A DNA stretch of 64,000 nt from contig JALHMY010000002.1 in NCBI GenBank assembly GCA_022843805.1, positions 62,001 to 126,000 on the forward strand. Reading direction: 5' to 3'. Made by a program: the position numbers and the translations under genes. Positions 1 through 64,000 of the stretch are shown here, in pieces. Every line of letters begins with the position of its first letter. The first letter of the stretch is position 1. The stretch comes from Fuerstiella sp. (GTDB lineage Bacteria > Planctomycetota > Planctomycetia > Planctomycetales > Planctomycetaceae). The notes under the pieces are model-generated. The model had not been told where the DNA came from. It saw nothing but the letters and a program-made list of their open reading frames with translations, and ran no database searches.

Positions 1-684
1 CAGACGCTGAATTCATGGCCGAGGGATTCTGAAGGATATCCGACAGATCCGGATGAATGGAGACGTCGACAAACTGATCTGCGACTTCTGTATCTGGTTG
101 CCGATCGATCCAGTGACGCGGTGAGTGCGATTGAATCGTTACCTCCCGAGGAGCAGGAATTCTGGCAGTCTCTGATGCTGGCAATGACTTATTATCGCAG
201 TACGCCTCAATCCGGAAGTTCACGTGAAGAACTGATGGCTTCAACCGGCGATCAGCTGAAAGCGGCTGGACGACATGCATCGACATTGTCAGTGCTGTCG
301 ATCCGTCGAGTGGCGTTCTGCAGTGCCATTAACAGCTTCGGAAATATCGATGGTTTTCCGTCGGCCGATTTTAATCCGGGACAGCCCGTGCTGATCTATG
401 CGGAAATCGAGAACTTCCGTGCGGAGCGAACGGCTGAAGGCACGTGGCGATCCGACTTTTCAGCGGATCTGCACATCTGTCGCAACGATGAAACAGTGCC
501 GATCGAATCCATTCGCATCGGTGAAATCATTGATGAGTCGACGACTCCGAGAATGGACTACTTTCAGAGTTACGAACTGACCATTCCTCAACTTGCCAAA
601 GGCCATTATACAGCCAGAATCAGCCTTCGAGACAAAAACAGTCTGCAACGGGCATCGGCCGCTTTGGAATTCAACATTCGCTGA
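1..684 (+). CDS. hypothetical protein, 5'-truncated by window edge
   Basis: The reading frame is open from the first base of the window to the TGA at 682-684, so this is the C-terminal part of a longer protein. A GTG at 121 is possible, but upstream codons in the same frame read as plausible protein (RRQTDLRLLYLVADRSSDAV), so I treat it as a continuation. The visible part has a helical stretch (PPEEQEFWQSLMLAM) followed by a beta-rich C-terminal half that looks like an extracytoplasmic beta-sandwich (PGQPVLIYAEIENF, then HYTARISLRDK). I do not recognise a named family; long proteins of this general build are common in planctomycetes. Function unknown. Confidence 0.75.
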   Translation, partial: QTLNSWPRDSEGYPTDPDEWRRRQTDLRLLYLVADRSSDAVSAIESLPPEEQEFWQSLMLAMTYYRSTPQSGSSREELMASTGDQLKAAGRHASTLSVLSIRRVAFCSAINSFGNIDGFPSADFNPGQPVLIYAEIENFRAERTAEGTWRSDFSADLHICRNDETVPIESIRIGEIIDESTTPRMDYFQSYELTIPQLAKGHYTARISLRDKNSLQRASAALEFNIR

Positions 685-772
685 TGGCTCATGCCGCTTA
701 CATGACATGGCCTGAGCTGCGTCCGGAGACGCGACTCAGGCTCGTTTCATCGATATCGTCTGAAAAGCCAGC

Positions 773-1153
773 TCACAGTTGCAGCGTGCCGGGTTCGCCG
801 AAGGTTCGCCATTCCATCTGTGAAGGCTCGGCGACTTTACGGTAGCCAAGGCTTGTAACTACTTCCAGCACCTCACTCCAGGTCGGAAATGGACGACCGC
901 TCTTGCGTTTGTAATCGTCCATGGCCTTCATGAATTCGATTTCACCGGTTGAGTAATCACGTTCGCAGGTCGTTGGATCAATCTGGCGGCGTCGATCCTG
1001 ACGGCGTCGATCCGCGATTTCGCGGCGATCCTCAATGCTCATCACCGGGTCAGTGGTTGTTTCCTCAGCATCCTTCCGGGGGGCAACCGACGTCTGACGG
1101 CGTTTGATGGAGCGACGATCAGTGACAAGAACATCGGAGTCAAATTCCGACAT
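773..1153 (-). CDS. small basic hypothetical protein, paralogue A
   Basis: 126-residue protein. I chose the ATG at 1153 (MSEFDSDV) because an AGAAGG-like ribosome site lies about 9 nt upstream; a longer frame reaches 1249 without support. The middle is very rich in Arg and Asp ([14 protein letters not shown]) and probably disordered. The C-terminal 50 residues form a compact segment, [20 protein letters not shown] then [16 protein letters not shown]. The neighbour at 1507-1770 carries the same C-terminal segment, so the two are paralogues. Function unknown. The gene converges with the upstream edge gene. Confidence 0.7.
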
Positions 1154-1506
1154 GGAGTATACCCTTCTCGCGTTTGAGGGAAAAAAACGGAGCTCTATTT
1201 CGTGACGGGCAGCGGAACAATGCTGCTCAGTCGTGCTTTGAAGTACCATCGATTCAGTAAAGCTGACTCTGGAAGTCTCTGCTGAGCTGCGGGTGCTTCA
1301 ATATTGCACGTGAAATGCGGGTTGAGGAAAATAAGGGGGTTTGAGCGACCTGTTCCATAAAAGAAACATTAGTGGTCGTGGAAGAAAACCGATTAAATCG
1401 ATTGTAGTGGCGGGCCGCACGCCTCCGGTCACAATTTTCCGGAAACTGACTCATGCTTGTGTCGGGAAAAACACGAGGATGCCCGTTTCCAAGGGGAAAC
1501 AGACTG
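1154..1506. other. intergenic region, no gene seen
   Basis: About 350 bases between the two paralogous small genes. Short frames exist on both strands but have no ribosome site or recognisable protein. It probably holds the promoter of the 773-1153 gene. I see no repeat or convincing terminator. Confidence 0.5.
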
Positions 1507-1770
1507 CTATCGATTTTCGACGTTCTGACGAACATAACCGAGCGAAATCATCACATCGAAGAGTTCTTCAAAGGTAATGAATCGGCGTCGATGATGGATC
1601 TTGTAGTCATCCACGGCGTTGGCGAGTTCGGCAACTTCGGGACGGGCTGACCGATTTCCATCACGGAACTGTCGGCGTTCCATCTGGCTGCTTAGTACAC
1701 CTGGTTCACCTCGCCGTCGTTCCTGAAACACTGGCATTGACTCCGTCGCCTCCGCAACTGACTGATTCAT
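1507..1770 (-). CDS. small basic hypothetical protein, paralogue B
   Basis: 87-residue protein starting at ATG 1768-1770. The N-terminal half is charged (FQERRRGEPG), and the C-terminal half reads ANAVDDYKIHHRRRFITFEE then LFDVMISLGYVRQ. This aligns with the end of the product of 773-1153: DDYK, then RRF/RPF, a T-x-E-E/V-hydrophobic run and SLGY are shared. It is a shorter paralogue lacking most of the Arg-rich linker. Role unknown; a small globular module tied to a basic tail could bind nucleic acid, but that is inference only. Confidence 0.7.
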   Translation of the reverse strand: MNQSVAEATESMPVFQERRRGEPGVLSSQMERRQFRDGNRSARPEVAELANAVDDYKIHHRRRFITFEELFDVMISLGYVRQNVENR

Positions 1771-2077
1771 AAATCACTTCTCATTCTGTTTTGAGGATCT
1801 GGTTGCTGATGTGTTTTCCACACGAGCACAGTCTGGCCTGTGAACACATTCAATCCTGAACTGTTGGTTTGGATTACAGATGCCGCAAACAACTTTCGTT
1901 CATGCGGGATGAATTCCGGCTTCACAAAAATAGCCCGACGTCGCCTGAATCGATTTTCCCGCGCGTGATGATTTTTCGGGTATCGCTTTCCCGTATTAAT
2001 TGGTCACTCACCTGTGTTCAAAAGAATCGTCAGACTGGTATAACCCGTCCTTCCACCAGACGATCTCGTGGAACAGA
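1771..2077. other. divergent intergenic region upstream of gpsA
   Basis: About 300 bases between the divergent small gene and gpsA; probably holds both promoters. A frame beginning at 2000 runs into gpsA but adds 26 residues with no family resemblance. Nothing else recognised. Confidence 0.5.
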
Positions 2078-3121
2078 ATGATAAAAGTCGGGGATGAACA
2101 GGCTCAGGAGTTGAAGCAGGTGGATCAGACTTCCGTAGTCACTGTGCTTGGAGCGGGCGCTATGGGAACCGCCTGTGCCTTTGTGCTGGCTCAGAATCCC
2201 GGTCGAACCGTCAGGCTGTGGGCAAGAAATCCCGTTTTCGCTCTGGATATTCAGCAATCCCGCACAAACGCTCGTCTGTTGCCGGGCGTTTTTCTGCCTG
2301 CAAACGTGCAGGTGACATCCTGTTCGAAGGAAGCTTTGTATGGCAGCAGCGTGGCCGTTGTGTGCGTGCCAACTCGCGGACTGCGCGAAGCCAGTCGGCA
2401 ATGGTCTTCGCTGATTGGTGAGAATATCACTCTGGTCAGTGCGGTGAAGGGCATTGAGAATGGAACGCTGCACCGTCCCAGTCAGATTCTTCAGCAGCAA
2501 CTCGGCCAGCGTCCTGTCGTTGCACTGGGCGGGCCGTGTCATGCGGAAGAAGTCGCTCGCCGCCTGCCTGCCAGCATTGTGGCAGCATGCGATCAGCTGG
2601 AACATGCGGAATACGTTCAGAATCTTTTTTCAACCGACTTTTTGCGTGTCTATGCAAACTCTGATCTGATTGGAGTCGAACTCGCCGCTGCGCTGAAGAA
2701 TGTCATCGCGATTGCCGCTGGAATATCAGACGGTCTTCAATACGGTGACAATGCCAAAGCTGCCCTGATGACGAGGGGGCTTGCCGAAATGGTCAGGTTC
2801 GGACGCATCATGGGAGCTCACCCCGAGACGTTTTTTGGTCTCGCTGGTATCGGCGATCTGGCTGTCACCTGTGGAAGTCGCCACAGTCGTAATCGGGCAG
2901 TTGGGGAAATGCTCGGAAAAGGTCAGACGCTGGCAGAAATTGAAGCTTCAATGAACGCAGTTGCAGAAGGCGTCTTTACAGCTCGCAGCATCGTTGAAAT
3001 TGCCGAAAAGCATCACATTGATATGCCGATCGCCCGCGAAGTTTACCGGGTGATCTTCGAAGGAAAATCCCCGTCAATCGCGACTCAGCAACTGATGAAC
3101 CGACCTCTCAGAACCGAATAA
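2078..3121 (+). CDS. gpsA: NAD(P)-dependent glycerol-3-phosphate dehydrogenase
   Basis: Makes sn-glycerol-3-phosphate from dihydroxyacetone phosphate for phospholipid synthesis in the cytoplasm. The 347-residue product has the N-terminal Rossmann glycine motif VLGAGAMGTACAF (about residues 23-35; most family members have W where this has M). It also has the VSAVKGIE segment, the substrate/catalytic region AALKNVIAIAAGISDGL with the conserved lysine, TRGLAEM, and the GLAGIGDLAVTC motif. Length is normal. I start at ATG 2078 because the longer frame from 2000 adds an unrelated N-terminus. It converges with the minus-strand gene ending at 3159, so it is probably monocistronic. Confidence 0.95.
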   Translation: MIKVGDEQAQELKQVDQTSVVTVLGAGAMGTACAFVLAQNPGRTVRLWARNPVFALDIQQSRTNARLLPGVFLPANVQVTSCSKEALYGSSVAVVCVPTRGLREASRQWSSLIGENITLVSAVKGIENGTLHRPSQILQQQLGQRPVVALGGPCHAEEVARRLPASIVAACDQLEHAEYVQNLFSTDFLRVYANSDLIGVELAAALKNVIAIAAGISDGLQYGDNAKAALMTRGLAEMVRFGRIMGAHPETFFGLAGIGDLAVTCGSRHSRNRAVGEMLGKGQTLAEIEASMNAVAEGVFTARSIVEIAEKHHIDMPIAREVYRVIFEGKSPSIATQQLMNRPLRTE

Positions 3122-3158
3122 AGCAGTCAAAGAAATCGTCCGAGTCAGCAACTGTCGG

Positions 3159-4271
3159 TCAGCTGATACTCTCGATTCGTGTCGTTGCCGCTGTCGTGTA
3201 ATACTGACCAAAGCGGTTGGTGATAAAGCTGTCGAAAGGAATATCTTCCTGACGTACGAAGCCCTGCGAGGGAAGTTGCCCGGCGACGTGCAGATCAAGG
3301 GCCGCACAGATTCCCGCAGCTGTTGTGATCTGAATCGCGCCCCAGTGCTGGTCGCCGATCTGCTGATGATAAATTTTCCGAGCGTCACTGATCTGAACAA
3401 ACTGGCCGTTTCTCATTCCCGAAACTGTCACAAACGTAATCACAACATCCTGATAGGTTACCGGGATAGCGTCCTCAAGGATCTGCTTAAGCTGTTGCCG
3501 CTTCTCCGTCATTCTCAGATCATGCAGCAGAAAGTGCATCAGGTCGCGGTGTCCGAGATAACGAACCGTGCGATAATTCAGCTCACGCACTCTGCCCTGC
3601 ATCGACTCCGCGAGTGTGCCAAGCCCGCCGGAAGTGTTAAATGCCTCATACCGAACTCCGTCGAGTGAAAACTGCTCATAACCTTCCAGTGGCAGCACCT
3701 CCTGCAATCGTCCATTATGGATTGCTTCACACGGATTGCAGTACTCGTTGATCAGGCCGTCGGTTGACCAGGTAAGATTGTACTTCATCGCGTTGTTTGG
3801 ATATTGAGGCAATGCGCCGACTCGCATATGGACCCGGTCCAGCGTGTCAAACTTCTGTGCCAGATGGAACCCGGCGATTGATATAAAACCGGGAGCAAGT
3901 CCGCACTGCGGCATCAGTATCCGGCCTGACTGGCACTGTTCAGCAAGCGAACGGACGATTCTGGTTGTGGTGACATCTTCCGTGAGGTCAAAGTAGCTGG
4001 CCCCTGCGCTCACGGCTGCTCCTGCGATGGCAGGATTGCTGAAAAATGACAGTGCCGAGATGACCGAGTCGCGGCCCCGGATCAGCTGCAGCAGTCGCGA
4101 GGAGTCAGAAACATCCGCCACCACTGTTTCCACAGAGGCCAGTGTGGCCAGCTTCTGAAGTGCCTCGGGGCTGGAGTCGGCAACGAGCAGCTCGTAATCG
4201 CCCGTTTGCTTAAGAAACGCGGCGATCGTACGTCCAATTTTACCAGCGCCAAACAGAAGGACTCGGTGCAT
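3159..4271 (-). CDS. saccharopine dehydrogenase-like / lysine 6-dehydrogenase-like protein
   Basis: 370 residues with an N-terminal NAD(P)-binding Rossmann fold (VLLFGAGKIGRTIAAFL, residues 4-20) and an aspartate after strand beta-2 (LVADSS). The fold then follows the saccharopine dehydrogenase/lysine dehydrogenase pattern: SALSFFSNPAIAGAAVSAGA, YFDLTEDV and MPQCGLAPGFISIAG. In this family such enzymes act on saccharopine, L-lysine (6-dehydrogenase) or carboxynorspermidine. The GLAPG turn and overall length favour the lysine-dehydrogenase type, but the exact substrate cannot be read from sequence. The VOC-like gene 41 bases upstream on the same strand is probably co-transcribed, suggesting an amino-acid catabolic pair. 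Confidence 0.8.
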   Translation of the reverse strand: MHRVLLFGAGKIGRTIAAFLKQTGDYELLVADSSPEALQKLATLASVETVVADVSDSSRLLQLIRGRDSVISALSFFSNPAIAGAAVSAGASYFDLTEDVTTTRIVRSLAEQCQSGRILMPQCGLAPGFISIAGFHLAQKFDTLDRVHMRVGALPQYPNNAMKYNLTWSTDGLINEYCNPCEAIHNGRLQEVLPLEGYEQFSLDGVRYEAFNTSGGLGTLAESMQGRVRELNYRTVRYLGHRDLMHFLLHDLRMTEKRQQLKQILEDAIPVTYQDVVITFVTVSGMRNGQFVQISDARKIYHQQIGDQHWGAIQITTAAGICAALDLHVAGQLPSQGFVRQEDIPFDSFITNRFGQYYTTAATTRIESIS

Positions 4272-4312
4272 CGATTTCTAACTTCATTAAAGTACTTTGT
4301 TTGTACAGACTT

Positions 4313-5671
4313 CTACTTTTCCAGATTAAGAAATCGGGGATCTGTTTTTCGAATGATGTCATTGATGCCCGTCTGATTGAAGCCACGATAGCCATCATTT
4401 CGTTCCAGAATTTCCAGATGTGACCCAACAGCTCCCTCGCTCTCAAATCGCTTTGCCTGTTCGGCAGTAATCAATCCGGCCTGCAGAGCATTATGAATAC
4501 GATCGAGGCTGACCTTCCAGCGTTCTCCCTCTGTGAAGCACTGACGAAGGAAAGGGAAATCAGTAAACGGCTTCATACAACTGATGCCAAATGTCTCCAG
4601 CTGCCTGCGGGCTCCGTCGAAATCAAACTGACATTCGAGGTGGTGCATGCCGGCTTCAAAAAGTGCCTCACCGTGAAGAGCACACCACAGGCCAATCGTA
4701 CCGACCGAGTTCCGGGGAGGCAGCGGTGTGTGTGCAATGTCGCCGGTGATTTCGGTCGCATCGAGGTCCACGTCGGCGAAAATGACGATTCCGCAAACCG
4801 GATGTTCGAGAACCTGTGCACCCCAACCGGCTTCGGCTCCCGCATAAAATTGTTCACGGCACCGAAAACCCATGAATTCCAGCAGTTCCATCAGCCGGTG
4901 AAAAGCCGTGCGACTGCTTCGGTAAGTGTGATGATCATGATTTCCCCAGCCCAGCCCGAGAGCATTCTGGCGCATATACTGCACCTGCCCTGCCCGGTTT
5001 CTCGATTGCCAGTAGTCTCTTTCGCCTTCAAAAAACAGGTCACAGGCGACGTCTCTGCCGATTTGCTCACTGGCCCGGGCGAACAAATTATGGATCGCCG
5101 AAAAAGCTTCATTCTCAGATGCAAATCGTCGCGGTCGATGCCGAAACTGCTCACGAATTGTCAGCAGTTGCATCTTTTCCGCAGCAGACAATATTGGCGG
5201 TGGCGACTGAACATTGCAGCCATGATGTTCCACAGCGCCAAAACGAGCAGCGGAATCCGACTTGAAAAACGCAGTTCTCCACAAATCGAGCGGCAGGCCG
5301 CTTATGGAGAATTCAAAACGACTGCTGTTGGCGATCACAAAGTCGCTGACCGAGTCGACTCGAAGTATCAGGCTGTCACTGTCAGATATACAAACCGGCG
5401 GCAGCAGCGCCTTCGGGTGCCGAAACCACCCGTCCGATTGCTGCTGAAACCCGGCGTCGGCAATACCGTCAGCACGAGTAACATGCAGATGATCAATCCA
5501 GTCGGCAAGGCGACCGCCCGTGTGATTTCTTAGTAACTGTTCAAACTCCTCAATCAGCGGATTCAACAACCGGAATCGCTCTAACTGTCCGGAAATCCAA
5601 AGTGCACCCGCGGGTTGCGGCTGCCAGGCAGATATTGTCTGATTGAGTTCAGCGGATTGAAATGAAGTCAT
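4313..5671 (-). CDS. uncharacterised protein with VOC-like metal-binding features
   Basis: 452 residues from ATG 5671, preceded by AGGA at suitable spacing; a GTG 27 bases upstream is less well supported. The N-terminal half has DHLHV (about 95) and EHHGCNV; the C-terminal half has LGWGNHDHHTYRSSR followed by FMGFRCREQFYAGAEAGWGA and VCGIVIFADVDL. His-rich motifs followed by a glyoxalase-like strand pattern suggest the vicinal-oxygen-chelate superfamily with a bound divalent metal. The RHGAIR motif expected of the 2-oxoadipate dioxygenase HglS (DUF1338) is absent, so I do not call it HglS. It is coupled to the lysine/saccharopine-dehydrogenase-like gene downstream. Substrate unknown. Confidence 0.65.
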   Translation of the reverse strand: MTSFQSAELNQTISAWQPQPAGALWISGQLERFRLLNPLIEEFEQLLRNHTGGRLADWIDHLHVTRADGIADAGFQQQSDGWFRHPKALLPPVCISDSDSLILRVDSVSDFVIANSSRFEFSISGLPLDLWRTAFFKSDSAARFGAVEHHGCNVQSPPPILSAAEKMQLLTIREQFRHRPRRFASENEAFSAIHNLFARASEQIGRDVACDLFFEGERDYWQSRNRAGQVQYMRQNALGLGWGNHDHHTYRSSRTAFHRLMELLEFMGFRCREQFYAGAEAGWGAQVLEHPVCGIVIFADVDLDATEITGDIAHTPLPPRNSVGTIGLWCALHGEALFEAGMHHLECQFDFDGARRQLETFGISCMKPFTDFPFLRQCFTEGERWKVSLDRIHNALQAGLITAEQAKRFESEGAVGSHLEILERNDGYRGFNQTGINDIIRKTDPRFLNLEK

Positions 5672-6023
5672 TTTTGTTATCCTGAAGAAGTCGATCACGG
5701 AACTTAATCACAGCTGATTCAGGAATTTGCCGTTCGCTCATGGCCAGAAAGGCAGGTTGAGCCGGTCGCACGCCTGATGTCAAAGCCTGTAACTCATTAC
5801 GATGTTGCTGGAATCGATTTTGCCGGGAATGCGGGCCGAATACGGACCGCATTCCCGGCAGAATCGGACCAATACACATCATACAGTTCCCGATGACAGC
5901 GATCGCTTCAGATCCTGAAAAATCCGCTTTCTGTGAGCATCATGACTCGACGAATAAAAGAATGCTGCGCGACACGGCTGTCGTTTCGCACCTCAATGCA
6001 GGGATTTCGCAGGAAGACGCAGG
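5672..6023. other. intergenic region with a strong hairpin
   Basis: About 350 bases between divergent genes. Apart from the perfect hairpin at 5821-5860, listed separately, I see no gene. A 77-codon frame on the minus strand overlaps the hairpin and looks accidental. Confidence 0.5.
5821..5860. repeat. perfect 14-bp inverted repeat (hairpin)
   Basis: TGCCGGGAATGCGG at 5821-5834 is exactly complementary to CCGCATTCCCGGCA at 5847-5860, with a 12-base loop. There is no T-run on either side, so it is not a classical intrinsic terminator. It lies between the divergent 4313-5671 and 6024-6578 genes, so it could be a regulatory site or a single copy of a dispersed palindrome. Confidence 0.75.
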
Positions 6024-6578
6024 ATGCGACGCTTTTTCCCAATTGCTGTTTACGTAGCGGCGGTACTTGCCGGTCAGCTTTCCGTTAACTCGCAGGAACC
6101 CGAGGCACGGCCTATACCAGTGCCGGAGCTTGTCCCCGACGTCACGGATGCGCCGCCAGTCAAGCTTCCGGAACGTCCTTACGGCTCGTATCCGGTTGAA
6201 GGTCCGTCAGAAAATTTTAACGGATTTTCGGTACACAGGTTATCTCCGGACCTAGGTGCTCCCGGTGGTCCGTCCCATGGCTTCTTCCATTTCATGATGC
6301 CCATGGATAAGTACACATCCTGGTACCGTCCAAAAGCCGCAACACTGACTTCAGGGCAGCGATGTGCGCCCGACCCATTTCGTCCCCGGGGATTTGGACA
6401 TCTGTTCGCACGGCCCTGCGATGACCATCGCATGGAATATGCACCTTATGTGCTGAGCGATGGTTCTTCACAATACGGGCCATCTTATATTGCGCACCAG
6501 CCTGATCCGCAATGTGATGACTGTGATCCAACTGTTCGCCATGGTCGCCATCGTGGTAACTGCCGGAACTGCGATTAA
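6024..6578 (+). CDS. small secreted protein with a Cys-rich C-terminus
   Basis: 184 residues. The N-terminus MRRFFPIAVYVAAVLAGQLS is a typical Sec signal peptide, likely cut near residue 23. The mature protein is Pro/Gly-rich without obvious domains and ends in a cysteine/histidine cluster (CDDCDPTVRHGRHRGNCRNC, about residues 164-183), which could bind metal or form disulfides. The start is supported by a GGAAG-like site about 8 bases upstream. I do not recognise a family. It stands alone, followed by a 108-bp dispersed repeat. Confidence 0.7.
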   Translation: MRRFFPIAVYVAAVLAGQLSVNSQEPEARPIPVPELVPDVTDAPPVKLPERPYGSYPVEGPSENFNGFSVHRLSPDLGAPGGPSHGFFHFMMPMDKYTSWYRPKAATLTSGQRCAPDPFRPRGFGHLFARPCDDHRMEYAPYVLSDGSSQYGPSYIAHQPDPQCDDCDPTVRHGRHRGNCRNCD

Positions 6579-6594
6579 GTCATGGCCTGGTGCC

Positions 6595-6702
6595 TTGTCA
6601 GGCTTTGAATTTCGGGGAGTGGACCTTGCTGAAGGTCCTGCAGCAAGGGGATCATTAGCAGGATCCACTACCTCCAACCCGAAATCTTTATTCTGACGGA
6701 GC
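6595..6702. repeat. 108-bp dispersed palindromic element, copy 1
   Basis: The same element, same length and orientation, recurs at 24950-25057. Its centre is an imperfect inverted repeat: an arm around GTGGACCTTGCTGAAGG pairs with an arm around ATTAGCAGGATCCAC, with a loop near TGCAGCAAGG. Flanks TTTGAATTTCGG on the left and CTCCAACCC...CTGACGGAGC on the right are shared with copy 2. This copy lies between the convergent 6024-6578 gene and murA, where it could also act as a termination hairpin. Confidence 0.85.
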
Positions 6703-6703
6703 G

Positions 6704-8158
6704 CTAGGGGAAGGCTGTCTGGTTCGGTTGCCGAGATGTAGCCAGTCCAGTCCTGTCCCTGAAATGGGGTGCTGGAACTGGTTCACCTGGCACAGGTCCA
6801 CCTGGAACTGGTTCCTGCAGTCTCTGAATACGAGCGCCCAGATGGCTGAGCCTCGTTTCGAAGGCCGAGTATCCCCGATCAAGATGATGCACCTGCCGGA
6901 CGGATGAGATTCCACGTGCGGCGAGAGCGGCGAGTACGAGAGCCGCACTGGCTCTTAAATCGGTCGCCCACACTACAGCACCATGAAGTTCCTTCACTCC
7001 GCGGATTTTGGCCGTCCCGCCGCTGACCTGAATATCAGCTCCCATTCGCTGCAGTTCCCGCTGATGAAGGAAACGATCCGGGAACACATGGTCTGTGACA
7101 CAGCTGACACCCGGAACCAGAGTGAGCAGTGCCGTCAGCTGAGCCTGTGCGTCGGTAGGCCATCCGGGAAAGGGCAACGCTGAAACCCTGATCGGCGACA
7201 AACTGCGAGGGACACTGAAGCGAAGGGTGGAGTGGTTACTCAGCGAATGCGAACTCAAAGTGCACTGGTCTGCGGATACAGAATCGGATGCCGGGTTCGT
7301 TAGATTGTAAATCTCCACTCCGCATTCCCGAAGAACATTCAGAATCGCGTGCATATCCCCCACAGGTGCATTGTGCAGAACAATTTCGCCGCCAGTAATC
7401 GCGGCAGCGATTCCCAGTGTGGCAGCTTCAATGCGGTCCGAGATAATCGTATGCGAAACCTGATGAAGCCGATCAACACCGATGATTTCTATTACCGAAG
7501 TTCCAAGCCCCTGAATTCTGGCTCCCGCTGAATTCAGGAAGTTTCCGAGGTTGGCAACTTCCGGTTCACACGCGGCCGATCGAATTACCGTTCGGCCTGT
7601 TGCCAGCGTGGCTGCCGCCATCACGTTGCAGGTCCCTGTGACAGTACTTCCCTGTGGGCCGCTCAGACAAATGTCCGCTCCCCTGAGTCGGGCCGCTTTT
7701 CCAATAACCCAGCCGTTATCCAGTCGCAGGTCGGCTCCAAGAGCTGCGAGACCCTTCAGATGCAGATCGATCGGTCGTTTACCGATATTGCATCCTCCGG
7801 GCAGAGCCACCTGAGCCGTCCCGCAGCGAGCCAGCAATGGTCCAAGGACACACACTCCTGCCCGCATCTGCCGCACAAGGTCTGATGGTGCAACCGCGCT
7901 GGAGATTTGACAGGCATTAATCAGGAGTTCCTGACCTGCTCCGGGGAAACTCGGCGGGCGGCATTCAACGGAGACCCCCATGGACCTCAGTAACTGCGTC
8001 ATGGTCCACACATCCTGGAGCGCGGGCACACGGCCTAATGTTACTGGCTCCCCGATCATGATCGAGGCGGCCATAACAGGCAGCGCTGCGTTCTTGGATC
8101 CTTCCACGGTGATCTCGCCGCGCAGGGGGTAACCTCCTTCAATGGCGAACATCTCCAT
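6704..8158 (-). CDS. murA: UDP-N-acetylglucosamine 1-carboxyvinyltransferase
   Basis: First committed step of peptidoglycan synthesis: transfers enolpyruvate from PEP to UDP-GlcNAc. From ATG 8158 the protein has 484 residues, longer than the usual 420. The active-site lysine is at 22 (VEGSKNAALP) and the PEP-binding cysteine at 123 (LPGGCNIGKRPIDLH), so it should be fosfomycin-sensitive in principle. The catalytic aspartate is in PGWPTDAQAQ (336). Extra length comes from a Ser-rich insert at about 285-316 and a Pro/Gly tail with repeated PVPG/PVPA units after about 445. ATG 8158 has an AAGGGA site; an in-frame ATG at 8230 lacks one. It lies downstream of prmC on the same strand. Confidence 0.93.
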   Translation of the reverse strand: MEMFAIEGGYPLRGEITVEGSKNAALPVMAASIMIGEPVTLGRVPALQDVWTMTQLLRSMGVSVECRPPSFPGAGQELLINACQISSAVAPSDLVRQMRAGVCVLGPLLARCGTAQVALPGGCNIGKRPIDLHLKGLAALGADLRLDNGWVIGKAARLRGADICLSGPQGSTVTGTCNVMAAATLATGRTVIRSAACEPEVANLGNFLNSAGARIQGLGTSVIEIIGVDRLHQVSHTIISDRIEAATLGIAAAITGGEIVLHNAPVGDMHAILNVLRECGVEIYNLTNPASDSVSADQCTLSSHSLSNHSTLRFSVPRSLSPIRVSALPFPGWPTDAQAQLTALLTLVPGVSCVTDHVFPDRFLHQRELQRMGADIQVSGGTAKIRGVKELHGAVVWATDLRASAALVLAALAARGISSVRQVHHLDRGYSAFETRLSHLGARIQRLQEPVPGGPVPGEPVPAPHFRDRTGLATSRQPNQTAFP

Positions 8159-8282
8159 GTGCCCGGATTCCCTTCCGACGTCGGCGTTTGCCGTGGCCTG
8201 AGTCTGCTTACTGATTCTGCCCGGTGGCATCCCAAAATCGTTTGGTGAGTCGACGATTTTCAGTGCGCTGGCTGACTGTAGT

Positions 8283-9191
8283 TTAAGCAGCCCGCACTGC
8301 TGTCACAATCCTGTTTAGTCCGCTCAGATCTTTGTGGATGTGGGCGTCAGAAAAGCCTGAGCATTCCAGCAATTCAGCAACCACCGCACATTGTTCAGGA
8401 TCCAGTTCCAGAGCCACAAAGGCGGCTGGCTTCAGCAGTTCAGCGGCATGTCGGACAAGTCGGCGGACAATATCCAGCCCGTCCGAACCTGCCTGAAGAG
8501 CGGTATGTGGCTCGTGCTGGCCGACTTCCGGCTGAAGTGTTGCCATTTCATCGTCACGGACATACGGGGGATTGCTTACCAGTCCGTCAAACAGCAGGTC
8601 GGGGTCGACGGCCGCGAGTGACTGAACCGGCGCAAGGCAATCGCCCTGCAGCAGTCGAACCTGGGACTCAACGGCATGTTTTGCCACGTTTTGAAGGGCG
8701 AACCGCATGGCATCACTGGAAACATCGGTGGCAGTGACATGGCACTGATCTCGTTGTTTGGCCAGCGTAATTGCAATACATCCTGATCCGAAACCCACTT
8801 CAATGATATGAGATGGACTATCTTTGGGAATGGAATCGAGACAAATATCGACCAGCGTTTCGGTCTCCGGCCGAGGAATCAAAACGCCTTTTCCAACGTC
8901 GAAGTTTCTGCCGTAAAACTCCTTGCTGCCCACGATGTATGCCAGCGGTTCGCGTTTCGCCCGACGCTGTACCATCTCTCGCATCACAGCTCGCTCATCA
9001 TCGGAAACAATCGATTCAAATTCCGTGTAGAGCCGAATGCGAGCACACTTTCGAGCATGGGCAAGCAGCAACTCTGCTTCAAGCCGGGGAGATTCGATAC
9101 CCTTTTGCTTCAGGAACCCGGTTGTCCATAACAGGATGCGCTGGACCGTCCATGCTTCCTGAGCAGGTGTCGATGGCTGGTTCGGCTCCAT
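8283..9191 (-). CDS. prmC: peptide chain release factor N5-glutamine methyltransferase
   Basis: Methylates the glutamine of the GGQ motif in RF1/RF2 using S-adenosylmethionine. The 302-residue product has the SAM motif IIEVGFGSGCIAITLA (the first glycine-motif T is replaced by F) and the catalytic VSNPPYVRDDEM (NPPY). It also has the N-terminal helical domain typical of PrmC (ESPRLEAELLLAHA) and the IPRPETETLVD segment. In many bacteria prmC follows prfA; here prfA is not upstream and murA follows after 124 bases. Confidence 0.95.
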   Translation of the reverse strand: MEPNQPSTPAQEAWTVQRILLWTTGFLKQKGIESPRLEAELLLAHARKCARIRLYTEFESIVSDDERAVMREMVQRRAKREPLAYIVGSKEFYGRNFDVGKGVLIPRPETETLVDICLDSIPKDSPSHIIEVGFGSGCIAITLAKQRDQCHVTATDVSSDAMRFALQNVAKHAVESQVRLLQGDCLAPVQSLAAVDPDLLFDGLVSNPPYVRDDEMATLQPEVGQHEPHTALQAGSDGLDIVRRLVRHAAELLKPAAFVALELDPEQCAVVAELLECSGFSDAHIHKDLSGLNRIVTAVRAA

Positions 9192-9514
9192 ACGTGCATT
9201 CTTCCTGTTTCCATCCGGTGGACCATTTCCCTCCGCTATTTTAGCTGTTAAGGCCGCTCAGAACATGTTTCCGGCCTGTGAAGTTGTCAATTTTTACCGG
9301 CCGGCCGAAGTTACTTCCCGCTTCGCTGGGAGATTTCCATAGAAGATTCTGCCAACGAAAAACGAATGGCGAACGTCCGGCAGTTTGATCTTTTCAGGAC
9401 TTGTCCGAAATTAAGTTCGTACTTTTCGCTGACGGAATCTTCACCGCTGCAAAGTCCCGTCGGCGGAGCGACGGGTGTACGGTACACCCGTCGCTCCGCC
9501 GACGGGATTGCAAA
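9192..9514. other. intergenic region with a palindromic element
   Basis: About 320 bases between the start of prmC and the end of the MacB-type permease. The right third is the palindromic element at 9397-9507; the rest (9192-9396) probably carries the prmC promoter. No gene seen. Confidence 0.6.
9397..9507. repeat. 111-bp dispersed element with a 53-bp near-perfect palindrome, copy 1
   Basis: The core at 9455-9507 is two perfectly complementary 26-base arms (beginning TCCCGTCGGCGGAGCG and meeting at GTAC) around a single base. The same 53 bases recur at 63716-63768 with one difference at the centre. Similarity continues on one side through a leader that begins GGACTTGTC (9397) and ends CCGCTGCAA. 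The second copy carries the same leader in inverted orientation. TGCAAA occurs on both sides of the palindrome here (9448-9453 and 9509-9514). It sits 7 bases past the stop codon of the efflux permease and could double as its terminator. Confidence 0.88.
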
Positions 9515-10858
9515 TCATTCGTGTCGCAGAGCTTCGATCGGGTCCAGTCGAGCGGCGGCACGGGCCGGATAGAGCCCAAACAGCACTCCGATGCCCACAG
9601 AAATTCCGAAGGCGATCGGCAAACTGGCGGGTACCGGGCGTGGCTTCATCTGTGCAAACATTTTGCCCAGGTCGGAGTTGGCAACACCACCGTCAAAGAT
9701 GAAATTCTGAACGACAGACTGCATCACATCGAACGCAAGGGGAGTCATCAGACCAAGAATCACGCCAATCAGGCCACCGCTGCCAGCCAGCACCACAGTC
9801 TCCGTGAGGAACTGCATGGTGATGTCATGCTGCTTGGCGCCCAGTGCCCGGCGAATTCCGATTTCTCTGGTACGCTCGGTCACTGTGGCCAGCATGATGT
9901 TCATAATGCCGATACCACCGACAATCAAACTGATGGCCGCCACCGACCCCAGAACGACGTTGAAAATATTCTTCAGCTGTTCTGCCTGACGCAGAAGTTC
10001 CAGCGGAACAACAACCGAATAGTCGCGGTCGTTCTTATGGTTCTGTCGCAGACTCTCACGAATCACGTCGGCGGACTGTTCGACTTTATCCTTATCGTTA
10101 ATTCTGAGCGTAATCTGGTTGAGTTCCACCTGCTGAGCACTGAAGGAGCCTGTCGTTCGGTCGATGTCCAGGTCCCCCATACGCACTCGCATGGTTTCCA
10201 ATGGGATATAGATATCATTGTTGTAATCCTGCCCCGACATACTTCCGCCGATCGCAGCACTGGCCTGGCGAGCTTTTGTCACTCCAACAACCGTGTAATA
10301 TCGGTCCGCAATCTTAACCGTTTTTCCCAGCGGATCTTCGTACTGAAACAGATCCTGAGCAGCACCCGATGCCAGCACAGCAATATTCGTCTTGTCGCGG
10401 CGGTCCTTGTCGGAAATGAATCTACCCTGAGCAAGATCCAGATGATTGACATCGAGGTAATCCGGAGTGCATCCCACAATGCGACAATTCATTTCGCGAT
10501 GCAGGTGGCGACAGGATTTGGTGAGCTCACGGATGGGAATGGCCTGTTCCACCGTTGGTATCGTTTTTGACAGGAGGTCGAAATCCGCCCGAAGCAGTCC
10601 GTAACGCAGCACAAACGAATTGGACGACTGAGCACCAGCCGTTTCTTTTGGCGGCTTGACACTCCGTACAATAATATTGGTGGCACCCAGTTCAAGCACC
10701 TGCTGCTGGGCCTGCTGACTGGCACCTTCGCCAATTGCCAGCATCGCGATAACGGAGAATACTCCGAACACGATACCAAGCATCGTGAGGCCGGAACGCA
10801 GCTTGTGCAGCATCAGGCTTTTAAGAGCAAGCTGAATTGTTCGCAGGAGATTAGCCAT
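9515..10858 (-). CDS. ABC transporter permease, MacB/FtsX type
   Basis: 447 residues. The pattern is that of MacB-family mechanotransmission permeases: TM1 near the N-terminus ([20 protein letters not shown], about 27-46), a large extracytoplasmic domain (about 50-310), and three C-terminal TM segments ([57 protein letters not shown]). The conserved cytoplasmic loop [15 protein letters not shown] follows TM2. It is the last gene of the operon TolC-MFP-ATPase-permease and would work with the ATPase 127 bases upstream. MacB proper fuses ATPase and permease; here they are separate. Confidence 0.92.
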
Positions 10859-10985
10859 GGTTTACATTTGAATTCCGCGAAAAGTTATCACACCAGGACG
10901 GTCAGGCGGCACGAATGATGTGACGACCTGACATTTCATTGATTCACTGGATTTACTCCAGAGGAGATTTTATTCGATCCTGATT

Positions 10986-11687
10986 TTATCCAGGGAATAT
11001 CCCCTCTCCCGCGACCACTCCGTCCTTCATGAAAATCTGGCGTTTTGCCAGTCTGGCGACGGCTGGTTCGTGTGTCACCATAATAATCGTACGGCCTTCA
11101 CGATTCAGGTTCAGCAGCATCTCCATGATTTCCTGTTCCGTCGCGGAATCAAGGTTCCCCGTCGGTTCATCCGCCAGAATGATCTGAGGATCATTCACCA
11201 GAGCTCGGGCAATCGCGACACGCTGCTGCTGTCCGCCTGACAGCTGATAAGGCCGGTGATCCAGTCGATTTCCCAGCCCCACCATGGTCGCCAGTTCTTC
11301 GATCCTTTTCCGTTCCTTTTCACCAATGCGAGGATACCCGGTTCGGTAATGAAGAGGTACCTCAATGTTTTCCACGACCGTATATTGAGGAATCAGATTA
11401 TATGACTGAAAAATGAACCCAATTAATTCGTTGCGAATGGAGGAGAGATCATCGTCCGTCATCAGGGAAACGTCTTTTCCACCGATAATGTATTTTCCAA
11501 ACGTCGGGCGATCGAGTGCCCCGAGCAGGTTCAGCAGTGTGCTCTTACCGCTTCCTGAAGAACCCATGATGGCGACAAAATCCCCTTTTGGAAAATCAAT
11601 TGTCACTCCTCGCAGTGCCTTCACAACTACGGGACCAAGATCATAGTGCTTTTGGAGGTCGATTACCTGTGCTGCCATCTCCGTCAT
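10986..11687 (-). CDS. ABC transporter ATP-binding protein, MacB/LolD type
   Basis: 233 residues with Walker A GSSGSGKSTLLN (about 42-53), Q-loop GFIFQSYNLIP, signature LSGGQQQRVAIARAL, Walker B IILADEPTGNLD and the H-loop MVTHEP. This is the LolD/MacB subfamily that drives periplasm-facing efflux or lipoprotein transfer rather than transport through the membrane. It lies between the membrane fusion protein gene (49 bases upstream) and the permease gene. The start codon is preceded by two tandem 16-base units, each with an AGGGG ribosome-site core. Confidence 0.95.
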   Translation of the reverse strand: MTEMAAQVIDLQKHYDLGPVVVKALRGVTIDFPKGDFVAIMGSSGSGKSTLLNLLGALDRPTFGKYIIGGKDVSLMTDDDLSSIRNELIGFIFQSYNLIPQYTVVENIEVPLHYRTGYPRIGEKERKRIEELATMVGLGNRLDHRPYQLSGGQQQRVAIARALVNDPQIILADEPTGNLDSATEQEIMEMLLNLNREGRTIIMVTHEPAVARLAKRQIFMKDGVVAGEGIFPG

Positions 11688-11693
11688 GACGGT

Positions 11694-11725
11694 GTTTCCC
11701 CTGTCACTGGTTTCCCCTGTCGCTG
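11694..11725 (-). repeat. 16-bp tandem duplication carrying duplicate ribosome-site cores
   Basis: GTTTCCCCTGTCACTG (11694-11709) is followed directly by GTTTCCCCTGTCGCTG (11710-11725). On the minus strand each unit gives CAGGGGAAAC, and the unit nearest the start codon places AGGGG about 10 bases before the ATG of the ATPase gene. The duplication therefore doubles the Shine-Dalgarno-like sequence in the short gap between fusion-protein and ATPase genes. Confidence 0.7.
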
Positions 11726-11736
11726 GTTGTCCCAGG

Positions 11737-13860
11737 TTACTGTTTGGACTGAAACTGACGAAACGCTTCCGTCATTTCTTCCAGGGAAATTTTTCCGTCA
11801 CTGTTGGCATCCATCCGGTCAAATCCTTCAGGACGTGACGATTCGTCCTTTGTGATGAAACCGTCCTTATTTGCATCCTGCCGTTCAAAGATTGCTTTGG
11901 GATCAAAGCCACCGCCACCTGGCCCGCCTGCGGCAGGTCCGCCACCGCCACCAGCTGCCGGTCCACGTGGTCCGCCGGCACCGCCGGGGCCTCGACCTTC
12001 GCCACCAGGGCCTTTTCCAGCTCTGGGTCCGCCACCGCCGCCTGCTTCCCCAGCCGGACCCGCTTCACCGTCACCTCGGCGAGGTGTATCCATTCGAGGA
12101 CGATTGGCTTCATTGTCCGCCGACAGGCGAGCCTCAAGTTCGCTCAATTCCTTTGAGAAGTGAGTTCGCGGGCTCATCACCACTTTTTCGCCGACGGCGA
12201 CACCATCCAGAATTTCCATATATTCGTCATTGGCATCACCCACTTTGATTTCCCGGCGTTCCGCACCTTTGACCGAAGCCACATAGGTATAAAAATGGCC
12301 TGAAAACGAAAGCACTGACTGAACGGGAATCTGCAGAACATCCTCTTTTCGATCTTCCACAATGATCCGAACTTCCGCCGTCATACCAGGCTTCAGTTTT
12401 CGAACCTTTTCCGGACTGTCCTGAATTTCAATTACCGCCTGATATTCCTTCAGGTCGGTGTTGGGCCAGCTGCCCGGGACCGGTACAGATGAAACCGACT
12501 GAAGCTTTCCTCGAAAGGGTTCAGCTGGCAGTGCGTCAATCTCAATTTCCACCGGCTGACCGACCATCACCCGACTGATTTTCGATTCATGAATTCGGGC
12601 GTCGATTTTCATCATTTCGAGGTCAGGCAGGTTGATGATCGCCTGGCGTTCTCGAACGGTTGCTCCCTCTTCGATCACCACAGGTTCGCTGCGGCTGCTT
12701 CGCTGAGAAGCATAGACAACCTCTCCGGCCTGTGAAGCTACCAGTCGGCTGGCTTTGATTTGCCGCTCAAGCATTTCGAGCTTTTCTGCTTCAACCGCCT
12801 CAGTCAGTTTGGCGGCGTCATAGTCCGCTTTCTGAAGAGCCATGGCGGCTTCGCCTTCCAGTTTCGCTCGAATTGTTTCTCGCTTCGTGTCTTCCTTCAG
12901 CTGTTTGAGTTCACTCTCGGTACGCAGTTTCGTGTACTTCTGAAGAACGCCCATTTCTCCCTTTTTCTGAGTCAGAGAAATTCGGGAGGACGCCACTTTA
13001 ATTCGTGCACTTTCAAGCAGATTCAGCGGCGTGTAACCTGACTTCGCAAGGTCCCGAACACGTTCGTAGTCTTCCTGATTGAGTGCAACTTCTTCTTCGA
13101 ATTTCTTGATTTCACCATTCAGGGTGTTTGCAGCCTGCTGATAATCGCCGCCCTCGGCTGTGTATTTTTCATAATCCAGTTCCGCCAGCTGTTCGGCGAG
13201 TTTCGCCTTGGCCACGTTACTTTCGTTGGTCGTTTCCTGAATCTGAATATTCTTGTCGGCCTTTTCCAGATTGGCTCGTGCAGTGGTCAGCTTAATCTGC
13301 TGCTCTTTTTCTTTTTCCACAAGCACGGATGAGTCGAGTTCGCAGACCACGTCACCTGCCAGATAGTCGCCTTTACGAACTTTCTGACGATCCTGAACGA
13401 GCATCTCGGTGAATTCGCCGAAAGTGACGTCGTACGACTTTTCGTTTCCGTCTTCCGAAACGACGCGAACAGTCTTGTGCGACTGAGAATCCACGTCGAC
13501 GAATTCCACCACTCCGTCGAATTCCGCCACCACAGGAGCTCCAACCCGACTTCCTTCAGGAATCAGGCTGATGATCGTGGTCGACCCTTCAATCTTATTG
13601 ATCAGCGTTGCATTTCGCAGACTGTCCACGGTCCCGTTTTCAGTAATCATGATGCGAAACGGACCTTTTTCCGCCAATCGCAATATGTATTTTGCACTGA
13701 GGTCTTTCGGACCGCCGGAAACAGCTGACTGGATCCGTGTGCGCAGATCGGGCACAGTAAACACGACAATCCCGGATATCACCACAAGTCCAAGCACAAT
13801 GCTGAACAGCGACTTACCAGAACGCGAAATTGGATTTTCAGGCTTCTTTGCATGGTGCAT
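11737..13860 (-). CDS. efflux membrane fusion protein (HlyD family) with a C-terminal EF-hand pair
   Basis: 707 residues, much longer than the usual 350-450. An N-terminal membrane anchor (SIVLGLVVISGIVVFTV, about 19-35) is followed by lipoyl/barrel segments and a long alpha-helical hairpin (about 175-370, e.g. KEKEQQIKLTTARANLEKAD). After these come HlyD beta segments (MMKIDARIHESKISRVMVGQ) and an AVRIIVED-like strand region. After residue 570 a Gly/Pro-rich linker leads to two canonical EF-hand loops, DANKDGFITKDE (662-673) and DANSDGKISLEE (684-695). All ligand positions (1, 3, 5, 9, 12) are consistent with calcium binding. It bridges the inner-membrane permease and the TolC-like channel encoded in the same operon. 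Confidence 0.92.
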   Translation of the reverse strand: MHHAKKPENPISRSGKSLFSIVLGLVVISGIVVFTVPDLRTRIQSAVSGGPKDLSAKYILRLAEKGPFRIMITENGTVDSLRNATLINKIEGSTTIISLIPEGSRVGAPVVAEFDGVVEFVDVDSQSHKTVRVVSEDGNEKSYDVTFGEFTEMLVQDRQKVRKGDYLAGDVVCELDSSVLVEKEKEQQIKLTTARANLEKADKNIQIQETTNESNVAKAKLAEQLAELDYEKYTAEGGDYQQAANTLNGEIKKFEEEVALNQEDYERVRDLAKSGYTPLNLLESARIKVASSRISLTQKKGEMGVLQKYTKLRTESELKQLKEDTKRETIRAKLEGEAAMALQKADYDAAKLTEAVEAEKLEMLERQIKASRLVASQAGEVVYASQRSSRSEPVVIEEGATVRERQAIINLPDLEMMKIDARIHESKISRVMVGQPVEIEIDALPAEPFRGKLQSVSSVPVPGSWPNTDLKEYQAVIEIQDSPEKVRKLKPGMTAEVRIIVEDRKEDVLQIPVQSVLSFSGHFYTYVASVKGAERREIKVGDANDEYMEILDGVAVGEKVVMSPRTHFSKELSELEARLSADNEANRPRMDTPRRGDGEAGPAGEAGGGGGPRAGKGPGGEGRGPGGAGGPRGPAAGGGGGPAAGGPGGGGFDPKAIFERQDANKDGFITKDESSRPEGFDRMDANSDGKISLEEMTEAFRQFQSKQ

Positions 13861-13887
13861 GCCAGGAGACCTTCTTATTGAATAGGC

Positions 13888-16746
13888 TTATTGATTTGGC
13901 GGGGGCGAATTGGAGGGATCGGCATCCGGAATCATTTCCGTTACCGGAGCTGGCGGAACGTCGGTTTGCTGATTAACGGCAGGAACACCGTCCATCTGCA
14001 TATAAAAGCGGTCCAGCCAGACTCCGCGACTATCAATTTGCATGATACCCATATCGCGGAAGATGTTAAGTCGATTAGTCTCGTAAGTGTTCCAGTCGTT
14101 AACAAGTGAATTCTGGGCATTCAAAATGCTATTAAGGGCGTTCAGCAGACTCAACGCATTTTGTTGAGTTCCACGGGCGGCGATCAAAGATGCGTTATCA
14201 TACAGTCGGGCCGCATTTCGAATGGTTTGACGGTCAATTTCAACTCGCAGTGCCTGCACCTGGATTTGCCTCCAGTTCTGGCGAATCTGGTTCTTGATCA
14301 GGTCCTCCAGCTGCATATACGCACGGCGTTCACGCTGATATTCAATCAGCCGTAAATTGTAGACGTTTCGTTCATCAATCTGATCCAGGGGGGTCGTAAA
14401 CTTCAGTCCCGCACGGTACGCCGTGAGGTTTTCCGTTCTTTTATCCAGTCCCTGAGTACCTGTAAATCGCAGATCCAGCCCTGCTTCCAGGGCATTTGCC
14501 GCAATTTCCACTGCTCGACGTCGGTCCATCACTTCAGCTCGGGCGTTCATCAGGTCATGACGCTGTTCCAGCCCAATTCTTACCACTTCTTCAATATCGG
14601 GCTGTTTTTCTGAGCCTTCCAGAAAGAAGGGATTCAGAGGAACGGCCTCAGCTCTTAAACCCGCCTGGAGCACCTCAAGTTCCTGTGCATTTCGGTTAAA
14701 TTCGGTTTTTAGGATTTTTGTTGCCGTTCTGGCAGTATTTAGAACCTCCAGAATTGTCAGTTCACCCTCTGTATTAGCAATTTCGTCGCCCGGAAGCGGA
14801 GGCTGGCCGCCCATTCCGTCATTTGTCCGACCTCGTTTCTCCGCCTTAGGTAAATCCAGCCACCGATCGGGCAGTTCTGCAATCGAAATCAGCCCATTTT
14901 GGTCCTGATCAAGTTTTCTCAGCATCGCTTCGGGGCTGTCTTCCTGCAGGAGTTCACTCAACATATCCAGCAGCGAAGACTGAAATGCGAATTCCCGTTC
15001 CGTAGTTCGGTACGACCGCAGGTCGCCATCAACCGCTTTCACGACCCTGTCTCGTTCCTCTTCCGTCAGGAAAAAACGCTTTCCGAATTCGGTGGCCTGC
15101 CAGTTTTCTTCCGTGACCTGAAGTGCATCACGCAGGGGTTCAAAGTCCTGCTGGACGACAACCAGACCGGTTTCGTAAAGTTCATCCCGAAGAATCATCA
15201 ACTCCGCAAGATATTTGCGAAACGCCTGATAGGCTTCAGGATCAGCAGAATTTTCATCTGGAAGAACGGCGAATCCAAGCTCAATGTCAAGGTCCCGGAA
15301 TTTCTTTTCCGTATTGATCAGGCTGGTGCTGATCAGTTGAAACTGAGTCAGAAGGGACCTGTCAATCTCCAACTCAATGTTCGGTGGCAACCCAAGATTG
15401 AATTTGAAATTGTCCAGCTCTCGAGCCAGCCCCAGTTTAAAACTCTCCAGCTGATTCTGTCTCTGGTTCAGCGTGGCGATCAATTCTGCCTGAGACAGCG
15501 GGGTGGACTCGTTGCGAGCCAGACTGATCAGTGTGTCGGCCGCTGACTGATACTGTTCATCGTCCGACAAGCCAATCAGCAGAGCCTGATCTTCTTCAGT
15601 CATCGATCCGATAAATTTCAGAAATCCGTCGTTGTATGACAGTTTGCCCGCCAGCTCCGGCGGAATCTGAGTGCCAGGCGGCATCGTTTCCAGTGTTGCG
15701 GTAAATAAATTCAACGTTCGACTGTCCTGAGCACGCTGGGCGTTGAGCTGTTCCGTCAATTGCCGGATGTTGTTTTCCTGATTCAAAATGGCCTGCTGTT
15801 GCACCAGCAGATCGAGATAGTCGGTCGCAATGTCGGTAAACAGAGTCTGACGGAATCGAGCCAGCACTCGAGCCTGGTACAGTACATTGCGCTCGGCCTG
15901 AGTCAAAGGCTCCAGTGCAATCTTGCGTCCTGCGGCGAACATCAGTGGCTGTGTAATGCTGTAGCTGAGTGCTGACGCCGAGAAGCCCCCGTTTGAGCCA
16001 AATACGAAACCAATTTCATTCGCCAGCTCGACGGCAATCTGGCCTCCTGTCGGCAACAGCTGTCGAACTCCAAAATTGGAGCTCACTGCACCGTCCGTCG
16101 TCCCGTTACGGTCAGTGAATGTCGAGACGTCAACACCCGGTTCCACACCACCTGGTCCCAGAAACCGAACGCCCAGTGCATAACGCTGAAAAGTCAGCTG
16201 CAGTGCCGTCAGATAAAGGTCTTCCAGCTGCGTCTGATAGTCTCGGCTGTGAATATACGCCAGCTCAACGGCCTGAGGCAATGTGACGTCGGTCAGCTTT
16301 ACTTCCGAATGACCAATGACCGGATCAGCCCCCTGAACAGCAATCCCGAAGGGTTCCAGCCACTGCGGATTCTCAATGCTGAGCGCTGTCCCAAATTTGT
16401 GCCAGCTTTTGTAGCCCTTGAACCCGTTGACGCAGTGCATCATTTCATGAGCTGACGGATCGTCGGGCGGCAGAGGAGCACAGTCAGGATTGTGTGGGTC
16501 ATGAAATCGGCTGCGCGCGTCCGGAGTAAGACTGATCCGAGGAACCTGCCAGTGAGGATTGTTCAGTTTTTGGGTGATCGCTCTGTACGTATCACGCTCA
16601 GCCTGCTTCCGCCAAAACTGACGCGAACAGCCACTCAGCGATGAGAAGCTGATCGCACCCAATAACAGCCAGCTCGCCCAGCGCCGACAACCCTTGCGCG
16701 GAAATCCAGTCAGCATCCTGCTGCTCTCCAAAATTGAGGTATTCAT
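13888..16746 (-). CDS. TolC-family outer membrane lipoprotein with an internal EF-hand
   Basis: 952 residues, about twice the normal TolC size. The N-terminus has a lipoprotein signal ending in SFSSLSGCSR (Cys about 40), so it is likely lipid-anchored. TolC-type helical repeats flank the middle: VELANEIGFVFG, FTDIATDYLDLLVQQQAILNQ, and near the C-terminus IRQNWRQIQVQALRVEIDRQ and NALNSILNAQNSLVNDWNTY. The large middle insertion contains one textbook EF-hand loop, DQDQNGLISIAE (613-624). It is the first gene of the efflux operon, 27 bases before the fusion protein. The other partners also carry, or act beside, calcium loops, so calcium dependence of the complex is plausible but unproven. Confidence 0.9.
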   Translation of the reverse strand: MNTSILESSRMLTGFPRKGCRRWASWLLLGAISFSSLSGCSRQFWRKQAERDTYRAITQKLNNPHWQVPRISLTPDARSRFHDPHNPDCAPLPPDDPSAHEMMHCVNGFKGYKSWHKFGTALSIENPQWLEPFGIAVQGADPVIGHSEVKLTDVTLPQAVELAYIHSRDYQTQLEDLYLTALQLTFQRYALGVRFLGPGGVEPGVDVSTFTDRNGTTDGAVSSNFGVRQLLPTGGQIAVELANEIGFVFGSNGGFSASALSYSITQPLMFAAGRKIALEPLTQAERNVLYQARVLARFRQTLFTDIATDYLDLLVQQQAILNQENNIRQLTEQLNAQRAQDSRTLNLFTATLETMPPGTQIPPELAGKLSYNDGFLKFIGSMTEEDQALLIGLSDDEQYQSAADTLISLARNESTPLSQAELIATLNQRQNQLESFKLGLARELDNFKFNLGLPPNIELEIDRSLLTQFQLISTSLINTEKKFRDLDIELGFAVLPDENSADPEAYQAFRKYLAELMILRDELYETGLVVVQQDFEPLRDALQVTEENWQATEFGKRFFLTEEERDRVVKAVDGDLRSYRTTEREFAFQSSLLDMLSELLQEDSPEAMLRKLDQDQNGLISIAELPDRWLDLPKAEKRGRTNDGMGGQPPLPGDEIANTEGELTILEVLNTARTATKILKTEFNRNAQELEVLQAGLRAEAVPLNPFFLEGSEKQPDIEEVVRIGLEQRHDLMNARAEVMDRRRAVEIAANALEAGLDLRFTGTQGLDKRTENLTAYRAGLKFTTPLDQIDERNVYNLRLIEYQRERRAYMQLEDLIKNQIRQNWRQIQVQALRVEIDRQTIRNAARLYDNASLIAARGTQQNALSLLNALNSILNAQNSLVNDWNTYETNRLNIFRDMGIMQIDSRGVWLDRFYMQMDGVPAVNQQTDVPPAPVTEMIPDADPSNSPPPNQ

Positions 16747-17072
16747 CCTTGAACACCAGGTGGAGCTGCACTTCTCGACTTCGCGGTTCTGATTCCTGCC
16801 GACAGTTGATCGGCTGTCTGGAATCTCGAAGTCGAAATGGCAACACCGGCACCAATTTTCCCCAGGGAGGAAATCATTGATAATCCGGTACGTCGAATTT
16901 CGACCGCGTCAAAGACGGTACTTCAGACCTTCCCGTTTCGTTCGGTAGCATCGCAACACTCGTTGTGAACGGCGCGCATCGACCCACAGGACCTTTACAA
17001 GTCGTTTCAAAATCACAGGTCCTGCAATCCCGTGAATCGGGATAATCGGCAAAGTCGCAATCCTGCCGAAAG
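16747..17072. other. leader region of the efflux operon
   Basis: About 325 bases between the end of the H4MPT-family gene and the TolC-like start. It must contain the operon promoter unless transcription reads through from upstream. An imperfect hairpin (listed separately) lies 29-89 bases before the start codon. GGGAGGAAATC at 16864-16874 is purine-rich but on the plus strand. No gene seen. Confidence 0.5.
16775..16835 (-). promoter_or_regulatory. imperfect inverted repeat in the 5' leader of the efflux operon
   Basis: TCGACTTCG at 16775-16783 pairs with CGAAGTCGA at 16827-16835. GATTCC (16791-16796) pairs with GGAATC (16820-16825), and GCCGA/TCGGC pair near the loop. The fold would sit directly upstream of the first efflux gene on the minus strand. 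It could be an operator or an mRNA leader structure; nothing in the sequence decides which. Confidence 0.4.
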
Positions 17073-18227
17073 TTACCAGGGCTGGATTGGCAACAGGTCG
17101 TCGAGACAACGGTCAGCACAAAGCCTCGCAGCCGCAAAAGCACACGCGGCATCGGAAACTGGATGTCGATACATCTGAGATAAATTCATCACTTCGTACG
17201 GCGTTGACACTCCAGCCTGTGATAATGCCCTGACGGCAAGAAACTGGCCGCTGCCGCTCAAAATGATGACCGGTTTTAGTTTTGCCGACACGGTCTGGCT
17301 GTCCGGCACGTTCCGGTTGTCCAATACGGAATCACCTGAATTCTGCTCACACTCAGCCCGGACACACTCCGCCAGTTCACTCGCCCATTCCAACGCGAAT
17401 CGCAGCCTGTCAGCGATGGCGGACGCTATCTGGGAGACCTGTACTTCGGCAATTTCTGCCGCGACATGCTGCAATTCTTCCATCGACAGTTCTTCTGTAT
17501 CACAACACAGCATATGAGCCAGACGATTCGCGGCATGAACGCGAGTCGCCGGTCGTCCATCCGCAGTATTCACATTCTGATCATCCTCCGGGATATCACC
17601 CGTCAGCAAATGGACATCCAGCGACGTGGCAAACAACTCCGCCGCGACCGGCACCGCGGTACCATGCAGAGTGACAGTTCGCACCATGGCACACACAGGG
17701 GTACGCGCAGTCCCGGTATAAACCAGTTCCTGATGTGAAAGGCGTTCCAGATCCGTTTGGCCTTCGGAGACCGGAAGACCGTCGTAAATCGGGATAATGT
17801 CCGTCGTCGTCGAGCCGACATCGACAAGCAATGCCGGTCCCCGGGGCACAGCTCGACCTGCCCACGTTGCCAGGACATGCCAGTTTGCAGCGGCGGCCAG
17901 CATCGGAAGTTCCTGCGCGTCATCCGGCTCTGCAAACTCCCCTGACGTCAGCCACACTCGGATGGGTGTCTCCGGAAATGCCATTTTGACGGAATCAATA
18001 ATAAATCGAACACCCTCACTTTTTGTGGCAAAACAGTCGGCGAGCTCCGCCGTCATCGTGAGTGCAATCATGTCGGGATTTCCGAAGGCATCTGCCGGCA
18101 GCAGACGCAGCGTCGACGTCAGCTGCCCGGATTGTTTCCACATGGGAAAGGGAATCGTGAGGCAAATTCCATCCAGAGAAGCAATTTTCAGATTTGCGCC
18201 GCCAATGTCCAGGCCAACAATTCTCAC
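17073..18227 (-). CDS. hydantoinase/oxoprolinase-fold protein of the H4MPT-linked C1 pathway family
   Basis: 384 residues from GTG 18227, giving the family-typical start (V/M)RIVGLDIGGANLK; a TTG at 18260 would add 11 residues. The ASKHA-type phosphate motif VGLDIGGANLK and a second glycine/Asp motif LLVDVGSTTTDIIPI (about 150) match the hydantoinase A-like family. That family includes an uncharacterised member found with tetrahydromethanopterin C1 genes and the archaeal methanofuran-synthesis enzyme MfnF. A C-terminal ILSGSGQFL adenosine-type motif is visible. In planctomycetes H4MPT genes are used for formaldehyde oxidation. No other pathway gene lies in this window. Confidence 0.8.
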   Translation of the reverse strand: MRIVGLDIGGANLKIASLDGICLTIPFPMWKQSGQLTSTLRLLPADAFGNPDMIALTMTAELADCFATKSEGVRFIIDSVKMAFPETPIRVWLTSGEFAEPDDAQELPMLAAAANWHVLATWAGRAVPRGPALLVDVGSTTTDIIPIYDGLPVSEGQTDLERLSHQELVYTGTARTPVCAMVRTVTLHGTAVPVAAELFATSLDVHLLTGDIPEDDQNVNTADGRPATRVHAANRLAHMLCCDTEELSMEELQHVAAEIAEVQVSQIASAIADRLRFALEWASELAECVRAECEQNSGDSVLDNRNVPDSQTVSAKLKPVIILSGSGQFLAVRALSQAGVSTPYEVMNLSQMYRHPVSDAACAFAAARLCADRCLDDLLPIQPW

Positions 18228-18512
18228 AGGATATGATCCACAAACAATGATTTGGAACAACAGTTAAAACCAGGTGGAATGACTGACAAAAGACAACCAC
18301 CTTCAGTCGTCTCTCTGATCGCTGTCGTTATGATAACGTCAAACCGAGTGATTGTTGACCCAGTGATGAATGTACCCATTTTCGTATGTACCCACTGACA
18401 ATCGCAGTGCGGATGATTTTGTGACGTGACTAAACATTCAGCGATTTAACTCTTTTCCGCAAACTCAGAAAAGCAACGCCCGAGATTACAGTTCCTGCCA
18501 GAACGCTGACTC

Positions 18513-18932
18513 ATGAGCATTCACACAACATCAGAACCTTCATCCGCTGGCAACTCATCGCAGCCCCAAACGAGTGGTGGAGCGTCTGAGACTGTTGCAG
18601 ACTCGGATATTGTCAATGTGGTTGCCGTGGCCGGTGCGGTGTTCTGCTGCGTCTCAGCCCTGCTGTACATCGGCCTCTTTTATCAGGTGAACCAGTTGCC
18701 GGCCGAACAACAGCTACTTGAAACGCTTAGCAGCAGAACGCCCACCATGATCCGACTGGTGGTGCTGGGGGCGAGTGCAGGATTGCTGAATCTTGTTGCT
18801 CTGGTGCTGAGTTCGATTGGCCTGATGCTGCGACAGCGTTCCAAATGGCTTGCCACCGCTGGCACGATCGCCTCGATTCTTATGCTTCTGAGCCTCGCGT
18901 CTGTCGTGATTCTGGGCGCCGTCGCATCCTGA
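18513..18932 (+). CDS. small three-helix membrane protein
   Basis: 139 residues. A Ser/Thr-rich N-terminus (1-33) precedes three hydrophobic segments: VAVAGAVFCCVSALLYIGLF (38-57), LVVLGASAGLLNLVALVLSS (about 83-102) and WLATAGTIASILMLLSLASV (about 111-130). No catalytic motif is seen. The family is not recognised. It is divergent from the H4MPT-family gene, with 285 bases between them, and is followed directly by the 76-bp repeat cluster. Confidence 0.65.
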   Translation: MSIHTTSEPSSAGNSSQPQTSGGASETVADSDIVNVVAVAGAVFCCVSALLYIGLFYQVNQLPAEQQLLETLSSRTPTMIRLVVLGASAGLLNLVALVLSSIGLMLRQRSKWLATAGTIASILMLLSLASVVILGAVAS

Positions 18933-18961
18933 ACACCAGACCGCGATCTGGCTTAGTGCAT

Positions 18962-19229
18962 CAGACGGGAGGGCGAGGCTCCTGCCGAGCCGTGGCCGCA
19001 CAAACGGGACGCGAGGCGCCCGCCGAGCCGTGAAAGGCAGACGGGAGGGCGAGGCTCCTGCCGAGCCGTGGCCGCACAAATGGGACGCGAGGCGCCCGCC
19101 GAGCCGTGAAAGGCAGACGGGAGGGCGAGGCTCCCGCCGAGCCGTGGGCGCACAAACGGGACGCGAGGCGCCCGCCGAGCCGTGAAAGGCAGACGGGAGG
19201 GCGAGGCTCCTGCCGAGCCGTGGGCGCAC
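18962..19229. repeat. 3.5 tandem copies of a 76-bp GC-rich repeat
   Basis: Units begin at 18962, 19038, 19114 and 19190, exactly 76 bases apart; the last is cut after about 40 bases. Each contains the core GGGAGGGCGAGGCTCCTGCC and a variant half-unit (GACGCGAGGCGCCCGCCGAG), so the 76-mer is itself an old doublet. Frames through it encode repetitive pseudo-peptides (GSAGASPSR, RARLLPSR) that are not genes. The same core recurs inverted at 19291-19410 and in the cluster at 32480-32785. Confidence 0.92.
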
Positions 19230-19290
19230 GTTACGATCGAACGCCCCTTTGTTTTACCACAACGTGCATTGTTTCGCAGGAGCAAAAAAT

Positions 19291-19434
19291 TGCGCGTGAC
19301 CGGCTCGGCAGGAGCCTCGCCCTCCCAATTCGTTGCGTGATCGGCTCGGCAGGAGCCTCGCCCTCCCAATTTGTTGTGTGATCGTTCGGCCGTAGCCTCG
19401 CCCTCCCGGTAAAAACGATTTTGCCGCTCGCCTG
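19291..19434. repeat. three 41-bp units of the same core in inverted orientation, with conserved right boundary
   Basis: CGGCTCGGCAGGAGCCTCGC cores recur with a 41-base period (anchors at 19296, 19337 and 19378), opposite in orientation to the 76-bp array. The cluster ends in CCCGGTAAAAACGATTTTG then CCGCTCGCC. The same right boundary, with three changes, ends the second cluster near 32757-32785. The two arrays facing each other form a large inverted structure around about 60 bases of unique sequence (19230-19290). Confidence 0.88.
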
Positions 19435-19635
19435 ACAGGGAATCTGCGACCCTGCATAAAGGCTGCAAAATCGGAGAAACCGTTATAATCAGAAAATTTT
19501 GTTGTGTTACGTCGTCAGGCCTGTTTATCGTACCGGCTCTCTTCTCTCACGCTGTTTGCTGAGCACGTCGGGGTGATTTCACGGAAATCGAGGGTGACTT
19601 CGATTTTCTGATACCGCAAAGCGGGGCCGTCGATC
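19435..19635. other. short unique region upstream of a TPR-like gene
   Basis: About 200 bases between the repeat cluster and the next gene; AT-rich around 19490-19500 and likely to carry the promoter. Together with the repeats, 18933-19635 is a 700-base stretch without genes. Confidence 0.4.
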
Positions 19636-20532
19636 GTGCAGGATCCTTCAAACCTTCCCGGCGTCAATACGCCTGCTTCATTGCAGACCGCTGCATGGGC
19701 TCACGGCCTGAATTCCCAACCGTGTGGGTCCGTCGGCAGGTTTCCATCCGATGTTTCGGTGATCCCTCTGCGACTCCGAAATCTGTCTGATGAAGACGGC
19801 ACAATGGATTCCCGGTTAAACACGGTTCGGCAGCTGCTGTCTGTGGGGAATCATTCCGATGCCAGTCAATTGCTGGTCAGTCTTTCGCAGCGAATTCACG
19901 ATGACCCTCTTCTCGCCGCCCGATGTCAGATTCATGCGGCGCTGATCATGATTGATTCGGGAGACTCGACATACGCCGCACAAGCGGTTCAGACAGGGAT
20001 TCAACGATCCGTCTCGCCGGAATGTCTGCGCCTGCGTGAGCCCTGTTTGCGCCCGGCGGAATGGATGGTCCTGGGCGCGGTATCCGCTGCTCAGGGAGAT
20101 ATCGAATCCGCACTGGTCTGGAGCCGCAGGGCAGTCAGCTCTGTTCAGCTCGAAGATCGAAGAAAGCGTGCCGACGGGTCACAACTCCTAAATGATCCTC
20201 TGGTCTTCGGTGACGCCTTTGCCGTTTATGGCGCGGCGATGCTGCTTCGAGGACAACTGTTTGATGCTCGGCAGTCCCTGGAAAATGCCTTTCAGCTGCA
20301 TTCAGAGGCAGGCGATACCGAAACAGGTGCAAGTGACCTCATCTGGATGGCACATGCTGAACTCGCAATGAATCAGCCGAATCAGGCAGGCGAAAGTATT
20401 CTTCTGGCGCGTGAACTTCTGGATGATTTGGCGAATAATGGGTTCGCTGGCAGAGTCAGCCATTTACTGCGTCAGTGTCAGCGTCTGTTTCCCGACGTCA
20501 GTCCGAATAAACTGAAATGTGACTGGAATTGA
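19636..20532 (+). CDS. hypothetical protein, TPR-like helical repeats
   Basis: 298 residues from GTG 19636; an internal ATG at 19804 is an alternative start. From about residue 57 the protein is built of helix pairs with TPR-like spacing: TVRQLLSVGNHSDASQLLVS, AARCQIHAALIMIDSGDSTY, MVLGAVSAAQGDIESALVWS, DAFAVYGAAMLLRGQLFDAR and DLIWMAHAELAMNQPNQAGE. Such repeats usually mediate protein contacts. No signal peptide. Converges with uvrB. Function unknown. Confidence 0.65.
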   Translation: MQDPSNLPGVNTPASLQTAAWAHGLNSQPCGSVGRFPSDVSVIPLRLRNLSDEDGTMDSRLNTVRQLLSVGNHSDASQLLVSLSQRIHDDPLLAARCQIHAALIMIDSGDSTYAAQAVQTGIQRSVSPECLRLREPCLRPAEWMVLGAVSAAQGDIESALVWSRRAVSSVQLEDRRKRADGSQLLNDPLVFGDAFAVYGAAMLLRGQLFDARQSLENAFQLHSEAGDTETGASDLIWMAHAELAMNQPNQAGESILLARELLDDLANNGFAGRVSHLLRQCQRLFPDVSPNKLKCDWN

Positions 20533-20670
20533 GTCGGCGTTCCATGCCTAATCGTGTATTCACTGCGCAGAAGGTAGGAATGCGAAGTCCCTGAAACTCT
20601 GAAATTCCTGCTGACCCATCCGGGTGATAAAAAGAAACCGGGTGGGCTCCGCGAAACGGCACGAACGTCC

Positions 20671-22803
20671 TCAGCTTTTTCTGCGTCCTTTGCCGCCCCG
20701 GCTCCCGCCCGCGCCCCCCCCCCCACTGCCCTTCCCTTTTCCACGCCGCTTATTCCCTCCACGACCGCCGCGACTGGAAAAACCAGGCGTGTCCGTGTCA
20801 CCATCATCCGGCAATGGCTGTCCAATCTGCTTCTTTAACTGGTGAATGCGGTCTCGCAGCTGAGCAGCCCGTTCGAATTGCAGCTGTTCGGCCGCTTCGA
20901 GCATTTCGCGTTCGAGCTCCGTAATGAACTCCTGCGTGACAAAAACTGCTTCATTACTCACGCCGGAAGATTCTCGCTCGATTTTTCGAGCTGCAATTTC
21001 GTCTTCAATGCCGCGGCGAATCGCTTTGCGAATGGTCTCGGGAGTAATCCCGTGTTCTTCATTGTACGCAATTTGCAGTTTGCGACGACGATTGGTCTCA
21101 TCGATCGCCCGCTGCATGCTCTCTGTGATCGAATCCGCATACAGGATGACTTCGGCATTGACGTTGCGGGCCGAACGCCCAATCGTCTGAATAAGGCTGG
21201 TTTCGCTTCTCAGAAAACCCTCCTTATCGGCATCCAGAATCGTGACGAGCGAAACTTCCGGAAGGTCCAGCCCTTCCCTCAGCAGATTCACACCCACCAC
21301 CGCATCGAATTTTCCTTCGCGCAGTTCCCGCAGAATCTCGACTCGCTCAATGGCATCCAGTTCAGAATGCAGCCACTGGCAGCGGATACCCTCTTCCTTC
21401 ATGTAGCCAGTCAGATCCTCAGCCATCCGCTTTGTGAGTGTCGTTACAAGCGTTCGCTCACCCCGGGCCGTGCGATCCTTAATCTGTACGAGCAAATGGG
21501 CTACCTGTCCTCTTGCCGGCACAACATGAATCACAGGGTCAACAAGCCCCGTTGGTCGAATGACCTGTTCAACGACCTCGCCTTCGGACTGTTCAAGTTC
21601 CCAGTCTGCCGGAGTTGCTGAAACCAGCACCGTGCAGGCCCGTTTGGCATTCCATTCCTCGAATTTCAGCGGCCGGTTATCTTTGGCCATGGGCAGTCGA
21701 AACCCATGTTCCACGAGAGTTGTCTTTCGAGCATTATCGCCCGCATACATGGCGCGTATCTGTGGAATCGTGGCATGCGATTCGTCGATAAACATCAGGA
21801 AATCGTCCGGAAAAAAGTCATACAGTGTGTATGGCGGATCTCCCGGTTTCCTCCCGGCAAGGGCGCGACTGTAGTTTTCGATGCCCGGACAAAAGCCCGT
21901 TTCCTTCATCAGTTCAAGGTCGTGTCGAGTGCGAGCGGCAAGTCGCTGGGCTTCGAGCAGCTTGCCTTCCTTACGAAACCTCTCAAGTGTTGCTTCGAGC
22001 TCTTCCCGGATCTCGTCGAGAGCCGCATCAATGCGGCTTTGTGGCAGTACAAAGTGCTTCGCCGGATAGATGTAGATCTCTTTCAGTGACTGCGATTCCT
22101 TGCCGGAGACCGGGTCAATCATGGTGAGCTTTTCGATTTCGTCTCCCCAGAGTTCAATCCGGTAAGCGAACTCTTCGTAAGCAGGCCAGCATTCGACAAC
22201 GTCACCCCGCACGCGAAACTTTGCCCGGCCCGGTTCAATGTCGTTGCGATCGTATTGAATATCAATCAGTCGCAGCAGCAGGTTGTCGCGATCAATCTGC
22301 TGGCCCACATGAAGCGGGATCATCATCGCCAGATAGTCTTTCGGCGAGCCAAGTCCATAAATGCAGCTGACGCTGGCAACAACAATCACGTCGTTCCGGC
22401 TGACCAGCGCACTGGTGGCCAGCAATCGCAGTCTGTCGATCTCCTGATTGATCGAGGCATCCTTTTCGATGTAGATGTCTCGCTGAGGAATATAGGCTTC
22501 CGGCTGGTAGTAGTCGTAATAGCTGACAAAATACGTGACGGCATTGTTTGGAAAGAACTCGCGAAACTCCGCATAAAGCTGTGCGGCCAGTGTTTTGTTG
22601 TGGGACAGGACGAGCGTCGGCTTCTGGATCTGCTGAATCACATTGGCCATGGTGAACGTTTTTCCGGAACCCGTCACTCCCAGCAAAACCTGGTTCTTTT
22701 TCCCCTGTCGAACTCCACGCACCAGAGATTCAATGGCTTTCGGCTGATCACCGGCAGGTGCATACTCACTGACCAGCTGAAATTGTTGGTTTTTTTCCGT
22801 CAT
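20671..22803 (-). CDS. uvrB: excinuclease ABC subunit B
   Basis: Damage-verification helicase of nucleotide excision repair. The 710 residues contain Walker [10 protein letters not shown] (about 42-50), the beta-hairpin region [13 protein letters not shown], the DESHA helicase box [10 protein letters not shown], motif [11 protein letters not shown] and the C-terminal UVR domain (about 638-672, [20 protein letters not shown]) that contacts UvrC. A low-complexity tail of Gly, Lys and Arg (after about 675, e.g. [14 protein letters not shown]) is encoded by a C-rich tract near 20700-20760 and goes beyond the normal end of UvrB. Divergent from nadD across 134 bases. Confidence 0.97.
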
Positions 22804-22937
22804 GATCCCGTTGAGCTCAGTTTCTGCAAACAGAATTTTCGTATGTTGTGTGTCGCCGCGGCCCGACAGAACTCCATCATCATAGCGGCCGCGGTCTTCA
22901 ACGGTATCGCCGTTTCAAAGCAACTCGGAATCCTGAT

Positions 22938-23552
22938 ATGCGACTTGGCATTTTTGGAGGAACTTTTGATCCTGTCCACTATGGGCATCTGCTGCTTGCA
23001 GAGATTTGTCGTCAGCAGCTGCAACTTGATCAGGTGCGTATTCTGCCAGCCGGCAATCCACCGCATAAACCCGGCCTCGTGATCAGCGATGCCCGGGCTC
23101 GGGCGGAGATGCTGAGCTTTGCGGTGGCCGGTTACCCGGAGTTCGTTGTTGACGAGCGAGAAGTTCGTCGATCCGGTCCGTCGTATACCGTTGACACTCT
23201 TGCTGAATTTTCACATGAGGATCCGGACAGCGAGCTGTTCCTGCTGATCGGCGCCGACTCTCTGAGAGACCTGCTCACCTGGCGACAACCTCAGCGAATC
23301 GCTTCGCTCGCCACCATCGTGGCCTGCAATCGTCCGGGGATTCCGCCGCTGAATCGCGAGCAGGTCGTCACATGGGTCGGACCGGAAATTGCGGATCGAG
23401 TGATCCTTGTCGAAATCCCGGGCACGGATCTGTCCGCGACAAACCTCCGCAAACGAGTTCACGATGGAATGGGCCTGCGTTTTATGACACCCCGGGCTGT
23501 CGAAGCCTACATTCACCAGCACAGACTTTACCAGGGTGATCAGTGGGCCTGA
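22938..23552 (+). CDS. nadD: nicotinate-nucleotide adenylyltransferase
   Basis: Adenylates nicotinic acid mononucleotide to deamido-NAD in NAD synthesis. From ATG 22938 the 204-residue protein starts MRLGIFGGTFDPVHYGHLLL with the nucleotidyltransferase HxGH motif (HYGH). It ends with the second nucleotide motif GTDLSATNLRKRV (ISSTxIR type). The segment VDEREVRRSGPSYTVDTL is typical of NadD. An upstream in-frame start at 22848 adds non-homologous sequence and is rejected. Confidence 0.95.
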   Translation: MRLGIFGGTFDPVHYGHLLLAEICRQQLQLDQVRILPAGNPPHKPGLVISDARARAEMLSFAVAGYPEFVVDEREVRRSGPSYTVDTLAEFSHEDPDSELFLLIGADSLRDLLTWRQPQRIASLATIVACNRPGIPPLNREQVVTWVGPEIADRVILVEIPGTDLSATNLRKRVHDGMGLRFMTPRAVEAYIHQHRLYQGDQWA

Positions 23553-23571
23553 GGATCCTCTTACGAATTAA

Positions 23572-23627
23572 TGTCGTGTTTCGCTCCGCGAAACAACCTT
23601 CTGTCGTGTTTCGCTCCGCGAAACAAC
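23572..23627. repeat. two tandem 30-bp hairpin units
   Basis: TGTCGTGTTTCGCTCCGCG starts at 23572 and again at 23602, a 30-base period. Each unit holds a perfect stem GTTTCGC/GCGAAAC with a TCC loop (first at 23578-23594). They lie 20 bases past the nadD stop and could serve as transcription ends, but there is no T-run. They look like a small extragenic palindrome family. Confidence 0.8.
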
Positions 23628-23745
23628 GTCGGCTCACGGAGCGATCCACGACAATCACAACATCGATTTTCGAGTCGATCCTGAGCCACATTCCGGGGAA
23701 ACCGAATGCAGAGAAGCCGTGACTTGCGTCGACCGTCCCCCCAAT

Positions 23746-24237
23746 TCATTTCCCCGAAACACGCCGGTATTTCCCAACCATGAAGAAGACCCACTCACCA
23801 CTGGAGTTAAGAAATCGGGAGGACATTGTGTGATGATCCGAGTCGATGATCTCAATGATGTCCTGATACTTCGCCATTGTTCCGTCATCAGCAAAACTGG
23901 GTCCCTCTGAATCCAGGGTGAGGATACGATCGGCTGCGTCCAGCGTTCCATCGTACGGCCAGAGATGAGTCATGCAGGACGAGACAAATGTTCCGGAAAA
24001 TCGCTTTCGCGCCGGATCAAATCCCAGCGTGATAATCGACCGGGCCTCGCTGCCATCAGGTAACGCCCCGGAGATTTCACCGACAACCCAGAGTTCTCCC
24101 AGTGCACGAGTCGATTGTGTGCCGCTGGATTTCATTGGTGGCTGATCGAGCCCCATATTGCATTCATGTTCAAATTCCCACTGCCCGATGAGCTGCTTCA
24201 GCCAGACATGCTCCTTTTGTGGTTCCGGAATCTGCAT
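23746..24237 (-). CDS. DUF1579 domain protein
   Basis: 163 residues matching the DUF1579 pattern: WLKQLIGQWEFEHECNMG near the start, then GELWVVGEISGALPDGSEAR, ITLGFDPARKRFSGTFVSS, MTHLWPYDGTLDA and a final FFMVGKYRR strand. The fold is expected to be a lipocalin-like beta-barrel. Biochemical role is not established; members are common in planctomycetes and other soil and marine bacteria. No signal peptide. Confidence 0.85.
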   Translation of the reverse strand: MQIPEPQKEHVWLKQLIGQWEFEHECNMGLDQPPMKSSGTQSTRALGELWVVGEISGALPDGSEARSIITLGFDPARKRFSGTFVSSCMTHLWPYDGTLDAADRILTLDSEGPSFADDGTMAKYQDIIEIIDSDHHTMSSRFLNSSGEWVFFMVGKYRRVSGK

Positions 24238-24719
24238 CTGTCTGCTTCCTTTGAAAATCGATGAACCCGTTCAATTGTAATGAGAACCAGGTGATTCCAA
24301 CTCACTGGGTGTGCGTCGATGCAGTGGCCCGAAGGCGAAAGTCGTTGGTGATGGCGAACAGACTATAAGATTGTAGTTGCTGTAGAAGAGCTTCTTCGAC
24401 AAACTGTTCCAGCCAAAAAAAAGAGAGGTACGTCGCATTAAATGCTTCGATTTCCTCTCTATTTTGTGAACTCAACCGGTGCAATGCGGACGGTGACTTG
24501 CCAAATTCACATTCCCATTCAATGAACTTTTATGCACCATAAAGAATCTGAATCCCCTTCACCTTCCGTTATTCACATTGAGCAAAGCGATTTTCTGAAA
24601 TACGTCCTGCGCGGCTTGTGGTTGTCCGGTCTGAGGGTCGGAGAGGCACTTAGCCTTTTAACGAAAACAGGGAAGCCGGATTTCTCCGATTTCCCTGTCT
24701 TTTATGGGCTCAAACTTAA
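24238..24719. other. intergenic region containing a terminator, otherwise empty
   Basis: About 480 bases between the DUF1579 gene and tRNA-Thr. It contains the tRNA terminator (24661-24698). A GAGAGG/CCTCTC pair around 24423-24459 may form a second, weaker hairpin. Short frames on both strands have no protein character. Confidence 0.5.
24661..24698 (-). terminator. intrinsic terminator downstream of tRNA-Thr
   Basis: Read on the minus strand, ACAGGGAA (rc of 24691-24698) pairs with TTCCCTGT (rc of 24667-24674). An inner CGGA/TCCG stem sits between them, and TTTTCG follows. It lies about 20 bases beyond the 3' end of the tRNA and fits a short-tailed intrinsic terminator. Confidence 0.65.
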
Positions 24720-24792
24720 AGCCGCCGAAAGGACTTGAACCTTCGACCTACGCTTTACGAAAGCGTCGCTCTGCCAACTGAGCTACGGCGGC
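24720..24792 (-). tRNA. tRNA-Thr (anticodon CGU)
   Basis: On the minus strand the acceptor arm GCCGCCG pairs with CGGCGGC, followed by discriminator T. The D-arm reads AGCTCAGTTGGCAGAGC. The anticodon stem ACGCT/AGCGT encloses TTCGTAA, so the anticodon is CGT (CGU in RNA, reads ACG). The T-arm carries GGTTCAAGTCC. CCA is not encoded. All four arms fold without mismatch in the parts checked. Confidence 0.95.
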
Positions 24793-25206
24793 AAACTCAA
24801 CGAATGACAAAATTCTCGGCGAACAGGGACCACAGAATTCTGGCCGGAAACGAAATTATCCGGCGAATAAAACTGATCATCCGTTCATGGATGCTCAGTT
24901 TGAGCCACAGTTCTGACCGAACTTCCATGTTCCTCTTTCCACTCGTGCTTTGTCAAGCTTTGAATTTCGGGTAGTGGACCTTGCTAAAGGTCCTGCAGCC
25001 AGGGGATCTTTAGCAAGATCCGCTACCTCCAACCCAAACGCTTTATCCTGACGGAGCACTCGTAAACTGGCGGAAGAATGACGTCGATCAAAAAATAGTA
25101 GCAGAAAGAATCCGGTTCGCAAAGGAAACATTTGTAAACCCCTCGAAACCTGATCCCACTTTCCCGTTGACTCCGCACAATGGCGGAAGATGGATGAGGA
25201 AAATCG
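24793..25206. other. intergenic region with dispersed element
   Basis: About 410 bases between tRNA-Thr and the WYL regulator. The centre is the second copy of the 108-bp palindromic element. The left flank probably contains the tRNA promoter (minus strand), the right flank the WYL promoter. No gene. Confidence 0.5.
24950..25057. repeat. 108-bp dispersed palindromic element, copy 2
   Basis: Same length and orientation as 6595-6702. The arms match better here: GTAGTGGACCTTGCTAAAGG at 24971 onward against the complement of the segment ending GATCCGCTAC at 25025, with about 20 of 23 positions paired. The boundaries TTTGTCAAGCTTTGAATTTC and CTGACGGAGC are shared with copy 1, so the unit is longer than the hairpin itself. 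Confidence 0.85.
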
Positions 25207-26088
25207 GTGGAAAGATCCATTACTTCAGCCGATGGTGCAGACACACGAATGAGACTTTCACATCAGATACTTCGGCAATGGAAAATCCTTCAATTGCTGT
25301 CGGACTCAAAAGCAGGCCTGACCCATCAGGAACTCACGGACGAGTTTCAGGTCTCACTGAGATGCATTCAGCGGGACATTTCGCTGCTTCAGACGGCCGG
25401 GTTTCCACTGGAAGACACGATTGTCAGCAGAAACCTGAAACGCTGGAAGATGCGATCGTTCAGCGAACAAATGGGGTTCAACTTTGCCGATCTGATCTCC
25501 ATCGTTATGAGCCGCCGCTTTCTGGAACCGCTCGCTGGCACTCCGTTTTGGGAAGGACATCAGAAGGTCTATCGCAAAGTCCGTGGGGCTCTCAGTGAAC
25601 AGGCGCTGGAGTTCTGTACGCAGCTGAATCAGATGATTCGAGTCTCCGGATTCGGTTCCAGCGACTATTCGAAGCGGGGTCAGCTGATCGACACAGTGCT
25701 CCAGGCGATGGAAGACAAACGCCGGATACTTGTGGACTATCAGTCGATGGAGTCTACCGAGGTTGTTGAACAGGAGCTTGGTCCCCTTGGATTTATCTGG
25801 CACAATGGAAGCCTCTATCTGATCGCGTGGTCAACACGCCGGGAGGAGATTCGCAACTACAAAGTCGATCGGATGCAGAGTGCAACGATAGGTTCCAGTC
25901 TGAAGTACGCCATTCCGGAGGATTTTAGTCTGGAGGACTGGCAGAAGAAGGCCTTTGGTGTATTTCGCGGCGACGGAGATCAATCATTTGCCATCCGCAT
26001 ACTTTTTAACCGTGAAGCCGCCCGATACGTGCAGGAATCGTGGTGGCACGACAGTCAGCAGTTCGTCGGACGCCTGTCCCGCCATTAA
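25207..26088 (+). CDS. WYL-domain transcriptional regulator, probably 3'-truncated
   Basis: 293 residues. The N-terminal winged helix reads RQWKILQLLSDSKAGLTHQE then LTDEFQVSLRCIQRDISLLQ (HTH about 16-65, DeoR-like). The WYL domain follows (RRILVDYQSMES, LGPLGFIWHNGSLYLIAWST), and part of the C-terminal WCX extension (IRILFNREAARYVQESWWH). Family members normally continue for 40-60 residues past this point; here the frame ends with SQQFVGRLSRH, so the 3' end seems lost. GTG 25207 has an AGGA site; ATG 25249 is an alternative. No obvious operon partner. Confidence 0.75.
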   Translation: MERSITSADGADTRMRLSHQILRQWKILQLLSDSKAGLTHQELTDEFQVSLRCIQRDISLLQTAGFPLEDTIVSRNLKRWKMRSFSEQMGFNFADLISIVMSRRFLEPLAGTPFWEGHQKVYRKVRGALSEQALEFCTQLNQMIRVSGFGSSDYSKRGQLIDTVLQAMEDKRRILVDYQSMESTEVVEQELGPLGFIWHNGSLYLIAWSTRREEIRNYKVDRMQSATIGSSLKYAIPEDFSLEDWQKKAFGVFRGDGDQSFAIRILFNREAARYVQESWWHDSQQFVGRLSRH

Positions 26089-26408
26089 GAGCGATCGAGC
26101 AAATCCCTTATCGCCGCGATTCAAACAGGAGGTCACGGAGAAAACAGAGGAGTCACTGCGAATACGCCGGGTGATTGTTCATCTCCGTTTCCTGTGTTTC
26201 CTCTGATACAAATCCGAAGATTCCCGTTGACCTTAATGCGGACGCTTAAGAAACGGTAGCGGCCTTTCCAGGGGCTTCGAATACCTTTCATCTCATCCTC
26301 AGTCGCTGCCGCCTGTGTGATCTGTAATGGCATGGCCGGAGCACAGTGAATTCGGTTTGGATTTTCTGATCGAGCGTTACGGAATCAGGCACCGCGTGGA
26401 TGCGACAT

Positions 26409-26511
26409 CGGCGTGCTGATGGGACGTGTCCGAGCATCCGTTTGAATTCGCTCGAATGAAACGCTCAGAGAACGAACTGCCGGGAAGTGAGGTTCCCTTT
26501 GAGTGCGGGCC
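26409..26511 (+). pseudogene. decayed miniature copy of the zinc-ribbon gene 27653-28153
   Basis: 26409-26430 matches the start region of the intact gene (CTGATGGGACG around the ATG, 27645-27660). 26431-26460 resembles its late part (GCATCC-TTTGA, then CTC-AATGAA). 26463-26511 matches its last 49 bases at 28113-28161 with four differences (GAACGAACTGCCGGGAAGTG is identical). The middle of the gene is missing. Only the two ends survive, so this is an internally deleted, non-coding copy. Confidence 0.7.
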
Positions 26512-26526
26512 GTTGTGATACTGGAT

Positions 26527-26654
26527 AAAGTAGCCATCACTCTCCGAGTGATGAACTGCGATTCCTGTTCCCGGTGTTAAATCATCAGCCCGCTCACTAC
26601 GTAACAACCCGCTGAAGAATCGCAAAGCGTCACTCGGAGAGTGACGACTACTTT
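26527..26654. repeat. REP pair upstream of the RAYT gene
   Basis: REP at 26527-26563 carries stem ATCACTC/GAGTGAT with a TCC loop. An inverted REP at 26618-26654 carries CACTCGGAGAGTG. Each is bounded by AAAGTAG at the outer end and CGATT/AATCG at the inner end, so the two face each other as a BIME-like doublet. The same doublet occurs downstream of the gene at 27356-27483. Confidence 0.9.
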
Positions 26655-26696
26655 GCGTAACGACAACTTCGCGTGATGTCTGTATGGGACACGGCT

Positions 26697-27362
26697 ATGG
26701 AACTGCATTTTTTTGATCCGAATGTGACAGCATCGATCCTTTATCGAAAGCTGCCGCACTGGTCACAGGCCGGGGTTGTCTGTTTCATTACATTCCGTTT
26801 GCATGATTCGATGCCTCGCGAAGTTGTCGATCGCTGGCGAGGGGAGCGAGCGGGGTGGCTCATTCGACATGGCATCAATCCGAACAAGCCCGCCTGGCGA
26901 GATGACCTCCAGCAACTGGACCAGCCACTTCAGGCCGAGTTCTATGCGACCTTCTCGACACGGTGGCACAATGAGCTCGACAAATGTCACGGTTCATGTG
27001 TTCTGAAAGACACTGCGAATTTCCAAATTGTTGCCGAGAGTTTCCTGAAGTTTGATGGAAAACGATACTGGATGACGGATTTTGTGGTGATGCCAAATCA
27101 TACGCACATGCTTGTTGTCTTTCCGAATGATGATGTAATGTTAAGTCAGTGCGCATCATGGAAGCGATTTACCGGGCGACGAATCAATCAGGGATTGTCT
27201 GACTCCGGACGATTCTGGCAACAGGATGGGTTTGATCATCTTGTTCGATCCGAAGAGCAGTTCGAACATTTTCGTCGATACATTGCCGACAATCCGACGA
27301 AAGCCGGGCTCCACGCGGATGCCTGCTGTCTGTACTCAAATTCAGATGCCGGACTAAAGTAG
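26697..27362 (+). CDS. REP-associated tyrosine transposase (RAYT, Y1/HUH family)
   Basis: 221 residues from ATG 26697 (GGGA site nearby; ATG 26676 and GTG 26673 are longer options). RAYTs are single-strand HUH endonucleases of the IS200/IS605 group that cut beside REP hairpins. The metal-binding HUH motif is MPNHTHMLVVF (His135, His137; here Thr replaces the usual hydrophobic middle residue). The catalytic tyrosine is in FRRYIADNPTKAGL (Tyr195). The helix carrying HGSCVLKD and the segment YWMTDFVVMPNH are typical. The stop codon TAG lies inside the downstream REP, so gene and repeat are fused. The substrate REPs flank it on both sides. Confidence 0.92.
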   Translation: MELHFFDPNVTASILYRKLPHWSQAGVVCFITFRLHDSMPREVVDRWRGERAGWLIRHGINPNKPAWRDDLQQLDQPLQAEFYATFSTRWHNELDKCHGSCVLKDTANFQIVAESFLKFDGKRYWMTDFVVMPNHTHMLVVFPNDDVMLSQCASWKRFTGRRINQGLSDSGRFWQQDGFDHLVRSEEQFEHFRRYIADNPTKAGLHADACCLYSNSDAGLK

Positions 27363-27483
27363 CCGTCACTCTCCGAGTGATGAACTGCGATTTTTCCGCA
27401 CATCCTGAAGCGAACAACTGAGTGAAGCGATGACGACATCGGGCGGAATCGCAAAGCGTCACTCGGAGAGTGACGACTACTTT
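27356..27483. repeat. REP pair downstream of the RAYT gene
   Basis: REP at 27356-27392 and an inverted REP at 27447-27483, nearly identical to the upstream doublet and in the same order (outer AAAGTAG, stems built on CACTC/GAGTG, inner CGATT). The spacer sequence differs from the upstream doublet. The transposase stop codon is formed by bases 27360-27362 of this repeat. Confidence 0.9.
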
Positions 27484-27652
27484 GTGGGAAGTGTATTTGA
27501 AGTTCAGGCGGTTTGTGTGAAGAATACGTTCCAGCCCGACGCGGTGTGTCCGGGCAAACTGTGTTGACGATGGTTCGCAGGGTGAATTACGCGAAGGCCA
27601 GGGCGTTGCAGGCAGCGGTTTTCGTTCTAAAGTGAGAGGGAACGGCGGGCTG

Positions 27653-28153
27653 ATGGGACGAGTTTGTGATTGTTGCGGATACGAACGGCCCCATGAGAAA
27701 TTCGGCGGCAAAGGGCGACGCGCGAGAATTTGCAGTGATTGCCGAAAACTGCCCCGGGCTGAACAACAGTTGAATCTCGCAACAGGTGAGATCATCGGCT
27801 TCATGGATCAGAGCAATATCTCTCAAAAGAATATCGCCAGACTCGAAGGTTTCGCTTCGATCGACGATGTCGAGTTTCAGAAACTGCGAATGTTGATTCT
27901 GGAGATTGCCCAACTGGCACCGCGAAGACGCGGGCGCTGGAAACGTCTCGCGGAAAACCGACCGGATCTTCTCTCAGATGCGATGGAGGCAGACCTTATT
28001 GAGGACTCCTTCGAAAGACGCAAGTCCGGGCATCCTTTTGAGGACGCTCTAATGAATGGCTTGGAATACGACGACTTTTTCGACCGGTTCAGCCTGACCG
28101 CGGATACCGAATGCTCGGAGAACGAACTGCCGGGAAGTGAGATTCCCTTTTAG
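27653..28153 (+). CDS. zinc-ribbon-like hypothetical protein
   Basis: 166 residues from ATG 27653 (an upstream in-frame start at 27632 is possible). The N-terminus has two CxxC knuckles in GRVCDCCGYERPHEKFGGKG then RRARICSDCRKLPRAE, a zinc-ribbon arrangement. The middle has a charged helical segment (MEADLIEDSFERRKSGHPFE), and the C-terminus is acidic, ending ENELPGSEIPF. Zinc ribbons bind nucleic acid or proteins; the specific role is unknown. A decayed internally deleted copy lies 1.2 kb upstream, on the other side of the RAYT/REP unit. Confidence 0.7.
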   Translation: MGRVCDCCGYERPHEKFGGKGRRARICSDCRKLPRAEQQLNLATGEIIGFMDQSNISQKNIARLEGFASIDDVEFQKLRMLILEIAQLAPRRRGRWKRLAENRPDLLSDAMEADLIEDSFERRKSGHPFEDALMNGLEYDDFFDRFSLTADTECSENELPGSEIPF

Positions 28154-28231
28154 TGCGAGCCCAGGTTAGCTGCGAGCAGTACGTCCGGCATTGCAGCCTG
28201 TCTTTGCGCTACAGGCTTGCAAGCCCCGCCA

Positions 28232-28339
28232 CGCAATCAGTCAGCCTGGAAAGGCTGACGTACGCCCGGCTTTGAAGTCGGACCATGCAATCAGTCAGCC
28301 TGGAAAGGCTGACGTACGTCCGGCTTTCCAGCCGGACTT
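28232..28339. repeat. two tandem 54-bp palindrome-bearing units
   Basis: GCAATCAGTCAGCCTGG occurs at 28233 and 28287, a 54-base period. Each unit contains the hairpin GTCAGCCT/AGGCTGAC with a GGAA loop and ends with a second short hairpin (CCGGCTTTCCAGCCGG in the second unit, a degraded form in the first). The array lies between the convergent zinc-ribbon and lipoprotein genes. Confidence 0.85.
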
Positions 28340-28387
28340 TGATGAAGATACGTGAGCTCGATTGCCGGGATGAACCGTTACATCGAT

Positions 28388-28858
28388 TCAGTTAACTTTC
28401 ACTTCGCCGGCTTTCGCGGTCAGAATAAAGTCCACGTTGTTCTCACCCGCCTTCACTTCGACTTCAAGGCCTGATTTTTCCTGATCTCCGTAGAATTCAG
28501 GAATCACGGACACGGGAGCACCGTCTCCATCGATTACATCCTCCGGCAGGCCGGACCCACCGGGAGCGGTGATGGCCGTGATCATGACTTTGTGTTTCCC
28601 CAGAACTGCACCATCCGCCAGTTCATACGTACCCATCCAGTACTTGCCATTACTGTCGATATTTGCTTCTGCGGTTGGGCCGCCACCGACCGGGATAAAC
28701 AGCAGGGATCCGATTTTCAGGGGTTCGCCGTTGTACATTACTGTCCCGGAAACGGTGCCTGTTTCCTTCCGGTTTTCACCACTGCCGCAGCCAATTGCGG
28801 CAACAAATGTCAGAAACAGCAGCATTCGGAGCTGCACCGATGAAAACATGGAATTCAT
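28388..28858 (-). CDS. lipoprotein with a carboxypeptidase-regulatory/transthyretin-like domain
   Basis: 156 residues. The lipoprotein signal ends FVAAIGCGSG (Cys about 24). The mature part has GTVSGTVMYNGEPLKIGSLL and IDSNGKYWMGTYEL, the usual strand pattern of the beta-sandwich carried by many planctomycete secreted lipoproteins, and closes with VEVKAGENNVDFIL. Such proteins often lie beside DUF1559 genes, as here. No enzymatic residues are seen; a structural or surface role is likely but inferred. Confidence 0.85.
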   Translation of the reverse strand: MNSMFSSVQLRMLLFLTFVAAIGCGSGENRKETGTVSGTVMYNGEPLKIGSLLFIPVGGGPTAEANIDSNGKYWMGTYELADGAVLGKHKVMITAITAPGGSGLPEDVIDGDGAPVSVIPEFYGDQEKSGLEVEVKAGENNVDFILTAKAGEVKVN

Positions 28859-29031
28859 AATAGTTGCTCCTCGACGACCTCTTTGAAAGCCGTCATTCTC
28901 TCACATAAATCGCTGATTGTCGATGACCGACGCGGAACAGATCCGGGGTTTGGGCAAACGAAAAACGAATCCTGGACTGAGCGTCGGTTACTTCAGAATG
29001 GGTAATACCAGAGTTCGCCGGAATCAGACAG

Positions 29032-29060
29032 AAAAAGCCCGGCTCGATGAGGAGCCGGGC
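29032..29060 (-). terminator. intrinsic terminator of the DUF1559 gene
   Basis: On the minus strand GCCCGGCTC (rc of 29052-29060) and GAGCCGGGC (rc of 29037-29045) form a perfect 9-bp GC-rich stem with a 6-base loop. It is followed directly by TTTTTC. It starts 27 bases after the stop codon of the DUF1559 gene. This is the clearest intrinsic terminator in the window. Confidence 0.92.
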
Positions 29061-29086
29061 CGGATGCAATGGTACTGACGGGCGTT

Positions 29087-30037
29087 TCAGAACTCGCCAA
29101 CCACTTCACCTTTGTCTCTTGTTCCCAGAGATTTCAGAATGGCAAGGTCGATGTTCTCGCTGACGAAGCGGCATGAGCCGTCGGCGAGCAGGAACTGAGC
29201 ACCACCAATGTGCGTACTCGTATATGGAGTGGCGTTGTTCCCGAAATTTCCGCGGAAGTTGATCGGGAACTGAATGTGCTTGCTGTCGATCGTCAGACGG
29301 CGAGTATCAACATACCAGTACATACCCCATGTCCATGGCTGAATCCCGCCCCAGCCGACTTTCATCGCTGCCGACCATCCCTGTGACGAAGATGATTCGC
29401 CCAGCAGAATGGTGTTGGTGGTGCCGTCTGTCACGTCAGCAATGCGTACCTTGCTGTGCGGAAAAATAATTCCCGAGTTGGCATAGCGATGGGAGTTTGG
29501 ATCGGAGGGATTCACGACGTCTTCAACTCGGCCTGCACATCCTCGATAATGCAGTGCTCCATGGTCCTTGTTGTGAGGAGCAGCCGCGACAATGATGTCC
29601 GGACTGCGATCGCCCAGTGGAGAAGACGGGCAGCTGAGTCCGGGAACCGGGCCCCAGATCGGGTCTGCACCGTTATGTGGAGCAATCGCCAGTCGCCATG
29701 GTCCGAGTTCAGAAATTGGATTCGGCGAAAATGCCTGCATTGCGGTATATCGATTCGCCTGCTCGATATAAGGAAACAGTTTCACAGCCCAGCCCATGTG
29801 GTATCCGCCGCCCAGATAGGTCGGAGTCGGATGGCTGCCGTTCGGGAATGTCAGGTAAACGTCATGGTAGTTGTGGAAAGCAAGGCCCAGCTGCTTGAGA
29901 TTATTCTTGCACTGCGTTCGGCGAGCTGCTTCCCGGGCCTGCTGCACAGCAGGCAAAAGTAAGGCAATAAGAATGGCAATGATGGCAATCACTACCAGCA
30001 GTTCAATCAGCGTGAATGCACGACGCGTTCGAATCAC
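29087..30037 (-). CDS. DUF1559 domain protein with a prepilin-type N-terminus
   Basis: 316 residues. It starts with a type IV pilin/pseudopilin signal, RRAFTLIELLVVIAIIAILI, cut after RRA and followed by the hydrophobic spine. Next come the DUF1559 hallmark AREAARRTQCKNNLKQLGLA, a globular domain and the C-terminal H-x9-DG-type end (FLLADGSCRFVSENID). This family is strongly expanded in planctomycetes. The GTG start at 30037 has an excellent AAAGGAGAG site. Likely an exported pseudopilin-like protein; exact function unknown. Confidence 0.95.
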   Translation of the reverse strand: MIRTRRAFTLIELLVVIAIIAILIALLLPAVQQAREAARRTQCKNNLKQLGLAFHNYHDVYLTFPNGSHPTPTYLGGGYHMGWAVKLFPYIEQANRYTAMQAFSPNPISELGPWRLAIAPHNGADPIWGPVPGLSCPSSPLGDRSPDIIVAAAPHNKDHGALHYRGCAGRVEDVVNPSDPNSHRYANSGIIFPHSKVRIADVTDGTTNTILLGESSSSQGWSAAMKVGWGGIQPWTWGMYWYVDTRRLTIDSKHIQFPINFRGNFGNNATPYTSTHIGGAQFLLADGSCRFVSENIDLAILKSLGTRDKGEVVGEF

Positions 30038-30829
30038 GACTCTCTCCTTTAGTCTGACAAGGAAATAACAAACAACTCATAACAAACGACTCATAATGGA
30101 AAACCCAGAGACAGAACGGGATTGATTTCGCGCTGGCAAAAATTGTTCCCGGATGCAAAGGGCTGGATGTCGGAAGGCAATTTAATCGGATAGGATTTCT
30201 GTCCATGAATTGAAGACAGAAACGGAACGTTCGGGGGTAATGGCTGGTTGTGTCTCATGGATCATTACGCCTGCCAAGCAAAGGTCATGCCAGTGAGATC
30301 ACTGAGAATTGGAGTTAACTGATGTGACGGATCCTAAAGAGTGGACTGGTGTATTGGCAAGCTCGACCTGACCTGAATATGTGTATCTTTTTAATGATGT
30401 GGAATGAAGACCGATTCGTCTTGCATCTTTCTTTATTTTTGGCGTGGCATCGGAAATTTGTCGCAGAATCTGGCTGGCTGGGCTCTGTGAACCCCGCCGG
30501 TTAGCTTCAGAGAACTGTCGCCCGGTTTCCAACAGTTTTGTCTGATCATTTTCGGGAATCCGCGGGGTGGGTGCGCATTTCAGGGGCGATGGTCGGCAAT
30601 CGGGTGGGGCACTGCAAATCCTGCGGGCACTGCTGCCTGTTCATGATGTACATCGGCGGCCAGCCAGGGAATAACCAGAGAATAAATCACGGGACAATAA
30701 TGACGTGCCGAGCATCCTCCGGGAAAGTTCGATCCTTTCTGATGAAGTTGTCATGGTGGCCCACGCTGTTACTCTATCGCCTGTATTTTTGTTTCCCGTG
30801 CTGAACACTCATTTGCAGACAGGGACTTC
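30038..30829. other. long intergenic region between DUF1559 and symporter genes
   Basis: About 790 bases with divergent promoters at each end. Near 30067-30095 there is a short direct repeat (AACAAACAACTCATAA, then AACAAACGACTCATAA, 16-base spacing) in the DUF1559 promoter area, possibly an activator site. A frame of 88 codons at 30538-30804 has a Cys cluster but no ribosome site and no family look, so I do not call it. The rest is unassigned. Confidence 0.5.
30070..30101 (-). promoter_or_regulatory. direct repeat near the DUF1559 promoter
   Basis: Two near-identical 16-base units (ACAAACAACTCATAAC and ACAAACGACTCATAAT) are adjacent, about 30-60 bases upstream of the DUF1559 start codon. They differ at two positions. 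Tandem sites of this kind often bind an activator or repressor, but no known consensus is recognised. Confidence 0.35.
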
Positions 30830-32464
30830 ATGGACCCGCTCACGTTTGGATCATTTGCTTTCTTTACCGGGCTGGTAGGGTTTCTGACCTGGCAATTGAC
30901 TCGGCGGGATCTCACAAACACTACAGATGGATATTTTCTTGCCGGCCGCACGCTTACGGGTGGTTATATTGCCGGTTCGCTGCTACTGACCAATCTGTCT
31001 ACTGAGCAGCTGATTGGGCTGAATGGAGCCGCATACAATGACGGGCTTTCGGTGATTGCCTGGGAAGTGATCGCAGGAATGTCGCTGGTTGTGATGGGCC
31101 TGTGTTTTTTGCCGAGATACCTGAAGAGCGGGATCGCGACCATTCCGGAATTCCTGGAGCTTCGGTTTGACGGCACAACGCGGACCATCACTTCGGTGAT
31201 TTTCATACTGGCATACACAGTCATTGTGCTGCCCATGATTCTGTACACGGGAGCTACGGGTCTGAACGGAATTCTGAACATGCAGGAGGTCACAGGGATC
31301 GCGTCCGAGACTCGAAGTCTGCAGTTATCTGTATGGGCGATTGGTCTGCTGGGGGCGGTGTATGCAATTTTTGGCGGACTGCGGACAGTGGCAGTCAGTG
31401 ATACTCTGAATGGATTCGGACTGCTGGTGGGCGGTCTGATGATTACGTGGTACGGATTGAAGGCTATCAGTCCGGAAGCCCCGTTGTCTGCTGTGACCAT
31501 CCTGCGTGAGGCCCATCCTGAGAAATTCAATTCGCTGGGTGGAGCGACCCAGTCTGTTCCATTTTCCACCCTTTTTAGCGGAGTCATTTTGCTGAATCTG
31601 TTTTACTGGTGCACCAATCAGCAAATCATTCAGCGGGCATTTGGAGCGGCGAACCTGAAAGAGGGACAGAAGGGAGTGCTGCTGGCCGGGACTTTGAAAA
31701 TGTTCGCTCCGCTGATTCTGGTATTGCCGGGGATTATTGCATTTCACCTGTATGCGAAGGAAGGTCTGAAGGGGGATCACGCCTATGGACGTCTGGTGCA
31801 GGATGTCCTGCCGGCGCACTTTCGCGGGTTCTTTGCGGCGGTGGTTGTCGGGGCAATTCTGAGCAGTTTCAATTCCGTTCTGAACAGTACGGCCACACTC
31901 TTCAGTCTTGGTGTCTACAAAAAAATTGTCTTTCCATCGGCATCGGAAGCCCAGGTAATCCGTTCGGGAAAATTATTTGGCTGGATCATTGCCATCTCTG
32001 CAATGGTGGCTGCACCCCTGTTACAGGGGCAGGCCAGTATTTTCGGATATCTCCAGAAGATGAATGGTCTGTATTTCATTCCTATTTTTTCAGTGATTGT
32101 GCTCGGGCTTCTGAACCGACGAGTGCCAGCGCTGGCCGCCAATATCGCACTGATATCCGGATTCGCAGTGATCTCGGCGGGGTATTTTCTTCCTGCGTTT
32201 GCTCCTCTGGTTTCCGCCATGCACGAGTTCCATTTCCTTGGTGCCGTGTTTGTTGGTTTGATTTTGCTGATGCTGGCCATCACAGCCGTTAACCCACGAA
32301 AAGAACCGTGGACTCAGATTGATTCCGGGCGAGTGGATCTGACTCCATGGAAGTTTGCATATCCTGTTGGCATGCTTCTGATCGTGTTCGTAATTGCGAT
32401 TTACCTTTACTTTGCCGACCTGAATATCCTGACGACAGCAACAGTTCAGGTGAATCCACAGTGA
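30830..32464 (+). CDS. sodium/solute symporter (SSS family)
   Basis: 544 residues with about 14 hydrophobic segments in the SSS (SLC5-like) arrangement. The N-terminal signature is [20 protein letters not shown] then [20 protein letters not shown], with the unwound-TM1 region preceding the sodium site. Later come [30 protein letters not shown] and [29 protein letters not shown] (the NQ-QRAF motif of sugar-type members). A sugar, inositol or organic-acid substrate is likely, but the choice is inference. ATG 30830 has an AGGGA site. The gene runs into a repeat cluster. Confidence 0.93.
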
Positions 32465-32479
32465 CCGGTATCCTGAAGC

Positions 32480-32785
32480 AGACGGGAGGGCGAAGCTCCT
32501 GCTGAGCCGAGAAAAGTAGACGGGAGGGCGAAGCTCCTGCTGAGCCGAGAAAAGTAGATGGGAGGGCGAAGCTCCTGCTGAGCCGAGAAAAGTAGACGGG
32601 AGGGCGAAGCTCCTGCTGAGCCGAGAAAAGTTCGGCTCGGCAGGAGCCTCGCCCTCCCGCAAAAAAGCTCGGCAGGAGCCTCGCCCTCCCGGTAAAAAAC
32701 ACGGCTCGGCGGGAGCCTCGCCCTCCCGGAAAAAAGCACGGCGGGAGCCTCGTCCTCCCGTTAAAGACGATTTTGACGCTCGCCA
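32480..32785. repeat. 38-bp tandem array (4x) facing inverted copies, second GC-rich cluster
   Basis: Four 38-base units start at 32480, 32518, 32556 and 32594 (ACGGGAGGGCGAAGCTCC cores). Four inverted cores follow (GGCAGGAGCCTCGCCCTCCC and variants) between about 32632 and 32760. The cluster ends in CCCGTTAAAGACGATTTTG and ACGCTCGCC, matching the right end of the first cluster at 19402-19434. Core family and inverted tail-to-tail layout are the same, but spacers differ. It fills the 330-base gap between the symporter and LssY_C genes. Confidence 0.9.
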
Positions 32786-32796
32786 AAGGGCCATTC

Positions 32797-34161
32797 ATGT
32801 TCACTCAGGTTGTTCGTGTGCTTCGTCGAATTTTTGATACGGATTACAATCCGGACCCCGAGATCAATTCATGGCTGGAACGTTCACAAAAACAGGAAAA
32901 TGACGTCGCCGAAGTTATCGTCGCCGTGCCTGCCGTGGCCGAAGTGCGTCGTCGATTTGGAGTTCCTGCGACACGTACAGGAATCCAGCCGGTTTATCTT
33001 GAAATCACGAACCGACAGAACGTGCCGCTGCGTCTGTTCGTGGCGGGGATTGATCCTCATTATTTCACTCCTCTGGAAGCGGCCGGGATCAATCACTTTT
33101 CTGTCATCAGGCGACTCTCCACATGGGGAATTGGGGCCTGGTACTTTCTGCCCCTGCTTTTTCTTCTGCCATGGAAGCTGCTGAGTGCTCGCCGGGCCAA
33201 TCTGAGGATGGATGAGTGTTTCCAGGATCTGGCTTTTCCTTTGCGTCCCATTCCGGCTGGCGGCACTTCCCGAGGATTCATTTATACGACTCTGGACGAA
33301 GGCAGCAAATCGGTGCGTGTGAGGCTGCATCGTATGAGATCGGTGTCCAGCGAAGAGAGGGCTGCCTCACTCGAAGCCAGCGCTGAAAAGCTTCGGGCTG
33401 GCACGCCTGACAAAGACACGGCGGAGTTTATCTTTTCCATTCCCGTGGGCGGAATTGCGGCCGACTACCTTCTGAAGGACTTCTCAGAACTTTGTCCGGC
33501 CGCCGAAATAATTCCGTGTACGCTGCCTGATTTTATCGGCAGACTGAAGAAAATGCCTGAAGCCACAACCAATGCGAAAGGAACCGGGCATGGGGATCCG
33601 GTCAATCTGGTTCTGATCGGTCAGCTGGACGTTTTGCTGAGTGTATTCGCGGGGCGATGGGACCAGAGCGAAACGATTACTCTCTCCAGTTGCTGGCGAA
33701 CAGTCAAAGCGTTTCTGCTCGGCGCGGAGTATCGTTATTCGCCTGTGAGCCCTCTGTATCTGTTCAACCGCAGTCAGGATATTGCTCTCCAGAGAATTCG
33801 GAATTCCATCAATGAACGGCTTCACCTGCGGCTCTGGCTGACTCCGCTTCAATTCGATCAGGAATCGGTTTGGGTTGGCCAGATCAGCCGGGATATTGGC
33901 GTAAGATTCACAACCAAAGTGTGGAACCTGACAACTCACCGAATTGACCCGGACGTCGACGAAGCGCGAGACTATGTTCTGGAAGATTTGCTTCGCGCTG
34001 AGCATGTGGACGCTGCCGGATATGTGGATGGAGGTATGTATTGTACCCCAGAAAATCCTGGTCGAAATCTGACGGGCGACCCGTGGTTCACTGACGGCAA
34101 ACGGGTCGTTGTCAGGTTATCCCGAGATCGTACGAGTCCAGGGTTCATCGCCTGGGAATAA
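32797..34161 (+). CDS. LssY_C domain protein
   Basis: 454 residues from ATG 32797; an in-frame TTG at 32773 falls inside the repeat cluster and is rejected. A single central hydrophobic segment (GIGAWYFLPLLFLLPWKLL, about 118-136) suggests a membrane anchor. The C-terminal half matches LssY_C: DPVNLVLIGQLDVLLSVFAG, SPVSPLYLFNRSQDIALQR, LRLWLTPLQFDQESVWVGQI, SRDIGVRF and TTHRIDPDVDEARDYVLEDL. LssY_C is often attached to PAP2 phosphatases or stands alone in envelope proteins; its role is unsettled. Confidence 0.82.
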   Translation: MFTQVVRVLRRIFDTDYNPDPEINSWLERSQKQENDVAEVIVAVPAVAEVRRRFGVPATRTGIQPVYLEITNRQNVPLRLFVAGIDPHYFTPLEAAGINHFSVIRRLSTWGIGAWYFLPLLFLLPWKLLSARRANLRMDECFQDLAFPLRPIPAGGTSRGFIYTTLDEGSKSVRVRLHRMRSVSSEERAASLEASAEKLRAGTPDKDTAEFIFSIPVGGIAADYLLKDFSELCPAAEIIPCTLPDFIGRLKKMPEATTNAKGTGHGDPVNLVLIGQLDVLLSVFAGRWDQSETITLSSCWRTVKAFLLGAEYRYSPVSPLYLFNRSQDIALQRIRNSINERLHLRLWLTPLQFDQESVWVGQISRDIGVRFTTKVWNLTTHRIDPDVDEARDYVLEDLLRAEHVDAAGYVDGGMYCTPENPGRNLTGDPWFTDGKRVVVRLSRDRTSPGFIAWE

Positions 34162-34214
34162 CGGACCATCGCTGCTGATAACGACCTGGCTCAGGATTCT
34201 GTGACGACGGCGGG

Positions 34215-35093
34215 TCAGATCGACACGCGGTTCAGGCATTCGGCGATGGCGTCGGCAAAACGTTCGGGGGCCTGCGGATGGTGGGCAAGGTACATGGAAG
34301 GTTCGATGAGTTCCACTTCCATGATGGCAGGTTCTCCCCGGCTCAGCCTGACGAGATCAACCCGGGCATAGAGAGTTTTCCCGGGTATCACTTCCAGAGT
34401 TCGTTCTGCCACCTCTTTAAGATCTGCCGGCACTTCGACGGTCTTCAGAACGCCTCCATGCTCTTCCTGAACACGAAAGTCACCTTTTTGGGGAGTCTTC
34501 AGGATACAGTGGCTGTAGTGTCCGCCGAAATAGAACAGTGAATATTCGCCGTGGTCAATCACGCTCTGCACGAATGGCTGTACCATCAGCTCACGATTTC
34601 CGAACGCCGCAATTGCCTGTTCGATGGTATGCGGAGCTGCACCAGGATGCACCCGAAAGGTGTCATCGGAATTCGCGCCGACAAGTGGTTTGACAACCCA
34701 CTGCTGACAGTCCGGGTCTAACATCAGACGTTGAATTCCGTCAGCATTCAGCCGAGGCCACCAGTGTGTTGGAACGATGGGTATGCCGTGGTCCTGCAGG
34801 AATTTGAGATACGATTTGTGAATGTTCCACCGGACGATACTAAGCGAATTTTCGAGCACCGTGCCGGAAGTCGAGATCGTCTCGAGGACATTCAAAAACT
34901 GCTCCGGCGCCTGCTGATAATCCCAGGGGGAACGAATGACTACCAGGTCAAAGGTATTCCATTGAACGTCGTGTTGTCGCCAGGAGACATCCTGTACAGA
35001 GATGTTGCGCTGGGCGAGCGGCTGGACGGTTAAATGATCGTATGCAAAGAACCCTTCCATGCTGTCCATTGTCAGAAAGGCGACGGATTTCAT
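34215..35093 (-). CDS. ATP-grasp family protein
   Basis: 292 residues with an ATP-grasp layout: an N-terminal pre-ATP domain (VVIRSPWDYQQAP), KSYLKFLQDHGIPIVPTHWW, the lysine/ATP strand QQWVVKPLVGANSDDTFRV (about 132-150), the LMVQPFVQSVIDHGEYSLFY region and the metal-binding end IMEVELIEPSMYL. It resembles RimK-like and DcsG-like ligases that join an amino acid to a carboxylate. The substrate is unknown. It is divergent from trpB. Confidence 0.82.
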   Translation of the reverse strand: MKSVAFLTMDSMEGFFAYDHLTVQPLAQRNISVQDVSWRQHDVQWNTFDLVVIRSPWDYQQAPEQFLNVLETISTSGTVLENSLSIVRWNIHKSYLKFLQDHGIPIVPTHWWPRLNADGIQRLMLDPDCQQWVVKPLVGANSDDTFRVHPGAAPHTIEQAIAAFGNRELMVQPFVQSVIDHGEYSLFYFGGHYSHCILKTPQKGDFRVQEEHGGVLKTVEVPADLKEVAERTLEVIPGKTLYARVDLVRLSRGEPAIMEVELIEPSMYLAHHPQAPERFADAIAECLNRVSI

Positions 35094-35308
35094 TTTGGCT
35101 CGCGGAAAATCACAGGAGAGTCGCTGAAAAATTGGGCTGAGAACATTGAAACCGAGTTCTATCGTCAGGAAACCGGTCCGGGAACTCGATTTTTTTACTT
35201 TTATTCGTCAGGATCTCCCAACAATAGAGACGTTGTCGGTGATTCAGTCAGCTGACTGATCGTCTCATCATTGTTTTCGTATTGCCTGATTTTCATACAG
35301 AAATAGAG

Positions 35309-36529
35309 ATGTCTTCCACAACTGAAAACTCGGCCGTCAGTGCAGTTCCGGACGAACGTGGTCGTTTCGGGGAATTTGGACGACGGTATGTGCCGGAAAC
35401 GCTGATGTATGCTCTGGACGAGCTGACTCGAGCATATTCCGACGCTTGTGCGGATCCGGCGTTTGATGCGCAATTGCGTGATTTGCTGAAGAATTTTGTC
35501 GGTCGTCCAAATCCTCTGTACTTTGCTGAGCGACTGACTGAAAAGTGCGGAGGTGCCCGCATTTATTTTAAACGGGAAGATTTGAATCTGACCGGCGCTC
35601 ACAAGATCAACAACACCATGGGGCAGGTGTTGCTGACCAAACGGATGGGGAAAACACGAGTAATTGCTGAAACCGGAGCCGGGCAGCACGGGGTCGCAAC
35701 GGCAACCGCGTGTGCTCGGTTTGGCCTTCCCTGTGTTGTTTATATGGGGGAAGAGGACGTACGTCGGCAGAAACTGAATGTCTTTATTATGCGGACGATG
35801 GGGGCTGAGGTTTGTCCGGTGACGACGGGTTCACGTACTTTGCGTGATGCGATCAATGAAGCGATGAGAGACTGGATGGCTTCCGTCCGTGACACTCACT
35901 ATATCATTGGCAGTGTGGTTGGGCCGCATCCATTTCCAATGATGGTGCGCGACTTTCAGTCGGTTATTGGTCGTGAAGCCCGTGAGCAGTGTCTCGCTCA
36001 GGTTGGCCGGTTACCGGATGAAGTGGTGGCGTGTGTTGGTGGCGGATCAAATTCGGCAGGGATGTTCTATCCGTTTGTGGACGACACGGGTGTTGCTCTG
36101 ACGGGTGTCGAAGCGGGTGGGCGCAGCAGCCATCTGGGCGATCATGCCAGTACTCTGACACATGGAAAACCCGGGATACTGCACGGCAGTTACAGTTATG
36201 TTCTGCAGAACGAGGATGGTCAGACCAGCGACGTGCATTCCATTTCCGCAGGTCTGGATTATCCGGGAGTTGGCCCTGAGCACAGTTACTGGAAGGATCT
36301 GGGGCGAGTCGACTATGTGAGCATTCTGGATGATGAGGCTCTTTCGGCCTTCTCCGTGATGGCTCGCACGGAAGGAATCCTTCCGGCAATTGAAACTTCC
36401 CACGCGATCGCATGGGCCATGAAATCAGCCGCCCGGCGTTCGCCAGATGACGTGATTGTCGTATGCCTTTCCGGCCGCGGTGATAAGGACGTCAATGAAG
36501 TCGCTCGGCTCACCGGTCAGGAAATGTGA
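35309..36529 (+). CDS. trpB: tryptophan synthase beta chain
   Basis: Condenses indole with serine to make tryptophan. From ATG 35309 the protein has 406 residues; TTG 35282 is less likely. The PLP lysine is 99 in [47 protein letters not shown] (phosphate-binding) and the C-terminal [10 protein letters not shown] are all diagnostic. trpA is not adjacent; instead metF follows within three bases, an unusual pairing. Confidence 0.97.
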
Positions 36530-36531
36530 AT

Positions 36532-37419
36532 ATGAATCTGTCTGAGATCTTTCGAAGTCAGTCGTTTGTTGTTTCCATCGAAATCTTCCCTCCCAAATCG
36601 TCTGAGGGTGATGTTGCGCTGGAAAAGAACTTATGCACACTGACAGCCTGTAATCCGGCGTTTGTTTCCTGCACATACGGGGCCGGTGGTTCGACTCGCG
36701 ATCGAACGCTGCACTGGTGTCGGCACATTCAGTCCGATGGCAAACGCACGGCAATGGCTCACTTCACCTGTGTCGGGTCTACTCGCGATGAGCTTGTGCA
36801 GTGGCTGCTGGAAGCGAAGCAGGCGGGTATTCACAATATCATGGCACTGAGAGGAGATCCGCCTGCCGGTGAAACCAGTTTTCGTTCTGTTGAAGGCGGT
36901 TTATCCAATGCGAATCAGCTGGTGGAACTGATTCGGGAGACGTGCCCCGAATTCGGTGTGGGTGTTGCCGGTTATCCGGAAAAGCATATTGAAGCACCGT
37001 CGCTGGAGGCAGATCTTCAGAATCTGCAGCGCAAAGTGGCATGCGGCGCGGATGCCGTGTTCACTCAGCTGTTTTTTGTGAACGACAATTTCTTTTCATT
37101 CCGGGACAAATGTGACGCTCTTGGTATCTCCGTGCCTGTCGTTCCGGGCATTATGCCGATCACGGATTTTGCAAGAATCAAGCGAATTACGGCCATGTGC
37201 GGTACCGTTTTTCCGGAATCTCTGGCCTCAAAACTTGAGTCCGTCAAAGACGATGCGTCGGCACAATTCGAAATCGGCGTCGAACACGCGATTCGCCAGT
37301 GCGAACAACTGCGAAACGAAGGTGTTCCCGGTATCCACTTTTATGCGCTCAATAAGTCAGATGCCTGTCAGAGGATTCTGACGGGCCTGCAGATACCGAC
37401 AGCGGCAGCCAGCATCTGA
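36532..37419 (+). CDS. metF: 5,10-methylenetetrahydrofolate reductase
   Basis: Reduces methylene-THF to methyl-THF with bound FAD. The 295 residues carry [13 protein letters not shown] with the catalytic glutamate, [24 protein letters not shown] and [12 protein letters not shown], all MetF hallmarks. ATG 36532 lies nine bases after AGGA; a GTG at 36526 overlaps the trpB stop, but the spacing to the ribosome site is too short. Translation is probably coupled to trpB. Confidence 0.96.
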
Positions 37420-37428
37420 ATGCTGGCT
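37407..37428. terminator. hairpin overlapping the metF stop codon
   Basis: AGCCAGCAT (37407-37415) and ATGCTGGCT (37420-37428) form a perfect 9-bp stem around CTGA, which contains the metF stop codon. No T-run follows on the plus strand. It sits between convergent metF and pgi and may end transcription or protect mRNA ends. Confidence 0.5.
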
Positions 37429-37463
37429 GAGTGCAATGTCCGTGCAGCGAATCTCAGAACTGT

Positions 37464-38879
37464 TCAGCGGATATTGAGATTCGCCTGCATGTTCTTCTTG
37501 TAGGCTTCGACACCTGGCTGACCATAGGGATTGGTACCAACCAGCCGTCCTTCAACGACGGTCGCCAGCATCAGCATCTGAAAAATCTGACCGATGGTGT
37601 GTTCATTGATTGTTGGTAAGAGGATATCGGCTGTTGGTCGCTGAGCATCTGCGTAAGCCTTGTTGGTTCCATCCACAGCAGCCTGCAGAACTCGTGGAAG
37701 AGGACAGTCCTTCAGCTGGTTGAGGTGATCCTGATCCAGCGCATGTCCGGGAATGGTGATTGCGGGAAATCGCGGAGCGCCCGGAAGCAGGTTGGTGATC
37801 AGTTTGTCGCGTCGTCCTTCCTGGTGCTGCTGTCCTCGACTGTGCAGGTCGCGAGTATTCACCACGGTAATTGGCGTGGCACCTCGTTCATGCTTGCCCA
37901 GGCTTTCGCTGAGCAGCTGGTCATACCACAGCCCGACGGCTTCGAGTTTGCTGCCCCATGTGGACAGCAAACGAGTCGTCATTCCATGGTCCACTTCAAA
38001 GATGTGGCCAATCGCCGTGAAATCGAGAACAACATTCTGACCGCATGGAGCCGAACGGAAATGCTGAGTGATATCCGCGGCACCCTGCAGCAGGGCGCGA
38101 ATATCCATTCCGGCGACAGCAGCTGGTAACAAACCCACTGCAGTTAATACAGAAAATCGGCCGCCAATTCCGTCCGGAATTGAGAAGATGTCCCGGTATC
38201 CGGCAGCATTGGACAGATTGCGAAGTTTTCCCTGATCACCGGTGACGGGAACGATCAGGCTGGCAGCTTCCGCTCCAAAATGCTTCTCTACCAGCTGGCG
38301 AAATGTACGAAAAGCTGCTGCGGTCTCCAGTGTGCCACCCGACTTGCTGATCACAATGACTGCTGTTTTGCCATCTGGTCCGGACTGGCCTGCGGCTGTC
38401 TCTGCCCGCTGATCCAGCATTTGCAGCAGCGCACTTTGCTGGTCCGAGTCGACATTCCAGCCGTCGAAATAAATCCGCGGTACTCCATTGCGCTGAGCAC
38501 GACTCAGTTCATTGTGGTACGGATTCTTCAGGGCTTCGAACATGGCCCGCATGCCCATGTACGAGCCTCCAATTCCCAGGATGACGACTGAGTCTGCGGT
38601 GTCGCGAAGTCGTGCGGCACAGGCTTCGATTCGTGCAACCAGACTGTTCGCTTTGTTTTCCTCGAGGTCCTGCAGCAATTCCTCAGGCCACTGAATAAAG
38701 GCGGCGTCCAGTGGATCCTTTTCCTTTGGTATGGGTCCCCTGCTCTGCCACAGCTCAATATCGTTGAGAGTTTCGTCACGAGCTGAATTCAGGGCAGCAG
38801 ACAGCTGCTTCACTCGCTCCTGATCTGGAAGCAACGAAACCGCCGCATCTGGAATGTATCGCAAAAGCTCTGCAGTCAT
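37464..38879 (-). CDS. pgi: glucose-6-phosphate isomerase
   Basis: Interconverts glucose-6-phosphate and fructose-6-phosphate. The 471-residue protein has SIS-type sugar-phosphate motifs: VILGIGGSYMGMRAMFEALK, VVISKSGGTLETAAAFRTFR, PDGIGGRFSVLTAVGLLPAA and VEAYKKNMQANL near the C-terminus. The length matches the shorter bacterial Pgi group (Bacillus-like) rather than the 550-residue enterobacterial type. Single gene with its own promoter region at 38880-39062. Confidence 0.96.
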   Translation of the reverse strand: MTAELLRYIPDAAVSLLPDQERVKQLSAALNSARDETLNDIELWQSRGPIPKEKDPLDAAFIQWPEELLQDLEENKANSLVARIEACAARLRDTADSVVILGIGGSYMGMRAMFEALKNPYHNELSRAQRNGVPRIYFDGWNVDSDQQSALLQMLDQRAETAAGQSGPDGKTAVIVISKSGGTLETAAAFRTFRQLVEKHFGAEAASLIVPVTGDQGKLRNLSNAAGYRDIFSIPDGIGGRFSVLTAVGLLPAAVAGMDIRALLQGAADITQHFRSAPCGQNVVLDFTAIGHIFEVDHGMTTRLLSTWGSKLEAVGLWYDQLLSESLGKHERGATPITVVNTRDLHSRGQQHQEGRRDKLITNLLPGAPRFPAITIPGHALDQDHLNQLKDCPLPRVLQAAVDGTNKAYADAQRPTADILLPTINEHTIGQIFQMLMLATVVEGRLVGTNPYGQPGVEAYKKNMQANLNIR

Positions 38880-39062
38880 CGATTGGTCTCCACCTGGTAT
38901 TCAGTCAGTAACCGGCAGCTCGCACCCCGGCGGTTCACATTCTGTTCGTTGATTCCGGCCTCGCAAGTGAGCACGATGCCGTGTATGCAAAAACGGCGAC
39001 AATTCCTCGATTGGCAGGAATATTTGCCGTCAAATTCTCATTCGAGGCGAAATCAGCTGACC

Positions 39063-40403
39063 TCAGTCGACCGGTCGCGATTCTCCGCCGTTTGGTTTCG
39101 CTGGATTCCTGGTTAAAAGCCACAGCAGACTTCCTGCCACTATTGTCAGGATCGTTCCATAAAGGCGGCGAATGTCGTTGACAGACATCAGAACAACGGA
39201 AATCAGCGTGGCTCCCACATAGATGAGTGCGGCCAGTTTTCTGAAGAGTCCGACTGGAACGACGGAGTGAACGAACAACAGTGTGCTGACTGTGATGGCC
39301 GAAGATATTGACAGAGTGGTACCGAGATAGCTGAGCAGTTTTTGCAGAGTGCTTGTCATGACCAGAATCATGGCAAGCCCGGTCTGCAGAAGCACCGTGC
39401 GATGTATTGTCTGCTTTTCGGTGCGGAAGAATCGGGGGAACAGTCCGTCGTCAGCCATTCGGCTATAGATGCGAGGCCCGGTCATGATCATACTGGCTAC
39501 TGATGACAAAGTTGCCAGGGCGATCGCTGCACGAATGAGTCGTTCTGCGACGGGTCCCCCCAGCATTCGTGCGGAAATCGCCGCGATATCATCCTGTCCG
39601 GCCAGCTGAGCGGCCGGCGCCGCCGTAACGAACACCAGATTGAGCAGCACATAAAGAATGGTTGTCAGCACAGTGCCCAGTAACATGGCACGAGGAATGA
39701 CACGGACGGGGTCGTTTACTTCTGATGCCACATAAACAGCGGCATTGAATCCTGCATAGCTGAGCGAGATCCACATCACGGAAGTGGCCATCGCATACCA
39801 TAAATTCGTTTCGCCGCTTCCGGGACCGGCAGGGTCGGGCGGAATTACGAGAGGTTCCCAATGCCAGATATGTGTTGACTGGCTCCACGCCGCAAGACCC
39901 AGAAATGACAGCAGGATTGCGACTTTGACGAAAACCACCGTATTCTGAAGTACGGCCGCTCCACGAATCAAAAAAGAATGTCCGAGACCGCAGATCAAAA
40001 TGACCAGAAGGGCCAGCGAATGTTCGGGAAGGCCATATGCCATGGGGCTGTCGGGCAGGACGTATTTTTCAAAAGTTACTGCCGCAAATGCAATTGCACC
40101 GCTAAAGCCGGCAGTCAGAGAGACCCAGCCGGTCAGGAATCCTGCAAAGGGATGTATTCGGCGATGCAAATATAAATATTCGCCGCCGGATTCAGGCATC
40201 TGCTGAGCCAGTGCTCCGTATGCCGCTGACCCGCAGACGGCAATCGCTCCACCGATCATCCATGCAACTAAAACCAGAAAAGGCGTTTTCAGTTCAAGAA
40301 GCGTATACCCCGAAGTTGTGAAAACTCCGGCGCCAATCATGCCAGCAATAACGACACATGTAAGCGTCGTCAGACCAAACGGCTTTGGTTGTTCGTCCGT
40401 CAT
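39063..40403 (-). CDS. APC-family amino acid permease
   Basis: 446 residues and about 12 hydrophobic segments. The APC signature IAGMIGAGVFTTSGYTLLEL is at the first helix break (about 19-38), followed by WMIGGAIAVCGSAAYGALAQ and the proton/substrate-region SGGEYLYLHRRIHPFAGFLT. NDPVRVIPRAMLLGT fits the conserved loop after TM6. The substrate amino acid is not predictable from sequence. No operon partner. Confidence 0.92.
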   Translation of the reverse strand: MTDEQPKPFGLTTLTCVVIAGMIGAGVFTTSGYTLLELKTPFLVLVAWMIGGAIAVCGSAAYGALAQQMPESGGEYLYLHRRIHPFAGFLTGWVSLTAGFSGAIAFAAVTFEKYVLPDSPMAYGLPEHSLALLVILICGLGHSFLIRGAAVLQNTVVFVKVAILLSFLGLAAWSQSTHIWHWEPLVIPPDPAGPGSGETNLWYAMATSVMWISLSYAGFNAAVYVASEVNDPVRVIPRAMLLGTVLTTILYVLLNLVFVTAAPAAQLAGQDDIAAISARMLGGPVAERLIRAAIALATLSSVASMIMTGPRIYSRMADDGLFPRFFRTEKQTIHRTVLLQTGLAMILVMTSTLQKLLSYLGTTLSISSAITVSTLLFVHSVVPVGLFRKLAALIYVGATLISVVLMSVNDIRRLYGTILTIVAGSLLWLLTRNPAKPNGGESRPVD

Positions 40404-40507
40404 TCTTCAATATCCCGTTCCAGGATGACTGAATGATCCTGACGGACGGCTGAAACGACTGACAATGCCATTTCATTCCGATTTACGTCAGCAATCCACT
40501 GATCACT

Positions 40508-41326
40508 TTAGCTGCTTGCACTGCGGTATTGCCGAAGGGACCAGTGAAAAACGGCTCTCGCCACAATCAGACCCGCCAGAGAAGACAGCAATGCAACGAC
40601 AGCCAGTCGCCAGTCCTGAAGAGTTCCCACGATGGCCTGAGCGGGGATCGTAATCACCAGCAGGATGGGAATAATGTAGGAAAACAAAAACTGAATGGCT
40701 TCGCCCGGCTCGATTTCGTTCGCCGTGCGACCGTCATAGATGCTTCGCGGATACCTGGCAAAAACCGTAATATAAAACCAGAAATCGTAAAGCCCCTGAT
40801 TTCGTCCAAACCAGACACTTGTACTCGCCATGCTGATCATCAGGGAATAAAAGAATGCGACACCGACAGATACGTAGAAGAGAAACAGAAAGATCTGAGT
40901 TGCGGAAACTGGTTCTCCGATTCGATAAAGCGAGCGTCCCAGCAGCCACAGCGACAAAAGCATCTGACTGAACATTGCCAGATTGACTTTCTCCAGCGAC
41001 ACAAGGAACTGAGTATCGATCGGTTTGGTCAGAGCGAAGTCCAGGCGACCTGTGCGAATTTGTTCGCTGAACTCGGCACAGTTCGGCATAAAGAACGCCT
41101 CAACAATCGAGTTGATCAGCATGCCGGTAGCCATGAACGCGAAGTACTGATCTTCGCTCCATTCTTTGATAAAGCTGACCTGATTGAAAATGATTTTGAA
41201 CAGCGCGATCTGCGCTGCGAACCAGAACAGCCGGGTCACGATCTGTATCAGAAAATTTCCGCGAAACGACATTTCGCGTATCAGCGAATTTCGCAGGAAC
41301 GTCAGAAATACTCGACAGTAGAACAT
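40508..41326 (-). CDS. ABC-2 permease of the DUF990 type
   Basis: 272 residues, six predicted helices, starting [20 protein letters not shown] with the family-typical amphipathic N-terminus. [10 protein letters not shown] and LSYIIP-like segments ([20 protein letters not shown]) match ABC2_membrane_6 proteins. These normally come as two permeases plus an ATPase in one operon; no ATPase or second permease gene is adjacent here. Substrate unknown. Confidence 0.85.
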
Positions 41327-41351
41327 CTGGTCCCCGTGAGATTGTCCCCGT

Positions 41352-41381
41352 GGGAATTATGGGAATTATGGGAATTATGGG
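41352..41381. repeat. 9-bp microsatellite GGGAATTAT (3 copies plus partial)
   Basis: GGGAATTAT repeats at 41352, 41361 and 41370, followed by GGG. It lies between the ABC-2 permease and folD genes. A related series (GGGAATGAT units) occurs at about 63329-63357. Confidence 0.85.
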
Positions 41382-41416
41382 GCTTGAGGAAGTGTCGCTG
41401 CTGTGTTGGAAAGTCT

Positions 41417-42277
41417 TTACGCTTTAACGGACTGCATTGCGGCCAGCAGGGTGTTCTGCAGCAGCATAGCGATGGTCATCGGTCCGACACCTCCAGGTAC
41501 GGGTGTCATGGCGGAAGCAGTCTGAAACGCCGATTCATAGTCCACGTCGCCGACCAGAGTATCGCCGTCACGATTGATGCCCACGTCAATGACAACTGCA
41601 CCCGGCCGAATCATATCGCCCGTTACGAATCGCGGAATCCCCACGGCAGCGATCAGAATATCGGCCTGACGGGTGATTGCCGCGATGTCGCGAGTACGGC
41701 TGTGACAGACCGTGACAGTTGCGTCCGCTCCTTTCTGCATCAAAAGAGCGGCCATCGGTTTACCGACAATATCGCTGCGGCCAATCACAACAGCATGTGC
41801 GCCGACTGTTGCCACCTGTTCGTATTTCAGCATCTCCATCACTCCGTGCGGAGTGCATGGCAGAAACCGGGGGCGGCCCTGCAGCATCAGACCAACATTC
41901 TGCGGATGAAATCCATCAACATCCTTTACGGGGCTGACGGCATCCAGAACCATGGCGGAGTCAAGATGTTTCGGTAACGGCAGCTGTACCAGAATCCCAT
42001 GGACCGACGGATCCTGATTCAGCTTTGCAATCAGGTCCATCAGCTCCATGCGTGAAATATCGGCCGGCAGGCGATGCAGTACGCTGCGGAGTCCGGCTTT
42101 ATGACAGGCCCGCTCCTTATTGCGCACATACACCTGGCTGGCCGGATCATCACCGATCAATACCGCAGCCAGAGTCGCTGTGATGCCTGTCACACGCTGG
42201 AATTCCGCAGCCTCTGCCGCGACCCGATTCTTCACCGTCTCAGCAATCACTTTTCCGTCGATGACGCGCGCCACCAT
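41417..42277 (-). CDS. folD: methylenetetrahydrofolate dehydrogenase / methenyl-THF cyclohydrolase
   Basis: Bifunctional enzyme of C1-folate metabolism. From ATG 42277 the 286 residues have [14 protein letters not shown] with the catalytic lysine, [10 protein letters not shown], the NADP strand [20 protein letters not shown] and the C-terminal [14 protein letters not shown]. Normal length. Linked to pfk on the same strand with only 21 bases between them. Confidence 0.97.
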
Positions 42278-42298
42278 CACAATCTTTCTGCCAGCCGC

Positions 42299-43558
42299 TC
42301 AGTCATTAATGCTGGTTTCCAGGAACCGTGCGAGTTTATGGAAGTCGCTTCCCACTTTGATAAACCGGACTTTTGTAACCAGGGTGAGTGGATCAACCAG
42401 AGTTTCAAAAGGCACATAGTGCAGATCCAGCTGCCCGCTGACGGAAACCATCACGCCATTGTGCTTTTCTTCGCACAATGCCCGATAAGCGCCGACTCCC
42501 AGCTGGCTGCCCAGCATGACGTCAAATGCATGGGGACGAGCACAACGGCATTCGTAGCCCAGCTGCAGCCCCGTCACTTTGCGTTTGACGCCCGTCTGGA
42601 TTCGGAATTCTTCACTCACGCGTCGGGCAAACATCTTGCCGAGGTCAACGTGTGCCACAGAGATGTGTCCGTGATCATCGCGAGGAACATCTTTCAGTGC
42701 TTCATCCGGCAGATATTCGGCCAGGCCTTCTGCCAGCACGATCACACCATATTCCTTGCCTTCCTGTTCCTGGCGATACCGCATGACTCGCACGATTTTC
42801 TGGACCACCTTGTCGATGTCCATGATCTTTCGTTCGGGAGTGGATGTGGGTGCCAGATATTTTTCGACAACATCCTCAACGCTGATCACAAGACTGGCTT
42901 CGCCCGCGATAGCCGCACCATAGGCCAGCCACCCTGCACTTCGTCCCATGCTTTCCACCATGAAGTAGCTGCGAGCGGCTTCCGCATCCGCATGCAGATT
43001 GCTGATTTCCGTGCCGAGTGTCTCGACGGCCGTGAAATAGCCGAACGTGAAATCGATGCCCATGTAATCATTATCGATCGTTTTGGGAACATGCACGACA
43101 GGCATGCGTTTCTGCCCGGCTGGCAGTCGATCCTGGAACATCTTCAGCTTGTTGGCTGTTTTCAGCGTGTCATCGCCACCGATGGAAACCAGAGCATCAA
43201 CGCCAATGGATCGTAAGGCATCGTAAACGCCCTTCATCGGCGCTGCTTTTTCCGGGTTTTCCAGATGAGCAGGACTCGTGATCTGCTTACCGGGATTTGC
43301 ACGAGCCGTTCCAATCAGAATGCCCTGTTTGCTTCGAGTCCGTCGCAGCATCACTTCGGACAGCTTCATATAATGCACACCCTCAATCATCGGATGAGCG
43401 GGGGTATATTCCATCAATCCGGAATAGCCGTATTTAATTCCGATGACTTCGATGCCGTTCTTGATGCATGAAATAGCACAGGTGGAAATCACGGCGTTTG
43501 CGGCAGGTGCCGGACCACCGGCAAATAACAGGGCTACACGTTTGATTCCATGGGACAT
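42299..43558 (-). CDS. pfp: 6-phosphofructokinase, pyrophosphate-type
   Basis: Phosphorylates fructose-6-phosphate. The 419 residues carry LFAGGPAPAANAV, SIGGDDTLKTAN (Asp129-Asp130) and VPKTIDNDY (Lys159). ATP-dependent enzymes have GGDGS and PGTIDND; the second Asp and the Lys here are the known markers of PPi-dependent enzymes. MVESMGRSAGWLAYGAAIAG is the substrate motif. Precedes folD on the same strand. The PPi assignment is from signature residues, not activity data. Confidence 0.9.
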   Translation of the reverse strand: MSHGIKRVALLFAGGPAPAANAVISTCAISCIKNGIEVIGIKYGYSGLMEYTPAHPMIEGVHYMKLSEVMLRRTRSKQGILIGTARANPGKQITSPAHLENPEKAAPMKGVYDALRSIGVDALVSIGGDDTLKTANKLKMFQDRLPAGQKRMPVVHVPKTIDNDYMGIDFTFGYFTAVETLGTEISNLHADAEAARSYFMVESMGRSAGWLAYGAAIAGEASLVISVEDVVEKYLAPTSTPERKIMDIDKVVQKIVRVMRYRQEQEGKEYGVIVLAEGLAEYLPDEALKDVPRDDHGHISVAHVDLGKMFARRVSEEFRIQTGVKRKVTGLQLGYECRCARPHAFDVMLGSQLGVGAYRALCEEKHNGVMVSVSGQLDLHYVPFETLVDPLTLVTKVRFIKVGSDFHKLARFLETSIND

Positions 43559-43695
43559 GGGGAGTCGTTTCCTTGGGCAACAGACTGCAAGTTGCAGAAA
43601 AAAAGGATGTGAGTCTGATCAGAACGGGACAATTGTTTGACGAACAAAATTCGCAGCTGATGCTGATACCGGCTGCTGAAACGTTTTCGGACTGC

Positions 43696-45033
43696 TTACC
43701 AGGTCCGTTCAACAAATGTGGTATCCACGGTCCCTTCAGCAAAGGCCGCGTGGTTAAACATCTTTTTAGCCAGCGGCAGAGTTGTTTGAATACCTTCGAT
43801 CACAAATTCCCGCAGGCAGCGTTTCATACATTGAATTGAATCTTCACGTGTGGGCTTATGAACGATCAGCTTTCCGATCATGGAGTCGTACCAGGGACTG
43901 ATCGTATATCCTTCGTAAACATGCGAATCAAAACGGACGCCCGGCCCGCCGGGCAAACGCAGTTTTGATATTTTTCCGGGACTGCCACGGAAGCCGTTAT
44001 CCGGATCTTCTGCGTTAACCCGCAGTTCGATGGCAGACCCGCGGCACTGAATATCTTCCTGACGGAAAGGCAGAGGTTCACCGGCGGCAATCAGGATTTG
44101 CTGCTTGATCAGGTCAATGCCCGTCACCATTTCAGTTACGGGATGTTCCACCTGGATGCGGGCGTTAACTTCGATGAAATAAAAGTTGAAGTTTTTGTCG
44201 AGAATAAACTCGACAGTACCAGCATTCTGATAGCCCGCTTCGCGGATAAGCCGTACCGCACATTCGCAGATACTGAGCCGCACGTGTTCCGGTAAGTTTG
44301 GAGCCGGACTCTCTTCAATGAGTTTCTGGTGACGTCGCTGCATGGAACAGTCCCGTTCCCACAGATGGACGGCATTTCCGTGCTGATCTGCCAGAATTTG
44401 TACTTCGATATGGCGAGGACGTTCGACGTATTTTTCGAGATACACGCCGGCATTCTTGAATGCTTTTTCCGCTTCCGCCGACGCCGCCTGAAGCCCGGCA
44501 CGAAGGGAAATTTCGTTGCCGGCGACTCTCATCCCTTTGCCACCGCCGCCAGCAGTCGCCTTAATGAGAACCGGATAGCCGATTTCGTCTGCGATTCGTA
44601 CTGCGTCCTCGACGTCCGAAATCAGCCCCTTGCTGCCCGGTACGCAGGGTACACCCGCCTTCATGGCAATTTCACGAGCACTCACCTTGTCGCCCAGTTT
44701 GGCCATCGCCTCATGTGGCGGACCAATGAATTCGATATTGCAGCTGCGGCAGACTTCCGCAAAATGTGCGTTCTCTGCGAGAAATCCATAGCCCGGATGA
44801 ACGGCCTGTACGTTACCAACTTCTGCAACGCTGATGATTCGATTAATCAGCAGGTAACTTTCGGAAGCCGCAGCAGGACCAATGCACCAGGCTTCATCCG
44901 CGAGCTCCAGATAATGAGCTCCCCGGTCTGCTTCACTGAATACCGCAACCGTTTCAATTCCCAGCTCACGGCAGGCGCGAATAATTCGCAGCGCGATCTC
45001 GCCACGATTGGCAATCAGGATTCGCTGAAACAT
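43696..45033 (-). CDS. accC: acetyl-CoA carboxylase biotin carboxylase subunit
   Basis: ATP-grasp enzyme that carboxylates biotin on AccB, the first step of fatty-acid synthesis. The 445 residues start [20 protein letters not shown] and carry [15 protein letters not shown], the ATP loop [32 protein letters not shown] and the catalytic ENAR-like [18 protein letters not shown]. It follows accB after 76 bases on the same strand. Confidence 0.97.
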
Positions 45034-45109
45034 GGAAATTCAAATTCCTTCTGAGAGCCTCGATCCGTAAACCGCCAGGTGATTCCGGCTGTTTTTTACC
45101 AAACACCGA

Positions 45110-45625
45110 CTAGACTGCTTCCAGCCGAAACAGTGGCTGGCCAAATTCCACCGCTGCACCATTTTCGACAAGGATTTCAACGATTCGCCCTGACTTTTCA
45201 GCGTTGATTTGATTGAACACCTTCATGGCTTCAATAATGCAAACCACAGTGTCCGGCTTCACGATCATTCCCACCGAGGCGAATGGTTCGTCTTCCGGAG
45301 TCGCAGCTGCGTAAAACGTGCCGACTGTTGGCGCGTTAATCGTAATGCCCGCAGGTTTTTCGGCGGGCGCTGCGGCCGATGCCGCTGCGACGGCCGGAGA
45401 CGGCATTGCCATCGCTGGTGCCGGTGCCGCTGCAGAAGGTGCCCAGCCAGGTGCCGGACCACCGTATGAAACGGTGCGAGGCCCGCGACGTACCTTCCAT
45501 GACTCCGTATCATTCTGCAGATTGGCTTCAGTGACTCCGTATTTTTCCATCAACTGCAACAGTTTGCGGAATTTTTCCAGGTCGAACGAACCGCCTTTGT
45601 CCTCGGACTCGGTTGGCTTTGCCAT
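45110..45625 (-). CDS. accB: acetyl-CoA carboxylase biotin carboxyl carrier protein
   Basis: 171 residues from ATG 45625, which has a GGAGG site 11 bases upstream. A helical N-terminus (EKFRKLLQLMEKYGVTEANL) and an Ala/Pro-rich hinge (about 55-95) lead to the biotinyl domain. The biotinylated lysine is 135 in IIEAMKVFNQI, where VF replaces the LM/VM of the E. coli form. The partner AccC is encoded just downstream, pepP upstream, a widespread order. Confidence 0.96.
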   Translation of the reverse strand: MAKPTESEDKGGSFDLEKFRKLLQLMEKYGVTEANLQNDTESWKVRRGPRTVSYGGPAPGWAPSAAAPAPAMAMPSPAVAAASAAAPAEKPAGITINAPTVGTFYAAATPEDEPFASVGMIVKPDTVVCIIEAMKVFNQINAEKSGRIVEILVENGAAVEFGQPLFRLEAV

Positions 45626-45741
45626 TGATGTTATTGCCTCCACATCTTACTGAGCCAGTTTCCAAACCGCTCTCAGAAATGAACTTTATGAATGACTTCA
45701 CGGCGCGAAGCTTCGTGAAGATTGGCGGTTTATGCAAGGTA

Positions 45742-46836
45742 TCAAACCACCGCGTCAGCGAATTCGCGTGGAACAGAAGTCAGAACCTCATAGCCGCCAG
45801 CCGTTACCAGCACGTCATCTTCTATTCGGACACCAAATTTTCCGGGCAAATAAATGCCTGGTTCGACCGTCGTTACCATGCCGGCTTCAAAAACCTGCTC
45901 AGATGAGGGGCTCATTCTTGCAGATTCATGGATGTCCAGCCCAATACCATGCCCCAGTCCGTGCCCAAAATATCTGCCAAAACCTGCTTCTGCGATCAGA
46001 TTTCGCGCCACCGCATCCACTTCACAGCAGCGTACACCAGGACGAATCGCCTGAATCGCTGCCTGCTGAGCCTTCAGGACCACCTCATACACTTGCTGCA
46101 TCTGGCGAGTCGGTCGAGCCGTAAAGAAAACTCGTGTCAGATCGCTTCGATACCCGGAAAACGTTTGTGCACCCCAGTCAATCAGAAGAGCCGGGCTATC
46201 TGACACCAGTCGAAGACCAGCATGAGCATGTGGCAACGCGCCCGTCGGACCCACTCCCACTATTGGCTCAAATGCCGTCCCGCCAGCACCAAAACTTCGC
46301 ATTGCCTCTTCGAGTATGAATCGGATCTGTCGTTCACTGAGATCCGGGCGAAGCATGCTGCGGACGACGGCAATCCCCTTTTCCGCAAAACGAATGGCAT
46401 CCCGAATCTGTTCGAGTTCCCATTTGTCCTTAATCTGACGCAGTTGTTCGACGGCACTGGCAGTAAAAATGAACTCAATCGCCTCTGTTTTCGACTGAAG
46501 TGCGTGAAACTGCGAAAGCGTCAAATGGTCGGATTCAATTCCCAGTCGCTCAATTCCACTCTCCCTCACGACATCGCTGACGACATCATTCATTGATCGG
46601 CGGGCATCACGGATGCGGACACCGACTCCCGGGCATTCATCTTCCAGCTGAGTCTCATACCGGGTATCACTGAGCATCAGTGTGTCTGACGCTGTGACAA
46701 ACAGCCAGGTGGAATCGCCTGTAAAACCTGTCAGATATCGGACGTTTGACAGTCCTGAAATCAGCAGTCCATCGACACCGAGGTTTTTCAGTTGTCGGAT
46801 CAGTTTTGAACGTCGGGAAGAATAGTTTGAGCCCAC
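45742..46836 (-). CDS. pepP: Xaa-Pro aminopeptidase (M24 family)
   Basis: 364 residues. A creatinase-like N-terminal domain (LGVDGLLISGLSNVRYLTGF) precedes the pita-bread catalytic domain. Metal ligands are visible as LLIDWGAQTFSGYRSDLTRV (two Asp), FGHGLGHGIGLDIHE (His), TVEPGIYLPG (Glu) and VRIEDDVLV (Glu). It removes N-terminal residues before proline. GTG start at 46836. It forms a block with accB and accC. Confidence 0.94.
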   Translation of the reverse strand: MGSNYSSRRSKLIRQLKNLGVDGLLISGLSNVRYLTGFTGDSTWLFVTASDTLMLSDTRYETQLEDECPGVGVRIRDARRSMNDVVSDVVRESGIERLGIESDHLTLSQFHALQSKTEAIEFIFTASAVEQLRQIKDKWELEQIRDAIRFAEKGIAVVRSMLRPDLSERQIRFILEEAMRSFGAGGTAFEPIVGVGPTGALPHAHAGLRLVSDSPALLIDWGAQTFSGYRSDLTRVFFTARPTRQMQQVYEVVLKAQQAAIQAIRPGVRCCEVDAVARNLIAEAGFGRYFGHGLGHGIGLDIHESARMSPSSEQVFEAGMVTTVEPGIYLPGKFGVRIEDDVLVTAGGYEVLTSVPREFADAVV

Positions 46837-46868
46837 GGGTAACTCTCAACCTGGTCTGCAGAATTAAA

Positions 46869-47396
46869 TCACGGGAAATCTTTAGTTGACCGGCTATCTG
46901 CAGGCCTGGCACCTGCCAGCTCATGAACCACATTCCATTCTTCCAGTGTCACGGGCTGAATGGAAAGTCGACTGCCTTTCTTCATTACCATCATCCCTGA
47001 GGTGACAGGGTGCTGCTGAAGTTGTTCGCGGCTTACGGGGTTTGCAAAGATCTGCGTCAGCCTGATATCGACCATGTACCACGCTGGATTTTCTTCCGTG
47101 CACTTCTCATCAAAATATGGATGAGCCGGGTCCAGTGCAAAGTGGTCCGGGTATCCGGCTTTGGCAACTTCAGCAGTTCCGGCAATTACCATCGGTTCTG
47201 CCCGACTGTGATAAAACAGGACTCCATCGCCTTTCCTGATATCATCTCTCAGCATATTTCTGGCCTGATAGTTGCGAACCCCTTCCCATGTTGTCCGCTT
47301 TCCGGGAGATGCAGCGAGATCCTGAATGGAAAACACTTCCGGTTCCGATTTGAATAACCAGTATCGCCTCACGGGCAGCACCTGCGGAAAAAACAT
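46869..47396 (-). CDS. EVE domain protein
   Basis: 175 residues matching the EVE fold: YWLFKSEPEVFSIQDLAASP, TTWEGVRNYQARNMLRDDIR, GDGVLFYHSRAEPMVIAGTA, PAWYMVDIRL and GMMVMKKGSRLSIQPVTLEE WNVV. EVE domains are PUA-like and bind modified bases in DNA or RNA. The usual aromatic cage residues (Trp, Tyr, Phe in the first segments) are kept. The gene overlaps no neighbour and follows pepP's promoter region. Confidence 0.92.
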   Translation of the reverse strand: MFFPQVLPVRRYWLFKSEPEVFSIQDLAASPGKRTTWEGVRNYQARNMLRDDIRKGDGVLFYHSRAEPMVIAGTAEVAKAGYPDHFALDPAHPYFDEKCTEENPAWYMVDIRLTQIFANPVSREQLQQHPVTSGMMVMKKGSRLSIQPVTLEEWNVVHELAGARPADSRSTKDFP

Positions 47397-47445
47397 GACG
47401 GTCAGGTCGTGATTCGTTTTGAGTTTTTGCTGCCGGAACGTAACA

Positions 47446-47475
47446 GAAGCCCGGTCTTTTTAAAGTCCGGGCTTC
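47446..47475. terminator. hairpin between EVE and aldehyde dehydrogenase genes, first of two
   Basis: GAAGCCCGG (47446-47454) pairs with CCGGGCTTC (47467-47475); the loop is AT-rich (CTTTTTAAAG). It follows the aldehyde dehydrogenase stop at 47546 on the minus strand. No strong T-run is at the end, but the loop and GC stem resemble a transcription end structure. Confidence 0.6.
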
Positions 47476-47494
47476 AAAAGTTATCGCTGATATC

Positions 47495-47526
47495 GCTGCA
47501 ACTCAGGTCGATTCCCGAGTTGCAGC
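47495..47526. terminator. second hairpin downstream of the aldehyde dehydrogenase gene
   Basis: GCTGCAACTC (47495-47504) is perfectly complementary to GAGTTGCAGC (47517-47526) with a 12-base loop. It is 20 bases past the stop codon of the aldehyde dehydrogenase. With the hairpin at 47446-47475 it forms a double structure in 150 bases. Confidence 0.6.
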
Positions 47527-47545
47527 TGTCAGAGGCTAAAAAAAT

Positions 47546-49048
47546 TCAGAGCGGGCGAACAACGGAAATTGGTCGCAGGTAGTCGTTCAGAGTGTCCGGG
47601 CTGACGACGCCACCACCCATTCCGCTCTTCCCAACGCCGGCATAAGGAACGCCATGAACAATGACGTTGTGGGCATTGATCCAGCCGTTGCCGGATTCGA
47701 ATGATTCGGCGACGCGGGCACATCGAGCCAGGTCACGCGACCAGACGCTGTTGCCAAGGCCGTATTCCGTATCATTTGCCAGACGAATGCCTTCTTCTTC
47801 TGAAGAAAACGGTGCCAGATAGGCAACGGGTCCGAAAATTTCTTCGCGAGCGGCAATATTGTCGAGGGAACCGGCTAGCAGTGCGGGCTTCACATAGAAT
47901 CCGTTTTTGCCCGGAACTTTGGCTTCTCCGCCTTCCAGAATCAGATCCGCTCCGCCAGCCACGCCTTTCTGGAGGTAACTCAGCACTCTCGCCTTCTGCT
48001 TAGCACTGACGACGGGGCCCATCTGCGTGCCCTCGTCCATAGGATAACCTACCTGGACTGACTTCATGCGGGTGATACATTCATCTACAAAGTCACTGTA
48101 GATATCCTTCTGGATCAGCCAGCGAGTCGCATCGCAGCAAACCTGCCCCGTATGGAAAGTGATTGCCTGAACCAGCTTTTCGGCTGTTTCCGCAATATCA
48201 ACATCGTTAAACACAACGGCAGCACCCTTGCCACCCAGCTCGCATTTGACAGGTACCAGATTTCGCCCGCAGGCTTCGGCTACCATTCGTCCCACTTCCG
48301 GAGAGCCGGTGAAGCTCATGCGTCGGAACTTTGGATTCTGTGAAACGGCTGCACCCGCTTCCGAACCAAGCCCGGTAACGACATTCAGCACGCCCGCAGG
48401 AAGCAGTTCCAGTTCCTGCAGCATATGGCAGAGGTACAGCGATGACAGCGGAGTGTCTTCGGCAGGCTTCAGTACACAGGTGTTACCAGCGGCGAGTGCT
48501 GGTGCAAGACCCCAGCCGGCGAGCAGGAATGGGAAGTTCCAGGGGATGATGAATCCGCAGGCGCCCCACGGATGCCGGGCAACCCATGCTTCGTGATGCT
48601 TCACTGCAATCACGTTGCGGTAATTCACCGACTGGGACAGGTCTGCAAAGTAGCGGAATGTGTCAATGAAATTCTGAATGTCACCAACCGCCTGGCCGTA
48701 CACCTTACCGCAGTCCAGAGATTCAATCTGTGCAAAGATATGAATTCGCTTCTCAACGGCGTCAGCGATGCGATGCAGAACGGCCGATCTTTCATTGACG
48801 GGCATCTTTGCCCAGCCGCTGTTATGAAATGCATCGACGGCAATGTCCACGGCCTTGTCGACATCGGCCTTCTTCAGGCTGGCCACTGTCGCAATCTTCT
48901 GCCCTGTACCAGGATCCAGTACGTCGAACGTGGCACCATCGGCCGCTTCCACCCAGCGACCGCCAACAAATGCCTTTTGCACTGCTTTGTTTAGAAATGC
49001 AGTGACTTCCGGAGCCAGGGCTGGCTTGTTTTCAACCACTGTCGACAT
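47546..49048 (-). CDS. aldehyde dehydrogenase
   Basis: 500 residues from ATG 49048, which has an AAGGAG site. The protein has the NAD-binding GFIIPWNFPFLLAGWGLAPA, ELGGKGAAVVF with the general-base glutamate, and the catalytic cysteine in FHTGQVCCDATRW. EIFGPVAYLAPFSSEEEGI and GKSGMGGG complete the classic ALDH set. The substrate aldehyde is not predictable. The frame extends upstream to 49276 but that part shows no homology. Confidence 0.95.
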   Translation of the reverse strand: MSTVVENKPALAPEVTAFLNKAVQKAFVGGRWVEAADGATFDVLDPGTGQKIATVASLKKADVDKAVDIAVDAFHNSGWAKMPVNERSAVLHRIADAVEKRIHIFAQIESLDCGKVYGQAVGDIQNFIDTFRYFADLSQSVNYRNVIAVKHHEAWVARHPWGACGFIIPWNFPFLLAGWGLAPALAAGNTCVLKPAEDTPLSSLYLCHMLQELELLPAGVLNVVTGLGSEAGAAVSQNPKFRRMSFTGSPEVGRMVAEACGRNLVPVKCELGGKGAAVVFNDVDIAETAEKLVQAITFHTGQVCCDATRWLIQKDIYSDFVDECITRMKSVQVGYPMDEGTQMGPVVSAKQKARVLSYLQKGVAGGADLILEGGEAKVPGKNGFYVKPALLAGSLDNIAAREEIFGPVAYLAPFSSEEEGIRLANDTEYGLGNSVWSRDLARCARVAESFESGNGWINAHNVIVHGVPYAGVGKSGMGGGVVSPDTLNDYLRPISVVRPL

Positions 49049-49364
49049 GCAACAACTCCTTGAATGCACGGCTGCCTGAGCCGAAAAGAAAGTGCGATTC
49101 CTGCCGTTTGCGAAACCCGGGAGGGAAACGTTATCTGCTTCTTCCGTTTTCGAAACCGCAGAAATTACAAAGAATCCGCCCGACGCGCTGCACAGAATCC
49201 GAATACAAACGGAGTGTAACGCGCGGAGTCTAACGCGAGTTCTGCAGGTCCCGAACGCGGCAAACCGCAGAACCATTTTCAGACAGCACGATAATACTGT
49301 CCACCCCGCTCAATAGGAATCCTGAACGGCCGTTCGTTTGCCATTTTTGCGCTGACTTTTTTCG
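49049..49364. other. intergenic region, no feature seen
   Basis: About 315 bases between the aldehyde dehydrogenase start and the anti-sigma kinase end. It probably carries the aldehyde dehydrogenase promoter. No repeat, hairpin or gene recognised. Confidence 0.45.
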
Positions 49365-49811
49365 TCAGTCAATGACCGGAAGGTCACTGTTTCGCTGGCG
49401 TTCCATCGTGAGTCGTCGACCGCCATCCGAATACTCACAAAAATTCAGATAGGCCCTCATCAGCAGCAACCCCCGACCACACGGCCGTTCAATGAATTCC
49501 TCCGTGGTTGGATCAGGGACCGCTTCCGGCTCGAAACCTTCCCCCTGATCCTGCACAACCACCCGCATTCGGAACTCATCAATGGAACACTGAATCTCGA
49601 CCTGCTTATCCGCTGAAAACTTATTGCCATGGCGGATGGCATTGGTAATGCCCTCCTCCAGCGACAGCCGCATTGCAAATACGTCCCGGTCGCTGTATTT
49701 GAACTGCTCCATCAGGGAGACAATTTTCTCCTGAACGGCAAGTCCATCTGCCGTGTTGCTCGGAATGGACGTTTCAAAATGGACTGGAACCGCCATCGCT
49801 TTGTCCGCCAT
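49365..49811 (-). CDS. anti-sigma regulatory factor (RsbW-like serine/threonine kinase)
   Basis: 148 residues from ATG 49811. The GHKL ATPase motifs are present: N-box MRLSLEEGITNAIRHGN, G1 DQGEGFEPE and G2 PCGRGLLLMRAYLNF. RsbW-type kinases bind a sigma factor and phosphorylate a STAS partner. The STAS partner is encoded just upstream, but no sigma-factor gene is in the window, so the target is unknown. Confidence 0.9.
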   Translation of the reverse strand: MADKAMAVPVHFETSIPSNTADGLAVQEKIVSLMEQFKYSDRDVFAMRLSLEEGITNAIRHGNKFSADKQVEIQCSIDEFRMRVVVQDQGEGFEPEAVPDPTTEEFIERPCGRGLLLMRAYLNFCEYSDGGRRLTMERQRNSDLPVID

Positions 49812-49839
49812 GGTCACAGGGAACGAGCCACTCGCAATA

Positions 49840-50199
49840 TCAGAATTTTGACAGTGCGTCGTCCAGATCCGAACAAAGTGTCAGCACCCGATCCAGTTTC
49901 GTAATCTTAAAGACGTCCAGGATGTCCTTCTGGATGTTACACAAGGTCAGCTTTCCGCCAGCCGTCGATACCTTCTTGTGCATTGTGATCAGCTTGCCCA
50001 ATGCCGCACTGGAAAGATATTCCACCAGGCTGAAGTCCAGAACAATCTTCGTCCGACCATCCTTGTCCACAAGGGCAAACATTTCCTGACCCAGCGATTC
50101 AATATTCGCCTCGTCCAGAATCTTTTTTTCAAGCAGCCGGGCAACGGTCACCCCGTCGATGTCTTCGATGTCGATCCGGCGGTCTGATTTTGTCGCCAT
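49840..50199 (-). CDS. STAS-domain anti-sigma factor antagonist
   Basis: 119 residues with the STAS fold. The phosphorylation loop is KIVLDFSLVEYLSSAALGKL, with Ser63/Ser64 the candidate site. It would be phosphorylated by the kinase encoded 28 bases downstream and so switch a partner sigma factor. Such pairs control stress or signalling responses in planctomycetes. A PP2C phosphatase gene is not adjacent. Confidence 0.92.
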   Translation of the reverse strand: MATKSDRRIDIEDIDGVTVARLLEKKILDEANIESLGQEMFALVDKDGRTKIVLDFSLVEYLSSAALGKLITMHKKVSTAGGKLTLCNIQKDILDVFKITKLDRVLTLCSDLDDALSKF

Positions 50200-50658
50200 T
50201 TTGGAAACCTCTGTCTCGTAGGCCGTATGTGATTTTTTGTTCAGTAGTCTGTCAGTTGTGTGCGAATCGACGGTGTTGCCAAAAACTGCTCTTTAAGGCG
50301 AAGGAACTGTAACGCTATCGACTTTTCTTCATCTGAAATAAATCCCCTCCAGCCCCTTCAGTACGATGATCATGCAGTCATGACATTGTGTCAAGCGATC
50401 CGTAGCACACGGTGAAATCTTCCCCGACAACCTCTCCGTTATCCTCATCATACCTCGCAGGAAAATGGCAGGTTGCGCAGACTTTGCCGATTGGTCCGAT
50501 GTTTATGCCAATTGTAATGGCGTTTTCCGAATCTTCACGTCCGGGAATCTGTAACTGTCGGATGAGGGAAACTCCTGCTATTGAACCGAGCGACTCCATT
50601 CCGCCACACTCATCAGCGTAAACAGGTCGAATTGCTCGCTTCAGGGAAGGTTACATCG
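50200..50658. other. intergenic region with one weak small frame
   Basis: About 460 bases between the STAS gene and the DUF900 lipoprotein, divergent promoters expected. A 73-codon minus frame (50378-50599) is listed separately with low confidence. No repeat seen. Confidence 0.45.
50378..50599 (-). CDS. possible small protein, unsupported
   Basis: 73 codons from ATG 50599 with a protein-like composition, e.g. GSIAGVSLIRQLQIPG, a CATC pair and acidic residues (YDEDNGEVVGED). It has no clear ribosome site and no family is recognised. It could be an accidental frame. The upstream codons remain open back to a stop near 50650, overlapping the leader of the lipoprotein gene. Confidence 0.3.
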   Translation of the reverse strand: MESLGSIAGVSLIRQLQIPGREDSENAITIGINIGPIGKVCATCHFPARYDEDNGEVVGEDFTVCYGSLDTMS

Positions 50659-52071
50659 ATGCAGAAGTCATTGACTCGCACAGTATTCAGCCTGCTGAGT
50701 CTGCTTTTCGTGTACGTTTCTCCGGGTTGCTCGGCCGAAAGAAATGAATCTGCTTCTCCGATGCCGACCGAAGACGCTTTGCACGTTGCAACTCCTGAAG
50801 ATGCAATGACTCCGGAGATATATCCGGAGGATGCTGCTCCAGGCTCAGCCGGTGCCGAAGCTCCTTCCGAAGTCGGGGCGGATTCAATACCAGAGGCGGC
50901 AGCTGCCCCCGAATCTGCTGTTGCCGAGGCAGTCCCATTTCCTCCTGATACGGCTGACCGGTCCGCCGCTCCGGGATCATCACAAACCGCATCGAACCCC
51001 AAAACGGTTGTGATCAGACAGCCCGATCTGGGCGGTTCTCCCAAAGGCTATTCGGTCGAACGGGTATTCTTTGCAACGAATCGAAGTCAGGCGGCGGATG
51101 CAAAACCAGCGTCAGATCCGGATACATGGTTTGGCGCGAGCTCCGGTGAGCTGGTTTATGGCAGCTGCGAAATCAGTATGCCCTACCGACGGCAGCCGGG
51201 AACTCTTCCGGAACCCTCCATTATGCGGTTCGAATTTCGTCAGGATCCGTCTCGTCATGTGGTGCTGATGCAGCTGGAACTGTTGCCAGACGGGGAATTC
51301 TGGAAGCAGCTGAATAGTGAAGTGTCTCAGTCGCCGGAAAAGCAGCTTCTGATGTTTGTTCACGGCTATAGTGCGTCCTTTAGGGATGCCGCACGCAGAA
51401 CCGCTCAGCTGGCCTTTGATATGAACTACAAGGGACCATCCATGTTTTTCAGCTGGCCTGCCGGCAGTTCATCAGAGGGACTGAGTCGCTGGAATTATCT
51501 GACGGACCTGCGACGGGCCGACGAATCGAAGGAGGATCTTGTGAGCATCCTGGAATCGGTCGCAGCGAAATCCGGCGCCAGGCGAATTCATCTCGTTGCG
51601 CACAGTATGGGTAACCATCTGCTGACTGAGTCACTGAAGGTCATGGCCGATCGCAACATGGCAATCCGGGAGGGAGGATCAATGTTCGACAGTGTGGCGA
51701 TGGCCGCGCCCGATCTGAATGCCAGCGAATTTGTCGGTCGCACCGCAAATCGCATTCGCCGATTCGCCAGGAATTTTACTGTTTATGCATCAATGAATGA
51801 CAAAGCGCTGATGTTCTCGCGTGAGGTTAACGGCTGGGATCCTCTGGGGTTGATTGGTCCGGTGACGGCCAGGGTGAAGGATCTGCCTGCTTTTCAGCTC
51901 GTGGATGCTTCCGCTGTCTCAGCGGGATGGTTCAGCAGCGGCCACGTCTACTACGGAGACATGCCGGAAGTGATTGCAGATCTGCGATGCGTGTTTTCCG
52001 GAATGCCCACCGAGCGTCGAGGACTGCTGCCTGGCCCGTCTGCTTTTCGCCTGGTGCGTCACAGTCGCTGA
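50659..52071 (+). CDS. DUF900 alpha/beta-hydrolase lipoprotein
   Basis: 470 residues from ATG 50659. The lipoprotein signal ends YVSPGCSAER. A Pro/Ala/Glu-rich spacer (about 25-125) leads to the hydrolase domain: RVFFATNRSQAADAKP, LLMFVHGYSASFRDAARRTA, MFFSWPAGSSSEGLSRWNYL and the nucleophile elbow IHLVAHSMGNHLLTE with Ser316. AAPDLNASEF follows. Expected to be an exported esterase/lipase-like enzyme; substrate unknown. Confidence 0.9.
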   Translation: MQKSLTRTVFSLLSLLFVYVSPGCSAERNESASPMPTEDALHVATPEDAMTPEIYPEDAAPGSAGAEAPSEVGADSIPEAAAAPESAVAEAVPFPPDTADRSAAPGSSQTASNPKTVVIRQPDLGGSPKGYSVERVFFATNRSQAADAKPASDPDTWFGASSGELVYGSCEISMPYRRQPGTLPEPSIMRFEFRQDPSRHVVLMQLELLPDGEFWKQLNSEVSQSPEKQLLMFVHGYSASFRDAARRTAQLAFDMNYKGPSMFFSWPAGSSSEGLSRWNYLTDLRRADESKEDLVSILESVAAKSGARRIHLVAHSMGNHLLTESLKVMADRNMAIREGGSMFDSVAMAAPDLNASEFVGRTANRIRRFARNFTVYASMNDKALMFSREVNGWDPLGLIGPVTARVKDLPAFQLVDASAVSAGWFSSGHVYYGDMPEVIADLRCVFSGMPTERRGLLPGPSAFRLVRHSR

Positions 52072-52150
52072 CCCCCGGTGGTCTTCCCGTCCGATCCGGT
52101 TCTCTCTGCTGACTGCATTCATGCGGGTCTGCCTGCAGGGACTGTTGCCT

Positions 52151-54508
52151 TCAGAAATCACGGCGCGATAAAAAAATACATCCTGCTGTCAGCATCACCG
52201 CGATAAACAGCAGGTTGTCGCGAATTGGCGCCGCTACTTTTAACTGCTGACGATCCTTTTGCAAATTCTCCCGATCCGGTGATCCACCCGTCTCACCGGA
52301 TTCCATTCCAGTGACTACAGTGCGCTCGCCAGTGATCAGCCATGCGATGGCTTCATCCATGTCGGAAGGACGAGGCAGCAGTGTATACAGCGGCATGATC
52401 ACCAGATCATAGGTTGCATAAATCCAGTCCTCGGGAGCATTCCAGATTTCGGGCAGCGGCTTTCCTGACCCGTCGCAGGTTGTTAGCCGCCGCCGACCAT
52501 TGGCAATGATCAGTCGATTCTGATCATCAAAAGCGAACGCAGAAATGGTGCCGTCTTCCTTTGGAGCCCAGTCCAGGAATTTCCGCTCATCGTCACTGAA
52601 AACGATCAAACGGCCTGCGTGAGTCAACACAGCCAGTCGCGATCCGTCCGAGGATGCTTCCGCACTTCGCGGCTGATCTTCGTCGGGGAGAACTTTCTCC
52701 GCCACAGTTTCGAGAGTGGCTTTATCCAGCGCCAGCAGTGTTCCGTTTCCGAGGGCAATCACCAGGTTTCGGCCGGCGCTCGCTAAAACGGCTCGGGATT
52801 TTGTCTCAAGATCTCGACGCGGGCCGATGGAGTATGGGCCGTCTTCCGCACGGTCAAATCGCTGCAGTATGCCACCACTGAAATTGAACAGACTGTTATC
52901 GCCTGCATCAAGTGTCGCATCTGCGGCCAGATCACCGGCCGGCATCCGGGCGGGAGTCAGATCCCTGAAAGCCTGTTTGGATGACGGCGTGATCAGTCCG
53001 CCCAGCCATCCGCCAAGAAACTGACGCGTCTGTTTCTGGCGATCCGTAAGACCGGTAAACTCATGGATGGCCCGCGGACCCGGCAGGATGATCCGGTTCT
53101 TCGAGTCGGCAAAAATACCGTAAACTGTGTCGGGTGTCCGACCTTCGGTTTCGCGTTCCCAGTTTCCGTCGGCAGTTCCCGACACGACAGTGGCGGGTGC
53201 CGGTCCGCCAAATCGCGACGGATCTCTCTGCAGAGCGAAAATGCGGCCTGCCTCGGGATCATAAATCGGGCGAAATCGAGTGCCCGACAAAAACATGGAT
53301 CTCATAAATCTGGGGATCGGGGAATCCTGCTGATCGAAGACTCGTGACCAGTCACCTTTGGCCGAGTCCCATCGTTGCACATTGCGATTTCCATCGACCA
53401 CAAACATCTCTTCTCCGGCCGGAGTAATCTCGATGATTTTTCTGGCCTGAATAATGTTCTGGTCCACCAAAGTTTTCGTTGCACCCACCGTGAACAACAA
53501 TGCCCAGAACAGAAAAACTACAACCAGTGCAACCACCGAATTTCGCCAAATCAATCCGGTGAATGCTGACACCGAGAAATACACAGCAAACAGAAACACA
53601 TAGACGGGAATGCACCACAGCAGTTCATGTCGCCATATTCCCAGACGAGTGCCCAGCAGCAGCCAGATGCCGGTAACCAGCAATCCGGCGCACAGCAAAG
53701 TAAAGATGCAGCCACCCAGAAAACGAGTCAAAAACAGCAGCGATCGACTAACCGGTTTACTGAGCAGCAACGAAATTTCACCCGGAGCGTACGTTCCCGG
53801 GATCATTGAGGCGGTGACAAGCAGTGAGCCAAAGACACCAAAGAAGCCAAGAAAAACGCTGAGCACTCGGACGAGTATCAGATTCAGCAGTCTTTCAAAC
53901 TGCGATGGCATGGCGTCGATCGGACCGATCATATCGGTACCCGCGTAGGTAATAATAACGGCAGGGTCATCGCGCAGTGCCACAGATCGGGGAAATGCGG
54001 CGGCCAGCAGTTTCAGGTTGCGTATCGCTGACTCAGATTCTGTCAGGTCGGTCTTCCCACGCAGTTGCTGCAGTTCAGCATCAATGTTTACATTCTGCCA
54101 TGCGGACGCCGTCGCAAACTGGTCGTTCTTTATGAGCCCGTTCACCAGCCTGACCACCTGACTTCGCAGGGAGGAAGTCTGTCGGCCAGGGCGCGGATCC
54201 GGCGGAGGACTCGTGCTTGTCGGGTCCAGCCAGTCGCGAATTCGCTTCTGCTGTCCCTCATCCAGAAGTGACCAGAGATGACCGGCGACTGTTTCCGTCT
54301 GGCCGGCTCCTTCGGAAATGCTGCGAACCAGCCCCTCCGGATCAGCCAGTTCGTGTTGCCGGAGTTTAAGACTTTGATCCGTTCGCAGCCCTGTCGGTGA
54401 TAAAGCCAGCAGGACGACAACGATTCCGATGAGTGCAATCCATAACACTCGCGAGGCCATTGCTTCCCGAAAGGAGTCTTTCAGGATCGCCAGGTACGGT
54501 CGAATCAC
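52151..54508 (-). CDS. ABC-2 type permease with a large propeller-like insert
   Basis: 785 residues starting at GTG 54508. TM1 (about 22-38, VLWIALIGIVVVLLALS) is followed by a 170-residue loop. Four helices come next (about 210-350: VLSVFLGFFGVFGSLLVTAS, FLGGCIFTLLCAGLLVTGIW, VYVFLFAVYFSVSAFTGLIW, VVALVVVFLFWALLFTVGA). A 400-residue soluble part (about 355-755) follows, with repeating strand units (EEMFVVDGNRNVQRWD, GRIFALQRDPSRFG, RNLVIALGNGTLLALD, SRLAVLTHAGRLIVFSDD, NRLIIANGRRRLTTCDG), and a final helix. Six TMs place both loops outside the cytoplasm. The ATPase gene overlaps by four bases. Confidence 0.88.
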   Translation of the reverse strand: MIRPYLAILKDSFREAMASRVLWIALIGIVVVLLALSPTGLRTDQSLKLRQHELADPEGLVRSISEGAGQTETVAGHLWSLLDEGQQKRIRDWLDPTSTSPPPDPRPGRQTSSLRSQVVRLVNGLIKNDQFATASAWQNVNIDAELQQLRGKTDLTESESAIRNLKLLAAAFPRSVALRDDPAVIITYAGTDMIGPIDAMPSQFERLLNLILVRVLSVFLGFFGVFGSLLVTASMIPGTYAPGEISLLLSKPVSRSLLFLTRFLGGCIFTLLCAGLLVTGIWLLLGTRLGIWRHELLWCIPVYVFLFAVYFSVSAFTGLIWRNSVVALVVVFLFWALLFTVGATKTLVDQNIIQARKIIEITPAGEEMFVVDGNRNVQRWDSAKGDWSRVFDQQDSPIPRFMRSMFLSGTRFRPIYDPEAGRIFALQRDPSRFGGPAPATVVSGTADGNWERETEGRTPDTVYGIFADSKNRIILPGPRAIHEFTGLTDRQKQTRQFLGGWLGGLITPSSKQAFRDLTPARMPAGDLAADATLDAGDNSLFNFSGGILQRFDRAEDGPYSIGPRRDLETKSRAVLASAGRNLVIALGNGTLLALDKATLETVAEKVLPDEDQPRSAEASSDGSRLAVLTHAGRLIVFSDDERKFLDWAPKEDGTISAFAFDDQNRLIIANGRRRLTTCDGSGKPLPEIWNAPEDWIYATYDLVIMPLYTLLPRPSDMDEAIAWLITGERTVVTGMESGETGGSPDRENLQKDRQQLKVAAPIRDNLLFIAVMLTAGCIFLSRRDF

Positions 54509-55458
54509 GAGTGTGCTCCCACGATTTCAATGAACGCTTCTTCCAGAGTCAGCTCACGGCGATTCATCTGTGATATACTGATATTTGCAGTCCGAAGATC
54601 ATCCACGAGCTGATCCTGCATCTGCTGTGATGTGATGCGAGTTTCCACTTCAAATGTTCGGTCAGCAAGACATCGAATCACGAATCCATCGCGATGTTTC
54701 ATAATGTTAATGATGTCAGCCTGTTCGCCGGACAGCTGCAGTCTCAGCGGAGCATCGGTGATCACCTGCTTCAGTTCCTGAACGCTCCCCGTGCGTCGGA
54801 CTTCGCCATTTGTCATGATCGCCACGCTGTCGCAGATCAGCTCAATCTCCTGCAGCAAATGACTGTTCAGGAAAATCGTGGTTCCCCGAGCCGCCAGATC
54901 TCGCAATACATCACGAATCTCTTTGCGACCGACCGGGTCCACTCCATCAGTCGGTTCATCAAGTATAATGAGTTCGGGATTGTGCAGCATGGCCTGGGCC
55001 AGCCCCAGTCGCTGCAGCATTCCTTTGGAATACCCACTGACGGCTTCTCTTCCGCGACCCTGAAGCCCGACCATCTTCAGGAGGTCAGGCCGCAGACGAC
55101 GAATCTCGGATAGTGCCATATTGCTGAGGGCACCGTAGTACTCAAGTGCCGAGTTTCCTGTCAGATGCCCCGGAATTCGATGGTTTTCCGGCAGGTAGCC
55201 GATTCTTCGGCGAGCAGCCAGGGAACCGGCTGAAAATCCGAGCACCGATGCCTTGCCGGACGTTGGCCTTACAATGCCCAGCAGAATCTTAATGAGCGTC
55301 GTTTTTCCAGCACCGTTTGGCCCCAGTAATCCAAAGATCCGTCCCTTCGGTACATCCAGTGACACATTTCGCAATGCCTGAAATCGCCGGCGCCGAATCA
55401 GTCCGCTTCGGTAGATCTTGCTCATCTCGCTGACCTGAATGACCGATTCAAGCCCCAT
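54505..55458 (-). CDS. ABC transporter ATP-binding protein
   Basis: 317 residues: Walker A GPNGAGKTTLIKILLG, signature VSGYSKGMLQRLGLAQAML, Walker B LIILDEPTDGVDP and H-loop FLNSHLLQE. It is of the gliding/NosF/CcmA-like exporter type used with ABC-2 permeases, and its C-terminal extension (about 220-317) is typical. It is translated just before the permease, with stop and start codons overlapping (GTGA). Confidence 0.95.
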   Translation of the reverse strand: MGLESVIQVSEMSKIYRSGLIRRRRFQALRNVSLDVPKGRIFGLLGPNGAGKTTLIKILLGIVRPTSGKASVLGFSAGSLAARRRIGYLPENHRIPGHLTGNSALEYYGALSNMALSEIRRLRPDLLKMVGLQGRGREAVSGYSKGMLQRLGLAQAMLHNPELIILDEPTDGVDPVGRKEIRDVLRDLAARGTTIFLNSHLLQEIELICDSVAIMTNGEVRRTGSVQELKQVITDAPLRLQLSGEQADIINIMKHRDGFVIRCLADRTFEVETRITSQQMQDQLVDDLRTANISISQMNRRELTLEEAFIEIVGAHS

Positions 55459-55693
55459 TCCGTCGTCTCCCTGTTTTCATGTTCACGTGTGGTACTGAAC
55501 GAGGCTGAGTTTCAATAATGGCCGTCCGAAACCTGGCAAGTTCCCGGAAAGCTTCTAGGATTCGCTGTGCCGCAGGAAGGTGTTGTACCGCAGACTTTGC
55601 TAAAACATCTGGTTTCTGTGCAGCGGTTCCGGTGAATTTTCTGATTTGACCTGTCTGCTCAGACATTGCCCTTTTGGTTTAAAGGATTTCGTT

Positions 55694-56182
55694 GTGGATG
55701 CAGATTTATTGACGGCCATTATTTCAAGATGGATCCATGTTGGCACAGCAATTGTGCTGGTGGGAGGAACCACCTTTCTGCGATTTGTGGTCCATCCGTC
55801 ACTGCAGGAGAGCGATACCGAACTGATGGGCCGCATTCGAGCTCGCTGGAAAAAGGTCGTTCATGCAGGTATCGGTCTGTTTTTGCTGAGTGGCATCTAC
55901 AATTACTGGAAAGCCATTCCCCTGCATAAAGGTGATGGTTTGTATCACGCGATTGTCGGGACCAAAATTATTCTGGCTCTCGTCGTGTTCTTCTTTGCCT
56001 CAGCTCTCGTTGGCAGATCTGCCGGTACTCAGAAGTTTCGCGACCAGGCACCAAAATGGACGCTGATTGTTGTTGTGTTGTCGTTTGTGATCGTTGCGAT
56101 GAGCGGATTCGTTAAAGTTCGTCCCCTTCCCGCACCTCCGGCGGCGCCCGAACAGATTAGTCTCCCCTCCGGCGGGAATTGA
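55694..56182 (+). CDS. four-helix membrane protein
   Basis: 162 residues from GTG 55694, which has an AAAGGA site seven bases upstream. Four hydrophobic segments are visible: WIHVGTAIVLVGGTTFLRFV, VVHAGIGLFLLSGIYNYW, AIVGTKIILALVVFFFASAL and WTLIVVVLSFVIVAMSGFV. A histidine in the first (HVG) and one in the second (VVHAG) recall CopD/DUF2269-like heme-type membrane proteins, but that is tentative. Function unknown. Confidence 0.7.
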   Translation: MDADLLTAIISRWIHVGTAIVLVGGTTFLRFVVHPSLQESDTELMGRIRARWKKVVHAGIGLFLLSGIYNYWKAIPLHKGDGLYHAIVGTKIILALVVFFFASALVGRSAGTQKFRDQAPKWTLIVVVLSFVIVAMSGFVKVRPLPAPPAAPEQISLPSGGN

Positions 56183-56227
56183 GCGTTTATAGCAGCGGAA
56201 CAGAAACAGGCGGGAGTTTTTCAGGAA

Positions 56228-56698
56228 ATGAACTCGGGACCATCGAAGATTCCCGTTCCTGCTTCGGCTGCTGAGTCGCTGGCGGAGTATCTGACGATCA
56301 CTTCGCTTCCGATTCAATGGGGTGATCAGGATGCGTTTGGTCATGTCAACAACGTGATTTATTTTCGGTGGTTTGAGTCGGCGCGGATCGATCTGCTGGA
56401 CCGATTCTCGTCCAGTGTTCGTATGAACAATCAGGGTCTCGGGCCGATTCTGGCTTCGATGCACTGCGACTACCGCAGGCAGCTGCATTTCCCTGACGTG
56501 ATCCATGTGGGATCTCGAATCATCCGCATTGGTCGCAGCAGCGTGGACGTCGGGCACTCTGTATTCAGCGAACAGCTAAACGCTGTAGCGGCAGAAGCAC
56601 GCTCCACGCTGGTGATCTTTGATTATCAGGCCAACCGCCCTGTTCGTATCCCGGAAGATCTGCGCACTCAGTTTGAAAAAGTGTGCCATCATTTGTAG
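56228..56698 (+). CDS. acyl-CoA thioesterase, 4HBT hot-dog fold
   Basis: 156 residues with the 4HBT motif QWGDQDAFGHVNNVIYFRWF, the Asp being the usual catalytic residue, and ESARIDLLDRF. The rest follows the hot-dog strand pattern (GPILASMHCDYRRQLHFPDV, VGHSVFSEQLNAVAAEARST). Likely a YbgC-like thioesterase; substrate chain length unknown. It follows the small membrane protein by 45 bases, so possibly co-transcribed. Confidence 0.9.
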   Translation: MNSGPSKIPVPASAAESLAEYLTITSLPIQWGDQDAFGHVNNVIYFRWFESARIDLLDRFSSSVRMNNQGLGPILASMHCDYRRQLHFPDVIHVGSRIIRIGRSSVDVGHSVFSEQLNAVAAEARSTLVIFDYQANRPVRIPEDLRTQFEKVCHHL

Positions 56699-56817
56699 TT
56701 GTGAGATCCCCCGGGCACTCTGTGCAGCCGAACGATGGTGGTTACGCCACTGTCTTCAGCTTGCAAGTTATCTTTGATCCATATCGACATTGCATCAGGA
56801 TGACACCATCTGGCAGC

Positions 56818-56940
56818 CACGTAGGCGAGTCTCTCTGAGACTCGCAAATGCCGTTGGTCTCTTCGGAAACCCGATGTCGAGAGGCTGCATTGCGCGAGTC
56901 TCGAAGAGACTCGCCTACGTGGGCGCCTCGGAGAGACGCC
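56818..56940. repeat. nested palindromes in a 100-bp inverted repeat
   Basis: 56818-56850 (CCACGTAGGCGAGTCTCTCT then GAGACTCGC) matches the complement of 56888-56921, an imperfect repeat of about 33 bases. Each arm is itself a hairpin (GCGAGTCTC/GAGACTCGC). A third small stem (GGGCG-CTC / GAG-CGCCC) follows at 56920-56941. It sits between the convergent thioesterase and PQQ-propeller genes. Confidence 0.82.
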
Positions 56941-56965
56941 CACTGCGTGAAAGTCGAAAGGTCGG

Positions 56966-58252
56966 TCAGGGCTTTGCGAATTTCCAGAGATGGCCATCAC
57001 TGCGGACGTAAAGTGCTCCATCTGCGGCAGCCGGACTGCACAGGATTGTTTCACTCAGATCCAGTTCAGAGACAATGATTCCCTTATCCTGTTCGGGTTT
57101 CACAACAAATGCCTGTCCACCTTCGTTGAATACGAACAAATGTCCGGCTGAGACGACCGGCGTTCCACAGAACGGGCCCTTCAGACGCAGCTGCCATAAA
57201 CGCTCGCCCGACTGAACACTACCGGCCGTCAGTGCGCCTGCACTGTTCAGAGTAAACGTCATTCCATTGGCAACAACAGGACTGGGAGTTGACGGGCTGA
57301 GATTTCCGGAATTCCAGACTTCCTGAAACGATATTCCATCCTCGCCTGGCTTCAGTGTCGTCAGTCCGCTTGAAGGGATGATGATCTGACCATCCACAAC
57401 GGTGGAGGAAGGAATTGTCGAGGCACCCTTCTCGAAGTTCCAGACGATCGTTCCCGTATCCGGATCAACGGCCGCTAGTCCCTTTGAGGACTGAAGCAGC
57501 GCCAGTGCGGGCTTGCCATTCGCTGCCGGCAACATTCCAGGCGAGGTCCAGTTGGCTGCTCGAGGACGATCGATCTGCCATTTCGTTTCACCGGAGACCG
57601 TGTCAACACCACATGCGAATGCTTCCGCATCACTTTCTACCTGAACGACCACCGTTGTCCCAACCACGATCGGTGAGGATGACATGCCAAGACTGTTGCT
57701 GGCATTGGGAAACTCGCTCCCCAGTCCGCGGAACCACTGCAATTGTCCGTCCATGTCCAGACAAATCAGGTCATTGCTGCTGTAAAATGCGTAGACCCGT
57801 TCGCCGTCGCTGGTCATCGTGGGAGTGGCGTTACACATCTTTTCGTGGCAGTTGGTTCGACCGGTTGCATTGAACTGGCGTTCCCAAAGCTGTTTACCGC
57901 TGGCGGTGTCAAAGCACAGGACATGCAGTCGATCCTGCGTGTAACCTGAACTTGCCGTCAGAAATAATCGACTGCCGACAATGATCGGACCGGAAAGTCC
58001 GCGTCCCGGCAATTCGGTTTTCCATGCAATCGATTCGCCGCTGAGCTCGGTGGGCAGAGGTGTACCGGTCGCTATGGAATTGACATCGTTGCCACGAAAC
58101 TGACGCCAGTCGGCCGCAATGCTGTTCTGCTGTAACATTGGGGCAGCCATGCCGATTATTATGCCGGCTGTAAGCCCCAGAATTCTGATGCTGCTGTCCA
58201 GTCTGTTTCGAAGAATTCCCGCCAGTCCCGATTTCATTGAAATATTTAACAT
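56966..58252 (-). CDS. PQQ-like beta-propeller secreted protein
   Basis: 428 residues with an N-terminal signal/anchor (LGLTAGIIIGMAAPMLQQ, about 26-43). Propeller blades of the PQQ type repeat: WRQFRGNDVNSIATGTPLP, LHVLCFDTASGKQLWERQFN, GVDTVSGETKWQIDRP, LAAVDPDTGTIVWNFEKG and VQSGERLWQLRLKGPF. It is a structural/binding protein, not a complete dehydrogenase. Its start overlaps the stop of the upstream gene by one base (TGATG), so it is translationally coupled to it. Confidence 0.9.
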   Translation of the reverse strand: MLNISMKSGLAGILRNRLDSSIRILGLTAGIIIGMAAPMLQQNSIAADWRQFRGNDVNSIATGTPLPTELSGESIAWKTELPGRGLSGPIIVGSRLFLTASSGYTQDRLHVLCFDTASGKQLWERQFNATGRTNCHEKMCNATPTMTSDGERVYAFYSSNDLICLDMDGQLQWFRGLGSEFPNASNSLGMSSSPIVVGTTVVVQVESDAEAFACGVDTVSGETKWQIDRPRAANWTSPGMLPAANGKPALALLQSSKGLAAVDPDTGTIVWNFEKGASTIPSSTVVDGQIIIPSSGLTTLKPGEDGISFQEVWNSGNLSPSTPSPVVANGMTFTLNSAGALTAGSVQSGERLWQLRLKGPFCGTPVVSAGHLFVFNEGGQAFVVKPEQDKGIIVSELDLSETILCSPAAADGALYVRSDGHLWKFAKP

Positions 58253-59400
58253 CAGTTCGTTCCTTTTGCAGCGGGTTCAGTCTGAGCAGTTTTGGGTGCG
58301 TTTGAAACGGCGGCACCTGTGGCATCACATACGCGAATCTGAAAGTGGTAGGACTGTGCCCAGTCCTGAGTCTGTTCGTTCTGGCAGATTTTCAGCAGGA
58401 TCGTGTTGCTGCCCGCTTTCAGCTGTACAGGAATCTTATACTGATCCATTTCTGTACCCCGGTGATACTCTTCACGCCCAAAGACCATTTTGCCGTTGAC
58501 CCAGAGTTTCCAGGCGTTGGGCGTTCCAAGCCGAAGTTCCAGCTGGCGATCTTTATCACTGGTCCATGTGGTGGATGCATACATCACCGAACCCTTGTAG
58601 TTCTGGATCTTCTTTGCGATATCAAGAATGCCGTAATCATCTTCGGTATTGACAGGCTTCCAGCTGACTTTGCCCAGCTGGCCATCGTATTCGGCGTCTT
58701 CCCGGAGTTCAGTTTCCGGCGGGTAAGCCACATCAAAGCCCTTTTCTTCCTTATTGTCGAAAGGGCCGATGACTTTCCAGTCAGCCAGAAAGCCAAAGTG
58801 GTTCTGAATATTGATTTCACTGCCCGCCTTGCGAATGGCAGCGGCGATTGTGTCCACCTGATCCTTGTGAACCGCGCCGCTCAGTGCCTTCTGATACAAC
58901 GGCAGTGAAGTTGCTTCCGGTGCAGCTGCTGCCTGCTCAAGCAGCATCGCGACAGCATCGCGGCGGAACTCAGCACTCGGATCCAGCAGCATGCCGGGAA
59001 TCAGCTGGGTCTTCAGTTCCGGGTTTTGTTTCAGCAGCCACTCGTAAGCCAGACGCCTTGCGACCGGCGACTCCTGGGTGTCCCTGACAAAGCTGGTCAG
59101 TGGCTGTTCCGGCAGCTTTCGGCCAGCAGCGGCTTCAGCACTGGCAAGATTGTCGAAAGCATTGCGAAGCCAGTTTGCCGCCAATGGTGACGCTGAGCGG
59201 AACCCCTGCAATACGGGAATCAGATTTTTTGCCCCGCCTCTGGCCAGAGCACTGACGGCCCTGCGAGCGTCGGCAGTTCCCTTTGAAGCAGGCTGGACTG
59301 ACTGAATCGTTTTGATCGCATCGGCCACTTCGTCTGCGAAAGTGACAGTGCTCAAAAGGACGCTGGTTACCGCTGCGGCAACCACGGATTTCCACAACAT
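58252..59400 (-). CDS. secreted protein with HEAT-like repeats and a C-terminal beta-sandwich
   Basis: 382 residues from ATG 59400 (GGGAGG site). A signal peptide (LWKSVVAAAVTSVLLSTVTF) precedes helical repeats of HEAT type (about 30-190, e.g. AVSALARGGAKNLIPVLQG and PSAEFRRDAVAMLLEQAAA). The C-terminal part contains FGFLADWKVIGPFDNKEEKG and a jelly-roll-like end (RLGTPNAWKLWVNGKMVFGR, LKAGSNTILLKICQNE). The latter resembles PA14/carbohydrate-binding sandwiches. Middle gene of the secreted operon; role unknown. Confidence 0.75.
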   Translation of the reverse strand: MLWKSVVAAAVTSVLLSTVTFADEVADAIKTIQSVQPASKGTADARRAVSALARGGAKNLIPVLQGFRSASPLAANWLRNAFDNLASAEAAAGRKLPEQPLTSFVRDTQESPVARRLAYEWLLKQNPELKTQLIPGMLLDPSAEFRRDAVAMLLEQAAAAPEATSLPLYQKALSGAVHKDQVDTIAAAIRKAGSEINIQNHFGFLADWKVIGPFDNKEEKGFDVAYPPETELREDAEYDGQLGKVSWKPVNTEDDYGILDIAKKIQNYKGSVMYASTTWTSDKDRQLELRLGTPNAWKLWVNGKMVFGREEYHRGTEMDQYKIPVQLKAGSNTILLKICQNEQTQDWAQSYHFQIRVCDATGAAVSNAPKTAQTEPAAKGTN

Positions 59401-59504
59401 TCCTGATCCTCCCAATTGATGGATGGCGTTTTACGAAGCTGGTTAATAGTGACAGTAAAAGAACAGAGGTGAAGTGACTTTTCGAATGCATGGTACGAGT
59501 GATT

Positions 59505-59543
59505 GTCGGCTAAAGCCGACGCTACCTGCGGACTAAGCAGGTA
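59505..59543. repeat. paired small hairpins between the SGNH and HEAT genes
   Basis: GTCGGC/GCCGAC (59505-59520) with a TAAA loop is followed by TACCTGC/GCAGGTA (59523-59543). Both are perfect. They fall in the 176-base gap between two genes of the same operon and could tune expression or end a transcript. Confidence 0.7.
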
Positions 59544-59576
59544 TCATGTACGAATTGCAATCGGAATCGTCACTCG

Positions 59577-60959
59577 CTATGGGGCGATCCGGACGAGTCG
59601 AAACTGTCGAGTGGCTGGCTGATTAGCGGTATAGATTTCGTCTTCAATCGCTTTTGCTTCTGTTTCAGATTTTTTGATGACTTCTTCGAGCATATCGACT
59701 TTGGCTTTGCCTGCAGCCACCTGTTCGGCGAGCTGCTGATTTTCAGGCTGTTCTGCAAGTTGCCGGGACTGTCGAGCCCATCCCTGAAAGTTCAGCCATG
59801 CATCCCGCATTTGTTTGACGGGTCCCTCATTCTTCTTTTTATTCAGCAGGACGACTTTCATTGCCTGCTGATACTGGGGAGTTTTGCTGTTTTGCTGCAG
59901 TTCAATGTGGCCAGCCAGGCTGACATGGTTCCATTTTCCAACGACGACATCGTCGATGGACAGTTCGTAACTGCCGGGAGCAAGGCCTGCCACAGTGAGG
60001 CTCTCACGGCTGGCCCGATGTCCCAGCCCGATCAGGCGAGCGCCCGGCTGAGCATCTTCCGGGAAGACCCATGGAAGGCTTTCTGCAGTCCATTTGAATT
60101 CAACCCCGTTTTCTGTCTTCTGAACGTCCGTCAGTTTTCCTCCGGTTGCTGAGGATCGAAGGTTTCCCTGAGCTCCTGCAACAATTCGAATATTGCTGAG
60201 TGGTTTGCGGAGACCCAGGTCGTCGATGACGGCGCTGGCCATCAGCAGCTGTCCCGGAGCATCAGGATGAATGGCATCCTTAATCAGTGTGAAGGCCGGA
60301 TCCGTTTTTCTCTGCAAAACCGTCTGAGCATTCAGCAGGCCGAACATATCAACATACGAATATCCGCCTTCAATCGCCTGGTGCTGCAGCCATTTTCCGT
60401 AGTAAGCCAGAACACCGTTGTACTGCGACAGCATCGCTTCATCCCAGCGACCTCGTACTTTTGCAGCTCGAGCGTCAAACATGGTTGGTGACATCAGAAT
60501 GGGCTTCGCACCTCCCTCTTTAATCTTTGCAATCAGCTGAGTCATATCGCTGCTGTAGGTTTCGAAGACTCCAGCATCAAATGGACGGTAACTGCCGTCG
60601 TTCATGCCCAGCAGAATGGTCACATAGCGGGGCTTGTAAGCCAGCACATCGCGGCTGACTCGCTGAAGTGCGTCCCATGCACGGGCTCCACCGATCCCGG
60701 CGTTATGGAAGGTGATTCTGCGACTGGGAAAACGAGTGTAAAAGAAGTCTTCGACATACTGAGTATAGAGTCGCTGATGAGTGATGCTGTCGCCGAGGAA
60801 AACCAGAGTGTCACCGTCCTGCAGATCGATCGTCTCGGGGATCGAAGGAGCAGCCGCTGGGGCTTCCTGCGCCGGACTTTGCAGCGGGATCCCGCAAAAC
60901 AGCAGCAGAATCAGGCACGGAAGAACCTTTTGAAGAGTGGCGATTCGGCAGAACATCAT
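59577..60959 (-). CDS. SGNH/GDSL hydrolase, secreted
   Basis: 460 residues from ATG 60959, nine bases after AGGAG; an in-frame start 105 bases earlier is not supported. Signal peptide KVLPCLILLLFCGIPLQS. SGNH blocks are in order: TLVFLGDSITHQ (Ser), FHNAGIGGARAWD (Gly), TILLGMNDGSY (Asn) and DAIHPDAPGQ (Asp/His). A coiled-coil-like C-terminus (about 385-440) follows. Expected to deacylate carbohydrate or lipid substrates outside the cytoplasm. First gene of the three-gene secreted operon. Confidence 0.93.
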   Translation of the reverse strand: MMFCRIATLQKVLPCLILLLFCGIPLQSPAQEAPAAAPSIPETIDLQDGDTLVFLGDSITHQRLYTQYVEDFFYTRFPSRRITFHNAGIGGARAWDALQRVSRDVLAYKPRYVTILLGMNDGSYRPFDAGVFETYSSDMTQLIAKIKEGGAKPILMSPTMFDARAAKVRGRWDEAMLSQYNGVLAYYGKWLQHQAIEGGYSYVDMFGLLNAQTVLQRKTDPAFTLIKDAIHPDAPGQLLMASAVIDDLGLRKPLSNIRIVAGAQGNLRSSATGGKLTDVQKTENGVEFKWTAESLPWVFPEDAQPGARLIGLGHRASRESLTVAGLAPGSYELSIDDVVVGKWNHVSLAGHIELQQNSKTPQYQQAMKVVLLNKKKNEGPVKQMRDAWLNFQGWARQSRQLAEQPENQQLAEQVAAGKAKVDMLEEVIKKSETEAKAIEDEIYTANQPATRQFRLVRIAP

Positions 60960-61285
60960 CCAGGGGCTCCTGAAAATGGCAGGATTTGCAGAAACAAACC
61001 GCGGCCGGAAAATTGTCCGGGTTCTGATGGTTGCCTCAGGGCAAATCCCGGGTTGGGGGTTCATCGAAAACCGGGTATCTTCAGTTTTTGGCGCGCGATG
61101 AATTTCACTGGCAGGCGGAATTCCTGCTCAGCAATGGAATGAATCGTGGTGTATCGGGACGGTTTTTGCCAGTCATCCGACGGCATTTTTCGTCTCATCA
61201 TGTCAGCCAGAATAAAATCGGATTCCGTGAAGTACTGCAAATGTACTGCTGAGATGTTCATGGATGTGAAGCGGGGAGAAGTCTT
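60960..61285. other. divergent intergenic region
   Basis: About 325 bases between the SGNH operon and the mini-lipoprotein gene; divergent promoters expected. No repeat or gene recognised. Confidence 0.45.
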
Positions 61286-61477
61286 ATGGTACGATTATCA
61301 GTCGTTTTGGCTCTGATGTTGTTCAGCAGCGGCTGCAGTTCCATTATGCATGAACTGCAGCCGCATCGGCTCTGGAGATGGAATTATCAGGAACCCTCCG
61401 GGCGAACTGATGGGGTCTACTTCAGTATCGATGATCAGCTTTCGAAACCGGTGCCCACACCAAATACGGGCAGTTGA
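61286..61477 (+). CDS. 63-residue lipoprotein
   Basis: MVRLSVVLALMLFSSGCSS is a complete lipoprotein signal with the cleavage cysteine at 17. The mature 46 residues have a basic/aromatic patch (HELQPHRLWRWNY) and an acidic end (VYFSIDDQL). A ribosome site (GGGAGAAG) lies about 9 bases upstream. The family is not named; very short lipoproteins of this form recur in planctomycetes. Role unknown. Confidence 0.75.
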   Translation: MVRLSVVLALMLFSSGCSSIMHELQPHRLWRWNYQEPSGRTDGVYFSIDDQLSKPVPTPNTGS

Positions 61478-61660
61478 GCAGAATGAAGGTCATCTTAGAG
61501 CACAGAGGGAGCGACAACAGGGGTAGCCATCTGCAAAAGTCGACGAATGCTGTTCAGTTAAATTCGCCCAGAGGCATGAGACTTTTGTTGATGCCAGCGA
61601 ACAGTATCGTTAAGACTCCTGTTGTTTGTCGCTCCTGTCTGTGCTTCTGAGGACCTGAAA

Positions 61661-63193
61661 GTGTCTGCATACCGACTGATTCAGTGTTCGTTGCCTAGTG
61701 TACTCGGACTGGCCCTGATTTTCCTTTCAGTCTCGCTGCAATTTGCGCGGGCCGAGGATGGTCTGAAGACTTCTGATCAGTCGCAGCCAGTATCGGAAGC
61801 GGAGCAGCAGCTGCGCAAAGACGCAATTCATTCCATTGTCCAGCGCCGCGAACAGTCGTGGCAAATTGCGCTGAAAATCTGGAACGCGGCCGAACCTGGC
61901 TACCAGGAGTCAGTCTCGTCGCGGTTACTCATCGACGCACTGCGATCCTCCGGATTTCGCATTCAGGAAGGTGTCGCCGACATTCCCACCGCATTCGTTG
62001 CGGAAATTGGCGCGGGAAAACCTGTGCTCGGCATCCTTGGGGAATTTGATGCGCTGCCGGGGTTGAGTCAGAAAGCCAGTCCGGAACGAGACGCTCGTGA
62101 TGATCAGCAGGGATATGGTCATGGGTGCGGGCACCATTTGTTTGGTACGGCCTCGATGTCGGCCTCAATTGCTCTGGCGGAGCAAATCGTCGGGGGAAAA
62201 CTACCCGGTACACTGCGATTTTACGGCTGTCCTGCCGAAGAAGGTGGAAGCGCTAAAGTCTTTATGGTTCGTGCAGGGTTGTTTAATGACTGTGACGCGG
62301 TTCTGCACTGGCATCCGTCCAGCAGAAACTCCGCCGGAGACCGCAGCAGTCTGGCTCGAATCGCCGTCAAATTTCAGTTTATTGGAAAGGCAGCGCATTC
62401 TGCAGGATCTCCCGAACAGGGACGCTCGGCTCTGGATGCCGTTGAGCTGACAAACTTTGCCACTCAGCTGATGCGTGAACACACTCCCGATTTCACCCGA
62501 ATTCATCATGTGATCACCGCTGGCGGCGACGCGCCCAACGTTGTGCCTGCGTTTTCGGAAGTCTACTACTACATTCGCCATCCGCAGGCCAGAGTGCTGA
62601 AACCTCTTTACGAAAGGCTTGAACTGTGTGCGAAAGCGGGTGCTCTGGGGACCGAAACGAAACTGGTGATTCGCTATGAAGGTGGAATTCGTGAAATCCT
62701 TCCCAACCAGACGCTCTCTGCTGTTATGGAACGCAATCTTCGCCAGTTGAATGACCTGCAGTATTCTGAAGAGGAAGTGCGGTTTGCCGCCAGACTTAAG
62801 GAACATCTGCCAAAACCGGAACCGCTGTCTGTGATTGGCGAAGTGGAAAATGTGAGTGGCGGTTTGGGAAAAGGTTCAACGGATGTGGGAGATGTGTCCT
62901 GGGTTGTCCCAACCAGTGGTTTTACGACTTCATGTTGGGTGCCAGGCACTCCCGGTCATTCGTGGCAGGCGGTTGCCTGCGGAGGCACAACGATTGCCGA
63001 AAAGGGAATGCACCTTGCTGCGAGAACACTGGCAATGACCGGCTGTGATCTGTTGTTGTCCCCTGACCTGCTGTCTCAGGCTGCCTCGGAATTCAGGACG
63101 CGCAGGGGTGATATTCCTTACGAGCCGCTGATACCCGACGGTATGGCCCCGCCGCTTGAGTACCGTAACCGCAGTAAAGCGGTTGGGGAATAG
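61661..63193 (+). CDS. exported M20 peptidase / amidohydrolase (AbgB-like)
   Basis: 510 residues from GTG 61661 with a GAGGA site; a TTG at 61622 is longer. The signal peptide LGLALIFLSVSLQFARAEDG directs it out of the cytoplasm, unlike typical AbgB. Metal/catalytic motifs: LGILGEFDALPGLSQ, GHGCGHHLFG, YGCPAEEGGSAK, and VLHWHP, followed by the lid-domain segment FQFIGKAAHSAGSPEQGRSA. Ending GTPGHSWQAVACGGTTIAEK fits the M20D group (p-aminobenzoyl-glutamate hydrolase-like or N-acyl amino-acid amidohydrolase). Substrate open. Confidence 0.9.
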   Translation: MSAYRLIQCSLPSVLGLALIFLSVSLQFARAEDGLKTSDQSQPVSEAEQQLRKDAIHSIVQRREQSWQIALKIWNAAEPGYQESVSSRLLIDALRSSGFRIQEGVADIPTAFVAEIGAGKPVLGILGEFDALPGLSQKASPERDARDDQQGYGHGCGHHLFGTASMSASIALAEQIVGGKLPGTLRFYGCPAEEGGSAKVFMVRAGLFNDCDAVLHWHPSSRNSAGDRSSLARIAVKFQFIGKAAHSAGSPEQGRSALDAVELTNFATQLMREHTPDFTRIHHVITAGGDAPNVVPAFSEVYYYIRHPQARVLKPLYERLELCAKAGALGTETKLVIRYEGGIREILPNQTLSAVMERNLRQLNDLQYSEEEVRFAARLKEHLPKPEPLSVIGEVENVSGGLGKGSTDVGDVSWVVPTSGFTTSCWVPGTPGHSWQAVACGGTTIAEKGMHLAARTLAMTGCDLLLSPDLLSQAASEFRTRRGDIPYEPLIPDGMAPPLEYRNRSKAVGE

Positions 63194-63328
63194 CCTGCGG
63201 CAGGGTGTTGATGACTGCGGTGTTGATGACTGCGTAGATGGTCAGTTCCAGGCACCTGGAAAGTCGCTGCCGAAACCATTGGGATAAAATCACCTTTCGC
63301 CCCATCCCGACGAGCGTTCTATTCCGCG

Positions 63329-63357
63329 ATGGGAATGATGGGAATGATGGGAATTGG
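63329..63357. repeat. GGGAATGAT microsatellite
   Basis: GGGAATGAT occurs twice in a row, flanked by partial units (GATGGGAATGATGGGAATGA then TGGGAATTGGGG). It is related to the GGGAATTAT series at 41352-41381. Confidence 0.8.
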
Positions 63358-63715
63358 GGCCGATTCGACTTGAGGGTCGGGCGTCCGGGGTTTTTGCGGT
63401 CATCCCTCTCATTTTTTGCAGCGTTCGCTGGACGCATCAGCTTCGTCAGAACTGCAAAAATGCCCAAATGAAAAATTTCTGAAAGATTTCGTCTGGCAGG
63501 TGACTACCTGTAATCACCACTTTGTCTCCGGGCGGAAGTTGGTGGGCGAGGTCCACCAGCGTGGCCTGGGCTTCCTGAAATGTCACGGTTCCAAATCGAG
63601 AGCAACGTTTTGGTATCACCGCTCAGGGCTCCAGCCTTGATGAAAGAGTTCGGGAAATCTCAGCAGGGGGGATGTGTGATGTGTATGGCATGCCGTTACG
63701 AGAAAGGGCAGGCAG

Positions 63716-63827
63716 TCCCGTCGGCGGAGCGACGGGTGTACAGTACACCCGTCGCTCCGCCGACGGGATCTTGCAGCGGTTGAGATTTCCTCAGCGCAAA
63801 AACAGGAAGGCGATTATAGACAAGTCC
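63716..63827. repeat. 112-bp dispersed element with a 53-bp palindrome, copy 2 (inverted)
   Basis: The palindrome at 63716-63768 is the same as 9455-9507 except one base at its centre. The leader on its right side, read on the minus strand, starts GGACTTGTC and ends CCGCTGCAAGA. It aligns with the leader of copy 1 over about 59 positions (roughly two-thirds identical). The element ends at 63827, directly against the stop codon of the BON-domain gene. Confidence 0.86.
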
Positions 63828-64000
63828 CTACGGCACGTTGAGCGGTTCGATTTGGCTGTCTGCAATCTGAATCTGGTTTTCGACGCGACGAATGCCAGGC
63901 TGCAGCCGAATCAGATTGGCTGCCAGACTGCGAGTCTCCACGCTTGTCGTAAAACCGGAGATGATTGCCACACCGCCCGTGGAAACTTCCACATTCAGGC
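63828..64000 (-). CDS. BON-domain protein, 5'-truncated by window edge
   Basis: The minus-strand frame is open from the window end down to the TAG at 63828-63830. The visible 56 residues read LNVEVSTGGVAIISGFTTSV ETRSLAANLIRLQPGIRRVE NQIQI, the conserved BON pattern (VxVxxGxVxLxG, then a helix, GVxxVxNxI). BON domains bind membranes or lipids in OsmY-like and secretin proteins. The N-terminus is off the window, so the full architecture is unknown. Confidence 0.82.
   Translation of the reverse strand, partial: LNVEVSTGGVAIISGFTTSVETRSLAANLIRLQPGIRRVENQIQIADSQIEPLNVP

Follow-up and report, generated by a model that had tools for sequence, protein, structure and literature searches.

A RAYT gene between REP doublets in a planctomycete, and sequence evidence that single REPs insert as fixed units

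The RAYT gene and its four REPs

The window analysed here is a stretch of 64,000 nt (positions 62001-126000 of contig C2) from Fuerstiella sp. genome G000, a 9.2-Mb draft in 172 contigs. It holds a RAYT (TnpA_REP) gene flanked on either side by inverted, GTAG-footed REPs, an arrangement expected of a REPtron (Table 1). The gene likely starts at ATG 26697 rather than at the upstream GTG 26673, because its relatives start at the same conserved MELHFF; 42 nt separate REP 2 from this codon.

Table 1. Features at and around the RAYT locus, in positions of the window
Feature	Position	Strand	Remark
CcbP-like gene remnant, residues 68-97	26321..26410	+	gene intact beside the block in the nearest relatives
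REP 1, left REP of upstream doublet	26527..26564	+	GTAGNCRTCACTCTCCGAGTGAYG match 26530-26553
REP 2, right REP of upstream doublet, inverted	26617..26654	-	GTAGNCRTCACTCTCCGAGTGAYG match 26628-26651
RAYT / TnpA_REP gene	26697..27362	+	ORF open from GTG 26673; ends with TAG
HTH motif of RAYT	residues 143-145, counted from GTG 26673		H, T, H of PNHTHM
Catalytic Tyr of RAYT	residue 203, counted from GTG 26673		YIADNP, a Y---NP context
REP 3, left REP of downstream doublet	27356..27392	+	GTAGNCRTCACTCTCCGAGTGAYG match 27359-27382; gives the RAYT stop
REP 4, right REP of downstream doublet	27446..27483	-	GTAGNCRTCACTCTCCGAGTGAYG match 27457-27480
CcbP-like family C-terminal remnant, residues 113-121 (YLKFRRFV)	27491..27517	+	outside the block; short, and weak evidence by itself
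173-aa gene, intact, downstream of the block	27643-28161

The best solved relative of the protein is E. coli TnpA_REP (PDB 4er8, E 1.4e-4), whose H-M-H aligns with the HTH motif and whose Tyr aligns with Tyr203. Scores against profiles fell below their cut-offs, for NCBIfam REP_Tyr_transpos NF047646 (64.2 bits, E 1.2e-17; cut-off 80) and, only just, for Pfam Y1_Tnp (19.9 bits; cut-off 23). The protein was absent from the viral contigs searched. The original prediction, a RAYT gene with REP doublets around it and a REP family spread through the genome, is supported by the match to 4er8 and by the 71 exact REP cores described below.

REP 1 is made up of a target-like AAA triplet, the GTAG foot, an 8-bp stem with a TCC loop, and a TGCGATTC box. 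The pattern GTAGNCRTCACTCTCCGAGTGAYG matches the window four times, and 100 shuffles of the window gave no match. As predicted, the two doublets are nearly identical: their left REPs agree at 97% over 38 nt and their right REPs at 100% over 39 nt, with a spacing of 829 nt in both cases. Folded as DNA, both doublets form long hairpins (z about -8), compared with z about -3 for single REPs. The RAYT stop had been placed inside a REP, and it does lie there: the TAG at 27360-27362, which ends the ORF 26673-27362, is within the GTAG foot of REP 3 (27359-27362). The outer boundaries had also been said to match, as evidence of a block, and the AAAGTAG/CTACTTT edges at 26527 and 27483 do agree; however, such an edge is common to every REP unit, and the match is therefore no evidence for a block.

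An unusual residue in the active site

The motif had been described as HTH rather than the usual His-hydrophobic-His, and lack of the catalytic Tyr/His set had been named as a possible refutation. Alignment of 47 distinct homologues confirmed the former and removed the latter: Thr occupies the middle position, and neither His nor the Tyr is missing. Among the homologues the first His never varies, the other is found in 46 and the Tyr column is kept in 45, while the residue between the two His is V in 37, I in 5, A in 4 and T in 1; the three homologues that form the subclade of the window have T or A there. At this position, published class 2 proteins carry L, V, I, F, Y or M (PMC6006769), a set outside which HTH lies. 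The protein thus departs from the strict HUH motif and fits the relaxed form HxH, so that we place it in the RAYT / TnpA_REP group by its catalytic residues and its Tyr, together with its association with REPs. Judged from the alignment, HTH is a substitution in an otherwise complete active site. It could also be taken as the mark of a decayed relic, with the REPs kept for another reason (as terminators or mRNA ends), but the reading frame is intact, the two His are in place, as are the Tyr and the conserved Trp/Gln, and the closest relatives, 74-75% identical, are likewise intact. We consider decay very unlikely.

A recurrent arrangement in the clade

RAYT homologues (E<1e-20) occur in 50 of the 170 genomes of the family, and the relatives that have named records are planctomycete metagenome assemblies. 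REP-like hairpins (TCC/GGA loop, GTAG foot) lie on both sides of the gene in 34 of the 47 homologues by manual count of the listing. A strict test for doublets on both sides was passed by 11 of the 47; it misses the window because one REP stem there has a mismatch. The RAYT gene stops on the TAG of its REP's foot in at least 13 of the 47 (12 and the window), and since stem sequences vary between lineages, this arrangement recurs with different REPs. Across the homologues compared, doublets on both sides and a stop within the foot recur in the clade.

These features have precedents. Inverted REPs around RAYT genes have been published (PMC2817692). GTAG REPs often supply the TAG stops of neighbouring ORFs, and GTAG repeats have been reported in the PVC superphylum together with RAYT genes flanked by REP monomers or dimers (PMC3733652). 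We see no basic difference from that GTAG super-family, except that here the stop within the foot recurs at the RAYT genes themselves, across the clade. The locus is an ordinary REPtron, of a known kind, in a less studied phylum.

In the tree, the RAYTs of G130 and G133, from another genus, are the sisters of the window's RAYT, and that of the congener G011 lies far away; this placement suggests horizontal arrival. Elsewhere in the clade, long arrays of REP doublets adjoin the RAYT genes of G074 (loci L132-L134), where one RAYT-bearing segment is present twice at 98.8% identity.

The 957-bp block as a resident locus

The stretch from the outer edge of REP 1 to that of REP 4 had been proposed to be one movable block of 957 bp. 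A search for it elsewhere in the 9.2-Mb G000 found a single copy, so that the multiple gene-bearing units expected of an IS200/IS605-like element are not seen there. Its DNA was also absent from the plasmids searched. In G130 and G133 the RAYT block has an intact CcbP-like gene beside it; in the window, remnants of that gene lie on both sides of the block (Table 1). With the block set among copies of one CcbP-like gene in three genomes, there is no clear sign that it moved by itself after their last common ancestor. The proposal is not supported by these comparisons, on which the block behaves as a resident locus.

Some observations could still speak for transposition of the entire block as an IS-like element bounded by the outer REPs. 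In most homologues, the gene has REPs to its left and to its right. Two RAYT copies in G101 are 89% identical over 944 nt with unrelated flanks, their right edge coinciding with the end of the outer REP. The blocks of G130 and G133 are 96.5% identical, versus 70-90% for the surrounding matched pieces, and one edge of this high-identity stretch falls at the outer REP. Its other edge, however, lies inside the neighbour gene, as homologous recombination would give. Together with the single copy in G000, the same neighbour gene in three genomes and published work in which REPtrons do not transpose as a unit (PMC6006769), this makes whole-block transposition unlikely. The duplicate in G074, which we had considered as a case of it, was rejected, as it includes a duplicated upstream gene and belongs to a longer duplication. 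In some lineages, block movement or REP-guided recombination is possible, as the G101 and G130/G133 comparisons would allow.

The flanks were examined as well. The CcbP-like gene was rejected as REP-borne cargo, homologues without such REPs being present in G010, G058, G076, G082 and at another locus of G133. In a look for an empty site of the block, its flank genes were not found together in congeners: one congener has a counterpart of the flanking WYL-regulator gene with only 46% identity, and none has the 173-aa downstream gene. A homologue of the latter in G119 (55%) adjoins a lone REP of the same family and offers no usable junction. Short pieces matching the start and the end of the 173-aa gene, both at 90% (52 nt and 21 nt), lie upstream of the block at 26409-26511; by this match they are a decayed duplicate of that gene.

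A dispersed family of mostly solitary REPs

The original prediction called for a genome-wide count of the REPs and asked whether they also occur as solo copies. The 15-nt REP core has 71 exact copies in G000, against none for the reversed control, and the 24-nt form has 76 sites within 3 mismatches. The REPs are therefore not limited to the RAYT locus; the same REPs are dispersed through the genome, as in a REPtron, and nearly all 71 cores are solitary. Only four intact inverted doublets were found among them, two of these at the RAYT gene, and doublets are thus not the dominant dispersed form that REPINs would require. Base pairs at the foot of the stem show A-T/G-C covariation, with a single exception.

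In 33 non-redundant contexts, conservation spans AAAGTAG to TGCGATTC and drops to background outside. The 4 nt preceding GTAG are CAAA in 19 contexts, TAAA in 6 and others in 8 (YAAA in 25/33), and the first of them is a pyrimidine in 30/33 (p about 1e-6 versus one half).

The core occurs in 14 of the 170 family genomes, among them G000 (71), G021 (90), G130 (21), G020 (9) and G133 (6), and has no copy in the three congeners G010-G012. G130 and G133 hold the sister RAYT. No RAYT was detected in G021, whose genome is 79% complete, and this counts against the mechanism proposed below. AGCC replaces TGCGATTC after the stem there; its REPs are therefore probably another type sharing the same core.

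A second GTAG REP family, GTAGGCGAGTCTCTCCGAGACTCGC, is also present, with a doublet in the window at 56821-56845 (+) and 56894-56918 (-) and 141 sites in G000 at up to 2 mismatches. The RAYT type that accompanies similar REPs in G076 and G082 was not found in G000, so this family may be orphaned. A second RAYT, on contig C50, was dropped as its owner; it has REPs on one side only and its protein is of another type. In REP contexts L016, L045, L049 and L066 (and at C59 and C167), often near contig ends, the REP foot is replaced by one and the same sequence ending CAGGCGCACTAG, which is probably an insertion sequence that targets these REPs.

Filled and empty sites

One dispersed host repeat has nine copies with a REP and 13 without. 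Filled and empty copies differ by exactly 35 nt (GTAG...GATTC); once these are removed, the alignments are gap-free, with identities reaching 97% over 120 nt, and the filled copies show no duplicated target bases. All nine carry the REP at one position, and they therefore record only one clean insertion event, which later spread with its repeat. In a tree of the repeat copies, the deep lineages are all empty; towards the tips, where support is weak, filled copies are mixed with empty ones, so that excision, or recombination or exchange among copies, is possible. We infer that the change at these sites was insertion rather than excision.

Further left junctions were found in an RHS-repeat gene (PF05593) and at one other locus, where the REP-less homologues read CCAA, GCAA and CCAAA; the clean filled/empty site reads GATA. 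AA, AAA or ATA thus pre-exist at four pre-insertion sites, which suggests an A-rich triplet that is part of the target and a REP unit that starts at GTAG, give or take a nucleotide. The right side at the RHS-repeat gene and the other locus is not a simple continuation of the gene, and these sites therefore inform on the left edge only. Many REPs lie within fragments of an RHS-repeat gene (L260:4624-7035 and further contexts), joined to a common downstream stretch, the intervening part of the gene being missing.

We take these alignments as evidence that insertion is not confined to doublets, and that single REPs, too, enter as a unit of fixed length that leaves the target unduplicated. A short search of open papers found no report of single-REP empty sites, and one may have been missed.

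The REPs might have spread mainly as passengers of longer repeats (the second REP family, the RHS fragments) or by gene conversion, with the RAYT dispensable. A long downstream stretch is indeed common to 27 of the 62 distinct REP contexts, and the many REPs within longer repeats may have been carried along with them instead of transposing themselves. The nine filled copies travel with a composite repeat of which the second REP family forms part. Yet the 33 non-redundant contexts have only the 38-nt unit in common and nothing outside it, and the family is missing from the congeners and present alongside the sister RAYT. On balance, passenger spread appears improbable as the main route.

Comparison with known systems and proposed mechanism

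The gammaproteobacterial REPtrons (E. coli Ec, Stenotrophomonas Sm, Marinomonas Mb) likewise combine a Y1 HUH enzyme bearing the Y---NP signature with GTAG-footed REPs in inverted pairs around the gene, and have one gene copy and many REPs; REP_Sm also has an 8-bp stem and a 3-nt loop (PMC8266576). The present system differs in its planctomycete clade, in the one nucleotide between GTAG and stem, in the conserved 3' box TGCGATTC, in HTH for a hydrophobic middle residue, and in its mostly solitary REPs with sharp 3' ends. The REPINs of Pseudomonas fluorescens (Bertels and Rainey 2011, PMC3116915) are also RAYT-linked REP doublets folding into hairpins, and there the doublet is regarded as what moves and the singlets as its remnants; here, in contrast, there are only the four intact doublets, two at the gene, and solitary units with sharp ends and a filled/empty pair. 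With IS200/IS605 elements (IS608, ISDra2) the system has in common HUH/Y1 chemistry, hairpin ends and insertion 3' of a short target without target duplication, whereas its gene is not multi-copy and the piece presumed to move is a single hairpin without the gene.

We conclude that the locus is probably a REPtron, in which a domesticated Y1 HUH transposase (RAYT/TnpA_REP) sits between its own REP doublets and would move single REPs while the block stays resident. The gene, the catalytic residues, the REP family, the sharp edges and the filled and empty sites can be read from the DNA; from them we infer that the window's RAYT carries out REP movement and that its substrate is single-stranded DNA. 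Most likely, the RAYT would bind REP hairpins in single-stranded DNA, with the GTAG foot and the stem-loop as its contacts, and cuts are predicted 5' of GTAG and after GATTC. The freed single REP, of about 35 nt, would then be joined 3' of a YAAA-like sequence without target duplication, in the manner of IS200/IS605 transposases. Whether the planctomycete RAYT moves the single 35-nt REP with exactly these cut sites and this target, the doublets being by-products or gene-linked sources, we regard as an even call.

The mechanism of REP dissemination was still called unresolved in 2021 (PMC8266576). Our finding bears on the debate over which form of REP is mobile, the doublet or the singlet, in which the leading bioinformatic view favours doublets (PMC3116915). 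REPs that are nearly all solitary, of fixed length, with a recognisable target and a filled/empty comparison, offer a concrete substrate, cut sites and a target for in vitro work. The planctomycete clade, with its many RAYT/REP pairs of differing stems and 3' boxes, would lend itself to studies of specificity.
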